Of a DNA stretch of 59,391 bases, positions 1 to 59,391 are shown piece after piece; within the stretch, counting starts at the first letter, position 1; every line of letters begins with the position of its first letter. Origin of the DNA: an uncultured Anaeroplasmataceae bacterium (GTDB lineage: Bacteria; Bacillota_I; Bacilli_A; Acholeplasmatales; Anaeroplasmataceae); the NCBI GenBank assembly GCA_947629825.1, contig CANRFF010000008.1, positions 1 through 59,391 on the forward strand, in the 5' to 3' direction. The notes under the pieces were generated by a model. That model saw nothing but the letters and a program-made list of their open reading frames with translations, did no database searches and was not told where the DNA came from. Both the position numbers and the translations under genes were made by a program.

Positions 1-33
1 TTTTGTTCTATCTACGATTTCTAATTTTGTCAT
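1..33 (-). CDS. Start of a gene reading off the left edge (partial)
   Basis: The minus strand has an ATG at 33 with a good Shine-Dalgarno (GGGAGG, about 7 nt upstream). It opens 11 codons, MTKLEIVDRTK, that run out of the window. Too little is present to name a family. It diverges from the genes that follow and is the leftmost visible part of the AT-rich block next to tRNA-Arg. Confidence 0.55.
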   Translation of the reverse strand, partial: MTKLEIVDRTK

Positions 34-624
34 ATATTTACCTCCCAATAATTCATCGTTATTTTGAGTTAATTATAGGTAAAAAAATGTTTATATACAT
101 TGCATAAATTGAAAGAAGAAGTTTGCAAAAAAAAATAAGCATAAAGTTTAAAAAAACTAAAAAATATAAACTTTTATAAATGGAAATAGAAAGAAGAATT
201 AATTGGATTAAGTGATATTTTCAATAGTAGTCAAAAACTTATATAAAGATAAGATTTGTGAAATAATATATAATAAATTTTTATTTTACTTTAAAGTGGT
301 TATAAGTTGATATATATAGCTTGTCATTTAGATATAAAATAGCTTATAGAATTGAAACAAAAGATTTATAAAAACTACGTCTGAGATTTATGAAATGATT
401 CAAATCTTAAAATTATATTAATCATATTGAAAAGATTGATATATTTCAAAACTTAAGAGCATTATTTTCGGTTGATTAAAGAATGGTTATATGATAAAAT
501 ATAAATTAAAGTGCAAGTGATAGATTTCATATGTCTTTGAAATCTTATGCCTATAAATTCAACATCAAGATATATTGTCATTACATAATTGAAGTATGAC
601 CTTGATCACCTAAATACTATTATT
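34..624. other. Very AT-rich intergenic stretch without a gene
   Basis: I find no credible reading frame with a ribosome site here on either strand. The sequence is strongly AT-rich with many in-frame stops. It must hold the promoter of the leftward gene ending at position 33 and probably that of the putative RNA starting near 625, but I could not pick a convincing -35/-10 pair. Confidence 0.5.
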
Positions 625-806
625 CAGTGCTGTTTCTTGCGAGAAATTGCATTAGCATTCAGCCCCTTTAGAGTTTCTTAAGAAAAGGTGTGTACGATGT
701 ATGTTGTAGTTGAGGCTTGTGAGAATTAGAGTGGTTTTGAGCAAGCACTGAGATGTAGTCATAATACTATGTTGGGAGGGTGTTAGCCAAACTAACGTCC
801 TTTTTC
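625..806 (+). ncRNA. Candidate structured non-coding RNA upstream of the 357-aa gene
   Basis: This 180-nt stretch is visibly richer in G and C than its surroundings and can fold. CAGTGCT at 625-631 pairs with AGCACTG at 744-750, enclosing the interior. Inside is a TTTCT-TGCG-AGAAA hairpin (633-646) and the 12-nt palindrome TTTCTTAAGAAA (674-685). A terminator hairpin with a U-tract ends it at about 806, just before the ribosome site of the next gene. No open frame fits. It could be a free small RNA, an attenuating leader, or an RNA partner of the downstream protein, as abiF-type RNAs precede abortive-infection genes. The fold is by eye and the family is unknown. Confidence 0.4.
777..806 (+). 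terminator. Intrinsic terminator or attenuator before the 357-aa gene
   Basis: Stem AGGGTGTTAG (777-786) and CTAACGTCCT (792-801) pair over 10 positions with two G-U pairs around a 5-nt loop, followed directly by TTTTC. It lies only 24 nt before the downstream ATG at 830, so transcription reaching the gene must read through it. Confidence 0.6.
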
Positions 807-829
807 TTTATTTGGGGGAGGTAAATAAA

Positions 830-1903
830 ATGAAAAAAAATCGTATCACAAGAAAAAATCTTTTGGATATGTACTTATATTTAGATATGAATAATAACTC
901 TTTTTATAGAAATTCTCCTAGCGAACCTATGAAAAAACGTTTTGAAAAAATAAAAGATAAATATGACAAAATATTTGCCGGTAGGCAGTTTAGAGAATAT
1001 GAGTGGAATGAATATTATGGGCTTTTTAAACTATCAAATGGTAGAATAGGAATTGACCCTAAAAGAATGTTTAAAAAACATCTTATTTCTGATGAGTTGT
1101 TTAATAGTATGTCTAAAAGAAAAACAACTTATTTTCATCCACGATATAAGGATTATTATGATTATCGGGTTAATCAATTTGTGTTTGAAATAGATGAAAT
1201 TAAAAATAGTTTTCTAAAAACTCATAAGCCCATTATTGATAAATCAGTTGAAGATATTAAACAAATGCAACCATTTAGTCCAGGAGATTATGATAATTTT
1301 CAAATGGGCATTTCTGGTCCAGGTGCTGCACAAACCTGGGCTAATTGGATGAATATAAAGAATGCTTGCGAAATCAATTTTAAGAAATTTGAATTATACA
1401 ATAGTTTATATGCTCAATTTTTTCATAGTATGGCTTCAAGGATAGAAGCTATTTCTGTAACAGTATATTCAAGCATAAATCCAAAAATGAAGAAGTGGTC
1501 TAGAGATAAGTTATATGATTATAAAAATAAAAAAGGTATTTCTTCAAGAAAATTACCATCATTTAAATACCATAATAACCTGTATTCTATTTGGAATTTT
1601 ATCAAGCATAATAATTTAAGCACATATGAAAAGTTGAAAAGAGATTACCCATCCGTTTTAATAGAAAAAGAATATACAACAGGAGATTTGGCTATTCATT
1701 ATTTAAAATTAGATGAAAAATTAATATTAGATTTATTAAATGGAGTTAGAAAGTATTTTATAGAATGGTGTGAGGCTAACTGCAATGAGAATTATGCAGA
1801 GGCTCAATGGAACTACGAGAGTTATTTCACTAAAATTGTTTATGATGAAATAGAGATGATAAGAAATCCACTTGGATTAGAGTGGTGGGATGAATTAGAT
1901 TAG
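830..1903 (+). CDS. Unknown 357-aa accessory protein
   Basis: The start is the ATG at 830, behind the strong ribosome site GGGGGAGG (814-821). An in-frame TTG at 812 lies inside that site and is rejected. The protein is soluble, rich in Lys, Tyr and Asn, with no signal peptide or membrane segment. Its middle (about residues 195-260) looks helical and holds a Trp-Asn-Phe-Ile-Lys-His-Asn stretch. That is reminiscent of helical nuclease folds such as HEPN, but there is no clean R-x4-6-H motif, so I assign no function. A terminator-like hairpin and a probable structured RNA lie directly upstream. Position in the AT-rich block flanking tRNA-Arg suggests acquired, possibly defence-related, DNA. Confidence 0.75.
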   Translation: MKKNRITRKNLLDMYLYLDMNNNSFYRNSPSEPMKKRFEKIKDKYDKIFAGRQFREYEWNEYYGLFKLSNGRIGIDPKRMFKKHLISDELFNSMSKRKTTYFHPRYKDYYDYRVNQFVFEIDEIKNSFLKTHKPIIDKSVEDIKQMQPFSPGDYDNFQMGISGPGAAQTWANWMNIKNACEINFKKFELYNSLYAQFFHSMASRIEAISVTVYSSINPKMKKWSRDKLYDYKNKKGISSRKLPSFKYHNNLYSIWNFIKHNNLSTYEKLKRDYPSVLIEKEYTTGDLAIHYLKLDEKLILDLLNGVRKYFIEWCEANCNENYAEAQWNYESYFTKIVYDEIEMIRNPLGLEWWDELD

Positions 1904-2100
1904 CATAAATGATAAAATAATATATAAAAAATATAAATAATCCACTTGTATGTTAAAAATGCAAACCTACCAATGACTCTTTTTAATTTTCGACATTTTA
2001 TTCTTGATTTTAGTAAGTAATAATAAAAAACAGGAACTTAATTACTGTAAAAATTATTTAGATGTTATATAATCTTTGACGGAAGGAAAAGGTAAAGTTT

Positions 2101-2234
2101 ATGTCATTTGAAGAAATATTAGATCAAATCAATTCATATTTGGAATTTGTGGCTCAAGAATTAATGAATCTATTAAATATTTATCAAACAAAGTAAGAGT
2201 TCAAGTTTTTATTGAAATATGGATATATGATTGA
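2101..2234 (+). pseudogene. Small ORF, possibly a frameshifted short gene
   Basis: An ATG at 2101 with a purine-rich site (GGAAGGAAAAGG) opens 31 codons ending at a TAA at 2194-2196. From about 2146 the +1 frame stays open to TGA at 2232-2234. It gives a plausible continuation (GICGSRINESIKYLSNK...), so the original product may have been about 44 aa. It precedes the HEPN gene by 20 nt. It could be a small partner (antitoxin-like) gene broken by an indel, or a chance ORF. Confidence 0.3.
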
Positions 2235-2253
2235 TATGATTGGAGATAATATA

Positions 2254-3369
2254 ATGGATATTAATAAAATTATTTATTTTATTCAAAGGGCTAACGAACT
2301 TCAAAACAAACCAAATAGTAAAAAAGCTTTTGAAGAACAAATAAAGCAAAGTAAAATAACCAGAGAAAAGATGGATGCCTATTATGATTTATTGGATAAG
2401 GTAATTGATCTATATCAAGTTGGAGTTGAAAAAATCAAAGGAAAGGAATTTGAAGATTCAAAAAAATTTATAAAGATTGAAGTTTTATATAATGCAATCA
2501 GTGACAAAATGAATAACACTGAAAAATATAAGGAATATTCAAAATATCTTATGGAAATTCCAGAATTGGTAGAAGCAGGAAAATTTGAGCAAGAATTAGA
2601 AGAAAAATTCTTTGATTATGCTTTATCCCAATTAAAATTAGATGATGCTATAAATAATACTAAAAACAATTTGTTTAGTAAAGAATATTTGCAGAAAATG
2701 GATGAATATGCAGAAGCAGGAATTTTACTCTATTTTTTAGAAACTCCAGATTTTCCTATTTTAGATGAGAAAATAACTAAAGAAGATTTGCTCGATGCAT
2801 TATTGTTTAAGGAGTGCTCTGGAATTAAAATATTATTTCAAACATTTGTTACTCTTCCAACCCCATCTCCATCTATGAAAAAAAAGATAGATGATGTGAT
2901 GGTTTCAATAAATAATTTAATTGATGGCTATTATCGTTCTGCAGCACGTAATATTTTTGCTTTATTAGAAAGTGAACATAAAAATATAGCAAAATCATTA
3001 GAAGGCTTTTTTACTCAAGAAAAACATTATAAGAATGGAAAGCAACGTTCTTCAAAAATAGATGAGTTAGTGAAACTATTAGATATGCCTCATGCAAAAG
3101 AATCTTGGGAAAAGTTTAATAAATATTATGAAAAAATAGTAACAAGTACGGATAGTGCTATTGATAGAAATGCAATAATTCATGGAGATTATTATTCAGA
3201 TAAATTGAATATTACGGCTTATGATGTAGTAAAATTGTTGTTGTTATATCTGTCTTTTAGAAGTTTAGGAGATTATATCCAAATTCATGTTCATATTTTT
3301 GAAGAAGGATTTCAATATGTTTTAATACATACTGCTCAAGCAGAATTAGAAAAGAAAAGAAAAAAATGA
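2254..3369 (+). CDS. HEPN-motif protein, candidate RNase of a toxin/defence locus
   Basis: The start is ATG 2254 behind GGAGAT (2242-2247); the upstream in-frame TTG at 2212 has no ribosome site. The 371-aa product is helical, acidic and lysine-rich with no membrane segment. Residues 305-310 read R-N-A-I-I-H followed by G-D-Y. This matches the R-N-x3-H signature of HEPN domains, which often act as metal-independent RNases in toxin-antitoxin and phage-defence systems. The last about 60 residues are hydrophobic helices continuing the domain. The stop overlaps the ATG of the next frame (ATGA at 3366), implying translational coupling to a partner. The HEPN call rests on this motif and helical context only; the N-terminal 240 residues are unrecognised. 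Confidence 0.7.
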   Translation: MDINKIIYFIQRANELQNKPNSKKAFEEQIKQSKITREKMDAYYDLLDKVIDLYQVGVEKIKGKEFEDSKKFIKIEVLYNAISDKMNNTEKYKEYSKYLMEIPELVEAGKFEQELEEKFFDYALSQLKLDDAINNTKNNLFSKEYLQKMDEYAEAGILLYFLETPDFPILDEKITKEDLLDALLFKECSGIKILFQTFVTLPTPSPSMKKKIDDVMVSINNLIDGYYRSAARNIFALLESEHKNIAKSLEGFFTQEKHYKNGKQRSSKIDELVKLLDMPHAKESWEKFNKYYEKIVTSTDSAIDRNAIIHGDYYSDKLNITAYDVVKLLLLYLSFRSLGDYIQIHVHIFEEGFQYVLIHTAQAELEKKRKK

Positions 3370-3751
3370 ATGATTTGTTTGATAAAGTAGGATTTATTGC
3401 TTTAGATGAGAGTAAGCATTCTTTCTCTATAATTAAGGAAAATATAAGCAATTTTACAAGATTGAAGAAAATACAGATTTGGGTGAATGTTTTTCTTCTA
3501 GAAGAAACGAAGGAGTTCATAATTTAATTAAAGGATATGATGAGTCGTCTATTTTAGGTTTTGTGTTGGCCCGAGCAACGATACATACATTGATTTTTCA
3601 AAATGCAGGAATAGATGATGAACATTATGGTGAGAAAGATAAAGAAAAACAATGCCTTAAAGATGTAGATACCTTCACAAATTTAACTCCAAGCATAGAA
3701 GAATTAGAGAAGTTTAATTCTAGATTTTATAATCAAAGAAATCAACATTAA
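3366..3751 (+). pseudogene. Frameshifted small gene coupled to the HEPN gene
   Basis: An ATG overlapping the HEPN stop (ATGA, 3366-3369) opens 53 codons, MNDLFDKVGFIALDESKHSF..., ending at TAA 3525-3527. A different frame is open from 3437 to the TAA at 3749-3751 and encodes YKIEENTDLGECF... through ...NRFYNQRNQH-like sequence with normal composition but no good start. Joining the two near 3435-3450 would give a protein of roughly 125 aa. A single-base indel, a sequencing error or programmed frameshifting would each explain it. Tight coupling suggests a functional partner (for example an antitoxin) of the HEPN protein. The family is not recognised. Confidence 0.45.
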
Positions 3752-3780
3752 AAAGCACTCAAGATATATTTGAGTGCTTG
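3751..3780 (-). terminator. Terminator between convergent genes
   Basis: AAGCACTCAA (3753-3762) and TTGAGTGCTT (3770-3779) form a perfect 10-bp stem with a 7-nt loop. Read on the minus strand it is followed by TTTTTAATG, so it best serves the leftward AlbA_2 gene. It may also help end the rightward HEPN transcript. Confidence 0.7.
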
Positions 3781-3783
3781 TAA

Positions 3784-3813
3784 AGCGACCGATAGCGACC
3801 GATAGCGACCGAT
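3784..3813. repeat. Three perfect tandem copies of a 10-bp unit
   Basis: AGCGACCGAT occurs three times head to tail (3784-3793, 3794-3803, 3804-3813), directly between the terminator and the 3' end of the AlbA_2 gene. The unit is GC-richer than the neighbourhood. Confidence 0.9.
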
Positions 3814-3822
3814 ATATATCTG

Positions 3823-5229
3823 CTATTTCGGAATATATTTAGTAGTCGGTCCAGAACCAACCACTTTTATAATTTGTTTTTTAAGTAAAGAACTCAAAAT
3901 TTCTTTTGATCTCGTATTTTTTACTTCAAGTATATCTTCGACTACAATTCTTCTTATAGAGCCATATTGCTTAATATAATCTACGATAATCTGCTCTTGC
4001 TCAGTCAATTCTATTCCATTATTATTTTGATTACCAGTAATATTTTCATTATCATTTACGTCAAACAGATAATAATTGATGTTTGGAAGTTTAACTAAAA
4101 AGAAGTGATCAAACGGAATATATTCGGGCTTTTGTTTATAAGGTGCATAAGCTAAATTTGTTTTTTCAAATCCGGTAGCATAATTTTCGATATAGCCTAA
4201 TTGACTAAACAAATAAACTAAATTAGGATTTCTAAAGGATTGTCTGCCACTTAAAGCAGCTTCTAATGTGGTTTTATATAAAGAACCAGGAGATCCAATA
4301 TCTACTCTATCAGGAAAAAATTCAATTTTAATATTAGAGGGAGCATCTATATCCAAATGCATGAATGCATTGATAATCATTTCCCTAAGAGATGGTTCTG
4401 GATAGGATAGAACTTCTGTTCTTTGAAATTCTCCTGGTAGAAGTCTAGCGCTTACATCATTATATAATTTAACTTGTTCCAAAACATCATCAAGAATTTT
4501 AAGCCAAGAGCCACTAAATTCTTTTTTGACTCTAAAATCTAGTTTGGAATTCTTATAATATGCAAATTTTACAATATAAGGATTTTCATCACTGACTAAT
4601 AGTGCTAGGTTATTAAACTTGTCCTCGCTAGTTAGTAGTCTTAGTTTATGTAAAGCACTTTGATTGAATTCCTTTTGAACACTTTCAAGTTTATTTTTTA
4701 AATAAGAAAAATGTAAAATTTGAATTTTTGAAATTTGGCTTTCATAATGAAAATTATTAAAAGTTTTCCATAAATCACGCTCACGTTCCGGATAACCTTT
4801 TATATTTTTCGTAGAACTGCCAATTCTAATATAGGTTTCTCCAGAAAAACGAGTAGGTATCTTGTAAGCTGCGGGAATTTCAAGCAACAATATTTTCTTA
4901 AAATCTGAATAATCAAATTCATAGAATTTAAAGTCGATATCAGGATCAATAACTCTTTTTAACCAAGGCTCTAACTCTTCGTTTCCCTTTTTTTCTTTTC
5001 GATAGTTGTAAGCGGTTCCTATAACATCATGAGTGCTATCATCAATGCCAAATATCAAATATGCAAAAGGTCGACCTAACAAAGTGGCACCATTAGATAA
5101 GGCTGAAATGTCTTTAGCTATATTTTCAACTGATAGATAGTTGGATTTAAACTCTAACCACTCTGTTTCAGTCTTATTATTTAATCTTAATTTATCTACT
5201 AAGGCTATCAAATCTAAAGTTTGATACAT
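3823..5229 (-). CDS. Schlafen/AlbA_2-domain protein with C-terminal ATPase-like and winged-helix parts
   Basis: The N-terminal third has the AlbA_2 (divergent AAA_4, Schlafen-like) pattern: E-x-x-x-L-E-F-K near residue 28, then the I-A-K-D-I-S-A-L-S-N-G segment and a Y-L-I-F-G-I-D-D strand. The middle (S-L-R-E-M-I-I-N-A-F-M-H, then F-F-P-D-R-V-D-I-x-S-P-G) matches the HATPase_c_4-like region typical of these putative regulators. The last 70 residues form a winged-helix-like tail after an Asn-rich linker. I start at ATG 5229 because GGTGAT sits at the usual spacing; in-frame ATGs at 5235 and 5247 are alternatives. Family members are annotated as transcriptional regulators or helicase-like proteins and recur in mobile and defence regions. 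Precise role unknown. Confidence 0.85.
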   Translation of the reverse strand: MYQTLDLIALVDKLRLNNKTETEWLEFKSNYLSVENIAKDISALSNGATLLGRPFAYLIFGIDDSTHDVIGTAYNYRKEKKGNEELEPWLKRVIDPDIDFKFYEFDYSDFKKILLLEIPAAYKIPTRFSGETYIRIGSSTKNIKGYPERERDLWKTFNNFHYESQISKIQILHFSYLKNKLESVQKEFNQSALHKLRLLTSEDKFNNLALLVSDENPYIVKFAYYKNSKLDFRVKKEFSGSWLKILDDVLEQVKLYNDVSARLLPGEFQRTEVLSYPEPSLREMIINAFMHLDIDAPSNIKIEFFPDRVDIGSPGSLYKTTLEAALSGRQSFRNPNLVYLFSQLGYIENYATGFEKTNLAYAPYKQKPEYIPFDHFFLVKLPNINYYLFDVNDNENITGNQNNNGIELTEQEQIIVDYIKQYGSIRRIVVEDILEVKNTRSKEILSSLLKKQIIKVVGSGPTTKYIPK

Positions 5230-5328
5230 TTTCATCACCAATAACATTTTACCATAAAACTATTGAATTATCTATCCTTAAATGCCTATATAATTATTTA
5301 AAAAGTAATTAAAAGAATTATTAAAAAT

Positions 5329-5679
5329 TTGGATAATAGATATTCTAAACTCACTCTAAAAGTGAGAGGTTATAATAAATATGAAAATATAATAAGATTA
5401 CATATCAATCTCTTACTGGATACTTATGTCATTCAAGATATCACTCTGGCTATCTTACAAAACTATGTAATAGAAAAACTAAGAAGAGGTAATCTTGTTA
5501 CATATGAGCCGTTAGCATCTAACATTGCTTATAGTCTTGTATCTGTTTTAAGTTCAAATTGTAATGATGATTCAGTCAATGAATATAAAAGAACAAAAGA
5601 AGCACTGAATGGATTAGGGTTCCCAAGTTCCGAAGAATATACAGATTACTTAGAGTTCATAAAAATCAAAGCAAAATAA
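5329..5679 (+). CDS. Weak 116-aa ORF without ATG, possibly a remnant
   Basis: The frame opens at a TTG (5329) with no recognisable ribosome site and contains no internal Met. An in-frame stop lies at 5299-5301. The product (helical, with L-H-I-N-L-L-L-D-T-Y near the middle) has plausible composition, and a terminator follows its stop. It may be the 3' end of a decayed gene or an expressed ORF with a poor start. No family recognised. Confidence 0.35.
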   Translation: MDNRYSKLTLKVRGYNKYENIIRLHINLLLDTYVIQDITLAILQNYVIEKLRRGNLVTYEPLASNIAYSLVSVLSSNCNDDSVNEYKRTKEALNGLGFPSSEEYTDYLEFIKIKAK

Positions 5680-5684
5680 ACAAA

Positions 5685-5728
5685 AAGACCTTGAATAGAG
5701 ATTAAAATTGCTAATATTCAAGGCCTTT
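5685..5728 (+). terminator. Intrinsic terminator at the island edge
   Basis: CCTTGAATA (5689-5697) pairs with TATTCAAGG (5715-5723). Flanking AAAGA and CCTTTT extend the stem, and a T-rich tail follows on the plus strand. It separates the accessory block from tRNA-Arg and could also act on the minus strand downstream of the tRNA. Confidence 0.6.
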
Positions 5729-5761
5729 TATTATAATATATTTTTGAATATAAAAAAATGG

Positions 5762-5835
<74 letters not shown>

Positions 5836-5882
5836 GTTTGAAAACGATATAATTATATCGCAAGAAAATAGAATTTTCAAGA

Positions 5883-5908
5883 AAAAAACACAATATTTAG
5901 TGTTTTTT
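5883..5908. terminator. Hairpin with T-runs on both sides
   Basis: AAAAAACAC (5883-5891) pairs with GTGTTTTTT (5900-5908) around an AT-rich 8-nt loop. It lies between the divergent tRNA-Arg and the 252-aa gene. It may insulate them from readthrough; direction is unclear. Confidence 0.4.
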
Positions 5909-5948
5909 ATTTTTCTTTATGATAAAATACATAAGGTGAGGTGTTATC

Positions 5949-6707
5949 ATGAAAAAAGAGAACTTTTTGCGTTTAAAAGAAGAATTGACGGAATTGGTTG
6001 TCGAATATGAAATTTTACAGCGAAAAAGCTATTTCATACAACAATCATATTTGATAGAATTTCATGAAGCATTGGAAGAAGAATTTTATTTGAAAATGGA
6101 AAATGATGTCCTGATCAATGCGATTAAAATGTTGGTAGATGGGGCATCGGATCATCAAATCGAAGAATATCTGAAAACGGCCAAAGAAGAAACGGAAGCG
6201 AAGCATCAAACATTTCAAAAAAATTACCAACAGGCTTTGGATACGGAAAAACGATGCCGTCATTATACTCCTGAGGATATGAAGGCATTGGATGAACTTT
6301 TTGCTTCGTACTGTGTGGAAAATCACCCGATGATCAAAGCGAATTGTACCGATGCGGAACGTGCGGTTTATAACACCTTGATTATGACTTATCGAATGGG
6401 AAATATCGAAGGTGTTCATGCGATATTAAAAGAAGCCGAATCGATTTTCGAACCGGCTTTGGTAGAGGAAAAAGAATACGATCTCGTCGGTGCGTTTTAT
6501 CATGATTGTATCGTGAGACTGAAAAATTTATTGAATCAGTGCAAGAATACTTTTCCGCTTAACAAATCCAATATTGTGGATTCTTATGACGGTGCGACTC
6601 AAGAACACGGCATATTGCGGGAAAGCAATTACAATTTGCGAAAAATCAATCAGAATTTACATAAAGACTATCAGATGAAATTCGAAAAGGATTGGAATAT
6701 CATCTGA
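5949..6707 (+). CDS. Hypothetical 252-aa coiled-coil protein upstream of mgtE
   Basis: The start ATG follows GGTGAGG. The protein is soluble, Glu/Lys-rich and largely helical; residues 1-100 look like coiled coil. A conserved-looking block (T-D-A-E-R-A-V-Y-N-T-L-I-M-T-Y-R-M-G-N) lies near residue 135. I do not recognise a family. The gap to mgtE is only 16 nt, so the two are probably co-transcribed from a promoter near 5925 (TATGATAAAAT). This marks the switch from the AT-rich block to core base composition. Confidence 0.8.
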   Translation: MKKENFLRLKEELTELVVEYEILQRKSYFIQQSYLIEFHEALEEEFYLKMENDVLINAIKMLVDGASDHQIEEYLKTAKEETEAKHQTFQKNYQQALDTEKRCRHYTPEDMKALDELFASYCVENHPMIKANCTDAERAVYNTLIMTYRMGNIEGVHAILKEAESIFEPALVEEKEYDLVGAFYHDCIVRLKNLLNQCKNTFPLNKSNIVDSYDGATQEHGILRESNYNLRKINQNLHKDYQMKFEKDWNII

Positions 6708-6723
6708 ATTTGGGAGGCCGACG

Positions 6724-8097
6724 ATGACCAATTTGGAAAAAATTAACGAGATTTTGAAATCCGATCAATCCGACGTCGAAAAAAAAGAAGCCATTATGAA
6801 ATTTCATGAAAACGACTTGGCAGATGTTCTTTTGGAAATGGATCAGAATCAACGGATGAAACTCTATGAAATATTGGGAAATGAAATTGTTTCCAAAATT
6901 TTATCTTATGTGGAAAGAATCGATGAAATCATCGAGGATTTCACTCAGGAAAAAGCTGCGAAAATCATTGATCAGATGGATTCCGATGATGCGGTTGATG
7001 TCTTGGAAGAATTGGATGAAGAAGACCGGAGTGCCATCGTTTCTTTGTTGGAACCGGAAGTGGCCGAAGACATCGAATTGATTCATCAATATGAGGAAAA
7101 TGAACTCGGAAGCAAAATGACCAATAATTTTATTCTGATATCGAAAAACAATACCGTAAAAAAAGCGATGAGACAAGTGATTGCCTCCGCTGCGGAAAAC
7201 GACAATGTTTCTACGATTTTTGTGGAAGATGAGCAGAAAAAATACTATGGTGCGATTGATTTGCGGGATTTGATCATTGCCCGGGATACCGACGATTTTG
7301 AAAAAATCATCAAGACCAATTATCCGAAATTTTATGCGACGGATTGGATTGAAGATCGAATTGTGGAATTGAAAGATTACGGATTGGACTCCTATCCGAT
7401 TCTGGATGAAAACGATCATATGATCGGTGCCCTCACTGCCGATGATGTCACGGAGTCTTTGGATATCGAAATGAAAGATGACTATGCGAAACTGGCCGGT
7501 TTGACCGAAGAAGAGGCATTGCATGAGCCGATGTGGACATCGGTCAGAAAGAGACTGCCGTGGCTATTGGTATTATTGATTCTGGGTCTTTTCGTATCGA
7601 TGGCGATTTCCGGTTTTGAAGATATTGTGGCAACAGTTCCTTTGATTGTGTTTTTTCAATCGTTGATTCTGGATATGGCGGGAAATACGGGAACTCAATC
7701 TCTGGCCGTGACCATTCGTTTGATCTCTGATCAAAAAATCACCAAAAAGGAAATCTGCAAAACGATTTTGAAAGAATTGCGTGTCGGTTTTGTGAACGGA
7801 TTGATTTTGGCTATCGTCTCTTTCGGTTTTGTTTTGCTGTTCTTGTTCGTCAACAGTTCCATACAACACACCGCTTTTGACGGAATACAGAATCTAAAAA
7901 TTTCGGGTATCGTGGGATTTTCTTTGGTTGTATCCATGACGGTATGCAGTTTAATCGGAACCGTCATTCCCATTTTCTTTATGAAAATCAAAATCGATCC
8001 CGCCGTCGCTTCCGGGCCGTTTATTACGACGATGAATGATGTGATTGCCGTGTTGATTTATTACGGCTTGGCGACGTTATTGTTGTTGAACCTTTAA
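6724..8097 (+). CDS. mgtE: Magnesium transporter MgtE
   Basis: The 457-aa product matches MgtE length and order: an acidic N-terminal superhelical domain (residues 1-130, with the D-S-D-D-A-V-D-V-L-E-E-L repeats), a pair of CBS domains (about 130-250) and five membrane helices (about 280-457). The membrane part has the family's A-G-N-T-G-T-Q pore segment and D-P-A-V-A-S-G-P-F-I-T-T with the conserved Asp near the end. MgtE forms a homodimeric Mg2+ channel gated by Mg2+ bound to the CBS/N domains. The ribosome site is GGGAGG. It follows the 252-aa gene and ends at a bidirectional terminator. Confidence 0.97.
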   Translation: MTNLEKINEILKSDQSDVEKKEAIMKFHENDLADVLLEMDQNQRMKLYEILGNEIVSKILSYVERIDEIIEDFTQEKAAKIIDQMDSDDAVDVLEELDEEDRSAIVSLLEPEVAEDIELIHQYEENELGSKMTNNFILISKNNTVKKAMRQVIASAAENDNVSTIFVEDEQKKYYGAIDLRDLIIARDTDDFEKIIKTNYPKFYATDWIEDRIVELKDYGLDSYPILDENDHMIGALTADDVTESLDIEMKDDYAKLAGLTEEEALHEPMWTSVRKRLPWLLVLLILGLFVSMAISGFEDIVATVPLIVFFQSLILDMAGNTGTQSLAVTIRLISDQKITKKEICKTILKELRVGFVNGLILAIVSFGFVLLFLFVNSSIQHTAFDGIQNLKISGIVGFSLVVSMTVCSLIGTVIPIFFMKIKIDPAVASGPFITTMNDVIAVLIYYGLATLLLLNL

Positions 8098-8098
8098 A

Positions 8099-8125
8099 AA
8101 ACCTCTGGTACCAGAGGTTTTTTTA
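8099..8125. terminator. Bidirectional terminator between mgtE and the PBP gene
   Basis: AACCTCTGG-TACCAGAGGTT is a near-perfect palindrome with A-run on the left and T-run on the right. It serves both convergent genes; the PBP stop codon lies in its right-hand tail. Confidence 0.85.
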
Positions 8126-10075
8126 TGCCGGCGTTTGATAATCCGGATAAGATAAAGGCTCATTTCCTTTTTGGAAATATTCCAGATATCCGTTTTCTTT
8201 TGCCAGATATACTTGATTGTTGTAAATCGTGATATAACAGGAAGATACGTCATCGATGAGTGGATAGTATTGATTTTCTTCGGCAAATTCATCCATCAAT
8301 AATTTCATAATGGTTCTCGGGATGTTTTTCTTATAATAATCCAAAAATTGACCTTTTTGAATTGTTTCATATCCGACCCAAATGCCGATCGTCAAATCTT
8401 TGGTATAGGCAATGACCAAAGAATCTTTGGTGGCGGAAGAAGGAATTTGATATTTTTGCCGGGTATTCGCATCGAAATTCGTTTGTCCGGTTTTGGCCAT
8501 CATGTAGGTTTTGGTCTGGTCATACGAACTTCCCCGAAAGACGTCGTGTAAAACGGTATTGATTAAAAAAGCCGTGGAAGGTTGCATTACCAATTGAGGA
8601 TTTTCGTCATTTTGATAAGAAGAAATATCATAACGAATCGCCGAAACGGCGGAAACTTTTTTGAAATATCCCAAGTTGGCAAACGCTTGATAAGCATTGG
8701 CAAGACTCAAAAGAGTATATCCGTAAGAAGAACCGCCGATCGCATCGGCTTCATAGATGGTATCCTGTTTTTCGATTCCGATTTTTTTCGCAAATTCGAA
8801 AGCTCTTTGATAACCTACTTCATTGAATAATTTGACGGCGGGAATATTCCTGGAATCGTTCAATGCTTTTCTTAAAGGAATCGTTCCCAAAAATTGATTG
8901 TCGTAATTTTTAATCGGTGTTCCGTCCTGATAAGTATAAGGTTCATCGACAATCAATGTTGCCGGATGATATCCCAGATATTCAAATGCCGGAGCATAAT
9001 CCAGAATGGGTTTAATGGTAGATCCGGGTTGTAGGGGAATGGTTGCGGCATAATCCAAAACCCTGTGATCAAACGAGCGATTTCCGGCGAGTGCTTTGAT
9101 TCCGTAAGTACGGTTATCCAGTACCACAATCGCACAATTCAGAAGATCATCGTTAAACAGTTGATAATCGTTATTTAAAATGGAATATAATTGTTTTTGA
9201 ATATCGACGTCCAAATAGGTATGTACTTCCTCGATACTTCCTTCTTGTTGGGGAAGATGTTCAAAGACGTAGTCCAGATAAGGAGTCAGATAATTGACTT
9301 GACGGTTGATAAATCCTTTTTCCGTGATTTGTTCGACGGTTTCTTTTTGGGCTTGTTCATAATCCAGGGTATCGATATATCCTTCCTCATACATACATTT
9401 CAAAACGACATTTTTTCTTTCATTGGTTTCGTTCGGATGTTGAAACGGATGATAATAATTCGGCATTTGGATCATTCCGGCCAGAACGGCGGCCTGAGAC
9501 AAACTGACTTCTTTGGGAGTTTTATTGAAATAATATTTTGAAGCCATCGCAATTCCGTAAATATTTCCACCAAATAAAATGGTATTGAGATAGGCTTCCA
9601 TGATTTGATCTTTGGTATATTTTTTTTCAAGTTCGATGGCCAAAGCCATTTCATTGAGTTTTCTTGTGAAGGTTTTTTCATTGGTCAAGTAAGCATTTTT
9701 CACATATTGTTGGGTGATTGTCGACGCTCCGGAAGAAAGTTGAAGAGAAGTCAGATTTTTCCAAGCCGATGACAAAATCCGCCGAAATGAAATTCCGATA
9801 TGTTGGTAAAAGTCCCGATCTTCAACAGAGACGAACGCATGAACGATATCTTCGCTGATTTCGGAAAGGGGACAATATTCATAATAAAACCCATCGGTAG
9901 AGACCAAGGTGTTTTCTCGGTCGTAAATTTGGATGGGTTTGGCGTTTTCTTTGATCACAATGGATGCTTCTTTGGCTTGATGAAACAATAAAATTCCGAA
10001 GATACTGGCTGTGATACAAAAGAGAAATATTAAAATGGTGAGAAAAGCGAAAATCTTTTTAAAGATAGAACTCAT
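8123..10075 (-). CDS. ponA: Class A penicillin-binding protein (glycosyltransferase and transpeptidase)
   Basis: A 650-aa bifunctional peptidoglycan synthase anchored by one N-terminal helix (residues 8-32). The GT51 domain shows E85-D-R-D-F-Y-Q-H, G-A-S-T-I-T-Q-Q (116-123), K-Y-T-K-D-Q-I-M-E-A-Y-L-N and the G-G-N-I-Y-G-I motif. The transpeptidase domain shows S352-T-I-K355, S408-R-N410 and K528-T-G530. It is shorter than Bacillus PonA (about 900 aa), lacking a long C-terminal tail. The start overlaps the end of recU by 17 bp, the same recU-ponA order known from Bacillus. It builds the lateral wall or septum at the outer face of the membrane. Confidence 0.96.
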   Translation of the reverse strand: MSSIFKKIFAFLTILIFLFCITASIFGILLFHQAKEASIVIKENAKPIQIYDRENTLVSTDGFYYEYCPLSEISEDIVHAFVSVEDRDFYQHIGISFRRILSSAWKNLTSLQLSSGASTITQQYVKNAYLTNEKTFTRKLNEMALAIELEKKYTKDQIMEAYLNTILFGGNIYGIAMASKYYFNKTPKEVSLSQAAVLAGMIQMPNYYHPFQHPNETNERKNVVLKCMYEEGYIDTLDYEQAQKETVEQITEKGFINRQVNYLTPYLDYVFEHLPQQEGSIEEVHTYLDVDIQKQLYSILNNDYQLFNDDLLNCAIVVLDNRTYGIKALAGNRSFDHRVLDYAATIPLQPGSTIKPILDYAPAFEYLGYHPATLIVDEPYTYQDGTPIKNYDNQFLGTIPLRKALNDSRNIPAVKLFNEVGYQRAFEFAKKIGIEKQDTIYEADAIGGSSYGYTLLSLANAYQAFANLGYFKKVSAVSAIRYDISSYQNDENPQLVMQPSTAFLINTVLHDVFRGSSYDQTKTYMMAKTGQTNFDANTRQKYQIPSSATKDSLVIAYTKDLTIGIWVGYETIQKGQFLDYYKKNIPRTIMKLLMDEFAEENQYYPLIDDVSSCYITIYNNQVYLAKENGYLEYFQKGNEPLSYPDYQTPA

Positions 10076-10631
10076 CGATAATTTTCAAATAGTCCAATCT
10101 CGGAAGAAATCCTTCTTTAATCAAATAAGCCTGTTTTTGAAAAACAGCATAAGGAATGGATTTTCTTCCTTGTTCTTGGGAGTCTTTCCAATAAGCATTC
10201 AAAACGTCAAAAGGTAAAAAATAGTACTCGTTATAATACGAGAAAGCGACCAATAAAAAGGCAATTCCGCCATGATCCTGAACTCTTTTCAGATGTTTTA
10301 CCTGATGTTCGGAAATGTTTGCCAGAGGCCAGGAAGTTCTGTTATGATTTTCTTTCGCATCGAAATCGATGTACTTCCCTTTATAGATACCGTTATAGTC
10401 TGTGGTGGAAGGCGTTTTATAATAAGCTTCCGTAATCACGGCCTTGTTTCTGGACGGATAATGTACCTTCACAATTTGTATCGGTGTCGGTTTTTTGTAA
10501 ATGACGGCGATATCATTGTTTAAATAATATTCGTTGGATTGGTTGATCATCTCTTCCAAATCCATTCCCCGATTGGCGTTATTCACGATTTTTTGACGTT
10601 CTTTTTTGATTGTCGGAAAATTCAGTCCCAT
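10059..10631 (-). CDS. recU: Holliday junction resolvase RecU
   Basis: The 190-aa product has the RecU pattern: N-A-N-R-G-M-x-x-E near residue 20, then K-A-V-I-T-E-A-Y-Y, the nuclease core T-D-Y-N-G-x-Y-x-G-K-Y-I-D-F-D-A-K-E (Asp, Glu and Lys ligands), and H-Q-V-K-H-L. I chose ATG 10631 because GGTGATG lies just upstream; the frame is open 14 codons further. RecU cleaves four-way junctions in recombination and chromosome segregation. It forms an operon with the downstream PBP gene, overlapping it by 17 bp. Confidence 0.95.
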   Translation of the reverse strand: MGLNFPTIKKERQKIVNNANRGMDLEEMINQSNEYYLNNDIAVIYKKPTPIQIVKVHYPSRNKAVITEAYYKTPSTTDYNGIYKGKYIDFDAKENHNRTSWPLANISEHQVKHLKRVQDHGGIAFLLVAFSYYNEYYFLPFDVLNAYWKDSQEQGRKSIPYAVFQKQAYLIKEGFLPRLDYLKIIDEFYL

Positions 10632-10763
10632 TTTCATCACCATTTTAATATTACCATATTTTAAGATTTTCAACTATATTTTTTGTTGTTTTTTATGGTT
10701 TTATGTATCTGTTTTTTGAAGAACATTTTTTTAAGAAGAATCATATTTTAAATCGGTGATAAT

Positions 10764-11519
10764 ATGTTGGGCATTATTAAAGGAGATATCAGATATGATT
10801 ATCTGAGTCAAATGACGGAAAGTATTCTTTCCCGGAACTTAGAAGATTTGATCGGTATTGATTCTTTGTTGTTGGGTTTTTCGGGAATCGACAACCAGTA
10901 TAATATCAAAAACAGTAATTTGAATTTATTGGATATTTTACGGCAGAATTCCATTGAGGTCATTTATACCGGAACGGCCAATCCTTTATTAAAGGATCTT
11001 TGTCAAAAAAGAAAGATACGGCTGGTAGAACTTTTAAAAGAAGATGACTTCGTCATTCCGAATGCCAAGTTGACGGCGATGGGGATTATCGATTATCTTC
11101 AAAGAAAAAACAAAGCGGTCAGCGATTTTAAGATTTTCTTGTTCGGTTATGGAAATATCGGATTTTTTCTTGCGAAATTGTTGAGGGCGTATGGGTGCGA
11201 GGTGAGTGTTTTCACCAAAAATCCGATTGAAAAGAAAATGGTTTTGTTGGAAGGGTATCCTTTGAAAGATTACCGACAAATTTCAGACGAAGAACTGATT
11301 ATCAATACCATTCCGGAAAATTTGGAAGGGGATTATCGACTTTTTTCAGGGAAAAAAATTTTAGATGTCGCATCGTCTCCCTATGGATTCGATATCGATC
11401 AGATTCATCAATTGGGAATCGATTATGAGATTTACAGTGCCGTTCCCAGTAAATTTGCGCCCTACTCTGCGGCAAAAATTATTGAAAGAATGATAAAAAG
11501 TATTGAAAAAAAGAAATAA
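10764..11519 (+). CDS. dpaA: Dipicolinate synthase subunit A-like protein (DpaA/SpoVFA family)
   Basis: The 251-aa protein has the DpaA layout. A Rossmann-like N-terminal part is followed by the conserved L-T-A-M-G-I-I-D-Y-L segment. A second NAD(P)-binding domain carries F-G-Y-G-N-I-G (about residues 128-134), then I-I-N-T-I-P and I-L-D-V-A-S-S-P-x-G. DpaA is the dehydrogenase subunit of dipicolinate synthase used in spores; normally DpaB, a flavoprotein, is encoded next to it. No dpaB is adjacent here; RNase J follows instead, as ribonuclease J can lie near dpa genes in Bacillus. It is slightly shorter than Bacillus DpaA (about 297 aa). Spore formation is suggested, not shown. Confidence 0.85.
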   Translation: MLGIIKGDIRYDYLSQMTESILSRNLEDLIGIDSLLLGFSGIDNQYNIKNSNLNLLDILRQNSIEVIYTGTANPLLKDLCQKRKIRLVELLKEDDFVIPNAKLTAMGIIDYLQRKNKAVSDFKIFLFGYGNIGFFLAKLLRAYGCEVSVFTKNPIEKKMVLLEGYPLKDYRQISDEELIINTIPENLEGDYRLFSGKKILDVASSPYGFDIDQIHQLGIDYEIYSAVPSKFAPYSAAKIIERMIKSIEKKK

Positions 11520-11588
11520 TTGGGGTATATTAAAAGAAAGAATGTTACGATTTTCAAAATTGAAAAGGAAAGGATTGCATTTTTTCTT

Positions 11589-13283
11589 ATGGCGGATATT
11601 CATATTTTTTCTTTAGGCGGGCTACAAGAAGATGGAAAAAATTTATATGTTGTCGATGTCAACGACCGATTGTTTATTTTGGATGCCGGCTTGAAATATC
11701 CCACTTCCGAATTGTACGGAGTGGATATTATCGTCAACGACATTCAGTATTTGATCGAAAATCAAAAGCGAATCGTCGGAATTTTTCTGACTCATGGTCA
11801 CGATGATCATATCGGTGGAGTGTATCATATCTTAAAAGAAATTCCTTTACCGGTTTTTTCTTCGGGTTTTACCAATGCGGTGTTATTGGATCGGTTGAAA
11901 GAAGAAAACTTTCCGATTCGTTCGGAACAGTTTATCATCGTAAGCGATCGGACGGTTTTGAAATTCGATGATGTCGAAGTTCGTTTTTTCGAAGTGGCAC
12001 ATAATATTCCCGGTTGTCTTGGGATTGCGCTGAAAACAGAAGACGGATATATCATTTATACCGGAAATTATAATTTCGATCAGAATTCGAAAATTCATTA
12101 TTCTCATATGTTCCGTCAACTTTCTTACTTTTCCAAAGAAGGTGTGCTGGCGTTGATGACGGATTCTTTGGGTGCCAACAATGAACAGTCCAGAGGAACG
12201 ATTTTGGAATTCAAGTTGAGAATTACCAATATGATTTCTCAGGCCAAAGGCAGAATGATTTTTTCTCTGTTCAGTTCGGATATCTTAAGGATTCAGCAGA
12301 TTATCGATATTTCTGTGGAACAGCACAAAAAAGTGGCGATTTTGGGGCGGAAAACACAGCGTCTGGTCAATCAGGCCATGCAGTTGAAATACTTGAATAT
12401 TCCGGAAGAAAATCTGGCCAATTTGCGATATATCGACGATAAGAATCAGAACAATGACAAAAATTTGGTGATTTTGGTTACCGGAGAACGCCACGAACCG
12501 TATTTTATGCTTCAACGGATGTCCAAACAGATCGATCGGTTGATTCATCTGGAGTCTACCGATACGATTGTCATTTTGACAACGCCGTATTTGGGAACGG
12601 AAAAAATGGCGGCTCGGACGTTGGATATGATTTATAAAGTCACGACGAATGTCAAAGAACTGAATACGAATCTTTTGCCGTTTTCCTCTGCCAACAGAGA
12701 AGAAATCAAACAAATGATCAATTTATTGAAACCGAAATACATTCTTCCCGTGATCGGTGAATATCGACATCAGTATGCGCTTCGGGTGGTGGCAAATTGT
12801 ATCGGGTATGCCGACGATCAGATCATCATTTTGGATAATGGAGATGTGGCGACGTTCCGGAATCAGAAATACTGCGGAATTACGGATGAAATTACCGTAG
12901 GAGAAGTCTTGATTGATGGGAAAGCATTTAAAGATGTCGGGGATGTGGTGATGAGAGACCGCGAACTTTTGGCCCAAGACGGAGTGTTAATGCTTTGTGC
13001 CAATATCAATCCTCGAACGAAAATGATATTGGCGGGACCGGAAATCGTATCGAAAGGGTTCTTGTATCTGAATGAAAACGATGAGTTGAAAAAAGAAATT
13101 ATCGATGTTTTCAAAAAAGTGTCGATTAAATATCTGGTTAATAAATTCGTCAATTGGAGTGAATATAAAAATTCTTTGAAAGCGGAACTTTCTCATTATA
13201 TTTACAAGAAAACCAAAAGAAGTCCGATTATTATTCCGGTGTTGATTTCCACGGATTTGGAAATGCTGAAAAAACAGAATTAA
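11589..13283 (+). CDS. rnj: Ribonuclease J
   Basis: A 564-aa metallo-beta-lactamase/beta-CASP nuclease. Motif T-H-G-H-D-D-H-I-G-G (residues 68-77) supplies the zinc ligands. Later H-N-I-P-G-C and the beta-CASP region with T-G-E-R-H-E-P follow, and a C-terminal domain ends at residue 564. The start ATG 11589 gives the typical MADIHIFSLGGLQEDGKN-like N-terminus; the frame is open upstream to a TTG at 11520 but without family similarity. RNase J degrades mRNA with 5'-exonuclease and endonuclease activity. Only one copy is in the window, so J1 or J2 identity is undecided. A terminator follows at 13357. Confidence 0.95.
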   Translation: MADIHIFSLGGLQEDGKNLYVVDVNDRLFILDAGLKYPTSELYGVDIIVNDIQYLIENQKRIVGIFLTHGHDDHIGGVYHILKEIPLPVFSSGFTNAVLLDRLKEENFPIRSEQFIIVSDRTVLKFDDVEVRFFEVAHNIPGCLGIALKTEDGYIIYTGNYNFDQNSKIHYSHMFRQLSYFSKEGVLALMTDSLGANNEQSRGTILEFKLRITNMISQAKGRMIFSLFSSDILRIQQIIDISVEQHKKVAILGRKTQRLVNQAMQLKYLNIPEENLANLRYIDDKNQNNDKNLVILVTGERHEPYFMLQRMSKQIDRLIHLESTDTIVILTTPYLGTEKMAARTLDMIYKVTTNVKELNTNLLPFSSANREEIKQMINLLKPKYILPVIGEYRHQYALRVVANCIGYADDQIIILDNGDVATFRNQKYCGITDEITVGEVLIDGKAFKDVGDVVMRDRELLAQDGVLMLCANINPRTKMILAGPEIVSKGFLYLNENDELKKEIIDVFKKVSIKYLVNKFVNWSEYKNSLKAELSHYIYKKTKRSPIIIPVLISTDLEMLKKQN

Positions 13284-13356
13284 ATGAACCGGATTTGAAA
13301 TTTCTTTTTCAAGAAGAAAATATATTTTCAATGAAAAAATCATTTGCATGATAATG

Positions 13357-13390
13357 AAAAAGACTGTTAAAAAAATAACGGTCTTTTTTT
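13357..13390 (+). terminator. Intrinsic terminator after RNase J
   Basis: AAAAGACTGTTA (about 13358-13369) pairs with TAACGGTCTTTT (13376 on) around an A-rich loop, followed by a T-run to 13390. Confidence 0.85.
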
Positions 13391-13446
13391 ATTCGCTATT
13401 TTTTTTATTTTGACCATGTTACCATAAAGTCTATGGAGGGAAGAGG

Positions 13447-15132
13447 ATGCCGAAGACAAAGACTCATATCATTGAAAAGAAGAAAGATTATATTTCTGTT
13501 GCGCTTTGTATTGCGACCATGATTTTATGTATTTTGTTTATTGGGCGGATTGGCAGTGCCGGAGGAAAAATCGCTTTATTTCTCAGTTTTATTTTCGGTG
13601 ATTTTTCAACGGCGATTCTGGCTTTTATATTCGGTTACAGTTTGTATTTTATGATTCGGAAAAAGAAGTTGGATGTTCATCACATTTCTTTTATCGGATG
13701 TATTTTTATTTATATCGCCGTTTCGATGTTTGCCCATTTGGGACTTTATGACGGTTTAAATATGACGAATCGTACGGTTCTTTCCAAAACGTTGCGGTTA
13801 TATCGAAATTATTTGGAATCCTATGAAACGACTTATAGTTGCGGTGGCGGTATCATTGCGGCGATTTTGGTACAAATGGCTTCCTTTTTGTTGGGGAAGA
13901 CGGGAACCATTTTATTGGGGCTGTGTTTTATTTTGATCGGGATCAGTTTTTTGGTTCATTTCGATTGGTTTGCCTTTTTAAGAGGCGGAAAGATTACCCA
14001 GATTCCGAAAAGATTCTGGGAAGGTTGTGTTTCTTATGTGAAAAATATTCACTATCCCAACTTGACTTCCAAAAAAACAGCGAAGCGTTTGTCTTTGTCC
14101 ATATTGGAAGATCAAGAAGAGCCGGTGCATTTTTCCTTACAAAACGAAATCAACAAAGAAAAACTGGAAGATCTGAAACGATTTCTTCGGGATGAAAAAA
14201 TATACGGAATGGCGGATATGTATTATACGTCATATTCCTCTTCGAGAATCCCTCTTCGTTTTGCCCATAAAAGCGAAGCGGATTTCAAAAAAATCGCCGG
14301 ATTTTTTCAAAGAAGATGTTTCTATCTGAAAAACAACGAAGAATACTCTTTGGAATTTGCCAATCAGTTTCGCAAACTGTTGACTTTGAAAAGTATGCTC
14401 ATTTCGGAAAAAAAAGATGACAAGATTCCTCTGGCAACCGAAATCAATCAACAAGTGATCCGTTTGGATTCCAAAGAAGGAAAACTGTTGGTTTTGTATG
14501 GCGATATCGGTAGCGGAATCCGTACTTTTCTGAGGTGTTTTTTGGTGACGTTGTTTCTAAAAGAAATCCCCCATGATGAAATTTATTTTTATGATTTCGA
14601 AAACGATTTTTCCGTTTTGCAGTCTTCCTCGATCCGTTATATCAATAATGAACGTTCGGCGGAAATCGCTTTGGATGAAGCATTCAGCGAATATGAAAGA
14701 AGAAGCGAGGTATTGAAATATCTGGATTGTCAGACGATTACGGAAGCCAACGAAAAAATCAAAAAATCACAACCGACAATGACGCCTCTTTTTCCCATTT
14801 TTCATATTTTATATGTGGATTTATCCACTGCGAGTCCCGCTTTGCTTCAAAAAATTTCCTATGCGATCCGGTTTACTTTGAAAGTGGGGATTCAGTTGAT
14901 GATTTGCTGCCGAAATAAAAATGCGATTGGCAAACTGGATTTGAATCAAAGTGATTTAATGGTATTTCAAAGTAGTGATGTTTCCACATCGGTCAAACTT
15001 TTCGGATCGGATATGGCTTGTCGACTGCAAAAAAAAGGAGATGTCCTCATCCGTATCAATGGACAGATGTATCATGGACAAACTCCTTATATTTCAACAA
15101 AAGATTTTGAAAATGTTATGAAGAGGATTTGA
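13447..15132 (+). CDS. FtsK/SpoIIIE-like membrane protein with degenerate ATPase motifs
   Basis: The 561-aa product begins with four or five membrane helices (residues 18-175), like FtsK/SpoIIIE. A linker and a P-loop-like domain follow. The Walker A position reads G352-D-I-G-S-G-I358-R359-T, with Ile and Arg where catalytic Lys and Ser/Thr belong. The Walker B strand I-L-Y-V-D458-L lacks the following Glu. Later FtsK landmarks are recognisable (E-R-R-S-E-V-L...N-E-K-I, and the C-terminal G-D-V-L-I-R-I-N-G-Q-M). There is no gamma DNA-reading domain. It is probably a catalytically dead FtsK relative with a structural role in the division or sporulation membrane. Ends 17 bp inside the convergent rarA gene. 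Confidence 0.75.
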   Translation: MPKTKTHIIEKKKDYISVALCIATMILCILFIGRIGSAGGKIALFLSFIFGDFSTAILAFIFGYSLYFMIRKKKLDVHHISFIGCIFIYIAVSMFAHLGLYDGLNMTNRTVLSKTLRLYRNYLESYETTYSCGGGIIAAILVQMASFLLGKTGTILLGLCFILIGISFLVHFDWFAFLRGGKITQIPKRFWEGCVSYVKNIHYPNLTSKKTAKRLSLSILEDQEEPVHFSLQNEINKEKLEDLKRFLRDEKIYGMADMYYTSYSSSRIPLRFAHKSEADFKKIAGFFQRRCFYLKNNEEYSLEFANQFRKLLTLKSMLISEKKDDKIPLATEINQQVIRLDSKEGKLLVLYGDIGSGIRTFLRCFLVTLFLKEIPHDEIYFYDFENDFSVLQSSSIRYINNERSAEIALDEAFSEYERRSEVLKYLDCQTITEANEKIKKSQPTMTPLFPIFHILYVDLSTASPALLQKISYAIRFTLKVGIQLMICCRNKNAIGKLDLNQSDLMVFQSSDVSTSVKLFGSDMACRLQKKGDVLIRINGQMYHGQTPYISTKDFENVMKRI

Positions 15133-16330
15133 GTTTTTCCAAATACTCTTTGATGGCTCTTTCATAAGCACCGGTCGTTTTCGGTTGGTAATAAACTTTA
15201 TCTTTCAATTCGTCCGGCAGGTATTGTTGGCGGACATATCCGTTTTGATAGTCGTGCGGATAAAGATACTGATATTTTCCGCTTTTTAATTCTTTGTTCA
15301 AGATATGTGGCGGAATTTGCATTGAAGTTAGATTTTTCAAATCTTCGAGTGCCGCATCGATTCCCAAGTAAGTGGAATTGCTTTTCGGTGAAGTCGCAAG
15401 ATCCACTACCGCATACGCCAAAGGAAGTCTGGCTTCCGGAAGTCCCAGACTGAGTGCCGATTGTACGGCGGCATAGATTCTCGGGCCGATATGGGGATTG
15501 GCCAGTCCGACATCTTCGTATGCCAGACACAAAAGTCTTCGCCCGATAAATTCGATGTCTTCCGATTGAAGCAGTCTTGCCAGATAATGTAAGGCGGCAT
15601 CGGGGTCGCTTCCGCGTATGGATTTGATCATGGCCGATGCGATATCATAGTAAGATTCCCCTTCTTCATCAATCGCAAAACTCTTTTTTCCGATGAGTTT
15701 TTTGACGTTTTCCAAAGTCATTTCCGATGGTTCCAACATCGTTGCGATTTCCAGCATATTGAGACTTGAGCGGACTTCGCAAGAAGAAACAATCGAAATA
15801 TAGTCTAAAATATCGTCGGAAACCGAAGGTAAATGTTCCTTTTGAATGACTTTTTTCAGTAAAAAGACGATGTCATCTTTGGTAATTTCATTCAAACGAT
15901 AGATGTGCGTTCTGGAGCGGACGGCCGGATTGATCGACCGATAAGGATTTTCCGTTGTTAATCCGACGATGGTCAGAACACCGGATTCGACAGAGGGTAA
16001 AAGAAAATCCTGAATATCTTTTTTCATCCGATGAATTTCATCGATGATTAAAATCGTATTCGGATAAAGTTTTGCCGTATCGACGATTTCTTTTAGTTTG
16101 GCTTTGGTATCGCAGGAAGCATTGAAAGAAAAGGTATTCAGTTCAAAATGACGGGCAATGACTTCCGCAATGGAAGTTTTCCCGCAACCGGCGGGTCCAT
16201 AAAGAATCATCGAAAAGATCTGGCCTTTTTCGACCATTTTGCGAATGACTCCTTTGGCACCGACCAGATGGTCTTGCCCCACAATATCATCAAATTCCGT
16301 CGGTCTTACCCGATATGCAAGTGGTTTCAT
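15116..16330 (-). CDS. rarA: Replication-associated recombination protein RarA
   Basis: A 404-aa AAA+ ATPase of the RarA/MgsA/WRNIP1 family. Walker A is G45-P-A-G-C-G-K-T52, Walker B I-I-D97-E98-I-H-R, the sensor region T-T-E-N-P-Y, then the RarA C-terminal part with G-S-D-P-D-A-A-L-H-Y-L-A-R and R-R-L-x-x-x-A-x-E-D-V-G-L-A. ATG 16330 follows AAGGTGAT; an in-frame ATG at 16345 is less likely. RarA acts at stalled forks with SSB and RecA. The 3' end overlaps the FtsK-like gene by 17 bp tail to tail. Confidence 0.96.
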   Translation of the reverse strand: MKPLAYRVRPTEFDDIVGQDHLVGAKGVIRKMVEKGQIFSMILYGPAGCGKTSIAEVIARHFELNTFSFNASCDTKAKLKEIVDTAKLYPNTILIIDEIHRMKKDIQDFLLPSVESGVLTIVGLTTENPYRSINPAVRSRTHIYRLNEITKDDIVFLLKKVIQKEHLPSVSDDILDYISIVSSCEVRSSLNMLEIATMLEPSEMTLENVKKLIGKKSFAIDEEGESYYDIASAMIKSIRGSDPDAALHYLARLLQSEDIEFIGRRLLCLAYEDVGLANPHIGPRIYAAVQSALSLGLPEARLPLAYAVVDLATSPKSNSTYLGIDAALEDLKNLTSMQIPPHILNKELKSGKYQYLYPHDYQNGYVRQQYLPDELKDKVYYQPKTTGAYERAIKEYLEKLKSSS

Positions 16331-16358
16331 AATATCACCTTGCATTTATTGTACCATA

Positions 16359-16718
16359 TTAAAAGATTTTTTTAAAGAAGGTTCCTAAAATCCCGCCGAT
16401 TCCCGCCAAAATGACGTTGATGAAAAAGACGAACCAATGCATGGAAAAAGTTCCTATGGATAAAAAATAAATCAGTTTGATCAGAAAAAAATGAATGATG
16501 GCGCTGCCAAGACCAATCCATAGTCCTCTTTTATGGAAACAATTTCCATAGACCAGTCCCAATAGGAAAAAGACACTGCCCCCGATCACCAATTCGATGA
16601 TGGGATGATTTTCACTTTGTGTTTTCATTAAATAAAAAGAATAAATAAAACAACATAAAAAAACGTAAAGCAGAAGAAATACATACATTTTGAGACCGCT
16701 TTTGATTTTTGTTTTCAT
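16359..16718 (-). CDS. TIGR04086-type four-helix membrane protein
   Basis: The 119-aa protein has four hydrophobic helices (about residues 10-30, 40-60, 65-85, 92-115). The C-terminal I-L-A-G-I-G-G-I-L-G-T motif and overall size match the TIGR04086 (YrzE-like) family of Firmicutes; function unknown. I start at ATG 16718 behind GGTGAT; the long upstream frame extension is antisense to the DUF421 gene. It lies 28 nt downstream of rarA's start, divergent from the DUF421 gene, and probably shares a transcript reading into rarA. Confidence 0.8.
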   Translation of the reverse strand: MKTKIKSGLKMYVFLLLYVFLCCFIYSFYLMKTQSENHPIIELVIGGSVFFLLGLVYGNCFHKRGLWIGLGSAIIHFFLIKLIYFLSIGTFSMHWFVFFINVILAGIGGILGTFFKKIF

Positions 16719-16784
16719 GTAAATCACCACTTCACTATATGCATAAAAAGAAATCTTTATGATGAAAATAATAGTGGTGAAATT

Positions 16785-17489
16785 ATGAATTACGGATTTC
16801 TTTTGTTCAAGGTTTTGGCCATTTATGTGGTCTTGATTGTCATTCTTCGGATTTTGGGGAAAAGAGAAGTCGGTCAACTTTCGATTTTCGATCTGGTCGT
16901 CTTGTTGATTTTGGCGGATATTGCCTCGATTGGCATTGACAATTCCGATTTTTTCATTCCGAGTTTGTTTTGTCTGGCATTGATTGTGTTTTTCCAAAAA
17001 ATCATCGCTTCATTTTTACTGCATCATGCGAAATATCGTTCTTTGATGGACGGGTCTCCGGTGATTTTGGTGGAAAACGGGCATTTGTTGGTTCAAAATA
17101 TGAAAAAAGAACACTATACCATTGATGATTTGCTTTCGCAAATGCGTACGGAACATGTTCTGGATATCAATGAAATCCGTCTGGCTGTGCTGGAAACCAA
17201 TGGAACACTGTCTATTTTTCGCAACAGTCGTTTTGATACCATTCGCCTTCCGGTGATTTGCAGCGGCTTGATTTTAAAAGAAAATTTACCGCTTCTTCAT
17301 TTGAACGAAGCGGATATTCATAAAATATTGAGCGATTATCACTTGGAACTTAAAAAGGTGTTGTATGCTTCTTATGGGGAGAAGTTGTTTTATTATTTTT
17401 ATAGAAATGACCATAAAGAAGCAGTATTGGTGGGCCAAAGCATAGAGTTATCCCCAAAAAGTAAATCAAGTGATGATAAAACAGATTGA
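16785..17489 (+). CDS. DUF421/YetF-family membrane protein
   Basis: The 234-aa product has three N-terminal membrane helices followed by a soluble domain. Family hallmarks are visible: L-R-I-L-G-K-R-E-V-G-Q-L-S-I-F-D-L-V (residues 21-38), then R-S-L-M-D-G-S-P-V-I-L-V-E-N-G near residue 87 and L-L-S-Q-M-R at about 119. Bacillus YetF-type proteins are linked to spore envelope or stress, with no known reaction. The 3' end overlaps the convergent flippase gene by 140 bp, more than is usual. Confidence 0.9.
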   Translation: MNYGFLLFKVLAIYVVLIVILRILGKREVGQLSIFDLVVLLILADIASIGIDNSDFFIPSLFCLALIVFFQKIIASFLLHHAKYRSLMDGSPVILVENGHLLVQNMKKEHYTIDDLLSQMRTEHVLDINEIRLAVLETNGTLSIFRNSRFDTIRLPVICSGLILKENLPLLHLNEADIHKILSDYHLELKKVLYASYGEKLFYYFYRNDHKEAVLVGQSIELSPKSKSSDDKTD

Positions 17490-18837
17490 CGATGAAATAG
17501 ACGGTTCCCAGAAGAAGACAGGAAAGAAAAATTTTTTTATCGATTTTAAAGTGAACTTCTTGATTGGCGAAGATCAGAAGCAGTAAAAAGCGAATGAAAC
17601 TTCCGATGCCGAGGCCGATGATGTAGCCTGCGGTTTTGATTTGCGGAATCAGTGTCAATCCAAAGACGCAAAGAAGAGTGACAATACAGGAAATAACGGT
17701 GGACAGAAGCAGTTTTTTCTCTTTTTGACAGGACTGTAAAATAGCAATGAAAATCGGATTGAAATAAAAGAAAAAATATAAAACGGATAAAAGATAAACG
17801 ATATGGGAAGAAGAGTCATCTCCGAACAACAAAAGAAGAAATTCTTTCGGATAGAAAAAACAAACCATAAAATTAAAGGCGGCAATTAAAAAACAAAAGA
17901 AAAAAGATTTGGATAGAATGATATGAAGGTTTTCCGGCTGTTCTTTGAGACGGGTGATTTTCGGGAAGGTGAATTTGGCGATGCTCTGTACTCCGAAGAA
18001 TGCGAAAATCAACAAAGGAATGGCATAGGAGGTTACTTGGGTATAGTAGAGGCTGGCATCATAAAAAGAAATGGAATTGAATGAGGCGGCAAAGTAAAAA
18101 AGAAACGGTTCAAGATAGTTGGTAACGGAAATGACGACTTGTTCCAAGGTCAGAGGAAACGCTTGTTTCAAGATGTTTTTTTCGTAACCTTCGGTCCGAA
18201 TGTTTTGGTAACGGATGGCCGTTCTTTTTTTGATTTTGAATAAAAGATAGCCGAAAGATGCGAATTCGGAGATGGTCATGCAAACAAAACAAGCCAATAC
18301 CTGTTGTTCGACGGGTGATTTTTTCAGCAAAAAAATAACGAGAAATGTCAAAAGGATTTTCGCAATTTGTTCGAAAAAATTGGCAAGATAGGTGATTTGG
18401 AATTTATTGTTGGCTTCCAGATATCCTCTCAATATTCCCGTGATATTGGAAATATAAATCAGGGGAATGCAGATTAAAAGAGGGTAGTAGATAAAACTGT
18501 TTTGGTAAATCAGTTGATATAACGGAAACGAAAGTAAAAGAATGGTACAAATGAGCGTTGACGATATGAAAGTGATATGAAAAGCGGCTTTTAAAATGGT
18601 GGAAACCCGAGTGTTTTTATGAATGAGATTTTTGGCGACGTTTTGATTGACAACGGTGGGAATGCACATGGAAGAAAGACACAAAGAAAGGGACAGTGTC
18701 GGCATAATCAGAGAAAATAGACGCATTCCTTCCAATCCCAAGATTCTTGTGATGACGATTTTATATACCAATCCCAAAATTTTGATCAAAATTCCGATGA
18801 TTAAAATGCTTTGAATACTTTTCGAAAAGATTTTCAT
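17350..18837 (-). CDS. SpoVB/MurJ-type polysaccharide flippase (MOP superfamily)
   Basis: A 495-aa multi-spanning membrane protein with about 14 helices. The N-terminus [19 protein letters not shown] matches SpoVB-like oligosaccharide flippases. The family exports lipid-linked precursors of peptidoglycan or other polysaccharides; SpoVB is needed for the spore cortex. Whether this copy is sporulation-specific cannot be told. The final helix and tail are encoded opposite the end of the DUF421 gene (140-bp overlap). The start is ATG 18837, just upstream of and divergent from apt, leaving about 100 bp for two promoters. Confidence 0.88.
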
Positions 18838-18877
18838 TTTTTTGCGGTCTCCTTTTCAATTTATATGGGAAATTCAC

Positions 18878-18906
18878 TTTTTTCTCCGAAGAAATTATGC
18901 TATAAT
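18878..18906 (+). promoter_or_regulatory. Promoter of the apt-rsh-trxB operon
   Basis: TATAAT at 18901-18906 is preceded by TGC, giving an extended -10 (TGnTATAAT). The -35 position at 17-bp spacing is only T-rich (TTTTTC). The apt ATG lies 35 nt downstream. No other clear promoter is seen before 26874, so this may drive eight genes. Confidence 0.65.
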
Positions 18907-18940
18907 AAAAAAAGACAATGTCGGAAGGGAAGTAGTGAAG

Positions 18941-19462
18941 ATGGATTTGAAAAAATATGTTGCGACGATTCAGGATTATCCGAAAGAAGGAATTTTGTTT
19001 CGGGATATTACTCCGTTGATGCAGGACGGAAAAGCATATCATTATGCCTGTGAGTTGATTACTCGTTATGCCAAAGAAAAACAAGCGACGATGATTGTCG
19101 GTCCGGAAGCCAGAGGATTTATTTTCGGATGTCCGGTTGCCGTCAATTTGGGAATCGGTTTTGCGCCGATTCGCAAACCCGGAAAACTTCCGAGAAAAAC
19201 CATCAGCGAAAAATATGATTTGGAATACGGAACGAATACGCTGTGTGTTCATGCCGATGCGTTGAAAAAGAAGGATCGGGTCATTATCATCGATGATTTA
19301 CTTGCCACCGGCGGAACGGTTCTGGCAACCATTCATCTTTGCGAACAATTGGGAGCCGAAGTGGTCGGCGTTGCGTGCCTGATTGAATTGGTCGATTTGA
19401 AAGGCAGAGAAAAATTAAAAGGATATGATGTTTATTCCTTAATGCAATATCAGGGAGAATAG
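18941..19462 (+). CDS. apt: Adenine phosphoribosyltransferase
   Basis: The 173-aa enzyme makes AMP from adenine and PRPP. It shows the Apt N-terminus ([15 protein letters not shown]), [17 protein letters not shown], and the PRPP loop [13 protein letters not shown]. The start ATG 18941 follows a GGAAGGGAAG site. Apt directly precedes rsh, a pairing common in Firmicutes. Confidence 0.97.
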
Positions 19463-19488
19463 AACCCGGGAAAATGGAGAGTGGTTTT

Positions 19489-21657
19489 ATGAAAGACTCT
19501 TACGATGATTTATATGCAATTACAAGTCAATATATTCATTCTCCGAAAGATCAGCTTCTGATGCGAAATGCCTATGAGGAAGCCCTCCGTTTTCATGCCG
19601 GTCAGGTTCGGCAAAGCGGGGATGCGTATATCATTCATCCGTTAAATGTGGCGATGATTCTGGCGGAACTTCATGTGGGGCCGGCGACGATTTGTGCGGG
19701 GTTATTGCACGATACGTTGGAAGATACTTCGGAAACACGGGAAAGTATCGTGGAAAAATTCGGCGAAGATATTGCCACGATGGTAGACGGTGTGACCAAA
19801 TTGACGAAAATGCAGTATTCTTTCAAAGAAAATCAAGCGGAAAATCACCAACATTTGTTGCTGGCAATGGCCAAAGATATTCGAGTCATCGTTGTCAAAT
19901 TGGCCGATCGGTTGCACAATATCCGGACACTGGATTATTTGCCGGAAGAAAAACAAAAGCGGATTGCTCAGGAAACGTTGGAGATTTATGCTCCTTTGGC
20001 TCATAAGCTGGGTATGTTTAAAATCAAAGCGGAGTTGGAAGATAAATCTTTGAAATATGTGGCACCGGATTGGTATCAGAAGATCAAAGGAAAAATCGAA
20101 AACGATCCGAAGGTCCGGACCAACAGTATCGGGCATATGATGGATGAAATCAGTGCGTTTTTGAAACCGACGGGTTTGAAATTCGATATCAAGGGAAGAT
20201 TCAAAAATATTTACAGCATTTATAAAAAGATGATTTCGCAGGAAAAATCTTTCGAAGATATTTACGATATCGTGGCCATTCGGATTATCGTAGAGACGGT
20301 AAGTGAATGTTATCAGGTTCTGGGAATGATTCACGCTCACTATACACCGCTTCCGAAACGATTCAAGGATTATATTGCCGTTCCGAAACCGAATATGTAT
20401 CAGTCTCTTCATACGACGGTCATCAGTTCGGAAGGGTTGATTTTCGAAGTTCAGATTCGGACGGAGGAAATGGATCAAGTCGCCGAACTGGGAATTGCGG
20501 CTCACTGGGCGTATAAAGAAAATGTGGAATATTCCAAAGAAAAAGAGCAATTTGAAATTGCCCAAAAATTGAAATGGTATGCGGATTTATTGCGTTTTTC
20601 GGAAGAAGAACCGAATGCGGAAGCAGCGGATTTCGTCGAGTCAATCAAAGAAGATATTCTGACGACCAATGTGTATGTTTATACGCCGAAAGGAGAAGTC
20701 ATCGATTTGCCGAGAGGTGCGACTCCGTTGGATTTCGCTTATAAAATCCATACGAATATCGGGAATACTACGGTCGGAGCGATGGTCAACAATCGGATTG
20801 TGCCGTTGGACTATGAATTGCAGAATGCGGATATCATTTCGATTAAAACGAATAAAAATTCGTTCGGTCCTTCGGAAAACTGGTTGAAAATCGCAAAAAC
20901 GTCTCATGCCCGTCATAAAATCAAAGGATTTTTGAATCGGCAAAACCGGGATGTTTTGATTGCGAACGGAAAAAGTATTTTAGAAGAAGAACTGAAAAAC
21001 AATAAACTGTCAACTGCGTTGATTACGGAAGAATTCGTGATTGAAAATTTTTCCAAGAACAATATCAACACCATGGATGATTTTTACTGCGAACTCGGGA
21101 AAGGGTCTTTGTCAAGCAAAACCGTCGTCAATCGACTACAGGCCGATTCGAAAGGTCTTGAGGAATCTTTGGCCAAACAGATGGAGCGGTCTTTCAAGAC
21201 GCTGACGACCAATTCCGAAACGGGTGTCGTGGTTGAGGGATTGAAAAATCCTCAGTTGAAATTGGGAAGTTGTTGTAATCCGATTCCGGGAGATCCCATT
21301 ATGGGGTATGTTACCAAAGGATATGGGATTGTGGTTCATCATCAAAATTGCAAAAATGCCGTCAATTTTGTGAAAGAACGTCTGATTTCTTTGCAGTGGG
21401 CGACCGATCCGGGTCGGAAATATCCGGTTTCCATCCGGATTACCGCAACGACCAGTCCGAATCTGGTAGTGGATATTATGAATGTCGTTGCCTCCAACGG
21501 ACTTTCCATTCTGGCCATTTCCGCCAATAATAATGCGAATTTGGAAACGGTTGTAAAATTGAAACTTTTGACATATGGATTATTGGATTTGGAAAAAATG
21601 ATTGTGAATATGAAAAAAATCAAGTATATTCATCATATCGAAAGGGAGAATTTATGA
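19489..21657 (+). CDS. relA: Bifunctional (p)ppGpp synthetase/hydrolase (Rel/Rsh)
   Basis: The 722-aa protein has full-length Rsh order. The HD hydrolase domain has H74-D75 in L-L-H-D-T-L-E-D-T. The synthetase domain has G-R-F-K-N-I-Y-S-I-Y-K-K-M and Y-x-S-L-H-T-T. A TGS domain (about 385-445, V-Y-V-Y-T-P-K-G-E-V-I-D-L-P), a zinc-finger-like region with C-C-N-P-I-P-G-D and a C-terminal ACT domain follow. ATG 19489 is chosen over 19474 because GGAGAGTGG sits at ribosome-site distance. It sets (p)ppGpp levels under amino-acid starvation. Its stop overlaps the dtd start (ATGA). Confidence 0.97.
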   Translation: MKDSYDDLYAITSQYIHSPKDQLLMRNAYEEALRFHAGQVRQSGDAYIIHPLNVAMILAELHVGPATICAGLLHDTLEDTSETRESIVEKFGEDIATMVDGVTKLTKMQYSFKENQAENHQHLLLAMAKDIRVIVVKLADRLHNIRTLDYLPEEKQKRIAQETLEIYAPLAHKLGMFKIKAELEDKSLKYVAPDWYQKIKGKIENDPKVRTNSIGHMMDEISAFLKPTGLKFDIKGRFKNIYSIYKKMISQEKSFEDIYDIVAIRIIVETVSECYQVLGMIHAHYTPLPKRFKDYIAVPKPNMYQSLHTTVISSEGLIFEVQIRTEEMDQVAELGIAAHWAYKENVEYSKEKEQFEIAQKLKWYADLLRFSEEEPNAEAADFVESIKEDILTTNVYVYTPKGEVIDLPRGATPLDFAYKIHTNIGNTTVGAMVNNRIVPLDYELQNADIISIKTNKNSFGPSENWLKIAKTSHARHKIKGFLNRQNRDVLIANGKSILEEELKNNKLSTALITEEFVIENFSKNNINTMDDFYCELGKGSLSSKTVVNRLQADSKGLEESLAKQMERSFKTLTTNSETGVVVEGLKNPQLKLGSCCNPIPGDPIMGYVTKGYGIVVHHQNCKNAVNFVKERLISLQWATDPGRKYPVSIRITATTSPNLVVDIMNVVASNGLSILAISANNNANLETVVKLKLLTYGLLDLEKMIVNMKKIKYIHHIERENL

Positions 21658-22100
21658 GAGTTGTGATTCAAAGATGTTCTCATGCGGAGTGTGTCGTTGA
21701 CCGTCAGATCATTTCATCGATTTCTTCGGGAATGATGTTGTTGGTGGGCTTCGGCAAGGAAGATACGGAAGATGATATCGATTTTTTGATTCATAAAATC
21801 GTTCATTTGCGTATTTTCAGTGACGAAAACGGAAAAATAAATAAGAGTATCAAAGAAGTACGGGGGCAGATTTTGGCGATTTCCCAGTTTACGCTGTATG
21901 CGGATTTGAAAAAAGGAAATCGTCCGTCTTTTACGGAAACGATGCCTTATGATGAAGCCAAAAGAATGTATGATGTATTCATTCGGAAATTAAAAGAACA
22001 TGTAGAAGTATTTCCGGGAGTTTTCGGTGCGGATATGAAAATCGATTTTGTCAATGACGGCCCGGTGACCATTTGTTTGGATTCGAAAAATGTAGGATAA
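21654..22100 (+). CDS. dtd: D-aminoacyl-tRNA deacylase
   Basis: The 148-aa product is full length. It carries the Dtd motifs S-Q-F-T-L-Y-A-D (residues 79-86) and the C-terminal N-D-G-P-V-T-I; in this family the -GP- dipeptide forms the cross-subunit active site. It removes D-amino acids (and glycine from tRNA-Ala) from mischarged tRNA. It overlaps rsh by 4 bp, the usual rsh-dtd arrangement. Confidence 0.97.
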   Translation: MRVVIQRCSHAECVVDRQIISSISSGMMLLVGFGKEDTEDDIDFLIHKIVHLRIFSDENGKINKSIKEVRGQILAISQFTLYADLKKGNRPSFTETMPYDEAKRMYDVFIRKLKEHVEVFPGVFGADMKIDFVNDGPVTICLDSKNVG

Positions 22101-22111
22101 GGAGAACGAAA

Positions 22112-23806
22112 ATGAAGACATTTGTTTTTAAAGAAGTAACTTATCAAAATCTCAATGATTTGGGATTGGCCTTTGCGCAAAATTTCAAAGAAGCTTTAAA
22201 TACGATTCGCGAAAAAACTTTTCTGCAGTTTTTAAGTCAGTTTAAAACGTATGCCCAGATGAGAATCACTTTATATGAAACGAAGTATCTTCAAAATGCC
22301 TTGTCTTTTTTGATTTATCAAATGACCGAGGATCATCAACTGGTCATTGCCGGAAAGAATTACACGTTGGAAAGTATTTTTCGGGCGATTGGGGAAAATG
22401 TTCAGGCGGTGGATTTGTTTTTATTGGAAAAAGGACTTCAAAAAACGTTGCTTCCTTCTTTGGAAGACGAAAAATTAAAAGCGGACATCGTAACGTTTGA
22501 AGAAAATAAAGAAGATCCTTTCGCAAGAAGATTCATTTCCACGTATTTTAATTACGATTCTTTAGAATCTGCGGAGACTTATTTAAAGCCTTTCACTTCG
22601 GCCAAAGAAGATTATTTCGCTCAAGCATGGAAGGTCTTTCGCAATGAAGAATTTCAATTGTTGTTGGCTCATCAGTCCACACTGAAAAATGTGTTGGAAC
22701 TGAGAGCGGCTCCTTGTTGTGTTTTTCGCGGATTTCGTTTGATTCAACCGACAGAGGATGAATTTTATCGGATGGTTTTAAAAGATTCTTTTGTGTGGCA
22801 TCTTGCCGCCAACATCAAAAAATATCGTTTTTTGGGAAAAACCAAGCCGGTGCGGAAAAAAATTCTGAAGTTATGGAAAACCTATCGAAAAAACGAGCGA
22901 AAAAAGGACTGGACATTGGATCAATTTGCCGATTTGAGCGAACAAATGTACGAATGTTATCAGGAAGCTGTCATGGGGTTTAAGAATCATCAAATCAAAG
23001 TTCGCAATGTCGAAGACGAATTGACGGCCTCTTATTGCCAAACATTTGTTTCTCAAAGTTATATCCGGAATCATTCGATTGTTCTGTTTACGGAAGATAC
23101 GGCTCGGGAAGAAGCACCGGCGGTACGTCCGCTTTCTTATTCGCTTCCGAAAATATACCGGGAAATCAAATCGCATCGGCGGTATGCGTTTGCTTTGGTT
23201 TTGTTCAGTGCTTTTTTCGGAATTTATTATCTGGTGTTCTTTTTACTTGAAAAGTTTATAGAAGATTTTGAATTTTCACCTTTGTATCTTCCGGACGTTT
23301 CTTATGCTTCTTTGATTCCCATCCTTTATTTTATCAGTTTGGGTCTTTGTTTGGGTATGGGTATTTTCCTTTGGATCCGAAGTGCGGTGGAAAAAAAGAA
23401 TTATCATGATTTGTGCAGGCTTTCTTATTTTCGGAAAAATCCTCATCATCTGACGCAAAAAGAAGAACAACTATTTTCTAAAACGGAAAAGAAAGAAGCA
23501 ACTTCCGTTCGGAAAATCACTCGATTTTATCGTTTTTACGGAGCATTCGGAAATTTGTTTTTGTCTTTCGGACTGACGGTTTTGACCTATAGTTTATGTT
23601 TTCATTTTTTGACTGACCTTTCGATTTTTCAATCGATGGATCATCTTTGGGATTCCATGAATTCTTATTTGTTGTTGATTCCGAGCGTTGTTGGTTTTTG
23701 TTTGGGATTGCTTCGTCGGAAGAAAAGTTTCTTTTCGGCATTATGGATAGCGTTAGGTAGCGTTGTTTTGACGGTTGTCATTTTATATTTGAGTACGTAT
23801 TTGTAA
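22112..23806 (+). CDS. Unknown 564-aa protein with a C-terminal membrane domain
   Basis: ATG 22112 follows AAGGAGA. Residues 1-350 are soluble, basic and helix-rich, with aromatic-rich K-x-x-R-F-L-G-K-T-K-like stretches. Residues 360-564 contain about five membrane helices in two groups (near 365-390, 405-430, 470-515 and 525-564), separated by a charged loop. I do not recognise the family. It lies between dtd and rimO at tight spacing, so it belongs to the operon. Ordinary core codon use argues against recent transfer. Confidence 0.85.
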   Translation: MKTFVFKEVTYQNLNDLGLAFAQNFKEALNTIREKTFLQFLSQFKTYAQMRITLYETKYLQNALSFLIYQMTEDHQLVIAGKNYTLESIFRAIGENVQAVDLFLLEKGLQKTLLPSLEDEKLKADIVTFEENKEDPFARRFISTYFNYDSLESAETYLKPFTSAKEDYFAQAWKVFRNEEFQLLLAHQSTLKNVLELRAAPCCVFRGFRLIQPTEDEFYRMVLKDSFVWHLAANIKKYRFLGKTKPVRKKILKLWKTYRKNERKKDWTLDQFADLSEQMYECYQEAVMGFKNHQIKVRNVEDELTASYCQTFVSQSYIRNHSIVLFTEDTAREEAPAVRPLSYSLPKIYREIKSHRRYAFALVLFSAFFGIYYLVFFLLEKFIEDFEFSPLYLPDVSYASLIPILYFISLGLCLGMGIFLWIRSAVEKKNYHDLCRLSYFRKNPHHLTQKEEQLFSKTEKKEATSVRKITRFYRFYGAFGNLFLSFGLTVLTYSLCFHFLTDLSIFQSMDHLWDSMNSYLLLIPSVVGFCLGLLRRKKSFFSALWIALGSVVLTVVILYLSTYL

Positions 23807-23819
23807 TAGGGGATTTTTT

Positions 23820-25124
23820 ATGAAGTTGTATATGAGAAGTTTGGGTTGTGCCAAAAATCAAGTGGATAGCGAAATGATTCTGGGCGTTTTAAAGGGTCAT
23901 TTCGAATGGGCGGAAACTCCGAAAGAAGCGTCTTTGATTCTGGTCAATACGTGTGCTTTCATCGAAGAAGCCAAAAAAGAGGCCATTGATGTGATTTTAC
24001 AGTTGGCAGAAGAAAAAGCCCCATTTGCAAAGTTGGTGGTTTGCGGATGTCTTTCCGAGCGCTATAAAGAAGAATTGATTCCGCTTTTACCGGAAGTAGA
24101 CCGATTTATTTCGATTTCCGAATACGGCGATATATCGACGATTTTAAAATCGTTATGTGATGCGGATTTTCATCTGCGGGAATCTCTTTCCCCTTTTCAA
24201 AGAGTATATTCGACACCTCCTTATATGCGGTATGTCAAAATTTCCGAAGGATGTCTAAACCGTTGTGCTTTCTGTGCGATTCCGCTAATTCGGGGAAATT
24301 TGAAAAGCAGAACCATGGAATCGGTTCTTCAAGAAGTAAGACAAGCTGTGGCCGACGGTGTTTATGAAATCAATTTGATTTCTCAAGATACGACTCGATA
24401 TGGGTTCGATTTGTATCACCGGTTGGCTTTACCGGAATTGTTGAAAAAAATCGGTCAAATCGAGGGAGATTTCAAAGTCCGTCTTCTTTATCTTTATCCG
24501 GATATCGTAACGGACGAACTGTTGGACTGTTTTGCCGAAGAGTCGAAATTATATCCGTATTTCGATATTCCCATTCAACATTCGGAAGATAAAATTCTTA
24601 AAAAAATGAATCGTCGAGGAACTCAACAACAGTTGTTGGAATTATTCGAAAAAATCAAAAAAAGAGTCCCTCATGCCATTTTGCGAACAACGGTGATGGT
24701 CGGCTTTCCTTATGAAGAAGAACCGGATGTTTTCCGAATGATCGAATTTATGAAAAAGGTCGAATTTGATTCTTTGGGAGCATTTACGTTTTCTTTGGAA
24801 GAACAAACGAAAGCGTGCGACTATCCCAATGTCATTTCCGAAGAAGAAAAACAGAGAAGATATGATTTGGTAATGAGTGCTCAAAAAGAAATTTCCGAAA
24901 AGTTACTTCAGCGCCGTATCGGACAGATTTTGGATGATGTGTTTATCACCGGATATGATGAAGATTCTTATTTTTATATCGGCAGAAATGCTCAATTTGC
25001 CCCGGATGATATTGACGGATGTATTTACATTGCCGCCCAAGAGGAACTTTCTTTGGGGCAAAGGATCCGTGTGGAAATACTGGATGCGGACGAATATACT
25101 TTGACCGGTAAACAGGTGAAGTGA
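23820..25124 (+). CDS. rimO: Ribosomal protein S12 methylthiotransferase RimO
   Basis: The 434-aa radical-SAM enzyme adds a methylthio group to an Asp of ribosomal protein S12. The N-terminal UPF0004 domain has L-G-C-A-K-N-Q-V-D-S and N-T-C-A-F-I with the auxiliary-cluster cysteines, plus C-G-C. The radical SAM motif is C-L-N-R-C-A-F-C, preceded by K-I-S-E-G. A TRAM domain ends the protein (about 370-434). The L-G-C-A-K-N-Q-V-D-S signature favours RimO over MiaB. Confidence 0.95.
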   Translation: MKLYMRSLGCAKNQVDSEMILGVLKGHFEWAETPKEASLILVNTCAFIEEAKKEAIDVILQLAEEKAPFAKLVVCGCLSERYKEELIPLLPEVDRFISISEYGDISTILKSLCDADFHLRESLSPFQRVYSTPPYMRYVKISEGCLNRCAFCAIPLIRGNLKSRTMESVLQEVRQAVADGVYEINLISQDTTRYGFDLYHRLALPELLKKIGQIEGDFKVRLLYLYPDIVTDELLDCFAEESKLYPYFDIPIQHSEDKILKKMNRRGTQQQLLELFEKIKKRVPHAILRTTVMVGFPYEEEPDVFRMIEFMKKVEFDSLGAFTFSLEEQTKACDYPNVISEEEKQRRYDLVMSAQKEISEKLLQRRIGQILDDVFITGYDEDSYFYIGRNAQFAPDDIDGCIYIAAQEELSLGQRIRVEILDADEYTLTGKQVK

Positions 25125-25133
25125 GGAAAATTT

Positions 25134-25715
25134 ATGAGTGAGTATCGATTGAATGTTGTGTTGTATCATCCGGAAATCCCGCAAAATACGGGAAACATTA
25201 TGCGCAGTTGTGTGGGGTTTCACTGTAAATTACATTTGATTCAACCTCTCGGTTTCCAGTTGGACGAAAAAAAATTAAGACGAAGTTGTGTGGATTATTT
25301 CGATGCTTTGGAATACGAAGTCTATGATGATTTTTCCGATTTCGAGGCGAAAAATCCGGGAAAATATATTTTTTTGACCAGATATGGCCACCGGTCCCCT
25401 TCGGTGATTCCTTTTCGGGAATTAGCGGAAACGCAGAAGATTTATTTGATTTTCGGAGCGGAATCCACGGGAATCGCTTATGATATTTTAAAAAGTCATC
25501 TGAAAGATTGTTACCGCATTCCGACCACCGATAAAATCAGAAGTCTGAATTTGGCGAATTGTGCGGCAATTGTGATGTTTCTGGCCAGAGAACAAATTTC
25601 AGATGATCTGATCTGTTTCGAAGAGCCGGATACTTTAAAAGGAAAGAATTTTTTGGAAAATCTGAATTTAAGTGAAATTCATACAAAGAATAAAGAATAT
25701 AAAGGAGGTTTTTAA
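25134..25715 (+). CDS. trmL: tRNA (cytidine(34)-2'-O)-methyltransferase TrmL
   Basis: A SPOUT methyltransferase of 193 aa. Motifs are L-Y-x-P-E-I-P-Q-N-T-G-N-I-M-R, then I-F-G-A-E-S-T-G-I, and I-P-T-T-D-K-I-R-S-L-N-L-A-N, which form the SAM knot. It methylates the wobble base of tRNA-Leu isoacceptors; the substrate call is from the family. The C-terminal extension of about 25 residues is unremarkable. Spacing of 9 bp to rimO and 1 bp to trxA shows operon membership. Confidence 0.93.
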   Translation: MSEYRLNVVLYHPEIPQNTGNIMRSCVGFHCKLHLIQPLGFQLDEKKLRRSCVDYFDALEYEVYDDFSDFEAKNPGKYIFLTRYGHRSPSVIPFRELAETQKIYLIFGAESTGIAYDILKSHLKDCYRIPTTDKIRSLNLANCAAIVMFLAREQISDDLICFEEPDTLKGKNFLENLNLSEIHTKNKEYKGGF

Positions 25716-25716
25716 A

Positions 25717-26019
25717 ATGGCGATTTTACATGTAACGAAAGAAAATTTCCAAGAGGTGTTGGAAAGCAAGAAGACGGTTTTGTTGGATTTTTGGGCCAAT
25801 TGGTGCGGACCTTGTAAGATGCTTGCGCCGGTTTTGGAAGAGTTGGATCAAGAAGAAGATATCCTGATTGGTAAAATCGATGTGGATGCGGAAGAAGAAT
25901 TGGCGGCTCGGTTTCAAATTTCTTCGATTCCGGCACTGTTTGTCATCAAAAACGGAAAAATCGAAAATCAATCCGTTGGGTATCAACCTTTGGAATCGTT
26001 AAAGGAATTGATTAAATAA
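25717..26019 (+). CDS. trxA: Thioredoxin
   Basis: The 100-aa protein has the active site W29-C30-G-P-C33-K and the cis-Pro segment S-I-P-A-L near residue 71. The start ATG 25717 has the window's best ribosome site, AAAGGAGG. The upstream frame extension overlaps trmL and is rejected. It reduces protein disulfides in the cytosol and abuts trxB (no gap), its expected reductase. Confidence 0.97.
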   Translation: MAILHVTKENFQEVLESKKTVLLDFWANWCGPCKMLAPVLEELDQEEDILIGKIDVDAEEELAARFQISSIPALFVIKNGKIENQSVGYQPLESLKELIK

Positions 26020-26874
26020 ATGAAAGATACGATTGTTGTGGGATATGGTCCTTGCGGAATTTCCTGTGCGATTTATTTGCGTAGATACGGAAATGATGTT
26101 CTGGTTTTGGGAAAAGACGGCGGAGCGTTGGAAAAGGTTTCAAACATCGAAAATTACTATGGAATCTCGTCAATCAGCGGTCCCGATCTGTTGAAACAGG
26201 GGTTGAAACAGGCTCATTCTTTGGGCATTGAAGTTCGGACGCGGGAAGAAGTTTTATCGATTGAGGCTATCGATGGCGGTTTTGAAGTTGTAACTTCCGT
26301 TGGGCGTTATCCGACCCGAACGGTGATGCTTGCCTGCGGGACATCGAGAAATCAGTGGCAGTTGGGAAAACGGTTCGAAGGATACGGAGTATCTTATTGT
26401 GCTACGTGCGACGGCTTTTTGTATCGGAAAAAGAAAGTTGCGCTTGTCGGAAGTGGGGCTTTGATGAAACATGAACTGGAAGTGCTGAAAAATCTCTGTC
26501 CGGATGTTACGGTATTTACCGACGGAAAACCTTTGGAAGAAGAAATTTCTCCGGAAGTCAAAGTGGTTCCGGAAAAAATCACGGAACTTTTCGGCAGTGA
26601 AAAATTGGAAGGAATCCGCACGGAAAGTCAAAGTTATGATATCGATGGTTGTTTTGTCGCATTGGGAAGCGCTTCGGCGTTTACTTTTGCCAAACATCTG
26701 GGCATGCAGACGGAAGGCAATCGCTTGGTGGTCGACGATCATTTTCAAACCAATATTCCCGGAATTTATGCCGGAGGCGATACCATCGGCGGACTTCTGC
26801 AAGTCAGTAAGGCCGTCAGTGACGGAGCGCTTGCCGCTACGGCGATTTCTCAATTTTTGAGAGAAAAAAAATAA
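26020..26874 (+). CDS. trxB: Thioredoxin reductase-like flavoprotein, atypical cofactor site
   Basis: The 284-aa protein has the FAD motif G8-Y-G-P-C-G, the redox pair C127-A-T-C130-D-G, and the C-terminal G-I-Y-A-G-G-D segment of TrxB. The NADPH-domain glycine motif reads V-G144-S-G-A-L-M149, where classical TrxB has G-x-G-x-x-A. The H-R-R-x-x-x-R motif that binds the NADPH phosphate is replaced by T167-D-G-K-P. It is also about 20-30 aa shorter than NADPH-dependent TrxB. These features resemble clostridial ferredoxin-dependent flavin thioredoxin reductases. It starts one base after the trxA stop, so the pair is clearly functional together. The electron donor is inferred. Confidence 0.9.
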   Translation: MKDTIVVGYGPCGISCAIYLRRYGNDVLVLGKDGGALEKVSNIENYYGISSISGPDLLKQGLKQAHSLGIEVRTREEVLSIEAIDGGFEVVTSVGRYPTRTVMLACGTSRNQWQLGKRFEGYGVSYCATCDGFLYRKKKVALVGSGALMKHELEVLKNLCPDVTVFTDGKPLEEEISPEVKVVPEKITELFGSEKLEGIRTESQSYDIDGCFVALGSASAFTFAKHLGMQTEGNRLVVDDHFQTNIPGIYAGGDTIGGLLQVSKAVSDGALAATAISQFLREKK

Positions 26875-26898
26875 GCACGTTCTATTCGTGCTTTTTTT
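26874..26898 (+). terminator. Terminator of the apt-trxB operon
   Basis: AGCACG (26874-26879) pairs with CGTGCT (26887-26892) around a 7-nt loop, followed by TTTTTT. The stem begins on the last base of the trxB stop codon. Confidence 0.85.
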
Positions 26899-26923
26899 GC
26901 ATAGAATATAGTAAGGTGATTGT

Positions 26924-27226
26924 ATGCAAAATGATCCAACGTTATTTATTGATAGTGTGAGTGATAAAAATACCGGCAGTGAAAATCAGGAGTATTTCGA
27001 TAGCCGGACGGTCAAACGCAAAAAAGTCGCAAAGCATCGACTGGAAGATATTGAGGCGATGCTGTATTATCGTATTCATGTATTGGCGGAAATTTATACC
27101 AAACAAAGAACTTACGAAGGGTTGGTCGAAGAGGTTTCCAATGTGGGCTTGAAATTACAGATGGAAGACCAAGTCATTACGATTCCGATTGTGGAAATCG
27201 AAGATATCAATATTTTAAAATTATAA
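26924..27226 (+). CDS. Small 100-aa protein with a possible Sm-like barrel
   Basis: ATG 26924 follows AAGGTGATT. The first 30 residues are polar and probably disordered, and a helix follows (K-H-R-L-E-D-I-E-A-M-L-Y-Y-R). The last 40 residues alternate beta-strand-like segments (Y-E-G-L-V-E-E-V, G-L-K-L-Q-M, V-I-T-I-P-I-V-E-I-E-D-I). This pattern resembles small Sm-like barrels such as Hfq or YlxS tails. That fold is a guess and no family is recognised. It is a monocistronic unit between two terminators. Confidence 0.75.
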   Translation: MQNDPTLFIDSVSDKNTGSENQEYFDSRTVKRKKVAKHRLEDIEAMLYYRIHVLAEIYTKQRTYEGLVEEVSNVGLKLQMEDQVITIPIVEIEDINILKL

Positions 27227-27250
27227 AAAGACCGAAAAGGTCTTTTTTTT
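27226..27250. terminator. Bidirectional terminator
   Basis: AAAAGACC (about 27227-27234) pairs with GGTCTTTT after a GAAAA loop. A T-run follows on the plus strand and an A-run precedes it, so it serves both the rightward 100-aa gene and the leftward 51-aa gene. Confidence 0.8.
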
Positions 27251-27404
27251 ATACCGCCATAACCATGATTACAATATAATAAATCAGTAGTGCAAAAGAG
27301 GCCAATCCCATTGCCGCTGCCAAGATGATGATGAGCGTTTTTCCGATGGGTGTTTTGGTCGGATTCTGATAATTTTTTTTGACTGGTTCATTCTTTTTCG
27401 CCAT
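27249..27404 (-). CDS. 51-aa single-pass membrane protein
   Basis: On the minus strand, ATG 27404 behind AGGTGA opens 51 codons. They encode a basic head (MAKKNEPVKKNYQNP...) and one long hydrophobic helix from about residue 23 to 51 that contains small residues (A-A-A-M-G-L-A). The ribosome site, a TATAAT box upstream at 27432-27437 (readable on either strand) and a terminator at the stop all support a real gene. Function unknown; small membrane proteins of this form can modulate larger complexes. Confidence 0.75.
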   Translation of the reverse strand: MAKKNEPVKKNYQNPTKTPIGKTLIIILAAAMGLASFALLIYYIVIMVMAV

Positions 27405-27425
27405 TGTATTCACCTGCTTCATAAA

Positions 27426-27445
27426 AAATGTTATAATAATTATAA
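27426..27445. promoter_or_regulatory. Shared -10 region of dinB and the 51-aa gene
   Basis: TTATAATAATTATAA (27431-27445) is nearly self-complementary and offers TATAAT on both strands. The plus-strand box lies about 40 nt before dinB and the minus-strand box about 30 nt before the 51-aa gene. No clear -35 hexamers are visible. Confidence 0.45.
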
Positions 27446-27477
27446 CCTATTTTCGCAAAAAAGGAAAGTGATTTTTT

Positions 27478-28680
27478 ATGAATGCCTTGCCGAGTCATTC
27501 GAAAATTATTTTACATGTCGATATGAATGCTTTTTATTGCTCGGTGGCTTGTATTTTGAATCCGGCTTTGCGGGGCAAAGTTTTTGCGATCGGCAGAGAA
27601 AATTCCTATCGGGGTGTGGTGGCTTCCGCAAGTTATGAAGCTAGGGCTTTGGGAATTCATTCGGCGATGTCTTTGAAAGAAGCCTATGACAAAGTTCCGA
27701 ATCTGATGGTGGTATCTTTGGATCATTCTTACTATGTTCACTATCATCATCTTTTTTTGAATCTTTTACGGGAATATTCCGATTTGATCGAAGTGGCGTC
27801 GATTGATGAAGCGTATGTGGATATTACCGAACTTTCGGCTCAAAGACATCCGTTGGTGATTGCGAAAGAAATTCAGGTCAGATTATTGAAAGAAGTCGGC
27901 CTGCCTTGTTCTATCGGCATTGCGCCAACGCTCTTTTTGGCCAAGATGGCTTCCGATTTGAAAAAACCGTTGGGAATTACCATATTACGAAAAAAAGACG
28001 TTTCCGAGATTCTTTATCCGCTTTCCGTCAAAGAAATCTACGGGATCGGGAAAAAAACTTATCCGAAACTGATCGAACATCATATTTTGACCATCGGTGA
28101 TTTTATGAAAGAAGAAAATCGCGAGAAAATCATTTCTTTCCTCGGGCAAAGAAATTATGATTATGTGGTTTCTCATATTGAAGGAAAATCTTCCAATATC
28201 GTCGATCCGAATCGGTACAGTGATTCGGAAAGCATTTCCACATCGGTTACTTTCGATCGGGTGATTCAATCGGAAGCGGAAATTCTTTACGAACTGCGGA
28301 AAATGACCAACGAAATCGTTCGAAAAATGACTCAAAAAAAATATTATACGAAAACCATTACGGTCACGTTTCGTACCACGGAGTTTAAGACCATGAGTCG
28401 CAGTCACAGTATCGAACAGTATACCGATGATTTTTCGGTGATTTTCGATGTTGTGACGGAATTGGTTGAAGAACATTATCACCAAGAAGCGCTTCGTTTG
28501 CTGGGAGTCGGCGTTTCCAATTTGATTTTGGAAAAAGATCTTCCTCAAGAATACAATTTGTTTACGTTACCGACCGAAGACGAAAAAGAAGAACGAATTC
28601 AGGAGCTGATGAATCATTTTCAGCAAAAATACGGTAAAGAAGCCCTTTTTCACGGGAAGGATCAGTGGAAAAAAAGATAA
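27478..28680 (+). CDS. dinB: DNA polymerase IV (Y family)
   Basis: The 400-aa enzyme has D15 in H-V-D-M-N-A-F-Y and the catalytic S-I-D110-E111-A-Y-V-D-I-T. A helix-hairpin-helix segment follows (Y-G-I-G-K-K-T-Y), then a little-finger domain to about residue 350. The C-terminal 40 residues hold no clear clamp-binding motif that I can identify with certainty. It performs error-prone bypass of damaged bases. No LexA box is evident in the short upstream region, so SOS control is unproven. Confidence 0.95.
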   Translation: MNALPSHSKIILHVDMNAFYCSVACILNPALRGKVFAIGRENSYRGVVASASYEARALGIHSAMSLKEAYDKVPNLMVVSLDHSYYVHYHHLFLNLLREYSDLIEVASIDEAYVDITELSAQRHPLVIAKEIQVRLLKEVGLPCSIGIAPTLFLAKMASDLKKPLGITILRKKDVSEILYPLSVKEIYGIGKKTYPKLIEHHILTIGDFMKEENREKIISFLGQRNYDYVVSHIEGKSSNIVDPNRYSDSESISTSVTFDRVIQSEAEILYELRKMTNEIVRKMTQKKYYTKTITVTFRTTEFKTMSRSHSIEQYTDDFSVIFDVVTELVEEHYHQEALRLLGVGVSNLILEKDLPQEYNLFTLPTEDEKEERIQELMNHFQQKYGKEALFHGKDQWKKR

Positions 28681-28682
28681 TC

Positions 28683-28711
28683 TTTTCAATTGGCGAAAAT
28701 TATGTTATAAT
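28683..28711 (+). promoter_or_regulatory. Promoter of the DEAD-box helicase-degV pair
   Basis: TTTTCA (28683-28688) and TATAAT (28706-28711) are 17 bp apart, immediately after the dinB stop. The helicase ATG lies 23 nt after the -10, so the leader is very short. Confidence 0.65.
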
Positions 28712-28733
28712 AAAGCAACTCGGATGTGAAAAT

Positions 28734-30035
28734 ATGAATTTGGAAAATTTTTCTTTAAAAGTTTATATTCGAAAAGCGTTGGAAGACTTGCATTTTAAAG
28801 AATTTACTCCCATTCAGAAAGCTTTGGCGGAAGCTTATCCTTTTTCCAAAAATATTTTGGCGAAAGCTCCAACGGGTTCCGGCAAAACGCATGCTTTTTT
28901 ACTTCCGATTTTTCAAGATTTGCGGGAAGATCTTTTGAAAGTACAAGCGGTTATCGTCTGTCCGACCAAAGAACTTTCGATGCAACTGTATCAGGTGGCG
29001 TCTCATATTGCTTCTTTTTCGGAAAATAAGATCGATATCCGACTGTATGTAGGTGGGACGGATCGCAATCGGGAAATCCGAAAATTGCAGAATACTCAAC
29101 CGCAAATCGTCATCGGAACGCCGGGAAAAATCAAAGATTTGGCTTCGGATGAGAATGTTTTGAAAATTTATACGGCTTCTTATTATGTCGTCGATGAAAT
29201 GGATATGACGTTAGATGGCGGATACGAAGCGGATTTGAATGTCATTTCCGGAATTTTAAAAGAAAGCAGAATGTTGTTTTTTTCCGCTACCATCGAGGAA
29301 CGGATTTTGCATTTTGCCAAAAAATATCTGGCTCCGGTGGAAATCATCGAAATCAAAAACGAAAAAAGTTCTATCGAACATATTTGGATCCCTTTGAAAC
29401 ATCGTTCCCGTCCGGATCTTTTATTGAAATTATTGGAAACCATGCAACCGTATTTTGCCATGATTTTCGTAAATCAGAAGGCGACGGTATCTCAACTGGC
29501 TTCGGTATTGAACCAGCATGGATATCGAGTTCAGACGATGCACGGCGATCTGACGCCAAGAGAACGGAAAAGGGTATTACAGGATTGTATCCATTTGAAA
29601 ACTCCTTTTTTGATTGCGACGGATCTGGCGGCCAGAGGAATCGATTTGGAGGGAGTCACTCATATCATCAATTATGAATTGCCTTCTTCTTATGAATTTT
29701 ATCTTCATCGAAGCGGCCGAACCGGTCGGATGAATCGGGAGGGAATGGTTTATTCGTTTTACGATACTACGGACGATCAATATCTGAATCATTTGGCGGA
29801 AAAAGGAATCGTTTTGAAATATATGGATATTCAAAAGGGGGAATTGGTGGAATACAAGGGCAGAAATACCCGTCAAAACCGCCAAAAACCACAGACGGAT
29901 TATTATGCTCAGGCAGCAAAATATGTCCCGAAACCGAAAAAAGTAAGTCCGGGATATAAGAAAAAAAGAAAAGAAAAAATCGAATCAATCGCTTTAAAAT
30001 TGAAACAAAAAAAGAATAGGGGGAAAGGGAAATGA
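28734..30035 (+). CDS. DEAD-box RNA helicase with a DEMD motif (CshB-like)
   Basis: The 433-aa protein has Q-motif-like F-T-P-I-Q, motif I A45-P-T-G-S-G-K-T52, motif Ib-like G-T-P-G-K, motif II D154-E-M-D157 (variant of DEAD) and motif III F-F-S-A-T. Motif V is A-T-D-L-A-A-R-G-I-D and motif VI is H-R-S-G-R-T-G-R. A basic tail (K/R-rich, last 40 residues) likely binds RNA. The size fits CshB-type cold-shock helicases of Firmicutes. The start at ATG 28734 is chosen because the frame upstream overlaps dinB; its ribosome site is weak. The stop overlaps degV (ATGA). Confidence 0.92.
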   Translation: MNLENFSLKVYIRKALEDLHFKEFTPIQKALAEAYPFSKNILAKAPTGSGKTHAFLLPIFQDLREDLLKVQAVIVCPTKELSMQLYQVASHIASFSENKIDIRLYVGGTDRNREIRKLQNTQPQIVIGTPGKIKDLASDENVLKIYTASYYVVDEMDMTLDGGYEADLNVISGILKESRMLFFSATIEERILHFAKKYLAPVEIIEIKNEKSSIEHIWIPLKHRSRPDLLLKLLETMQPYFAMIFVNQKATVSQLASVLNQHGYRVQTMHGDLTPRERKRVLQDCIHLKTPFLIATDLAARGIDLEGVTHIINYELPSSYEFYLHRSGRTGRMNREGMVYSFYDTTDDQYLNHLAEKGIVLKYMDIQKGELVEYKGRNTRQNRQKPQTDYYAQAAKYVPKPKKVSPGYKKKRKEKIESIALKLKQKKNRGKGK

Positions 30036-30916
30036 GTGATTATGTCATTATCAGTGATTCTACTTGTGATTTACCGCAAGAGTTTGTAGACAAAGAGGGA
30101 GTACAAATTCAACCGATGACCTATCGGATTCAGGGAAAAGAATTTAAAAATTATTTGGATGGTCGGGAGCAATCTCCGAAAGAATTCTATGATTTGATGA
30201 GACAAGGAGAAGTTGCTACGACGGCCCAGTTGAATATCGTCGATATCGAAAATTTTTGGAAGCCGTTTTTGGAAGCGGGACATGACCTGTTGATTTTGGG
30301 ATTTTCTTCCGGGCTATCCGGCTCTTATAACGCAATGCGTATGGCAAAAGAAGAATTATCCGAGGAATATCCGGAAAGAACCATTTTATTGATTGATACT
30401 TTATGTGCATCTTCGGGAGAAGGACTGATGGTTTATTATGCGACGGAATATCGGAAGAAAGGACTTTCTTTGGAAGAGAACTATCAGGAACTTTTGAAAT
30501 TGAGACCGCATATTATCACTTGGTTTACGGTTGATGATATCGATACGTTGGTTCGAGGCGGAAGACTTTCCGGTGGTGCTGCCACTATGGCCAAAATGCT
30601 TCGGATCAAACCGGTATTAAAAGTGGACGAAGAGGGACATCTTCAGGCAATTTATAAAAAAATCGGTCGGAAGCAGGCGATGAAACAATTGGTGGATTCC
30701 ACAATGAAAGTTTTCGATCGTTCTTATCATCAACTGATTATGGTGGGACATGCCGATGCCAAAGATGAGGCCATCGAATTAAGCAACATGATTCAAAAAG
30801 AAGCTGCCAAACAACAAGTTTCTTTGGAAGTGATGCTGACGGATATCGGGCCGGTTATCGGAGCGCATGCCGGGCCGGGAACTTTACTGATTACCAGTGT
30901 GGGAAGTAACAGATAA
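30032..30916 (+). CDS. DegV-family fatty acid-binding protein
   Basis: The 294-aa product has the DegV start (I-I-S-D-S-T-C-D-L-P), G-F-S-S-G-L-S-G-S-Y-N near residue 91, D-T-L-C-A-S-S-G-E-G, and the R-G-G-R-L-S-G lysine/arginine segment. The C-terminus has I-G-P-V-I-G-A-H-A-G-P-G-T. Members bind fatty acids; in some Firmicutes they act as FakB partners of FakA kinase. No fakA is nearby. It overlaps the helicase gene by 4 bp. Confidence 0.92.
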   Translation: MSDYVIISDSTCDLPQEFVDKEGVQIQPMTYRIQGKEFKNYLDGREQSPKEFYDLMRQGEVATTAQLNIVDIENFWKPFLEAGHDLLILGFSSGLSGSYNAMRMAKEELSEEYPERTILLIDTLCASSGEGLMVYYATEYRKKGLSLEENYQELLKLRPHIITWFTVDDIDTLVRGGRLSGGAATMAKMLRIKPVLKVDEEGHLQAIYKKIGRKQAMKQLVDSTMKVFDRSYHQLIMVGHADAKDEAIELSNMIQKEAAKQQVSLEVMLTDIGPVIGAHAGPGTLLITSVGSNR

Positions 30917-31018
30917 TTCATTATCCAAGAAAAATTTTTGGTAAGATTTTCAAATCATTCGGAAAAACAATGATTTAAAATGGCAGATGATAAAATACTT
31001 TTGAAAAACAAAAATGAT

Positions 31019-31042
31019 AGCGCCCTTTCGGACGCTTTTTTT
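31019..31042 (+). terminator. Terminator after degV
   Basis: AGCGCCC and GGACGCT form an imperfect stem around TTTC, followed by a T-run to 31042. Confidence 0.75.
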
Positions 31043-31047
31043 GTACT

Positions 31048-31088
31048 TAAAAAAACACGGTAAAGTACCTTTTGTACTCTACCGTGTA
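31048..31088 (-). terminator. Terminator of the glgA-glgC operon
   Basis: ACACGGTAAAGTAC (31055-31068) pairs with GTACTCTACCGTGT (31074-31087) with a single mismatch. On the minus strand a TTTTTTT run follows the stem. Confidence 0.85.
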
Positions 31089-31097
31089 TCATAATTT

Positions 31098-32327
31098 TTA
31101 CTTTAAAGTATCTCCTGCCGAGATATGTTTTTTCGAAATGGTTTTCGGATTTGTGGAAGAGAAGATCCGGACGTTTCTTTCAACGACCAATCCTTCCGGT
31201 AAAATCAATTTTTTCCCGATTACATTCAATCCGGAGGACAACACTTTCGGGTTATCTTTGTTCGGTTGATAATTATCACCAGTACCGATCGTCGAATTGT
31301 CACCGATTACAGTGTTTTTATCGATGATTGTTTTTTCGATATGGCAGTTTTTCCCGATGACAACATCATTTAAAATAACCGCATCGTGAATCGTCGTTCC
31401 TTCTCCGACAATGACTCCCGGAGATAATACGGAATGATATACTTCTCCTTCGATTTTACAACCGTTGGAAATCAAAGAATTCTGAATAACGGCGCTTTCT
31501 CCGACTTTTACCGGCGGAAGATCTTCGGACTTGGTATAAATTTTCCAAGACGGATCATACAAATCCAGAGCCGTGTCCCCGCAAAGTTCAAGATTGGTTT
31601 CCAGATAAGAATCGTAAGTTCCGACATCTTTCCAGTAATCATAGAATTCATAAGCATAAACGTTTTTGTTTTCAATCATATCCGGAATAATATGCATTCC
31701 GAAGTCCAGATCCTTGATATCCGGATGAGCTTCAATCGCATCAATTAAGGCTTGAGTGGAGAAGACATAAATTCCCATAGAAGCCTTATTGGATTTCGGT
31801 TCTTTTGGTTTTTCCACGAATTTGTTGATTTTCAGATTGGAATCCGTTTCCAATATTCCGAATCTGGAAGCTTCTTCCATTGGAACGATTTTAGCGGCAA
31901 TGGTAAGATCCGCACCGGTTTGTTTGTGCTGTTCGATCATTTTGGAATAATCCATTTTGTAAATGTGATCTCCCGAAAGAATCAGAACATACTTTGAAGC
32001 ATAACGCTTTACGAATTCGAGATTTTTCCGAATGGCGTCTGCCGTACCTTCATACCAGGAATTATTTGGCTGAAGAAGTGTGACGAATGAATCACGACGG
32101 TCCAAGTCCCAAGGTTTTCCCACACCGATGTGTTCATTCAATGAAAGTGGTAGGTATTGTGTCAAAATACCGATTTGGAAAATTCCCGAGTTGCAGCAAT
32201 TGGATAGCGCAAAGTCAATGATCCGGAATTTTCCTGCAAACGGAACTGCGGGTTTACTGCGTCTTTCGGAAAGAATATCCAGACGAGAACCACGGCCGCC
32301 TGCCAAAATTAAAGCTAAAGTTTCCAT
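31098..32327 (-). CDS. glgC: Glucose-1-phosphate adenylyltransferase
   Basis: The 409-aa enzyme makes ADP-glucose from ATP and glucose-1-phosphate. It shows L-I-L-A-G-G-R-G-S-R-L (residues 6-16), the catalytic region L-S-G-D-H-I-Y-K-M-D, F-V-E-K-P for sugar-phosphate binding, and Y-W-K-D-V-G-T. A left-handed beta-helix C-terminal domain follows. Presence of these residues argues for the active GlgC rather than the regulatory GlgD paralogue. A strong ribosome site (AGGGGGG) precedes it. It lies 22 bp after glgA in the same operon. Confidence 0.95.
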   Translation of the reverse strand: METLALILAGGRGSRLDILSERRSKPAVPFAGKFRIIDFALSNCCNSGIFQIGILTQYLPLSLNEHIGVGKPWDLDRRDSFVTLLQPNNSWYEGTADAIRKNLEFVKRYASKYVLILSGDHIYKMDYSKMIEQHKQTGADLTIAAKIVPMEEASRFGILETDSNLKINKFVEKPKEPKSNKASMGIYVFSTQALIDAIEAHPDIKDLDFGMHIIPDMIENKNVYAYEFYDYWKDVGTYDSYLETNLELCGDTALDLYDPSWKIYTKSEDLPPVKVGESAVIQNSLISNGCKIEGEVYHSVLSPGVIVGEGTTIHDAVILNDVVIGKNCHIEKTIIDKNTVIGDNSTIGTGDNYQPNKDNPKVLSSGLNVIGKKLILPEGLVVERNVRIFSSTNPKTISKKHISAGDTLK

Positions 32328-32349
32328 ATTTTTCCCCCCTAATATTTAC

Positions 32350-33765
32350 TTATAGCGTAATTTTTTTGTATAACTCCAAATATTTATCTGCGGAAGCAGA
32401 CCAACTGTAATCTTTGGCCATTGCTTGTTTGACTAATTTCGCCCAAGCATCTTTCTTTTCGTTGTAAGTATTGATGGCCAAATACATCACATCTTTGCAG
32501 TCGACGGAACGGAATCCGCCGAAAGAGAATCCGGTTCCTTCTCCGGTGAATTCATTATATGGCTGAACGGTATCTTTGAGGCCACCCGTTTCTCTGACAA
32601 GCGGAAGAGTTCCGTATCTCATGGCAATCATTTGTCCTAAACCGCAAGGTTCGAATTTCGACGGCATCAGGAAAATATCGCACCCGGCATAAATTTTCTG
32701 AGCCACCGCATCCGAATAGCCGATATAACATTTGAACCGAGTCGGATGTTTGGCTTCCATCGTTTTGAAGAAATCTTCGTAAATTTGATCTCCGCTTCCC
32801 ATCAAAATAAACTTGGCATTGCTGTAATAGATGACGTCTTCGATAATCGGCATCAATAATTCGATTCCTTTTTGTTCGACGAGTCGGGATACCAATCCGA
32901 ACAGAGGAACATCTTCATGATTCAACCCGAATTCATCCAACAGTGCTTTTTTGTTGGCTTTCTTTCCGGAAACCACGTTTTTGATACTGTAATTCTGATA
33001 GATGTTCGGATCGGTTGCGGGATCGTATTTTTTTACGTCGATTCCGTTGACAATCCCATAGAAATCGAAATATCTCAATCCCAAAATAAAATTCAGATGA
33101 TAACCGAATTCATCGGTCAAAACTTCGTTTTTATAAGTTTCGGAAACCGTCGTTACAATATTGGATTCCAAAATCCCGGTTTTCATAAAATTGATACAAT
33201 TGTCGAATTCCAAAGAATTGGAATACGGCATATACAGAATTCTCATCATATCCAACGGGAAATTCCCCTGATATTGAATGTTATGAATACTGTATACGGT
33301 TTTGATTCGTTCGAATTCCGGATAATAATGATAGTTTGTTTTCAAAACGTAAGGAATCAGTCCCGTCTGCCAGTCATTGCAGTGAATGACATCCGGAAAG
33401 AACCCAATGACTTTGATGGCTTCCAGTACCGCAAAATCAAAAAACGCAAACCGTTCGCCGTCATCACCGTAACCGTAAAGCCCGTCCCGGTTGAAATAAC
33501 GGTCACTGTCGATAAAATAAAAATCGACTCCTTCGAAATTGGAGTGGAACACTCCGACATATTCCATTCGATCTGCGATTTTCACATACGCATATCCCTG
33601 ATATTCCGCAATGTTTTTTTCTTTGATGCGCTTATAATAAGGCAACATTACTCTTGCATCGCAACCTTTTTCTTTCAAGGCTTTCGGCAAAGCCCCAATT
33701 ACATCCGCAAGCCCTCCTGTTTTCGCATAAGGAGCGCTTTCGCTTGCTACAAACAAAACTTTCAT
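32350..33765 (-). CDS. glgA: Glycogen synthase (ADP-glucose)
   Basis: The 471-aa GT5 enzyme has the N-terminal K-T-G-G-L-A-D-V ADP-glucose motif (residues 16-23). In the C-terminal lobe it has S-R-L-V-E-Q-K-G, then M-P-S-K-F-E-P-C-G-L-G-Q-M and T-G-G-L-K-D-T-V. Length is normal. It extends alpha-1,4-glucan in the cytosol. The order glgA-glgC lacks a branching enzyme or phosphorylase in the window, so the rest of the pathway must be elsewhere. Expressed from the promoter at 33795-33823. Confidence 0.96.
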   Translation of the reverse strand: MKVLFVASESAPYAKTGGLADVIGALPKALKEKGCDARVMLPYYKRIKEKNIAEYQGYAYVKIADRMEYVGVFHSNFEGVDFYFIDSDRYFNRDGLYGYGDDGERFAFFDFAVLEAIKVIGFFPDVIHCNDWQTGLIPYVLKTNYHYYPEFERIKTVYSIHNIQYQGNFPLDMMRILYMPYSNSLEFDNCINFMKTGILESNIVTTVSETYKNEVLTDEFGYHLNFILGLRYFDFYGIVNGIDVKKYDPATDPNIYQNYSIKNVVSGKKANKKALLDEFGLNHEDVPLFGLVSRLVEQKGIELLMPIIEDVIYYSNAKFILMGSGDQIYEDFFKTMEAKHPTRFKCYIGYSDAVAQKIYAGCDIFLMPSKFEPCGLGQMIAMRYGTLPLVRETGGLKDTVQPYNEFTGEGTGFSFGGFRSVDCKDVMYLAINTYNEKKDAWAKLVKQAMAKDYSWSASADKYLELYKKITL

Positions 33766-33794
33766 TTGCCACCTCGTATTATTTCATTTCTTTT

Positions 33795-33823
33795 ATTTTA
33801 TCACAAGTAAAACGTTTTCTCAA
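33795..33823 (-). promoter_or_regulatory. glgA promoter with palindromic spacer
   Basis: On the minus strand TTGAGA and TAAAAT are 17 bp apart. The spacer begins with the palindrome AAAACGTTTT (33809-33818), the core of catabolite-responsive (cre) elements bound by CcpA. Its position between -35 and -10 would suit a repressor. Confidence 0.6.
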
Positions 33824-33895
33824 GCCCTTAAACCCGTACTTCCGAAGAATTTTTTCATTTTGAAAAACTTTCCCAAAGAAAATTTGCTTTTCACT

Positions 33896-33924
33896 TGATA
33901 TCAAATGGTTTTTTTGTTATAATA
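33896..33924 (+). promoter_or_regulatory. Consensus promoter of the 217-aa membrane protein
   Basis: TTGATA (33896-33901) and TATAAT (33919-33924) are separated by exactly 17 bp, 60 nt before the ATG. Confidence 0.8.
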
Positions 33925-33983
33925 AGCTACGTGTAAATTTGTGAATTTACGATTTTTCTCGGAAGAAAGGGCTTTTAGGAATT

Positions 33984-34637
33984 ATGGCAAGAGTCGTAGG
34001 AAAAAATAAAACAAAATTTAAAATATCGAAAGAGTTAATCATCCTGGTTTTAATCATTATCGCAATGATTGTGACAACCGTTTGTCTTTCCATTCCTTCC
34101 GATACTCATAAAGTATACGAAGAGTTCAATGATGCGATCTCCGATTACAATACCGCCAATTCTCTTTCTTACGGTATGATCGATGAAGATCATGTTTATG
34201 TCAAAGCGTCTTTGAAAACACTGGACAAAGCCATTCGGTCTACCGAAGACGGTACTGAGGAAAAACCGGAATATGTTTACGTCTTATATGGGTCGCTGTC
34301 TTCCGCAACCATTTTGGAAAATCTTTCCAAAATCGATACCGAAGCCAAACAACGGGCCGAAGCGCAAGATAAAAAGAGCATTAAAGTTTATTTTTACGAT
34401 TCCGTCAAAGTAGATACTCAGGAAGATTTGACCGATACGGACTTTGTTGCCGATCTGGAAAAAGACGAAGAAGTCCTGAACGAATCCGTTCAAACCGGTA
34501 TCGAACCCGTAGATTTACTGGAAACCCCGGCATTTTATGTCTACAAAAACGGGAAATTGATTTTCAATTCGGTTTCCGTTTTGGAAAACGGCAATTATAA
34601 TTGGAGTATTCTGATCAATCGTGCATTTAGCTTATAA
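33984..34637 (+). CDS. Membrane-anchored protein with a thioredoxin-like fold lacking CxxC
   Basis: Residues 1-16 are basic and residues 18-37 form one membrane helix, so the rest is probably outside the cell. The soluble part resembles thioredoxin in order: a Y-V-Y-V-L-Y-G-S strand followed by a helix where the CxxC should be (but no cysteine there), I-K-V-Y-F-Y-D-S, and T-P-A-F-Y-V-Y-K-N-G-K-L-I like the cis-Pro strand. The only cysteine lies inside the membrane helix, so thiol redox is unlikely. A binding or chaperone role is possible. The fold is inferred by pattern only. Confidence 0.75.
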   Translation: MARVVGKNKTKFKISKELIILVLIIIAMIVTTVCLSIPSDTHKVYEEFNDAISDYNTANSLSYGMIDEDHVYVKASLKTLDKAIRSTEDGTEEKPEYVYVLYGSLSSATILENLSKIDTEAKQRAEAQDKKSIKVYFYDSVKVDTQEDLTDTDFVADLEKDEEVLNESVQTGIEPVDLLETPAFYVYKNGKLIFNSVSVLENGNYNWSILINRAFSL

Positions 34638-34647
34638 AGATTTGGAA

Positions 34648-34673
34648 AACTGAGATGCCTTCTCAGTTTTTTT
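34648..34673 (+). terminator. Terminator between the 217-aa gene and argS
   Basis: AACTGAGA pairs with TCTCAGTT around TGCCT, followed by a T-run. It lies 20 nt before argS, so argS needs readthrough or a promoter I cannot see. Confidence 0.8.
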
Positions 34674-34692
34674 CATAAAGGGAGATGTTTTT

Positions 34693-36393
34693 ATGTTGGA
34701 ACAGATCAAGTCGGAATTGAAAATCGGACTTCAGGATTATTTTCAAAAAACTTACCGGCAATCCATTGATATTGTAGTAGAAGAACCGAAAGATTCCTCT
34801 TTGGGAGATCTTTCGATTCCTCTTTTTCAAGTGGTGAAAAAAATTCATAAACCATTGATGGAACTGGTGGCCGAAACGGTGGAATTTTTGAAAAATTTCT
34901 CTTCGATGATTCAAAAAGTTTCTTCGATTCAGGCGTTTATCAATATCAAATTGAACGAAAAGAAGTTTTCTCAAGAAGTTTTGAAAGAAATTTTGACGAA
35001 AAAAGAAAAATATGGGGATAATAATATTGGAAACCATCAGAAAATCGTGTTGGATTATTCTTCGCCGAATATTGCGAAAAGTTTTTCCGTCGGTCATTTG
35101 CGGTCGACGATGATCGGAAATTCCCTTCGTCTGATTTTTGAAAAGTGCGGTTACGAAACGTATTCGATCAATTATTTGGGGGATTGGGGAATCCAATTCG
35201 GAAAAATGATTGTGGCATTTCAAAAATGGGGAAATAAAGAAACTATTTTAAAAAATCCGATCGAAGAACTGACGAATCTGTATGTTCGTTTCCATAAAGA
35301 AAGCGAAACGGATCTTTCTTTGGAAGATGAAGCCAAAGAGGCATTTCATCAAATGGAAATCGGCAATCCCGAATATATCGAATTGTGGAGATGGATCCGG
35401 GAAGAATCGTTGAAAGAATCGGCACAAATCTATGATTTGTTGGAAGTATCTTTTGACTCTTTCAACGGAGAAGCCTTTTACAATGATAAAATGGCACCGG
35501 TGATCAAAGAATTGCGGGAAAAACATCTTTTGGTAGAAGATCAGGGAGAATGGATTGTCCGGCTGGGAGATGACATTGTTCCTGCGAGAATTGTCCGGAA
35601 TAACGGAGCTTCGTTTTACATTACCCGGGATCTGACAGCGGTTTTATACCGAAAAAAAGAGTATCAATTTACGAAAATGTTGTATGTGGTCGGAAACGAA
35701 CAAAAGTTGCATTTCACTCAATTGAAAAGATTGGTGGAGCGGATGGGTTATGATTTTGCCCCGGACATTGAGCATATCAATATGGGTTTTTATTTATATC
35801 ATGGGAAAAAGATGTCCAGCCGAAACGGGCAAGTGGTGAAATTATATGATGCGCTTCAACAGGCGATCGGGAATGCGGAAAAACTGATATCGGAGAAAAA
35901 CCCGACGTTGAATCATCGAGAAGAAATCGCCCGAAAGGTCGGTGTTGCGGCAATCGTGTTCAATGATTTGAAGACCACCCGTTCTGAAGATGTGGAATTC
36001 GATTTGGAACAGTGTGTGAAATTCGAAGGTCAAACCGGACCGTACCTGCAGTATACGGGAGTTCGGATTGCGTCGATTTTAAAAGGAAACGAAATCGAAC
36101 TTTCTCAGTGCGATTGGCGTGTTTTTGAAAAACCGCACTACTTCGATTTGGTAAAAAAAGTCTCCTTGTTTGAGTCGATCATTCAAAAAGCGGCGAAGGA
36201 TCGGGAACCCAGCGTGATCGCCCGGTATCTGTTGTCGCTTGCGCAAAGTTTCAACAGTTTTTATTCGATGGAGCGAATCAATGTGGAAGAGGTTTCCATC
36301 CGTATGAGCAACTTTGCGATTGCCTACGCAACCAGAGTGGTTTTGAATGAAGGTTTACGTCTGTTGGGAATTCATTATTTGGACGAAATGTAA
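34693..36393 (+). CDS. argS: Arginyl-tRNA synthetase
   Basis: The 566-aa class I enzyme has the ArgS N-terminal tRNA-binding domain (residues 1-110). The signature S-P-N-I-A-K-S-F-S-V-G-H-L-R-S (about 124-138) contains the HIGH equivalent, K-K-M-S-S-R the KMSKS equivalent, and the protein ends in a DALR anticodon-binding domain. Length is normal. It charges tRNA-Arg, one gene for which lies at 5762. No T-box leader is visible upstream, only the terminator of the preceding gene. Confidence 0.97.
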   Translation: MLEQIKSELKIGLQDYFQKTYRQSIDIVVEEPKDSSLGDLSIPLFQVVKKIHKPLMELVAETVEFLKNFSSMIQKVSSIQAFINIKLNEKKFSQEVLKEILTKKEKYGDNNIGNHQKIVLDYSSPNIAKSFSVGHLRSTMIGNSLRLIFEKCGYETYSINYLGDWGIQFGKMIVAFQKWGNKETILKNPIEELTNLYVRFHKESETDLSLEDEAKEAFHQMEIGNPEYIELWRWIREESLKESAQIYDLLEVSFDSFNGEAFYNDKMAPVIKELREKHLLVEDQGEWIVRLGDDIVPARIVRNNGASFYITRDLTAVLYRKKEYQFTKMLYVVGNEQKLHFTQLKRLVERMGYDFAPDIEHINMGFYLYHGKKMSSRNGQVVKLYDALQQAIGNAEKLISEKNPTLNHREEIARKVGVAAIVFNDLKTTRSEDVEFDLEQCVKFEGQTGPYLQYTGVRIASILKGNEIELSQCDWRVFEKPHYFDLVKKVSLFESIIQKAAKDREPSVIARYLLSLAQSFNSFYSMERINVEEVSIRMSNFAIAYATRVVLNEGLRLLGIHYLDEM

Positions 36394-36410
36394 AAAAAAT
36401 ATTTTTCATC

Positions 36411-36440
36411 TTGTCAAAAAGTACCGAATTGTTGTAAAAT
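36411..36440 (+). promoter_or_regulatory. Promoter of the GT4 gene
   Basis: TTGTCA (36411-36416) and TAAAAT (36435-36440) are 18 bp apart, about 70 nt before the ATG. Confidence 0.6.
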
Positions 36441-36510
36441 AAAAAATGGTCGGATCGAAAATCGGCAGAAGGGAATTAGGGAATTTTATTGAGTAAAGTG
36501 GTGAATTATT

Positions 36511-37731
36511 ATGAAAGTTGGCATATTTACAGATCAATATTACCCGAATATCAGCGGTGTTGTAACGTCAATTAAAATGTTATACGAGGGTCTTGTGAAT
36601 CTGGGTCATGAGGTTTTTATCTTTACCAGTTTTGATGAAAAGACGGTAGATCAGCCGAATGAATTAACCAGTGCCAACGTCATTAACTTGCCAGGAAGAT
36701 CTTATCCGTTTAAAAATCTGAAAGATTACAAATATAATTTCCGATATAAACATTTCGCAAAGATCGTTTTACCTTATGAACTGGATATCATCCATGTGCA
36801 TACGGAATTCAATATCGCCAAAATCGCCCGGATTGTCTGTAAAAAACTGCATATTCCGATGGTTCATACGTTTCATACGTTGTATGAGGATTATTTGGGA
36901 TATGTTTCTCCTTTCATGGACAAACATTTTCACAACATTTTTTTGTCGACTCTTGCCAAAATATTTATTCGTCCGGTTTCAAGGGCTTCGACGATTGAAA
37001 TTGTCCCGACCAAAAAAGTCCTTTCATTGGTGGAACGGTATTATATGAAAGGCGATATCCGAGTCATTCCGACAGGAATTCAACTGGAACGATTCAATAA
37101 ATCCAACGTTACCGAACAAGAGAAAGAAAATCTCCGTCAAAGTCTGAATATTTCCAAAGATACGTTTGTCTTCGCATATATCGGAAGAACGTCGGGAGAA
37201 AAAAACATCGAATTGATTATGCGTGCTTACTCGAAATTGGAATCCAAAGAAAACAGTGTTTTGTTGGTCGTCGGCGGAGGACCGGAATTGGATGATTTAA
37301 GAGCGTATGCCAAAGAATTGAATCTGGAAGATAAAATTATTTTCACCGGATTTATCGAATGGATAAAGATTCCTGCCTATTATCAGATTGCCGATATTTT
37401 TGTGAATGCTTCTCATTCGGAGACACAGGGGTTAACCTATATTGAGGCATTGGCGTCTTCTTTACCGGTGTTGGTTCAAAAGGACGAATGTATCGAAGAA
37501 GTCGTTCAAGATTACTATAACGGAATTTATTTCGACGGAGAAGAAGAACTGACGCAAAAAATGGAAGAAATTCAAAAAGCCCCGAAAACTTTACAAAGAA
37601 TTAAGGGCAATACGGAAAAGTCCGTTGAAAAATATTCCAAAGAACAATATGCAAAAAACATAGAAAGTATTTACTTAGACGCAATTGTAATATATAATAG
37701 AGATAAAGAATTGAATAAACAAAGTAGGTAA
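36511..37731 (+). CDS. GT4 glycosyltransferase, probably glucosyl-diacylglycerol synthase type
   Basis: The 406-aa GT-B enzyme begins with F-T-D-Q-Y-Y-P-N-I-S-G-V-V-T-S (N-terminal acceptor lobe) and has H-V-H-T-E-F near residue 95. Its donor lobe has I-G-R-T-S-G-E-K-N, G-G-G-P-E-L and S-H-S-E-T-Q-G-L-T-Y-I-E-A-L-A-S, the GT4 E-x7-E signature. It resembles monoglucosyl-diacylglycerol synthases of Firmicutes and Mollicutes, which make membrane glycolipids. The acceptor is an inference. It stops 14 bp before tRNA-Leu. Confidence 0.85.
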   Translation: MKVGIFTDQYYPNISGVVTSIKMLYEGLVNLGHEVFIFTSFDEKTVDQPNELTSANVINLPGRSYPFKNLKDYKYNFRYKHFAKIVLPYELDIIHVHTEFNIAKIARIVCKKLHIPMVHTFHTLYEDYLGYVSPFMDKHFHNIFLSTLAKIFIRPVSRASTIEIVPTKKVLSLVERYYMKGDIRVIPTGIQLERFNKSNVTEQEKENLRQSLNISKDTFVFAYIGRTSGEKNIELIMRAYSKLESKENSVLLVVGGGPELDDLRAYAKELNLEDKIIFTGFIEWIKIPAYYQIADIFVNASHSETQGLTYIEALASSLPVLVQKDECIEEVVQDYYNGIYFDGEEELTQKMEEIQKAPKTLQRIKGNTEKSVEKYSKEQYAKNIESIYLDAIVIYNRDKELNKQSR

Positions 37732-37745
37732 GCCTACTTTATTAT

Positions 37746-37830
37746 GGGGGAGTGATGAAATGGTAGACATAGTTGACTCAAAATCAACCGCCCTTAAAGC
37801 GTGTGGGTTCGACTCCCACCTCCCCTACCA
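37746..37830 (+). tRNA. tRNA-Leu (anticodon CAA)
   Basis: Acceptor GGGGGAG/CTCCCCT (one G-U pair), anticodon stem GTTGA/TCAAC around CTCAAAA (anticodon CAA, reading UUG), a variable arm CGCCCTTAAAGCGT, T-arm GTGGG-TTCGACT-CCCAC, and an encoded CCA (37828-37830). The long variable arm is typical of tRNA-Leu. Its 3' end is the left boundary of the second AT-rich island and part of a repeated sequence. Confidence 0.97.
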
Positions 37831-37872
37831 TATTAAAAGAATCGGATTGATATCATTGTCAATCTGTTTTTT
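37826..37872 (+). repeat. att-like direct repeat A: tRNA-Leu 3' end plus its terminator
   Basis: The 47-bp stretch from the last acceptor-stem base and ACCA through the T-run recurs at 41254-41300 with one mismatch and, diverged, at 47774. It contains the stem CGGATTGA/TCAATCTG plus TTTTTT, an intrinsic terminator for tRNA-Leu. A copy of a tRNA 3' end at a distance is the classic footprint of site-specific integration. Confidence 0.75.
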
Positions 37873-37970
37873 ATAGGGTTTGATACTCAGCATATAGGTT
37901 TATATGTTAATTTTTGACGTATACATCTATATGGTCAACATTGAGCATGGATTGAGAAGTATGGAGGTAA

Positions 37971-40082
37971 ATGAACTTGTTAGGAAAGACAATTTGGGAT
38001 ACTGTCGCCCAGTTTTTAAGTAAGGAACTTTCCATGAGTTTAGACAGTGTTGAACATTTAATGATGTATTTTCCAACTAAGCCTAAACGGCTTTTTGCTG
38101 TTCCTAGATATGGTTGGAAATTAACTATGTCTAAAGGACAAACAATTGCTGATGCTTTCCAAAAAGCTAAAGATCAATTTGGAATTAAATTTTTAAGAAA
38201 GGAAGAATTTTTCAAAGAATATGACTCTTTAAAAAATTTCATAGACAGAACAGAGTATAAATATGAAGAAAAGTTATCTAATTTGGCAAATGAACTTTCT
38301 AAAGGACTTAATGATTATACGCCGGGGTTTGACATCAATTCAAAAATGATACTTTTATTTCTTGAAAAAAAAGAAATGATTAATATTGATAAACATGGAT
38401 GTTATGCGGTAACTAATAAAGGTATAAAAATGGGTTTCAAAGCTGAAAATAGGATGAGTATGAATGATTGTTACTCTATTTTAATTTATGATGAAAAAGG
38501 TTTCAAATTTATAAGAAAATCTCTTCCTCCTATTATTTATACTTATTATGCCAAAAATCCATTAAACATTTACCACAATCACCCAAATAAAGAATTTGAA
38601 GTTAATTTAGCCGGTTTTGATCCATATGATGCCAAAATTAGGATTGATAGAATTTTGAACTATAAACCTTTAGCCGAGAAATATACATCTAGGCTTTCAA
38701 CAGAAGATTTGTCATTAGCTTTAAGCACGTTAAATTTTGTTGCATCAATAATTGATCCGGAATCGAATATAAAAGAATTTGTCAATTATATAGGATTGAA
38801 AACAAAAGCTTCTTCTAATTTCTATTGCTTAATCTGTAATAAATTAACACTTAGGTTCAACAATAAAAGTCAGATTGAATTGAAGAATGTAGATAAAAAT
38901 AAGATTATTGAGTTTGTGGATAAATATAAAGAAGATTTTAGTTTTGAAAAGGCTCGAATTCAGATGGGATTAATATTTGACCTTGATGGAACAGTTTTTG
39001 ATACAAATTGCATAAGAGATGAAAGAAGAAATCATGCAAATTGCATCTCTACGGAAAAATTGAACAAAATTCAACTGGTTGAAGGGTTTGAATCTTTGTT
39101 TTTAGATGAAAATTCTGAATTTTGCCTTAAAAATAACAAAATACTATTCATAACAAGCTCTCCTGAAGCATACGCTAAATACCTTTTAAAATTACATGGT
39201 CTCGATGGTTTTGAGTGTCATTACTCCTGTAGTATGAAAAAGTCAAAGCTAATTGTTGACTTTGTTAAAAGAAGTGGGTTGAAAAATTTCATTGCATTTG
39301 GCGATGAAGAAAAAGATGCCCAACTTTATTCTCAATGTAACATACCATTCTATATAGTTAATAAATATTATGGATATGATAATAAGCAGGACTTGCTAGC
39401 AAATGTCATAATTCCTAATGAAAAGGATTTTAGGCATGAGTTTATGTATGACATCATAAAAAAGAAATGTGATCTCAATACTAAATATTTCGATGATTTT
39501 ATTGTTTATTATTGTAGATATTATGATAAAACCGATTGTTGGGGAATTTGTCCTGATATGCCTGGGAGAAAAATATTTGAAAAAATTAAGTTTTCAGAAT
39601 TTAAAAATAAGAAGAGCGAATATGTTAGGAATCATTTACAAGATTTAATAATGAATGACTATAATAATATTCATGTTTCAATTAAAAACGCAGTGTTTGC
39701 AAGAGTGCCTGGACATGATGAAACTTCATTTAATCCAAATAGTCCATGTAGCATCCTAATAAAGGAACTCAGCAGAATTTATGGTTCAGAAAGAGACTAT
39801 TCGGATTTTTTGAAAAGAAATTCTGCCATAATGAATCATGATTATGGAAGAAACATTAAAGACCATATTGATACAATTGTTTCTATACCATCTAAAAAAA
39901 TTGAGGGTAAAACTGTCTATTTGTTTGATGATGTTGTGACTACAGGAACCCAAATGTCTGCCTGTATAGAAAAATTATATTCTGCTGGAGCAGGACATGT
40001 GGTTTGTTTTTGCATATGTAGAACATGTCCTCCGAAAAGGTTGCCATTAAATGAAATTGAAGGAGGATGTAGAAATGGCTGA
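37971..40082 (+). CDS. HAD phosphatase-phosphoribosyltransferase fusion with an unknown N-terminal domain
   Basis: ATG 37971 follows GGAGG. The 703-aa protein has three parts. Residues 1-325 are unrecognised, with a wHTH-like patch near 125-155 and scattered Cys/His. Residues 330-500 are a HAD hydrolase: F-D337-L-D339-G-T, I-T-S396-S, a Lys in S-M-K-K-S-K, and F-G-D-E-E-K-D. Residues 520-690 form a ComF-like phosphoribosyltransferase with the PRPP loop L-F-D653-D654-V-V-T-T-G-T. Such HAD-PRTase pairs occur in predicted nucleotide-metabolite and conflict systems. It overlaps the DprA-like gene by 8 bp, so the two products likely act together. AT-rich codon use differs from the core genes. Confidence 0.85.
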   Translation: MNLLGKTIWDTVAQFLSKELSMSLDSVEHLMMYFPTKPKRLFAVPRYGWKLTMSKGQTIADAFQKAKDQFGIKFLRKEEFFKEYDSLKNFIDRTEYKYEEKLSNLANELSKGLNDYTPGFDINSKMILLFLEKKEMINIDKHGCYAVTNKGIKMGFKAENRMSMNDCYSILIYDEKGFKFIRKSLPPIIYTYYAKNPLNIYHNHPNKEFEVNLAGFDPYDAKIRIDRILNYKPLAEKYTSRLSTEDLSLALSTLNFVASIIDPESNIKEFVNYIGLKTKASSNFYCLICNKLTLRFNNKSQIELKNVDKNKIIEFVDKYKEDFSFEKARIQMGLIFDLDGTVFDTNCIRDERRNHANCISTEKLNKIQLVEGFESLFLDENSEFCLKNNKILFITSSPEAYAKYLLKLHGLDGFECHYSCSMKKSKLIVDFVKRSGLKNFIAFGDEEKDAQLYSQCNIPFYIVNKYYGYDNKQDLLANVIIPNEKDFRHEFMYDIIKKKCDLNTKYFDDFIVYYCRYYDKTDCWGICPDMPGRKIFEKIKFSEFKNKKSEYVRNHLQDLIMNDYNNIHVSIKNAVFARVPGHDETSFNPNSPCSILIKELSRIYGSERDYSDFLKRNSAIMNHDYGRNIKDHIDTIVSIPSKKIEGKTVYLFDDVVTTGTQMSACIEKLYSAGAGHVVCFCICRTCPPKRLPLNEIEGGCRNG

Positions 40083-40989
40083 TTCAAGTAAACTCATTTT
40101 ATTGTTACAAAACGTAAACGGCGTTGGCGATGCGGCAATTAGAAAGCTAATTGTAAACGGCAAATTTAAAGAAACTATAGATGCTCAAATGACTTATGGT
40201 GCAATTCTTGCTTGGATAAAGAAGAATAAAATTTACTTTTCTAAAAAAGTAAACATTGCAACTTTAACCATTGATGATTTGAAACTTGCAAATGCCAAGA
40301 GAAAAGAAATTGAAGAATCATCTGCAAAACTTGGAATAAAAATTATTAGCTATTTTGATGAAGATTACCCTAAAAGATTTAAAGCTATGGCTTTCTCAAA
40401 AGGATGTGATTTCCCAGTTTTATTCTACTATCTTGGCGACATTAAATTACTTAATTCAGAGAAAATTTGTGCGATTATCGGAACAAGAAATGTATCACCT
40501 AAAGCAAAAGAGTATGGCATGAGAATTGCAAAGAAAATGGTTGATGATGGATATGTTATCGTTAGCGGTTTAGCAGAAGGCTGTGATACAATTGGACATA
40601 GAGGATGTCTTGATGCGGGCGGAAAAACCGTGGCAATCGTTGCTACTCCACTTAATACTATATTTCCCAAGACAAACAAAAACCTGCAAGATGAAATTCT
40701 AAAAAAAGGTGGTCTTGTAATCTCTGAATATCCTATAGGATTTAAGTTTGGTGCATTTGCATTTGTTCAAAGAGATAGACTTCAAACTTTAGGATCGGAT
40801 GTTGTTATTGCTCTCCAAACATCTATAGATGGAGGAACAATGCATGCATCTAAAGCTACGCATAAGTACCATAAAAAACTTATGACGATTGAACCATCAC
40901 TTATTGATGATGGAAATGTAACTGGAAATAAGGAATTGATTAATTTCTGGGGAGCCTCTTCAATAAATGAAGACTGGTTTCTAAACTAG
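40075..40989 (+). CDS. DprA/Smf-like protein paired with the HAD-PRTase
   Basis: The start is ATG 40075 behind GGAGG. The 304-aa product has a helical N-terminus with helix-hairpin-helix-like N-V-N-G-V-G-D-A. It also has the DprA Rossmann domain: I-I-G136-T-R138-N, V-S164-G-L-A-E-G-C-D, then I-F-P-K-T-N and I-S-E-Y-P-I-G. Canonical DprA binds ssDNA and loads RecA in transformation. This copy sits in an island with a PRTase rather than with topA, so a role in defence or nucleotide-derivative handling is more likely. It lacks a C-terminal winged helix, yet wHTH-like codons follow in the same frame after three stops. Confidence 0.88.
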   Translation: MADSSKLILLLQNVNGVGDAAIRKLIVNGKFKETIDAQMTYGAILAWIKKNKIYFSKKVNIATLTIDDLKLANAKRKEIEESSAKLGIKIISYFDEDYPKRFKAMAFSKGCDFPVLFYYLGDIKLLNSEKICAIIGTRNVSPKAKEYGMRIAKKMVDDGYVIVSGLAEGCDTIGHRGCLDAGGKTVAIVATPLNTIFPKTNKNLQDEILKKGGLVISEYPIGFKFGAFAFVQRDRLQTLGSDVVIALQTSIDGGTMHASKATHKYHKKLMTIEPSLIDDGNVTGNKELINFWGASSINEDWFLN

Positions 40990-41169
40990 GATTCCATTTG
41001 ATAAAAATTTTTCGAAAAACAAAATGTCGCTTTAAATTTGACAGATTTAGAAGACAATGTAATAAAAATATTGTTAGAAAAACCAAATTCTACTGCAGAA
41101 ACAATTTCAAATGATTGTTACTATCAAAAAGAACAATTGAAAGAATTTTTAAAGTGTATAAAAAAGTGA
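40990..41169 (+). pseudogene. Winged-helix-like remnant in frame with the dprA-like gene
   Basis: After the TAG (40987-40989) and further in-frame stops (TGA 40999, TAA 41002), the same frame is open to TGA 41167-41169. It encodes N-L-T-D-L-E-D-N-V-I-K-I-L-L-E-K-P and further helix-turn-helix-like sequence. This resembles the short winged-helix tail that many DprA proteins carry. There is no start codon with a ribosome site. It probably is the decayed C-terminus of the gene, though a sequencing error or chance are possible. Confidence 0.5.
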
Positions 41170-41253
41170 CTATAAAGTATAATTTAACGTTTTTTTCCTA
41201 TTTATTTATAGACTGCGTGTAACAGAGTGCATTGCATCAAAATGGTACTCTTT

Positions 41254-41300
41254 TACCATATTAAAAGAATCGGATTGATATCATTGTCAGTCTGTTTTTT
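41254..41300 (+). repeat. att-like direct repeat B
   Basis: Identical to repeat A over 46 of 47 positions (TACCATATTAAAAG... to the T-run), but without a tRNA in front. It marks the right end of the HAD-PRTase/DprA segment and the left end of the redox segment. Confidence 0.8.
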
Positions 41301-41352
41301 TTATATCTTTTGTGAAGTATTTTAAAAATAAGAGAGTTAGCCATACGGAATT

Positions 41353-42207
41353 TTATGGAGTATTATTTTTGAAGATGGATTGGATAAAGTTTTCAACTTT
41401 ACTTTCGTTTTTTTTCAAATAAGCAACATAAAACGGCATGGTGGCATCTTCATCTAAAAAGGGAAGATAAATTCGATCACTATTTAATCGATTATTTATT
41501 GTAATATTGGTAACGAATGATGGAATAATCGAAGAATTAACGAGTTCTTTTAAATTATCATTACTTTCTAAGAAAAATTTAGAATTAAGTAAATGCTTTT
41601 TAACGATTTCATTCCAAGAGCCGATTTCATTGGACATTAGAAAAGATTGACCATCAATATCTTTAAAATAAATTCCGTTTTTCATTCCCGCAACAAAATG
41701 ATTTTTTGGAACTGATAAAAATAATTTTTCTTCTAAGCATTTTTTACAAACCACATTTTTATCATCCGATGGATGATTAATAAAGATGATGGTTTGTTTT
41801 TCATTATATAATTCATCAATCAATTCTTCTTCATTTTTAATTGAAGTAACAACATTTTTTTGATTGAAACCCGTATATAAGAAACTACCATATTTAAATA
41901 TAGGGCCGGGAGCGACCATTCCTATCGATATCGTTGATAAAGAATTTTTATAATCATTCATTTTATCAATCATTAAATCATGGGCTTTTAAGACGTTTTG
42001 TGCATACTGAACAAGTAATTCGCCGGCTTCATTAAAAGTGATTTTATTTTTGGCGTGGTTGAATAAGGTTATTCCCAGATCACTTTCCAATTTTTGCATA
42101 GAACGAGTCAAAGATGGTTGTGAGACAAATAAGGCCTCACTGGCTTTGGTAAGATTTCCGACCTCATGAAATTTCACTAAATATTCCAATAAATAAAGTT
42201 CAATCAT
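41353..42207 (-). CDS. LysR-family transcription regulator
   Basis: The 284-aa product has an N-terminal winged HTH (residues 1-60: G-N-L-T-K-A-S-E-A-L-F-V-S-Q-P-S-L-T-R-S) and a LysR substrate-binding domain. It is divergent from the flavodoxin gene at 42334, with a 126-bp AT-rich gap that should hold its operator. It likely controls the flavodoxin/aldo-keto reductase cluster in response to a redox or electrophile signal. Ligand unknown. Confidence 0.92.
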   Translation of the reverse strand: MIELYLLEYLVKFHEVGNLTKASEALFVSQPSLTRSMQKLESDLGITLFNHAKNKITFNEAGELLVQYAQNVLKAHDLMIDKMNDYKNSLSTISIGMVAPGPIFKYGSFLYTGFNQKNVVTSIKNEEELIDELYNEKQTIIFINHPSDDKNVVCKKCLEEKLFLSVPKNHFVAGMKNGIYFKDIDGQSFLMSNEIGSWNEIVKKHLLNSKFFLESNDNLKELVNSSIIPSFVTNITINNRLNSDRIYLPFLDEDATMPFYVAYLKKNESKVENFIQSIFKNNTP

Positions 42208-42333
42208 AATTTTACCCCACTATACGTTTTAATTATACCACAATACTTTTTATATATTTCATTTTTTTTGTTTTTTCGGGTAAAATTTAAGTGTAAATTA
42301 AAAACAAATTCAATTTTATCAGGAGGTTTTGAA

Positions 42334-42837
42334 ATGAGCATATACAAAAATAAAAAGAGTTTAGTAATTTATTTTTCTAGAGCTGATGAGAATTATGCAG
42401 TCGGATATATTCAAAAAGGAAACACCGAATATATAGCTGAATATGTCAAAAATTTTACTGATGCTGATTTATTTAAAGTAGAACCTTTAATTCCTTATAG
42501 TAAGGAATACTTTAAATGCATAGAAGAAGCAAAACAAAGAATTGACAATGCTCCAATAAAAAAAGAAATCAAGGACATTTCTAGTTATGAAGTTATTTAT
42601 ATTATGACTCCTATTTATTGGGGAACATATGCTCCCGAAATAGAAACTGCTATTAAAGATTTGGATTTTGCCGGAAAAACCATAAGAATCGCTACTACTC
42701 ATGAAGGATCAGGACTTGGAAGTGTTGTAGAAGACATTAAAAGTTTATGCAAAGGAGCAATAGTTGTTAATGATAGTATTGCCATTCGAGGTAAAGATTG
42801 CCTAAAGGCAAGAAATAAAATTGAACAGTGGGTGTAA
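42334..42837 (+). CDS. Flavodoxin-like protein (167 aa)
   Basis: Start ATG 42334 behind AGGAGG. It shows the flavodoxin_4-type pattern: L-V-I-Y-F-S-R-A-D-E-N-Y-A-V-G-Y near the N-terminus, G-N-T-E at about residue 30, P-I-Y-W-G-T-Y-A-P, and T-T-H-E-G-S-G-L-G. It is an FMN protein that transfers electrons in the cytosol. The same layout recurs in the lipoprotein at 45306. First gene of the redox operon. Confidence 0.9.
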   Translation: MSIYKNKKSLVIYFSRADENYAVGYIQKGNTEYIAEYVKNFTDADLFKVEPLIPYSKEYFKCIEEAKQRIDNAPIKKEIKDISSYEVIYIMTPIYWGTYAPEIETAIKDLDFAGKTIRIATTHEGSGLGSVVEDIKSLCKGAIVVNDSIAIRGKDCLKARNKIEQWV

Positions 42838-42839
42838 AA

Positions 42840-43304
42840 ATGAAAAATTTAATTGTTTATTTCAGTTGGTCCAACAATACCAAAAAATTAGTGGAACAAA
42901 TTCATCAAAAATTTAACTTTGATACCGTAAGAATAGAAAGGTCGATTCCTTATTCTAGGGATTATAATGAGTGTGCCTATGTTGAAGCAAAAGAAGAAGT
43001 TGAAAAGAAAATTCATCCGTCTATTAAGGAAGTCAATTTAGATGTTAATGGTTACGATAATATTTTACTTTTCTTTCCTATTTGGTGGTATACTTTTCCA
43101 ATGCCTGTGGGAACATTCTTAGAACAAATCAACGGATTTCAAGGTAAAGTTTATTTATTTGCGAATAGTTATACAAATGATCCTCAATATATGGCAAATT
43201 CATTAAAAGATTGTAAAAAAATCAATGCAAAAATTAAGTTTGAAGCGGGTCTGTTTAATAAAAGTATTGAAGAACATTTAAAGTTTATAGGAGGGTTAAA
43301 ATAA
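42840..43304 (+). CDS. Second flavodoxin-like protein (154 aa)
   Basis: ATG 42840 directly follows the previous stop, with GGTG as a weak ribosome site. Pattern: V-Y-F-S-W-S-N-N-T-K-K-L for phosphate binding and F-P-I-W-W-Y-T-F-P-M-P for the FMN ring. It is slightly diverged from the 42334 gene. Only 1 bp separates it from the aldo-keto reductase gene, indicating co-translation. Confidence 0.88.
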   Translation: MKNLIVYFSWSNNTKKLVEQIHQKFNFDTVRIERSIPYSRDYNECAYVEAKEEVEKKIHPSIKEVNLDVNGYDNILLFFPIWWYTFPMPVGTFLEQINGFQGKVYLFANSYTNDPQYMANSLKDCKKINAKIKFEAGLFNKSIEEHLKFIGGLK

Positions 43305-43305
43305 G

Positions 43306-44190
43306 ATGGAATATCAGATTTTAAGAAATGGTGTAAAAATGCCAATGCTTGGCTTTGGTGTTTATCAAATCCCTGTTGAAGAAACTAAAAGATGTGTTTT
43401 GGATGCTATTAAAGTGGGTTATCGTTTGATTGATACGGCCCAATCATATTTTAATGAAGAAGCTGTTGGAGATGCTATTGTTGAATGTGGCTTACCTAGA
43501 AAAGATTTGTTTATTACTTCTAAAGTATGGATAGAACATTATGGTTATGAAGAAACCAGAGCCTCTGTTTTGGAATCATTAAGAAAACTAAAAACAGATT
43601 ATATTGATTTAATGTTATTACATCAGCCATTCTCAGATGTCTATGGAGCCTATAGAGCTTTAATTGATTTATACAAAGAAGGAAAAATTAAAGCAATCGG
43701 TGTATCTAATTTCTATCCGGATAGATTAGTCGATATTGCCTCATTTAGTGAAATTCCTCCGATGGTCAATCAAATAGAAACACATCCGTTTCATCAACAA
43801 ATTAAAGCACAAGAATGGAATGAAAAATATGGTTGCTTGATAGAGGCATGGGCTCCTTTTGGCGAAGGCAGAAAAGATATGTTTAACAATCCGGTTTTAA
43901 AATCAATTGGTGATAAATATCATAAAAGCAATGCTCAGGTGATTTTAAGATGGTTAATGCAAAGAGGTGTAATGGCTGTTTGTAAATCTACTCATATTGA
44001 AAGAATGCAGGAAAACTTCAATGTTTTTGATTTTACATTGACCGATGAAGAAATGAAGTTGATTGCCACTCTTGATGAAACGAATAGTGCTTTCTTCTCC
44101 CATGATAATCCGAGTATGGTGGAATGGTTTGCCCACATGGTTGAAGTAAGAAAACAAAATCATGGGAAAAATGAAAAGAAAAAATGGTAA
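43306..44190 (+). CDS. Aldo-keto reductase
   Basis: A 294-aa AKR with the TIM-barrel landmarks: D-T-A-Q-S-Y-F-N-E-E-A-V-G (catalytic Asp and Tyr, about residues 44-56), catalytic Lys in S-K-V-W, His in L-L-H-Q-P, and I-G-V-S-N-F. NADPH-dependent reduction of aldehydes or ketones is expected. It resembles the second AKR at 46234 in size and motifs but differs in detail, so this is not a recent duplication. Confidence 0.95.
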   Translation: MEYQILRNGVKMPMLGFGVYQIPVEETKRCVLDAIKVGYRLIDTAQSYFNEEAVGDAIVECGLPRKDLFITSKVWIEHYGYEETRASVLESLRKLKTDYIDLMLLHQPFSDVYGAYRALIDLYKEGKIKAIGVSNFYPDRLVDIASFSEIPPMVNQIETHPFHQQIKAQEWNEKYGCLIEAWAPFGEGRKDMFNNPVLKSIGDKYHKSNAQVILRWLMQRGVMAVCKSTHIERMQENFNVFDFTLTDEEMKLIATLDETNSAFFSHDNPSMVEWFAHMVEVRKQNHGKNEKKKW

Positions 44191-44204
44191 TGGGGAAAAA
44201 TAAA

Positions 44205-45272
44205 ATGAAAAAACAATTTTTAATATTCGGTTTATTGTTCATTTTATTATTGGTTTGTGGGTGTAATAAGACAAATGATTCCGATCATTCAAATCCGAAA
44301 GATGATACATCTCAAACAGAGGATACGGCAACTTATTATACGGTCACTTTTGATACGCAAGGCGGTAGTCAAATCGATAGTGTCAAAGTAAGAGAAGGCA
44401 ATCCTTTAAGAAGGCCCGGTAATCCGAAGAAAGATAATTATATTTTCAGTGGGTGGTATAAATCTTCAGATACCAATGCGGATGAATGGGATTTTGATTT
44501 GGATCGTGTGAATAAAGATACTACACTTTATGCTTCATGGTTAGAAGACGTTCCGGAAGCGACCGAAAGTATAACTTACGAAAGAAATTCGACCGGCTAT
44601 ACCGTAACAGGAGCAGGACAAGAAGAGGTCATAGTGATTCCTGACACCTATTTGGATCTGCCGGTAACGGAAATCGGGGAAAGTGCTTTTGCTTATGGAG
44701 CGCATACTGCGGAGATAAAAGAAATCACCATTCCCGATTCGGTTACGACCATTGGTTTAAATGCTTTTTATAATCGCTCTACTTTAGTGAAAGTAAATAT
44801 CAGTGAAAATAGTTCACTAACAACAATTGGTAATAATGCTTTTTCCGGAAATACGATGCTGGAATCCATCTTTATTCCTAAAGGTGTAATTAGTATTGGG
44901 GACTCAGCTTTTAATAATTGCGGAGCTTTAAACAATATCGTTGTAGATGATGCCAACCCTAAATTCAGTGATGATGGCAATAATTTAATTGATAAAGACA
45001 CAAAGACATTGATTAGAGGAACAAATCATTCCACCATCCCTGCAAGTGTGAAAATGATTGCGCCTGCTGCTTTTCGTAGAGCTACAACGATTGAAGAATT
45101 ATTTATTCCAAGCACGATAACCGGTATTGGCAACTATTTCATTGCCGATAGTTCCATAAAAATCATTTATTACGAAGGGGATGAAACAAGTTTTACCAGT
45201 ATACTTGCAAGTAAAAGAATGTGGAACTACGGAAACCGTGAAGTGAGTGTTGTTTATAACTCTGCAAGATAG
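44205..45272 (+). CDS. Lipoprotein with InlB B-repeat and BspA-type leucine-rich repeats
   Basis: The 355-aa product has a signal peptide ending in a lipobox (L-L-V-C-G-C) and a polar linker. One Flg_new/InlB B-repeat follows (Y-T-V-T-F-D-T-Q-G-G... ending in L-Y-A-S-W), then LRR_5/BspA repeats (I-G-E-S-A-F, T-I-P-D-S-V-T-T-I-G). It is a surface-exposed binding protein. I prefer ATG 44205 because GGGG lies at proper distance; in-frame ATGs at 44184 and 44190 overlap or touch the AKR end. It interrupts a cytosolic redox cluster. Confidence 0.88.
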   Translation: MKKQFLIFGLLFILLLVCGCNKTNDSDHSNPKDDTSQTEDTATYYTVTFDTQGGSQIDSVKVREGNPLRRPGNPKKDNYIFSGWYKSSDTNADEWDFDLDRVNKDTTLYASWLEDVPEATESITYERNSTGYTVTGAGQEEVIVIPDTYLDLPVTEIGESAFAYGAHTAEIKEITIPDSVTTIGLNAFYNRSTLVKVNISENSSLTTIGNNAFSGNTMLESIFIPKGVISIGDSAFNNCGALNNIVVDDANPKFSDDGNNLIDKDTKTLIRGTNHSTIPASVKMIAPAAFRRATTIEELFIPSTITGIGNYFIADSSIKIIYYEGDETSFTSILASKRMWNYGNREVSVVYNSAR

Positions 45273-45305
45273 AAAAAACATCATGACATATTCTAGGAGG
45301 AATTT

Positions 45306-45995
45306 ATGAAAACCATAAAATTTTTATTTGGGTTTTTCGGGTGTTTGTTAATGTTTTTTACGTTAACTGCCTGTAATAATAATGAAAATAATTCTTCAAA
45401 TAATAATGAATCCAATAAACAAGATGGTGAGATTACTACACCAAATGATTCTGATACTTTGGTCATCTTTTTCTCCAGAGCTGGCGAAAATTATATGGTA
45501 GGCGACTATGGGAATGGTTATGCAGGATATGTTGATGTAGGAAATACGGAAGTCGTAGTCAATTATATTTTAGATGAATACCATTTTGATTCATTTAAAA
45601 TAAATCCTGTTGTTCCTTATCCTGATAGTTATTCCGATATGTTAAATGTTGCAAGAGAAGAACAACAAACAAATGCCAGGCCGGAATTTATTGGCGAGAT
45701 AGAAAATTTTGAAAATTATCAAAACTTTATTATCGGATATCCAATTTGGAATAATACATTTCCTAATATCATCATTTCCATATTTGATAAATATGATTTT
45801 TCCCATAAAAAATTATATCCTTTTTCTACTCATGGTGGTTCAGGGCTTGGAAATACATTATCAAAAATTAAAGAATTAGAACCTAATGCCACCATCGTTG
45901 ATTCCTTTTCCATTCCTGGAGCAAATGTAAGAAGCGATAGCGGAAAAAGTCAAGTATTAAATTGGATAGATTCTTTAAATCTGGAAAAAAGGTGA
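45306..45995 (+). CDS. Flavodoxin-like lipoprotein
   Basis: A 229-aa protein with a lipoprotein signal (L-T-A-C at residues 20-23), an Asn-rich linker, and a flavodoxin domain. The domain has L-V-I-F-F-S-R-A-G-E-N-Y, G-Y-P-I-W-N-N-T-F-P, and S-T-H-G-G-S-G-L-G. It is close in layout to the cytosolic flavodoxin at 42334. It is predicted to carry FMN on the outer face of the membrane, perhaps in extracellular electron transfer. Good ribosome site (AGGAGG). Confidence 0.9.
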   Translation: MKTIKFLFGFFGCLLMFFTLTACNNNENNSSNNNESNKQDGEITTPNDSDTLVIFFSRAGENYMVGDYGNGYAGYVDVGNTEVVVNYILDEYHFDSFKINPVVPYPDSYSDMLNVAREEQQTNARPEFIGEIENFENYQNFIIGYPIWNNTFPNIIISIFDKYDFSHKKLYPFSTHGGSGLGNTLSKIKELEPNATIVDSFSIPGANVRSDSGKSQVLNWIDSLNLEKR

Positions 45996-46005
45996 GGTAA
46001 AAGAA

Positions 46006-46220
46006 ATGAAAAATGTTTTTATAAATGAAGTAGATCATCTTAATCAAGCACAATTATCAGTTTTAGATTCTTAATCGAAATAAAAATAAATCAAAATTCA
46101 GCTGTTTTAAGTGCGGATTCTATTCTGGATGCAGCTGTTTATGGTGGATCTGGAAATAATTGGGATATGCATATAGCAATGAATTTTTCATTAGTTAATG
46201 ATATATGGATTAGAATATAG
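46006..46220 (+). pseudogene. Decayed small gene between the flavodoxin lipoprotein and the second AKR
   Basis: ATG 46006 behind GGTGAGG opens MKNVFINEVDHLNQAQLSVL then hits TAA at codon 23. From about 46080 another frame is open to TAG 46218 and gives a sensible sequence (N-S-A-V-L-S-A-D-S-I-L-D-A-A-V-Y-G-G). The two look like pieces of one frameshifted gene. Family not recognised. Confidence 0.4.
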
Positions 46221-46233
46221 GAGGAAAATTAAA

Positions 46234-47079
46234 ATGAACGAAATCAAATTAAACAACAATGTAATGATGCCACAAGTAGGGATTGGAACTTATTTACTAG
46301 AACCAAGTGATGCTTACAATAGTGTTTTCAATGCTTTAAAGATGGGCTATCGGTTAATTGATACCGCAAATGCTTATCGAAACGAAAAAGCAGTAGGAAG
46401 AGCGATTAAGGATAGTGGAATTGAAAGAAAAGATATCTTTGTTTCAACCAAATTATGGCCAAGTGAATATGAAAATGAGAATGCTGTTGATGAAACTTTA
46501 AAAAGATTAAATCTGGATTATATTGATTTATTATTCATCCATCAACCAACCAAAAATTGGCGTCTCGGCTATGAAGCATTAATTAAAGCATATAAGGAAG
46601 GAAAAATCAGAAGTATCGGTGTTTCTAATTTTGAAGGGGAATATATTTTAGATTTATTAAAAGAGTATGATATTCTTCCTCAAGTAATTCAAGTGGAATG
46701 TCATCCATTTTATCCTCAAGAAGAATTAAGAGAAATTATTGGTAAAAATGATATTAAAATAATGTCATGGTATCCTCTTGGCGGTAAAGGAATGACTAAA
46801 GATTTATTGGGTAATGACAGTATTGTTTCTTTAGCTGAAAAATATCACAAAGATCCTGCTCAAATTGTTTTAAGATGGCATACACAAATGGGATTTATTG
46901 TTATTCCGGGTAGTAAAAATGTTAACCATATTAAAGAAAATATTGATATTTTTGATTTTGAGTTATCAAATGATGATATGACTTTAATGGCTACTCTTAA
47001 TAATGGAGAAAGACGTTATATCAGAACTGAGGAAGCTTTAGAAAACTTTTTAAATTGGAAAATACCGTATGAGAAATAA
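46234..47079 (+). CDS. Aldo-keto reductase (second copy)
   Basis: The 281-aa AKR starts at ATG 46234 behind AGGAGG. Motifs: G-Y-R-L-I-D-T-A-N-A-Y-R-N-E, S-T-K-L-W, L-F-I-H-Q-P, I-G-V-S-N-F, and I-V-I-P-G-S-K-N for NADPH binding near the C-terminus. It shares the redox cluster with the AKR at 43306. Confidence 0.94.
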   Translation: MNEIKLNNNVMMPQVGIGTYLLEPSDAYNSVFNALKMGYRLIDTANAYRNEKAVGRAIKDSGIERKDIFVSTKLWPSEYENENAVDETLKRLNLDYIDLLFIHQPTKNWRLGYEALIKAYKEGKIRSIGVSNFEGEYILDLLKEYDILPQVIQVECHPFYPQEELREIIGKNDIKIMSWYPLGGKGMTKDLLGNDSIVSLAEKYHKDPAQIVLRWHTQMGFIVIPGSKNVNHIKENIDIFDFELSNDDMTLMATLNNGERRYIRTEEALENFLNWKIPYEK

Positions 47080-47083
47080 TCAA

Positions 47084-47674
47084 ATGAAATATAAAAAAGG
47101 ACATGTTTATGAATTGATGGATCAAGGTGGTCCAACAAGTACCAAAGAAGAATACTTTAAAGAAGCTGTTGATGAAATGATGAGAGCCAGAACTCTGTGC
47201 TTTAAAGCCAATAGTGTATCTCCCGATGATGATTCTTATGTTAAATACTTAGAAGAATTATTTTCCAGAAAACTTGATGATATCCGGATTTTAACTCCAT
47301 TTATTTGTGATTTTGGAAATAGAGTTCAATTTGGACATAATGTATTTATTAATCATTCGGCTATTTTATCGGCTTCCGGCGGGATTGTTTTTGAAGATGG
47401 TGTTTCCGTCGCTCCCGGTGTTCGAATTGCTACCATCAATCACGATTTTAATAATCGTCATACAATTTATACATATGGAAAAGTTGTTATAAAGAAAAAT
47501 GCTTGGATAGGAATGAATGTTACAATTACTCCCGGTGTAACAATTGGAGAAAATAGTGTTGTGGCTGCCGGTGCCGTAGTAACGAAAGATGTCCCCGCTA
47601 ACGTAATTGTTGGCGGTGTTCCTGCAAAAGTAATCAAAGAACTTGATCCAAGCGAGCAAAAAGAAAAATGGTAA
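47084..47674 (+). CDS. Left-handed beta-helix O-acetyltransferase (maltose/galactoside type)
   Basis: The 196-aa product has the hexapeptide-repeat domain of Maa/LacA-like enzymes: F-G-N-R-V-Q-F-G-H-N-V-F-I-N-H, A-P-G-V-R-I-A-T-I-N-H-D, and the C-terminal G-A-V-V-T-K-D-V-P-A-N-V-I-V-G-G-V-P-A-K. It transfers acetyl from acetyl-CoA; the acceptor is unknown. The start may instead be ATG 47069, overlapping the AKR gene by 11 bp. A hairpin at 47682 follows. Confidence 0.92.
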   Translation: MKYKKGHVYELMDQGGPTSTKEEYFKEAVDEMMRARTLCFKANSVSPDDDSYVKYLEELFSRKLDDIRILTPFICDFGNRVQFGHNVFINHSAILSASGGIVFEDGVSVAPGVRIATINHDFNNRHTIYTYGKVVIKKNAWIGMNVTITPGVTIGENSVVAAGAVVTKDVPANVIVGGVPAKVIKELDPSEQKEKW

Positions 47675-47681
47675 ATTAAAT

Positions 47682-47719
47682 AATAACCACTAAAGTTTTA
47701 TGGAACTTTGGTGGTTATT
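47682..47719 (+). terminator. Hairpin after the acetyltransferase gene
   Basis: AATAACCAC-x-AAAGTT pairs with AACTTT-x-GTGGTTATT, a strong stem with one mismatch. The tail is only partly T-rich (ATTGTTCG), so termination efficiency is uncertain. Confidence 0.55.
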
Positions 47720-47737
47720 GTTCGTCTATAACCTATG

Positions 47738-47843
47738 TTCATTTGTGTACATTGTATCAAAATGGTATTCTCTTGCCATGAAATAAAACCGGATTGATAT
47801 CATCGTCAATCTGGTTTTTTTGTTGAGTTTGAATCTCAGCATC
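47738..47843 (+). repeat. att-like direct repeat C (diverged)
   Basis: CGGATTGATATCATCGTCAA... at 47790 and the following T-run match repeats A and B with several differences. To its left, CATTGTATCAAAATGGTA matches the left flank of repeat B. To its right, GAGTTTGAATCTCAGCAT matches the right flank of repeat A. It therefore joins both flank types, as expected at the junction of two stacked insertions. Confidence 0.6.
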
Positions 47844-47860
47844 TGACTGTTAAAAAATGA

Positions 47861-47904
47861 GGCCTTAGAACAAGCAGTAATTAACATTTCTAGGGTCTTT
47901 TTTT
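47861..47904 (+). terminator. Terminator-like long hairpin
   Basis: GGCCTTAGAA (47861-47870) pairs with TTCTAGGGTC (47888-47897) with two G-U pairs around a 17-nt loop, followed by TTTTTTT. No gene immediately upstream needs it; it may end an unseen small RNA or be a leftover. Confidence 0.5.
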
Positions 47905-48253
47905 GTTCGCTTTAAAATAGGGTGGTGAAATTGATAACGATAAGGTGGTCAAAAGGAATTTTTATTATCATTTACTTTTTTTTTAGTTGAATTTTGGTAT
48001 TTGACAAAATCAGAAAGAAGAAATTTTAGAGAATTTATTACTTTGAAATTTTTTTTATTTTTTGGTTGTGAATTTGGAATATCTAACGGCTTAATTTTAT
48101 AGGGAAAAGTGCGCAGTATGGATAATTATAGAAAACGATAATTAAAACTGCATTCCTTATAATCGGTTTGCTTATAAGTAAAGCAAACTATGAAAATCGG
48201 GAGTAAAGTAGATATTTTATGTTTTCATTGCTTCCTAATAATTGGAGCCAAAG
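47905..48253. other. Gene-free AT-rich region with an operator-like hairpin before the sigma-like gene
   Basis: No credible ORF. TATAAT lies at 48158-48163. Immediately after it, GTTTGCTT (48166-48173) and AAGCAAAC (48181-48188) form a perfect inverted repeat with a 7-nt spacer, a usual place for a repressor operator. The -35 is weak, so activation or an alternative sigma factor is possible. Confidence 0.5.
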
Positions 48254-49000
48254 ATGTTAAAAATAGTAGATTTGATTTTATACTATAAAAATTCTCATAA
48301 TGAAAAAACTGCTGAAGAAATAATAAAAATTATTTTGCCGATGATTACAAATAAAGCGAAGCTTGTGAGATCTGATTATAGGGAAGATATTATACAAGAT
48401 TTAAAAATGAATGTATTTTCTGTTATCGAACTTGCTATTTATAAGAAAATCGAGTTGCCAGAGTCATTATTTATTAAGGACAACCTTTGTTTGTTAGAAA
48501 CCAATAATTTTTCTGAAGAAACACTTAATCAAGTCTTCAAAAATAAATATATTAAAAATTTTATTAAAGAAGTTGGAACAGATATATTAAAAAATGCTTT
48601 TATAAGCAAAAAAGGATACATCAAATTCAAGAATAATTTTGAAAAATTCAATTTTAGAAACCAATTTTTTAATATTTTAAGTAAAAGGTTTGATTCTGTA
48701 CTTGCTACATTTTACAGAAACAATATGAGCTATTTTACAAAGGAGAAAATAATACTAAACAAACTAACAGAAGAGGGGAATGAATTCATTGATTTTATTC
48801 CTGATAATTCTCCAAAGAAAGTTAGTTTTGAGCAATTGGGTATGTCAAAAAAGGATATAGAATTTTTGAAACTTTTTATAGATGGTGATAAAGTTTATTC
48901 ACAAACTGAAGTTGCTAAAATTTTAGGTACTTCACAGCAATATATTTCTAAGAAAATTAAAGAAATTCGTAATAAATACAAAGAAATGATTAAAAATTAA
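48254..49000 (+). CDS. Small sigma-70-like factor (248 aa)
   Basis: ATG 48254 follows GGAG. The N-terminal 75 residues (I-V-D-L-I-L-Y-Y-K-N..., then R-E-D-I-I-Q-D-L-K-M-N) look like the reduced sigma region 2 found in TcdR/BotR/UviA-type and mobile-element sigma factors. The C-terminal 50 residues (S-Q-T-E-V-A-K-I-L-G-T-S-Q-Q-Y-I-S-K-K-I-K) are a region-4 type HTH. The about 110-residue middle is unrecognised and basic. It may drive genes of its own insertion, including the lipoprotein array just downstream, although that array has a perfect sigma-A-type promoter. Confidence 0.75.
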   Translation: MLKIVDLILYYKNSHNEKTAEEIIKIILPMITNKAKLVRSDYREDIIQDLKMNVFSVIELAIYKKIELPESLFIKDNLCLLETNNFSEETLNQVFKNKYIKNFIKEVGTDILKNAFISKKGYIKFKNNFEKFNFRNQFFNILSKRFDSVLATFYRNNMSYFTKEKIILNKLTEEGNEFIDFIPDNSPKKVSFEQLGMSKKDIEFLKLFIDGDKVYSQTEVAKILGTSQQYISKKIKEIRNKYKEMIKN

Positions 49001-49190
49001 AAATATATCCATTAGTTGAATCAAGTAAAATATCAATATTCGGCAAGTTGTTTTAAAAAAACAGAATATTAATGCCAAAGAAAGAATCGTCATTCTATAT
49101 TTTTTTGAAAAAATTTAGGTTTTTTAAGCAATTATTGGTGGAAAAAGTCATGTTTTAAATGAATTGTAAAAAAATCATATTGAAATGAAT

Positions 49191-49219
49191 TTGACATGCA
49201 TTGTTTTTTTTTATATAAT
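49191..49219 (+). promoter_or_regulatory. Perfect consensus promoter of the lipoprotein array
   Basis: TTGACA (49191-49196) and TATAAT (49214-49219) are exactly 17 bp apart, 34 nt before the first lipoprotein ATG. It is the only promoter of this strength in the island, and the later copies lack their own, so all three are likely one transcript. Confidence 0.85.
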
Positions 49220-49252
49220 AAGGCAAAAAATAAAAAGAGGATGGGTATTAAA

Positions 49253-49804
49253 ATGAAAAAAACAGTTACGTTGGTTCTTATTTTCTTTTTAGTGGGGATA
49301 TTATGTGGTTGTAGGAAAATTGTGCCGGTTAAGGATGAATTTTTTTCAGAAGAAACATTAGAAGAATGTAATCTTAAAGGACTTCCGAAACCTACGGGCA
49401 AGTATGCTTGTTTTTCAAATTACCTCTATCTTCTTATGACTCAAGAAGAGTATGATACGTATAAGTTGGAAGTGACAAAATACATTTCCGAAAGAGAAGA
49501 TATCGTATTTTGGGGAACTACGGAATATGAATTTTATAAGGTGGATGTTGAATTTGCACCAACGCCGTTATATGTTTATCAATATGATAGTATTGAAGAA
49601 TATGTTACTAAAAAATACTTCTTGTCAATACCATTTACAACAATGGAATTAGATGAAGAAGGAAAATATCAGAATTGTTTTGGTGTTTGTTTAAATAACA
49701 CTGCAAATCAAATAAGATTGTCTAATGGAGATATGTTTTATTATAATCATCGTATGATTATTTATGAATATACTCCTGCGGATAGATTATATACTCAAAA
49801 ATAA
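49253..49804 (+). CDS. Lipoprotein, copy 1 of 3 (183 aa)
   Basis: Signal peptide with lipobox ending L-C-G-C20. The mature part is acidic and aromatic-rich (Y-V-Y-Q-Y-D-S-I-E-E-Y, Y-N-H-R-M-I-I-Y-E-Y-T) with four further Cys that may form disulfides outside the cell. Start ATG 49253 is behind AGAGGATGGG-like sequence; the frame extension upstream crosses the promoter. Family not recognised. It is about 90% identical to the two following copies. Confidence 0.85.
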   Translation: MKKTVTLVLIFFLVGILCGCRKIVPVKDEFFSEETLEECNLKGLPKPTGKYACFSNYLYLLMTQEEYDTYKLEVTKYISEREDIVFWGTTEYEFYKVDVEFAPTPLYVYQYDSIEEYVTKKYFLSIPFTTMELDEEGKYQNCFGVCLNNTANQIRLSNGDMFYYNHRMIIYEYTPADRLYTQK

Positions 49805-49823
49805 AAAGGGGAGAGATATTAAA

Positions 49824-50375
49824 ATGAAAAAAACAGTTACGGTCGTTCTTATTTTCTTTTTAGTGGGGATATTATGTGGTTGTAAGAAAATTGCGCCGGT
49901 TAAGGATGAATTTTTTTCAGAAGAAACATTAGAAGAATGTAATCTTAAAGGACTTCCGAAACCTGCGGGCAAGTATGCTTGTTTTTCAAATTACCTCTAT
50001 CTTTTTATGACTCAAGAAGAGTATGATACGTATAAGTTGGAAGTGACAAAATACATTTCCGAAAGAGAAGATATCGTATTTTGGGGAACTACGGAATATG
50101 CATTTTATAAGGTTGATGTTGATATTGCGCCAAAGCCGAAATATGTTTATCAATATGATAGTATCGAAGAATATGTTACTGAAAAAGACTTCTTGTCAAT
50201 ACCATTTACAACAATGGAATTGGATGAAGAAGGAAAATATCAGAATTGTTTTGGTGTTTGTTTAGATGATATTGCAAATCAAAAAATCTTGTCTAATGGA
50301 GAATGGTTTTATTATAATCATCGTATGATTATTTATGAATATACTCCTGCGGATATATTATATACTCAAAAATAA
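49824..50375 (+). CDS. Lipoprotein, copy 2 of 3 (183 aa)
   Basis: Same length and layout as copy 1, beginning exactly 571 bp later. Ribosome site GGGGAG sits in the 19-nt gap. Differences cluster around residues 100-115 (D-V-D-I-A-P-K-P-K versus D-V-E-F-A-P-T-P-L) and 155-165 (D-D-I-A-N-Q-K-I versus N-N-T-A-N-Q-I-R), while the N-terminal 90 residues are nearly invariant. Confidence 0.85.
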   Translation: MKKTVTVVLIFFLVGILCGCKKIAPVKDEFFSEETLEECNLKGLPKPAGKYACFSNYLYLFMTQEEYDTYKLEVTKYISEREDIVFWGTTEYAFYKVDVDIAPKPKYVYQYDSIEEYVTEKDFLSIPFTTMELDEEGKYQNCFGVCLDDIANQKILSNGEWFYYNHRMIIYEYTPADILYTQK

Positions 50376-50394
50376 AAAGGGGAGGGATATTAAA

Positions 50395-50946
50395 ATGAAA
50401 AAAACAGTTACGTTGGTTCTTATTTTCTTTTTAGTGGGGATATTATGTGGTTGTAAGAAAATTGTGCCGGTTAAAGATGAATTTTTTTCAGAAGAAACAT
50501 TAGAAGAATGTAATCTTAAAGGACTTCCGAAACCTGCGGGCAAGTATGCTTGTTTTTCAAATGAACTATATCTTCTTATGACTCAAGAAGAGTATGATGT
50601 ATATCGGTGGGAAGTGACAAAATACATTTCCGAAAGAGAAGATATCGTATTTTGGGGAACTACGGAATATCAATTTTATAAGTCATATGTTGAATTTGCA
50701 CCAACGCCGATATATGTTTATCAATATGATAGTATTGAAGAATATGTTACTAAAAAAGACATTCTGTCAATACCATTTACAACAATAGAATTGGATGAAG
50801 AAGGAAAATATCAAAATTGTTTTGGTGTTTGTTTAAATAACACGGCAAATCAAATAAGATTATCTAATGGAGAATGGTTTTATTATAATCATTGTATGAT
50901 TATTTACGAATATACTCCTGCGGATAGATTATATACTCAAAAATAA
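50395..50946 (+). CDS. Lipoprotein, copy 3 of 3 (183 aa)
   Basis: Begins again exactly 571 bp after copy 2. It shares the invariant N-terminus but differs at residues 63-76 (N-E-L-Y-L... D-V-Y-R-W) and 102-107 (K-S-Y-V-E-F). Its C-terminal half is closer to copy 1 than to copy 2, suggesting gene conversion or repeated unequal crossover. The spacer after it is different sequence, so the array ends here. Confidence 0.85.
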   Translation: MKKTVTLVLIFFLVGILCGCKKIVPVKDEFFSEETLEECNLKGLPKPAGKYACFSNELYLLMTQEEYDVYRWEVTKYISEREDIVFWGTTEYQFYKSYVEFAPTPIYVYQYDSIEEYVTKKDILSIPFTTIELDEEGKYQNCFGVCLNNTANQIRLSNGEWFYYNHCMIIYEYTPADRLYTQK

Positions 50947-51042
50947 AAAAATTTTTAGTTGTAGTTTTCTTGTTTTAAGCAGATTAAATAGATGAGATCT
51001 CAAAAATAAGAAAAGGAGAAATATCTAGATATAAAATTTAAA

Positions 51043-52215
51043 ATGAGTTTAATTACAACAACACGTAGTGGAAATGTTGCTCGAAAAGGAGCGATTGTTC
51101 TTTTTCAGCATGGTATTTTTGGTAATCAAGATAGTATGACAGCAACGATTAAAAAAATTGAAGAAGTTAAAGGTGCAAAAAATTCTGCATATCCTGATGG
51201 ATTTATAAATATGACGGGATTTGTCCAAAGAGGGTATAAAAAAGGATTATTTTTTGATACACTCGAGCAACAAAATGTTTTTTTAAATACCATGAAAGGG
51301 ATTAAAGAATACGCAGATACGAACCCCTATATCAACGTATTGGTTAGAACAAATCTAAGTGGAAAAGATACCTATGATTCCATATATCTTCAGTCTGAAA
51401 AATTGGAATTTATTATTAAATATATAAATGAGAATTTTGAAGGAAGAAAGATTATATTAGTTGGCCACAGTCAAGGTGGATTAGTCAATATGGAGGCAAG
51501 TTTAAGATGTCCGAATATGGTTTCAAAAATGATATCATTTAACACCCCATATGCCGTAAATTCTATTGGTGATGATTTATATCCATTAGCAAGATTGATT
51601 ATGTCCTTCGCAGGTGGATTTAAATATGAGTTAAATGATACAGAAATGGATTTGTCTGATGAACGTGTTGATGCTGCATTAAGAAATCTTAAATCATTTG
51701 ATTATTTTGATGATTTGAAGAAACGTTGGGATGAATTTCAAAATAAGCCACCACTTTATAAAATAGTGGGTTTGTCAGGTATATTGAAAGGACAAACATT
51801 TCGATGCAACCGAACATTTGATGGCTTGGTAACCGTAGATGAAATGTTAAATATCAGTGCGACAGATACAAAGTTTATAAAGGAATATAAAACAGACTGT
51901 CCAGATCCATGGTATGAATTCCTTTTTGAAGTTGACTATACAAATGTATGTACTTCTTGTAGTAAGGGGTGTGATTTTCCTAAATTAAATTTTCTGGATG
52001 AATTGGTTGAAATTTTTAAAAAATGGATAAACCATAATTTTAATCTCAATACAGATGAGTTAGAGATTATGAAAGCAATTCAAGCGGGATTAAAACATGA
52101 AGATTATACAGGTTCAAAAACAGACATTTATAAGGTTTACAAAGATGAATGTAACCATTTAAATATCTTAACCAATTATCGTGCGATTTATTATTTGTCA
52201 GGCATACTAGGATAA
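51043..52215 (+). CDS. Alpha/beta-hydrolase (lipase-like) of 390 aa
   Basis: The fold shows an oxyanion strand A-I-V-L-F-Q-H-G-I-F-G near residue 16 and the nucleophile elbow V-G-H-S-Q-G-G-L-V (about 140-148). A late Asp (T-F-D-G-L-V-T) and His candidates (N-H-L-N-I at about 373) complete the pattern. A Cys-rich loop (C-T-S-C-S-K-G-C-D) near residue 303 could bind a metal. There is no signal peptide, so it acts in the cytosol. The nearest good ribosome motif (AAGGAG) is about 25 nt before the ATG, unusually far. It sits 2 bp before a nucleotidyltransferase gene; the pair may form one system. Confidence 0.82.
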   Translation: MSLITTTRSGNVARKGAIVLFQHGIFGNQDSMTATIKKIEEVKGAKNSAYPDGFINMTGFVQRGYKKGLFFDTLEQQNVFLNTMKGIKEYADTNPYINVLVRTNLSGKDTYDSIYLQSEKLEFIIKYINENFEGRKIILVGHSQGGLVNMEASLRCPNMVSKMISFNTPYAVNSIGDDLYPLARLIMSFAGGFKYELNDTEMDLSDERVDAALRNLKSFDYFDDLKKRWDEFQNKPPLYKIVGLSGILKGQTFRCNRTFDGLVTVDEMLNISATDTKFIKEYKTDCPDPWYEFLFEVDYTNVCTSCSKGCDFPKLNFLDELVEIFKKWINHNFNLNTDELEIMKAIQAGLKHEDYTGSKTDIYKVYKDECNHLNILTNYRAIYYLSGILG

Positions 52216-52217
52216 TT

Positions 52218-53030
52218 ATGTATTCAACGAACGAAAAACCAAATGAAATGGAGAATTTATATAATAGTTTATTTGATTTAAAAGAAGTCTATAAACTGTT
52301 GTATGATATTTCCAAGTCATTAAGAGTATCAATTGATTATGAAACGATAAAACTCATTTGTTATAATTTCAAGGAACCCAGTTCAAAAGAAGAAACTTTT
52401 GTGTATGAATGGTTGCAAATATTTTACATCTGTTATTTAAATAGAGTCCATATCCATTCAAAATATGAAAAAAATAAATATGTGAAACGATATCAGTCGT
52501 TAGATCATCCTAATTATATTAGATCTGTTTTTGAGAAATTTAGTCATGAAAGTAAATTTGAACAGGGTACATTGCTTATCATTTTATCAATCTTGATTTC
52601 AAAAAATGAAGGTATTATATTCCGTTATTTTGATGATGTATTTCATATTTTTGACATTGAAAACATAAATTATATCGCAGATTATTTGGAAGGCTTTATA
52701 GAAACATTTAAATGTACGGCACCAAAAAGAAAAAAATTAAGCCAAGTACTTACTATTTTGAAAGATAATATAGCTTTTTTCAAGAAAGAAAAAATAAAAA
52801 GTTTATTTTTATTTGGATCTATAGTCAAAGGAAGTCACACATCCAAAAGTGACATAGATTTACTAGTTTATTTTGACGATATTCCGTCTTTCGAGAAGGA
52901 AATACATTGCAGAAAAGTGTCAACACATATCAGTAATATATTGGATTGCGGGTGTGATATTGTTGAAGAAAAAGAAGTGTTGTATGATACGATTACTGAT
53001 GCAATAAGGACATCTATAAGAATATTTTAA
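52218..53030 (+). CDS. Minimal-nucleotidyltransferase-domain protein (270 aa)
   Basis: Residues 193-265 contain L-F-G-S-I-V-K-G-S-H-T-S-K-S-D-I-D, an exact G-S-x10-D-x-D match to the MNT (DNA polymerase beta-like) nucleotidyltransferase motif with its two metal-binding Asp. The N-terminal 185 residues are helical and unrecognised. MNT proteins often transfer AMP to HEPN toxins as antitoxins; here the partner is a lipase-like hydrolase instead. It starts 2 bp after that gene. A terminator follows. Confidence 0.85.
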   Translation: MYSTNEKPNEMENLYNSLFDLKEVYKLLYDISKSLRVSIDYETIKLICYNFKEPSSKEETFVYEWLQIFYICYLNRVHIHSKYEKNKYVKRYQSLDHPNYIRSVFEKFSHESKFEQGTLLIILSILISKNEGIIFRYFDDVFHIFDIENINYIADYLEGFIETFKCTAPKRKKLSQVLTILKDNIAFFKKEKIKSLFLFGSIVKGSHTSKSDIDLLVYFDDIPSFEKEIHCRKVSTHISNILDCGCDIVEEKEVLYDTITDAIRTSIRIF

Positions 53031-53033
53031 TCC

Positions 53034-53064
53034 AGAGTGGCATATAGTTATGCCATTCTTTTTT
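53034..53064 (+). terminator. Terminator of the lipase-nucleotidyltransferase pair
   Basis: AGAGTGGCATA (53034-53044) pairs with TATGCCATTCT (53049-53059) around TAGT, followed by TTTTT. Confidence 0.85.
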
Positions 53065-53067
53065 ATG

Positions 53068-53094
53068 AAAAAAAGATGCTAAAATATTAGCATC
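53068..53094 (-). terminator. Leftward terminator
   Basis: GATGCTAA (53075-53082) and TTAGCATC (53087-53094) form a perfect 8-bp stem. On the minus strand TTTTTTT follows. It shows that a leftward transcript ends here, supporting the weak ORF at 53093-53290. Confidence 0.75.
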
Positions 53095-53290
53095 AAGAAG
53101 AAGTATCGTGGGAATCAGAATTTTCAAAATCAATTTTATCAACTTCTACACCTATATTTTTATTTAATCCTCGTTGTTCTTCTCCTAATAAAGATATAAG
53201 AAATTTCATTATAACAATGATTTTATCAATAATACTTTTACTTGTTGTTAGAATAAAAGTTGCAATCATCGATATTAAACTGATTTTCAA
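53093..53290 (-). CDS. Probable leftward membrane-protein fragment at the island edge
   Basis: The minus strand is open from beyond 53375 to TGA 53093-53095. It encodes hydrophobic helices (V-L-S-I-L-C-L-L-V-L-I-N, then I-S-L-I-S-M-I-A-T-F-I-L) and a charged tail. No ATG with a ribosome site exists; TTG 53290 is the nominal start. The terminator at its end suggests it was expressed. It looks like the C-terminal piece of a gene cut by the same rearrangement that truncated the sirtuin. Confidence 0.35.
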   Translation of the reverse strand: MKISLISMIATFILTTSKSIIDKIIVIMKFLISLLGEEQRGLNKNIGVEVDKIDFENSDSHDTSS

Positions 53291-53344
53291 ACTGTCATCA
53301 ATATTAGTTGTATTTATTAAAACAAGCAGACATAGAATTGATAG

Positions 53345-54001
53345 TACGTAAACAAGAAGTGGGGATACTGGTCGATGTTTGTTTATCTGAATCGCTATCG
53401 GACCGAAGCTTTGCCTTTATATCTGAAACTGTACGAACTGTTGAAAAAGAAAAATTATTTTGTGATTACCACCAATGTAGATCATCAATTTCAGAAAGCG
53501 GGTTTTGCGAAAGAACGCATTTTTTATACTCAGGGAGATTATGGTTTGTTTCAGTGCAGTGTGCCTTGTCATTTGAAAACGTATGACAATGAACAAATCA
53601 TCAAAAAGATGATTGCCAATCAAAAAGATCATCGGATATCCGAAGAACTTTTGCCGAAGTGTCCCGTTTGCGGGAAACCGATGAGTATGAATTTACGTTC
53701 CGACGATACTTTTGTGGAAGATGAAGGTTGGAAAAAAGCCGCCGAAAGATATGTTTCTTTTTTACAGAAAAACAAGGATCGGAAAATATTATTTTTGGAA
53801 TTGGGAGTCGGGTGGAATACGCCCGGAATCATCAAAATTCCTTTTATGAAAATGACAGAAGAAATGCCGCTTGCCCACTATGTTTGTATCAATACCGAAA
53901 AAATGGAATGTTTCGAAGAAATCGAATCCCGCAGTATTTTCTTTCAAAGCGATCTCAAAGAACTGATCGAACAAGTCGCAGAAGAGTATGAGGAAAGTTG
54001 A
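53345..54001 (+). pseudogene. N-terminally truncated sirtuin (SIR2/SirTM-like)
   Basis: The frame encodes family landmarks from the middle onward: K-K-W-G-Y-W-S, Y-F-V-I-T-T-N-V-D-H-Q-F-Q-K-A-G (with the catalytic His), Y-T-Q-G-D-Y-G-L-F-Q-C, P-K-C-P-V-C-G (zinc cysteines) and E-L-G-V-G-W-N-T-P-G. A sirtuin should begin about 75-80 residues earlier with the G-A-G-x-S NAD-binding motif, which is absent. Homologous sequence starts at about 53345, right after a TAG at 53342-53344. An ATG at 53375 opens 208 codons without a ribosome site, so activity is unlikely. Codon use is core-like downstream of the break and AT-rich upstream. Confidence 0.85.
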
Positions 54002-54109
54002 GTTTGTTTTCGTTTGGAAAAACCAAATAAAACAAAAGATCACCCTTTTTTAATGGTAGTGATTTCAAATCAATTTGTAAAAAGGACAAGAAAGTCGTAA
54101 ATTCCGTGA

Positions 54110-54143
54110 TTGACTTGCATTTTTGACAAAAAAATTATATGAT
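54110..54143 (+). promoter_or_regulatory. Promoter of the HPt/HD-GYP pair
   Basis: TTGCAT (54115-54120) and TATGAT (54138-54143) are 17 bp apart. An overlapping TTGACT (54110-54115) is an alternative -35 at a longer spacing. Confidence 0.6.
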
Positions 54144-54183
54144 AAAAATGTAGCAAAATTTGTCGGGAAAGAAGGGACTTTCT

Positions 54184-54549
54184 ATGAATTTGCGGGAATG
54201 TTATGAAGAATTCGGTGGAAATTATGAAGAAGTGGTTGCCCGTTTTGGTGGGGAACGCTTGATTTTCAAGTATCTTTTTAAATTTTCGGAAGATTCCAGT
54301 TTCGAAACACTGCAAAAGGCTTTGGAACATCAAAACCGACAGGAAGCGTTTATGGCAGCACATACTTTGAAAGGAATCTGCCAAAATTTGAATTTGGATC
54401 GACTTTTGGTATCTGTCAGTGAAATGACGGAAATTTTGCGAAACAATCGGCTTCCTTCTCAAGAACTTCAAAGTAATGTTTCTCGGGATTATCGGATGAC
54501 AATTTGTGCGATAGAAAAACTGAAAAGAGAAATCGAGGTGGCGGGTTAA
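54184..54549 (+). CDS. Histidine phosphotransfer (HPt) protein
   Basis: A 121-aa four-helix protein with the HPt site M-A-A-H60-T-L-K-G-I. It accepts and passes phosphate between a histidine kinase and a response regulator. No hybrid kinase is in the window, so its donor is encoded elsewhere. The stop overlaps the start of the response regulator (TAATG), so that protein is its likely partner. ATG 54184 is chosen; an upstream in-frame start at 54160 lacks a better ribosome site. Confidence 0.88.
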   Translation: MNLRECYEEFGGNYEEVVARFGGERLIFKYLFKFSEDSSFETLQKALEHQNRQEAFMAAHTLKGICQNLNLDRLLVSVSEMTEILRNNRLPSQELQSNVSRDYRMTICAIEKLKREIEVAG

Positions 54550-56066
54550 TGAATACCAATCAACGACAAACCATTTTAATTACAGACGATTCTTCTATGA
54601 ATCGGGAGATTCTTTCGGATATTTTAAAAGAAGAATACAATATTTTGGAAGCCGCCGACGGCGAAGAAGCGATTTCGATTTTGGAAGAGTCGGTCAATCA
54701 AATCGATTTGGTTTTATTGGATATCGTGATGCCGAAAATGGATGGGTTCGAAGTTTTGGCATTGATGAATAAACATCACTGGATTGACGATACTCCGGTA
54801 ATGATGATCTCCGCCGAAACGGTGCCGTCTTCGATGCATCGGGCGTATGAACTTGGGGCAGTGGATTTTATCCGTCGACCGTTTGATGAAGTGGTTGTCC
54901 ATAAAAGAGTCAGCAATACCATGATGCTTTATGCCCGGCAAAAAAGATTGATCGGAATGGTTACCGAACAAATTTACGAAAAAGAGAAGAGCAGTAATTT
55001 AATGGTGACGATTTTAAGTCATATCGTTGAGTTTCGTAATGGGGAAAGCGGGCTTCATGTTTTACATATCAATACGATGACGAAAATACTGCTTCAGGAA
55101 TTGAAGAAAAAAACGGATCGGTATCCGCTCACTCAAAAAGATATTTCCCTCATCAGCATGGCATCATCTTTACATGATATCGGAAAAATCGCCATTCCGG
55201 ATGAAATTTTAAACAAACCGGGAAGATTGACTCCGGAAGAATTCGAAATCATGAAAAAACATTCTTCCATCGGAGCGGAAATGTTGAAAGATCTGCCTTT
55301 CCGCAATGAAGACGGGTTGGTCAAGGTGGCTTATGAAATTTGCCGTTGGCACCATGAACGTTTTGACGGAAGAGGATATCCGGATGGATTGGTCGGCGAT
55401 GAAATTCCGATTTCGGCACAAGTGGTGTCCATTGCCGATGTCTATGACGCTTTGACCAGTGAAAGAGTTTATAAGAAGGCTTTTTCTCATGAGAAAGCAA
55501 TGGAGATGATTTTAAATGGCGAATGTGGGAAGTTCAATCCGTTGTTGTTGGAATGTCTGCAGTCTTGTGCGGATGTGATTCAGTATGAACTGAAAAACAA
55601 TTCTTTGGGCTCGACGCCTTTGGCAACCGACGATATCCAAAATATTGTCTATGAAGTTTCGCAAAATCACGATTTGGCCTCATCGAATCGGGCAATCGCT
55701 CTTTTGGAAAAAGAACGATTGAAAAATCAATTTTATTTGTCCTGTTGCGATGATTATTTATTTGAATATTCCAATGAAACGGAGATTTTGAAACTTTCCA
55801 AATCGGGGGCCGCCCGTTTGGGCATCGGCGAAATCACATTGAAGCCTTTTGCCGACGATCATTTATTGAAATGTATCGGAGCGGAACAACTTTCTTTGAT
55901 TACGTCGAAATTGGATGAACTGAAACCGAAAGAGACTTTAAAACTTTCCGTTTGTTTTCATCAACCGGAAGAAGATCTTCCTTTGACGGTTTTGTTTCAA
56001 CCGCTGGGAGTTGGCGACAAACGAACCGGAGTACTTGGGAAATTCAAGATTGAAAAAAAGACTTAG
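54549..56066 (+). CDS. Response regulator with HD-GYP c-di-GMP phosphodiesterase domain
   Basis: A 505-aa protein. Receiver domain at residues 8-125 with D13-D14 and phospho-acceptor D58. HD-GYP domain at about 150-345 with H209-D210 in S-L-H-D-I-G-K, then H268-H-E-R-F-D-G-R-G-Y-P. The C-terminal part (about 380-505) looks PAS-like. It should hydrolyse cyclic di-GMP when phosphorylated. It is translationally coupled to the HPt gene. A terminator follows. Confidence 0.95.
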   Translation: MNTNQRQTILITDDSSMNREILSDILKEEYNILEAADGEEAISILEESVNQIDLVLLDIVMPKMDGFEVLALMNKHHWIDDTPVMMISAETVPSSMHRAYELGAVDFIRRPFDEVVVHKRVSNTMMLYARQKRLIGMVTEQIYEKEKSSNLMVTILSHIVEFRNGESGLHVLHINTMTKILLQELKKKTDRYPLTQKDISLISMASSLHDIGKIAIPDEILNKPGRLTPEEFEIMKKHSSIGAEMLKDLPFRNEDGLVKVAYEICRWHHERFDGRGYPDGLVGDEIPISAQVVSIADVYDALTSERVYKKAFSHEKAMEMILNGECGKFNPLLLECLQSCADVIQYELKNNSLGSTPLATDDIQNIVYEVSQNHDLASSNRAIALLEKERLKNQFYLSCCDDYLFEYSNETEILKLSKSGAARLGIGEITLKPFADDHLLKCIGAEQLSLITSKLDELKPKETLKLSVCFHQPEEDLPLTVLFQPLGVGDKRTGVLGKFKIEKKT

Positions 56067-56075
56067 GAAAAGAAG

Positions 56076-56115
56076 AAACGACTGACTTTGAAAAGATTCA
56101 AGATCAGTCGTTTTT
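56076..56115 (+). terminator. Terminator after the HD-GYP gene
   Basis: AAACGACTGA (56076-56085) pairs with TCAGTCGTTT (56104-56113) around an 18-nt loop, followed by TT. Confidence 0.75.
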
Positions 56116-56271
56116 GATTTGTATAGATATCGATTTTACCACTTCTTGCGGTTCATTCGGTGGTAAGACCGGTTTCTTTCCGATTTTCTGAGGTTGTTTT
56201 TTAATGAAACCAAAAAGTTTATTTTCCGGTGAATATCGTTGAAAAAAATTTCTACTTCAATCAAAATTCAT
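56104..56271 (-). pseudogene. 55-codon leftward ORF interrupted by an in-frame TGA
   Basis: On the minus strand, ATG 56271 opens M-N-F-D then TGA. The frame continues open for 50 codons with coding-like composition (R-Y-S-P-E-N-K-L-F-G-F-I-K-K-Q-P, then P-V-L-P-P-N-E-P-Q) to TGA 56104. If the fifth codon were read as Trp the product would be 55 aa. Other genes in this window use TGA as stop, so the ORF is best seen as a decayed small gene or chance. The ATG lacks a good ribosome site. Confidence 0.3.
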
Positions 56272-56284
56272 TGAAAAAAAATAT

Positions 56285-56312
56285 ACGGTTCGGGAAGAAT
56301 CCGAACCGTTTT
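56285..56312. terminator. Terminator of the hydrolase gene
   Basis: ACGGTTCGG (56285-56293) pairs with CCGAACCGT (56301-56309). On the minus strand TATATTTTTTTT follows, ending the leftward carD-hydrolase transcript. The plus strand also has TTTATTTTA after it. Confidence 0.8.
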
Positions 56313-56315
56313 ATT

Positions 56316-57218
56316 TTATTGAAAGAATTCCAAAATGTCTTGGTAGACGTTCAGGTGATCTTTTTCGTTTAATATTTCATGTCTCATTTGCGGATAAGTT
56401 TTCAAGCGAATGTTTTCATATCCTGCTTTTTCCAAGGTTCGTATCGATGAATGAAGTCCTTTTTCATAGAGAGTACAAGGATCTTCTTGTCCTGCGAGAA
56501 AAAGAATCGGAACGTCTTTTTTCTTCATTTGGTATCGCTTGGGTTGATTCATTTGAATGATCAGATGATAGAGGGCTTTGTAAGCCGAAACGGTAAACGG
56601 AATTCCGCAATAGGGATCTTCATTGTATTTTCCGACATTTTCCGGATTGACGGAGATCCAGTCGTTTTCGGTCACTCTGTCTTGGATTGCTTTGGAAAAA
56701 GGAGAAAGTGTCAGGTGTTCCAACATTTTGGAAACATAGTGGTTTCCGTGAAATAATCCGATGATATCTGCCAAGAAAACTCCCGCATGGGCTGCCGATT
56801 GATAGGCCGGGGCACCGGAAAATACAATTTTTTGATAAGAGTCGCTTTCGCTTTGAATTAAGTTTCTTCCGATGATGGTTCCCATCGAATGCGCAAACAG
56901 ATAGATGGGAGTTTGTTCGTGATGAAGGTGCAAATAGTTCAGAATCGTTATTTGATCTTGAACAAGGGCTTTCCATGCTTTTTTTCCCATATATCCCAAC
57001 TGTTTTTCATCGGTATATTTTCCGTGACCGCGCAAGTCGGAAGTGATGACCGAAAATCCATGTTCATTCAAAAAAGCAGCCAACGGCTCATAGCGATTTT
57101 GGTGTTCTTTCATTCCGTGAATGATTTGAACGATGGCTTTGGGTTGAGAAACGGAATAGAAGATACAGTGGAGATCCTCATTGTCGAAATGGGATTTCAA
57201 TAAGATGTTTTCTTTCAT
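56316..57218 (-). CDS. Alpha/beta hydrolase of the monoglyceride lipase/lysophospholipase type
   Basis: A 300-aa S33-like hydrolase. H-G-M-K-E-H forms the oxyanion region near residue 34, D-L-R-G-H-G near 61, and the nucleophile elbow is A-H-S-M-G-T (about 109-114). D in G-Q-E-D-P and the catalytic His in M-R-H-E-I-L (about 280) complete the triad. No signal peptide; cytosolic. It lies 10 bp after the carD-like gene in one operon. The natural substrate (monoacylglycerol or lysolipid) is inferred from the family. Confidence 0.92.
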   Translation of the reverse strand: MKENILLKSHFDNEDLHCIFYSVSQPKAIVQIIHGMKEHQNRYEPLAAFLNEHGFSVITSDLRGHGKYTDEKQLGYMGKKAWKALVQDQITILNYLHLHHEQTPIYLFAHSMGTIIGRNLIQSESDSYQKIVFSGAPAYQSAAHAGVFLADIIGLFHGNHYVSKMLEHLTLSPFSKAIQDRVTENDWISVNPENVGKYNEDPYCGIPFTVSAYKALYHLIIQMNQPKRYQMKKKDVPILFLAGQEDPCTLYEKGLHSSIRTLEKAGYENIRLKTYPQMRHEILNEKDHLNVYQDILEFFQ

Positions 57219-57228
57219 AAAAACTCCT

Positions 57229-57711
57229 TTAAAATTGAGATTTCAATAATTCTTCGGCTTGAACTTTCGATAAATCCAATACCAAGACCATTTCGTCTAA
57301 GACTTTTCTTTGAGCTTGTTGTAAAAATTGAGTATCGAAAGAACCGAGTGTCTTTTTTTCTTTCTTTTTTTCCTCCATTAAAGCATAAAGGCATTTTAAA
57401 AGATAAAGAGAATCCTGAAAGGTATTGGCATCTACCAAAGATTGAAATTGTGTTTTTCGGATTTTATTGTCTTTGGAATACTCGATGCATTTTGTTTTCG
57501 ATTGTTCGAAAACGGATAAACATGTTTTTTTATCGGTTACGGGGCGTAGAAAAAGATCGATTTTTTCTTCGGGAATCATAATGGATAAATTGGTTGAAGT
57601 GGTTTTCAGCAGAAAAAAATACTTATTCAATTGCTGGTTTAATTTTTTTTCTACCACTGAACAAACACCATACCCGCTGTGTACGACATAATCGCCGACT
57701 GTCAGTTGCAT
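57229..57711 (-). CDS. CarD/CdnL-type transcription regulator
   Basis: The 160-aa protein has the N-terminal CarD_TRCF RNA-polymerase interaction domain: V-G-D-Y-V-V-H-S-G-Y-G-V-C (residues 5-17) and, around residue 45, I-M-I-P-E-E-K-I. A helical C-terminal part with basic K-K-K-E-K-K follows. CarD proteins bind the RNA polymerase beta subunit and stabilise open complexes. Length matches the family. It is the first gene of the operon with the hydrolase. Confidence 0.9.
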   Translation of the reverse strand: MQLTVGDYVVHSGYGVCSVVEKKLNQQLNKYFFLLKTTSTNLSIMIPEEKIDLFLRPVTDKKTCLSVFEQSKTKCIEYSKDNKIRKTQFQSLVDANTFQDSLYLLKCLYALMEEKKKEKKTLGSFDTQFLQQAQRKVLDEMVLVLDLSKVQAEELLKSQF

Positions 57712-57885
57712 TTTTCATCCCCCTGTTTCTTGAATTCAGTCTTATTATAACATAAAAATGAGAAAAAAACCAGAGAAGAAAAAAGGACTTTTTCAAAAAA
57801 AAATGTAAAAATAACAGGAAGACTTTATTTGAATTTGAAGTTATGATAAAATGGAAATATCTTGTGGGATAAAGGAGTTTTTCAA

Positions 57886-59301
57886 ATGAAATACGATGTT
57901 GTTATAGTGGGAGCCGGACCGGCCGGACTGTTTGCGGCATATGAGTTGCATGAAAAAAATCCGAAATTGAAAGTTTTGTTGGTTGACAAAGGACAAGATA
58001 TTTATCATCGTACCTGTCCGGTGTTGGAACATAAAATATCCAAGTGTCCGAAAGATCAAAATGGTCATTTCGGATGTTTTCCTGCCTGTTCGATTACGAA
58101 CGGATTCGGCGGTGCCGGAGCTTATTCGGATGGGAAATTCAATATCACTTCGGAATTCGGCGGGTGGATGACCGATTATCTGGACGATAAAATCGTCGAA
58201 GATCTGATCAACTATGTCGATTCCATCAATCTGAAATACGGCGCTCCGACCACAATTACCGATCCTACGACCGATAAGGTCAGAGAAATCGAAAAACGGG
58301 GATATGCCGTCGGTTTGAAATTGTTGCGGGCGAAAGTCCGGCATCTGGGAACCGAAAACAATTTGAAAATCATGGAAAAAATTTACGATGATTTAAGTAA
58401 AGTCATCGACATTCGCTGTCGAACGGAAGTTACCGACATTGTGATTGAAGACGATCAAGTCAAAGGAATCAAAATCGGGGAAGAATGGATTGAATGTTCT
58501 CAAGTCTTTTTGGCAGTGGGAAGAGACGGATCGACATGGCTTCAGAAAATCTGTGAACTTCATGGAATCCATTTGATGCATAATCAGGTCGATATCGGAG
58601 TTCGGGTAGAGACGAACGATGTCGTCATGGAAGAAATCAATCAGAATTTATATGAGGGAAAATTTGTCTTTCGTACGTCAGTCGGTACGGTCGTGAGAAC
58701 CTTTTGTTCGAATCCTTCCGGACATGTGGTTGTCGAAAATCACAGCGGGACGATTCTGGCGAACGGTCATGCGTATGCCGATCCGAAGATGGGAAGTCAT
58801 AATACCAATTTCGCGCTTCTGGTTTCTCACAAATTTTCCGAACCTTTTGACCAACCGAACGAATATGCTCATGAAGTTTCCCGTTTGGCCAACCAACTTT
58901 CCTGCGGAAGCGTCATTGTTCAGCGTTACGGAGATATCTGTAAAGGCAGAAGAACAACGCAGAAGCGGTTGGAAGAAGGTTTTGTCAAACCGACGTTAAA
59001 AGAGGCGGTGCCGGGCGATTTGGGACTGGTTCTTCCGTATAATACGATGAAATCCATTATCGAGATGATTGAGGCGCTGGATCATGTTACTCCGGGAATT
59101 GCGAATGAACATACGCTTTTTTACGGTGTGGAAGCCAAGTTTTATTCGGCAAGACCTGTTACGAACGAATATTTCGAGACGAAAGTTTCCGGTCTTTATG
59201 TCGGCGGCGACGGAGCGGGAATTACAAGAGGATTGGCTCAGGCCGGAGCGAACGGCGTCTGGGTGGCCAGACATATCGTATCCAAATATGAAAAACAATA
59301 A
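57886..59301 (+). CDS. FAD-dependent dehydrogenase (COG2509-like)
   Basis: The 471-aa flavoprotein starts at ATG 57886 behind AAAGGAG. FAD-binding motif V-I-V-G-A-G-P-A-G-L-F (residues 6-16) and the conserved block G-F-G-G-A-G-A-Y-S-D-G-K-F-N (about 75-88) mark the family. The C-terminal G-L-Y-V-G-G-D-G-A-G-I-T-R-G-L-A-Q-A-G-A-N-G segment closes the FAD site. A C-P-x4-H-x-x-S-K-C region near residue 45 may hold a redox centre. Substrate unknown. Last complete gene of the window. Confidence 0.92.
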   Translation: MKYDVVIVGAGPAGLFAAYELHEKNPKLKVLLVDKGQDIYHRTCPVLEHKISKCPKDQNGHFGCFPACSITNGFGGAGAYSDGKFNITSEFGGWMTDYLDDKIVEDLINYVDSINLKYGAPTTITDPTTDKVREIEKRGYAVGLKLLRAKVRHLGTENNLKIMEKIYDDLSKVIDIRCRTEVTDIVIEDDQVKGIKIGEEWIECSQVFLAVGRDGSTWLQKICELHGIHLMHNQVDIGVRVETNDVVMEEINQNLYEGKFVFRTSVGTVVRTFCSNPSGHVVVENHSGTILANGHAYADPKMGSHNTNFALLVSHKFSEPFDQPNEYAHEVSRLANQLSCGSVIVQRYGDICKGRRTTQKRLEEGFVKPTLKEAVPGDLGLVLPYNTMKSIIEMIEALDHVTPGIANEHTLFYGVEAKFYSARPVTNEYFETKVSGLYVGGDGAGITRGLAQAGANGVWVARHIVSKYEKQ

Positions 59302-59320
59302 GTCCGAAGAGAAATTGATA

Positions 59321-59391
59321 TGATACCTCTAAAGTAGACAAATAAAATAATTAAAAGGAAACAATCCCCTAGGGGATTCGGACCTTGAGAT
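59321..59391 (+). mobile_element. Probable left end of an IS3-family insertion sequence (partial)
   Basis: TGATACCTCTAAAGTAGACA (59321-59340) has the layout of IS150/IS3-type terminal repeats (TG, A-C-C near the end, then AAAGT-GACA). A ribosome-site-like AAAGGA follows at about 59354. A perfect palindrome AATCCCCTAGGGGATT (59363-59378) lies just inside. The transposase would be beyond the window. GTCCGAA (59302) and TTCGGAC (59377) are also inverted repeats. Confidence 0.45.

What the first reader, a model, noticed from the sequence alone, without database searches (positions are those of the whole stretch)
37971..41169. HAD-phosphoribosyltransferase fusion coupled to a DprA-like protein in a tRNA-Leu island
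Seen: a 703-aa protein with about 325 unrecognised residues, an intact HAD motif set (D337, D339, S396) and an intact PRPP loop (D653-D654). It overlaps by 8 bp a DprA-like gene with GTR and SGLAEG motifs. Known: DprA handles ssDNA; PRTase and HAD enzymes occur together in predicted nucleotide-metabolite conflict systems. Inference: the pair senses foreign or single-stranded DNA and alters a nucleotide or base as an effector. Island location and AT-rich codon use support an acquired defence role.
Basis: partly seen in the sequence, partly recalled or inferred. Interest (0 to 1): 0.8.

Follow-up and report, generated by a model that had tools for sequence, protein, structure and literature searches.

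The report
ShosTA phage-defence toxin–antitoxin pair
Next to a leucine-tRNA gene this bacterium carries a two-gene toxin–antitoxin pair of the already described anti-phage system ShosTA; what is unusual is that its toxin has an extra 325-residue front part for which no relative could be found.

Summary
In detail: a 703-aa protein (37971-40082) with intact HAD and PRPP-loop motifs overlaps by 8 bp a DprA-like gene (40075-40989; the gene stops there, not at 41169). The pair is not a new system. PADLOC identifies the DprA-like protein as ShosA (E 3e-66) and the PRTase end of the large protein as ShosT (E 1.4e-14): ShosTA, a toxin–antitoxin system already shown to give phage resistance. The HAD–PRTase fusion is also known: a phage record annotates such a protein as ShosT, and an E. 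coli P2-phage ShosT contains a degenerate HAD. Of 80 viral loci with ShosA relatives, 66 have a PRTase beside it, 15 of them fused to HAD. New here: an N-terminal ~325-aa region without detectable relatives. The pair is accessory and sits directly downstream of tRNA-Leu(CAA), a variable site in the genus, between two near-identical 50-bp copies of the tRNA terminator. Likely mechanism: ShosA restrains ShosT; phage-induced disturbance of host transcription or DNA metabolism frees ShosT, which perturbs purine/PRPP metabolism and damages DNA. The mechanism is inferred from published relatives; nothing here tests toxicity or defence.

The parts
37971..40082 (+). shosT-like toxin gene, 703 aa: N-terminal region of unknown kind (1-325), HAD phosphatase domain (about 330-490), ComF-like phosphoribosyltransferase domain (about 500-690)
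   Evidence: PADLOC ShosT E 1.4e-14 over residues 542-688; NCBIfam comF E 2.7e-10; profiles built without the window sequence find HAD (E 2.8e-9) and PRTase (E 1.7e-15), Z set to 1000
37971..38945 (+). coding region of residues 1-325, no detectable relative
   Evidence: no match in plasmids, viral contigs or genome contigs and no credible Pfam match nor among 5491 ORFs of loci held
38976..38993 (+). HAD motif I FDLDGT (residues 336-341; D337, D339)
39921..39947 (+). PRPP-binding loop LFDDVVTTG (residues 651-659; D653, D654)
40075..40989 (+). shosA-like antitoxin gene, DprA/Smf (SLOG) protein of 304 aa, overlapping shosT by 8 bp
   Evidence: PADLOC ShosA E 3e-66; Pfam DNA_processg_A E 3.1e-47; PDB 9vzo 'DprA-like antitoxin protein ShosA' E 1.1e-19
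37746..37830 (+). tRNA-Leu(CAA), whose 3' side is a variable site in the genus
37826..37875 (+). left copy of 50-bp direct repeat: last 5 bases of the tRNA plus its terminator hairpin
   Evidence: 48 of 50 identical to the right copy; hairpin and T-run
41254..41303 (+). right copy of the 50-bp repeat, with no tRNA before it; the two copies bracket shosTA

Best explanation
The pair is a ShosTA toxin-antitoxin system used in abortive anti-phage defence. ShosT is the toxin: its PRTase domain uses PRPP (inferred from the intact PRPP loop) and its HAD domain probably removes a phosphate or pyrophosphate, so together they disturb purine/PRPP metabolism, cause DNA damage and stop growth. ShosA, a DprA-like DNA-binding protein probably made from the same transcript by overlapping translation, holds ShosT in check in healthy cells. 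When a phage disturbs host transcription or DNA replication, the restraint is lost and the infected cell is sacrificed. Shown here: identity of both genes, domain order, motif integrity, gene overlap, accessory distribution and location. Inferred from published ShosTA and RqlHI: toxicity, neutralisation, trigger and metabolic target. The N-terminal 325 residues may tune sensing or ShosA binding; this is a guess.
For: Both genes hit the ShosTA profiles. A ShosA relative in the PDB is named as ShosA antitoxin. HAD-PRTase proteins lie beside DprA-like genes: PfAC02a record annotated 'ShosT'/'ShosA', Psychrobacter and Priestia plasmids; an E. coli P2-like phage ShosT has the same HAD-PRTase order. 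PRTase, DprA and HAD also occur as three separate neighbouring genes. 66 of 80 viral loci have a PRTase beside the ShosA relative, 15 fused with HAD, and one more has HAD only. Profiles made without the window still find both its HAD and PRTase. Published: a DprA-PRTase pair protects E. coli from T7 and lambda (PMC9122126); ShosT is described as PRTase and pyrophosphatase disturbing purine metabolism, with ShosA binding DNA (review PMC12593503); in RqlH a D663A change in the PRPP pocket abolished the effects on growth, SOS response and filamentation (PMC4670107).
Against: The ShosT match covers only the PRTase part; the HAD is below Pfam's cut-off. No close homologue of the whole toxin was found, so function is carried over across about 20-45% identity in short stretches. 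The N-terminal region could change the activity. No experiment on this pair.
Confidence: 0.85

Rival explanations
1. The DprA-like protein is the cell's own transformation DprA and the large protein a ComF-like competence helper; the pair serves DNA uptake.
For: It is the only DprA-family protein found in this genome; the PRTase domain is ComF-like.
Against: Scores higher as ShosA (221.8 bits) than as dprA (140.3 bits, below the 191 cut-off). No close match in most genus and family members searched at E 1e-20; the two family members that match, G045 and G027, also have a PRTase next to it. Low GC3 and tRNA-side location.
Confidence: 0.07
2. A PsyrTA/RqlHI-type system, in which the PRTase toxin is fused to a RecQ helicase.
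For: PsyrA and PsyrT profiles match more weakly; a true example exists in the same order (G073, L008).
Against: No helicase domain in the 703-aa protein; ShosA and ShosT profiles score much better.
Confidence: 0.03
3. Same genes, but the large N-terminal region has turned the pair into a different conflict system, for example with its own sensor, in which HAD-PRTase makes or destroys a specific nucleotide signal.
For: Residues 1-325 have no relatives and are not in other ShosT proteins; the HAD catalytic Asp is intact, unlike the E. coli P2-phage ShosT.
Against: No direct evidence for a different activity; toxin partners of DprA-like proteins often carry different N-terminal parts, such as Sel1-like repeats or RecQ.
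Confidence: 0.15

Closest known systems
ShosTA of Pseudomonas phage PfAC02a (OR790968, annotated ShosT/ShosA)
   Same: HAD followed by PRTase in one protein, intact HAD motif I, DprA-like gene directly downstream, carried by a mobile element
   Different: 478 aa without the 325-aa N-terminal region; C-terminal zinc ribbons that are absent here
ShosTA of E. coli P2-like phages (P2_4C9; PADLOC PDLC03012)
   Same: HAD-PRTase order, adjacent DprA-like gene; a DprA-PRTase pair from the P2 hotspot is experimentally defensive (PMC9122126)
   Different: HAD motif I is degenerate (FSIAD instead of FDLDG), gene order shosA then shosT, 424 aa
Split PRTase-DprA-HAD trios (Segatella copri, Sinorhizobium meliloti, Rhizobium and Bermanella plasmids)
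   Same: the same three parts next to each other
   Different: HAD and PRTase are separate genes
PsyrTA / RqlHI
   Same: PRTase toxin with a DprA-like antitoxin; the PRTase domain causes the toxicity in RqlH (PMC4670107)
   Different: toxin carries a RecQ helicase, not HAD

Membership tests
ShosTA | DprA-like antitoxin matching the ShosA profile | tested here: met
   PDLC03961 E 3e-66
ShosTA | PRTase toxin matching the ShosT profile with intact PRPP loop | tested here: met
   PDLC03962 E 1.4e-14 over residues 542-688; LFDDVVTTG
ShosTA | the two genes adjacent and in one operon | tested here: met
   8-bp overlap with ribosome-binding site; transcription itself not tested
ShosTA | HAD-PRTase architecture as in full-length ShosT (PDLC03012) | tested here: met
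   same order by profiles made without the window, but with an extra N-terminal 325 aa; PDLC03012 itself does not match this protein
ShosTA | toxin kills or arrests cells, antitoxin neutralises it | not testable with these tools
   needs expression assay
ShosTA | protects against phage | not testable with these tools
   needs phage assay
PsyrTA/RqlHI | RecQ helicase fused to the PRTase | tested here: not met
   no helicase match in Pfam
Housekeeping DprA/ComF competence genes | passes the curated dprA equivalog cut-off | tested here: not met
   TIGR00732 140.3 bits, cut-off 191.15

The most novel reading that the evidence does not exclude
Residues 1-325 are an unrecognised sensor or effector domain that gives this ShosTA branch a trigger or target different from known ShosTA.
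Probability: 0.15. Interest if true: 0.5.

Novelty: new variant of a known kind. Interest (0 to 1): 0.3.

Why it matters
The experimental work on ShosTA that I could read about is in E. coli. This adds a divergent member in a small-genome bacterium, and the comparison shows HAD, PRTase and DprA as one recurrent three-part module that is fused, split or reordered. That makes it testable whether the HAD activity, intact here and degenerate in the E. coli P2-phage protein, is needed for toxicity.

Tried and rejected
Searches with the whole toxin in phages, plasmids, viral contigs and genome contigs gave nothing; 392 genomes of the phylum gave only PRTase-end matches. The N-terminal region alone gave nothing. 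AlphaFold without an alignment gave pLDDT 33, useless, so no fold search was made. The main mechanism paper (Pu et al. 2025, Nat Commun 16:3141) is not held; its content is cited only through a review. Most other ShosT-profile matches in the order are PRTase-type frames of about 170-240 aa without a DprA-like neighbour in the fetched stretch and were set aside as probable housekeeping PRTases. A read-through of shosA to 41169 was rejected because three stops of different kinds (TAG, TGA, TAA) intervene. The idea that the 50-bp repeat is unique was rejected: weaker copies follow other tRNA genes.

Full report
What is there. The window holds a 703-aa ORF at 37971-40082 and a DprA-like ORF whose best start is 40075, overlapping by 8 bp and ending at 40989. 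The end coordinate 41169 is not the gene end: 40990-41169 is in frame but behind further stops, and related proteins end at similar length.

Identity. PADLOC calls the second protein ShosA (E 3e-66) and the PRTase end of the first ShosT (E 1.4e-14). NCBIfam gives comF for the PRTase (E 2.7e-10) and a below-cut-off dprA match. Profiles built from ShosT relatives without the window sequence recognise its HAD (E 2.8e-9) and PRTase (E 1.7e-15). The PDB holds a relative named DprA-like antitoxin protein ShosA (9vzo).

Relatives. In annotated plasmids and phages, DprA-like relatives are commonly next to a PRTase, a HAD protein or a HAD–PRTase fusion. Clear exceptions were DprA genes without such neighbours in Cetobacterium, Parabacteroides and Salmonella, and a few records were unclear or unannotated. 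PfAC02a annotates its HAD–PRTase as ShosT. The P2_4C9 phage ShosT matches the full-length ShosT model (E 3e-294) and carries HAD before PRTase, with a degenerate HAD motif I. In 80 viral loci, 49 have a PRTase neighbour, 15 a HAD–PRTase fusion, 2 separate PRTase and HAD, 1 HAD only, 13 none detected, 4 of those near a contig edge. These 80 are the closest relatives of the query and include near-identical phages, so the count is not of independent events. In the window's own order, G027 pairs a Sel1-like-repeat PRTase protein with a DprA-like gene, G045 a 375-aa PRTase protein, and G073 a RecQ–PRTase protein (PsyrTA type).

What differs. Residues 1-325 have no credible relative in Pfam, plasmids, viral contigs, genome contigs or any locus held. 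Other HAD–PRTase ShosT proteins examined are mostly about 400-490 aa (576 aa in Priestia, where PRTase precedes HAD). This absence of evidence depends on the collections; metagenomes could not be searched.

Setting. ShosT of this kind is in 1 of 55 genomes of the family; two others match only at the PRTase end. It is the only DprA-family protein found in this genome. All 11 genus genomes carry the upstream glycosyltransferase; in the ten relatives it is followed by tRNA-Leu(CAA) and then by different sequence in nearly every genome. Here the pair lies between two 50-bp copies, 48 of 50 identical, that begin with the last five bases of the tRNA and form a terminator hairpin. Related, weaker copies follow other tRNA genes, tRNA-Leu(GAG) and tRNA-Gly, in this genome, so the repeat is a tRNA terminator; its displaced right copy is what one expects if a 3.4-kb unit was inserted at the tRNA end. 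No integrase lies inside the unit. Insertion is an inference; no empty site was seen.

Mechanism. From published work: a DprA–PRTase pair from a P2-like phage protects E. coli against T7 and lambda, and DprA homologues act as antitoxins in shosTA and rqlHI (PMC9122126). A review states that ShosT is a PRTase and pyrophosphatase that disturbs purine metabolism, that ShosA binds DNA, and that T7 Gp0.7 is a trigger (PMC12593503). In RqlH, the D663A change in the PRPP pocket removes the effects on growth, SOS and filamentation (PMC4670107). The intact PRPP loop and HAD motif here make the same mode of action the best estimate, but none of it was tested on this pair.

Verdict. A divergent ShosTA with an extra N-terminal region: a variant of a known kind, of modest interest.

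Noticed in passing
window 37826-37875, 41254-41303, 47787-47842: Three copies of a tRNA-terminator-like repeat downstream of tRNA-Leu; the second and third lack a tRNA and share the preceding bases ATGGTA(C/T)TCT. They may mark two units added in tandem: shosTA, then a LysR/flavodoxin/aldo-keto-reductase block.
   Followed up: partly
C-termini of ShosA relatives, e.g. L070, L072, L075, L078, L109, L115, L142, L190, L197: Many ShosA proteins paired with HAD/PRTase end in a sliding-clamp-binding-like motif (QISMDF, QLSLL, QLNMF, QMTLF, QMSML, QLNIF). The window ShosA lacks it. I did not check whether this is already published.
   Followed up: partly
window 41041-41169: Stop-free 42-codon stretch in the frame of shosA but behind three stops, reading like a short winged-helix segment (LEDNVIKILLEKPNSTAETISND); no Pfam support.
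   Followed up: partly
window 49196-50946: Three tandem, nearly identical lipoprotein-like genes of about 202-203 aa; distant relatives lie near the same tRNA-Leu in G046.
   Followed up: no
window 52218-53030: Nucleotidyltransferase (Polbeta/MNT type) protein matching the candidate-defence profile PDC-S09 (E 2.9e-12).
   Followed up: no
window 3823-5247, next to tRNA-Arg 5759-5835: Protein of 474 aa with weak matches to defence profiles, in a second AT-rich stretch beside a tRNA.
   Followed up: no
L076 3374-4792 (Deinococcus plasmid): A HAD domain fused directly to a DprA-like protein with no PRTase annotated nearby, another arrangement of the same parts.
   Followed up: no
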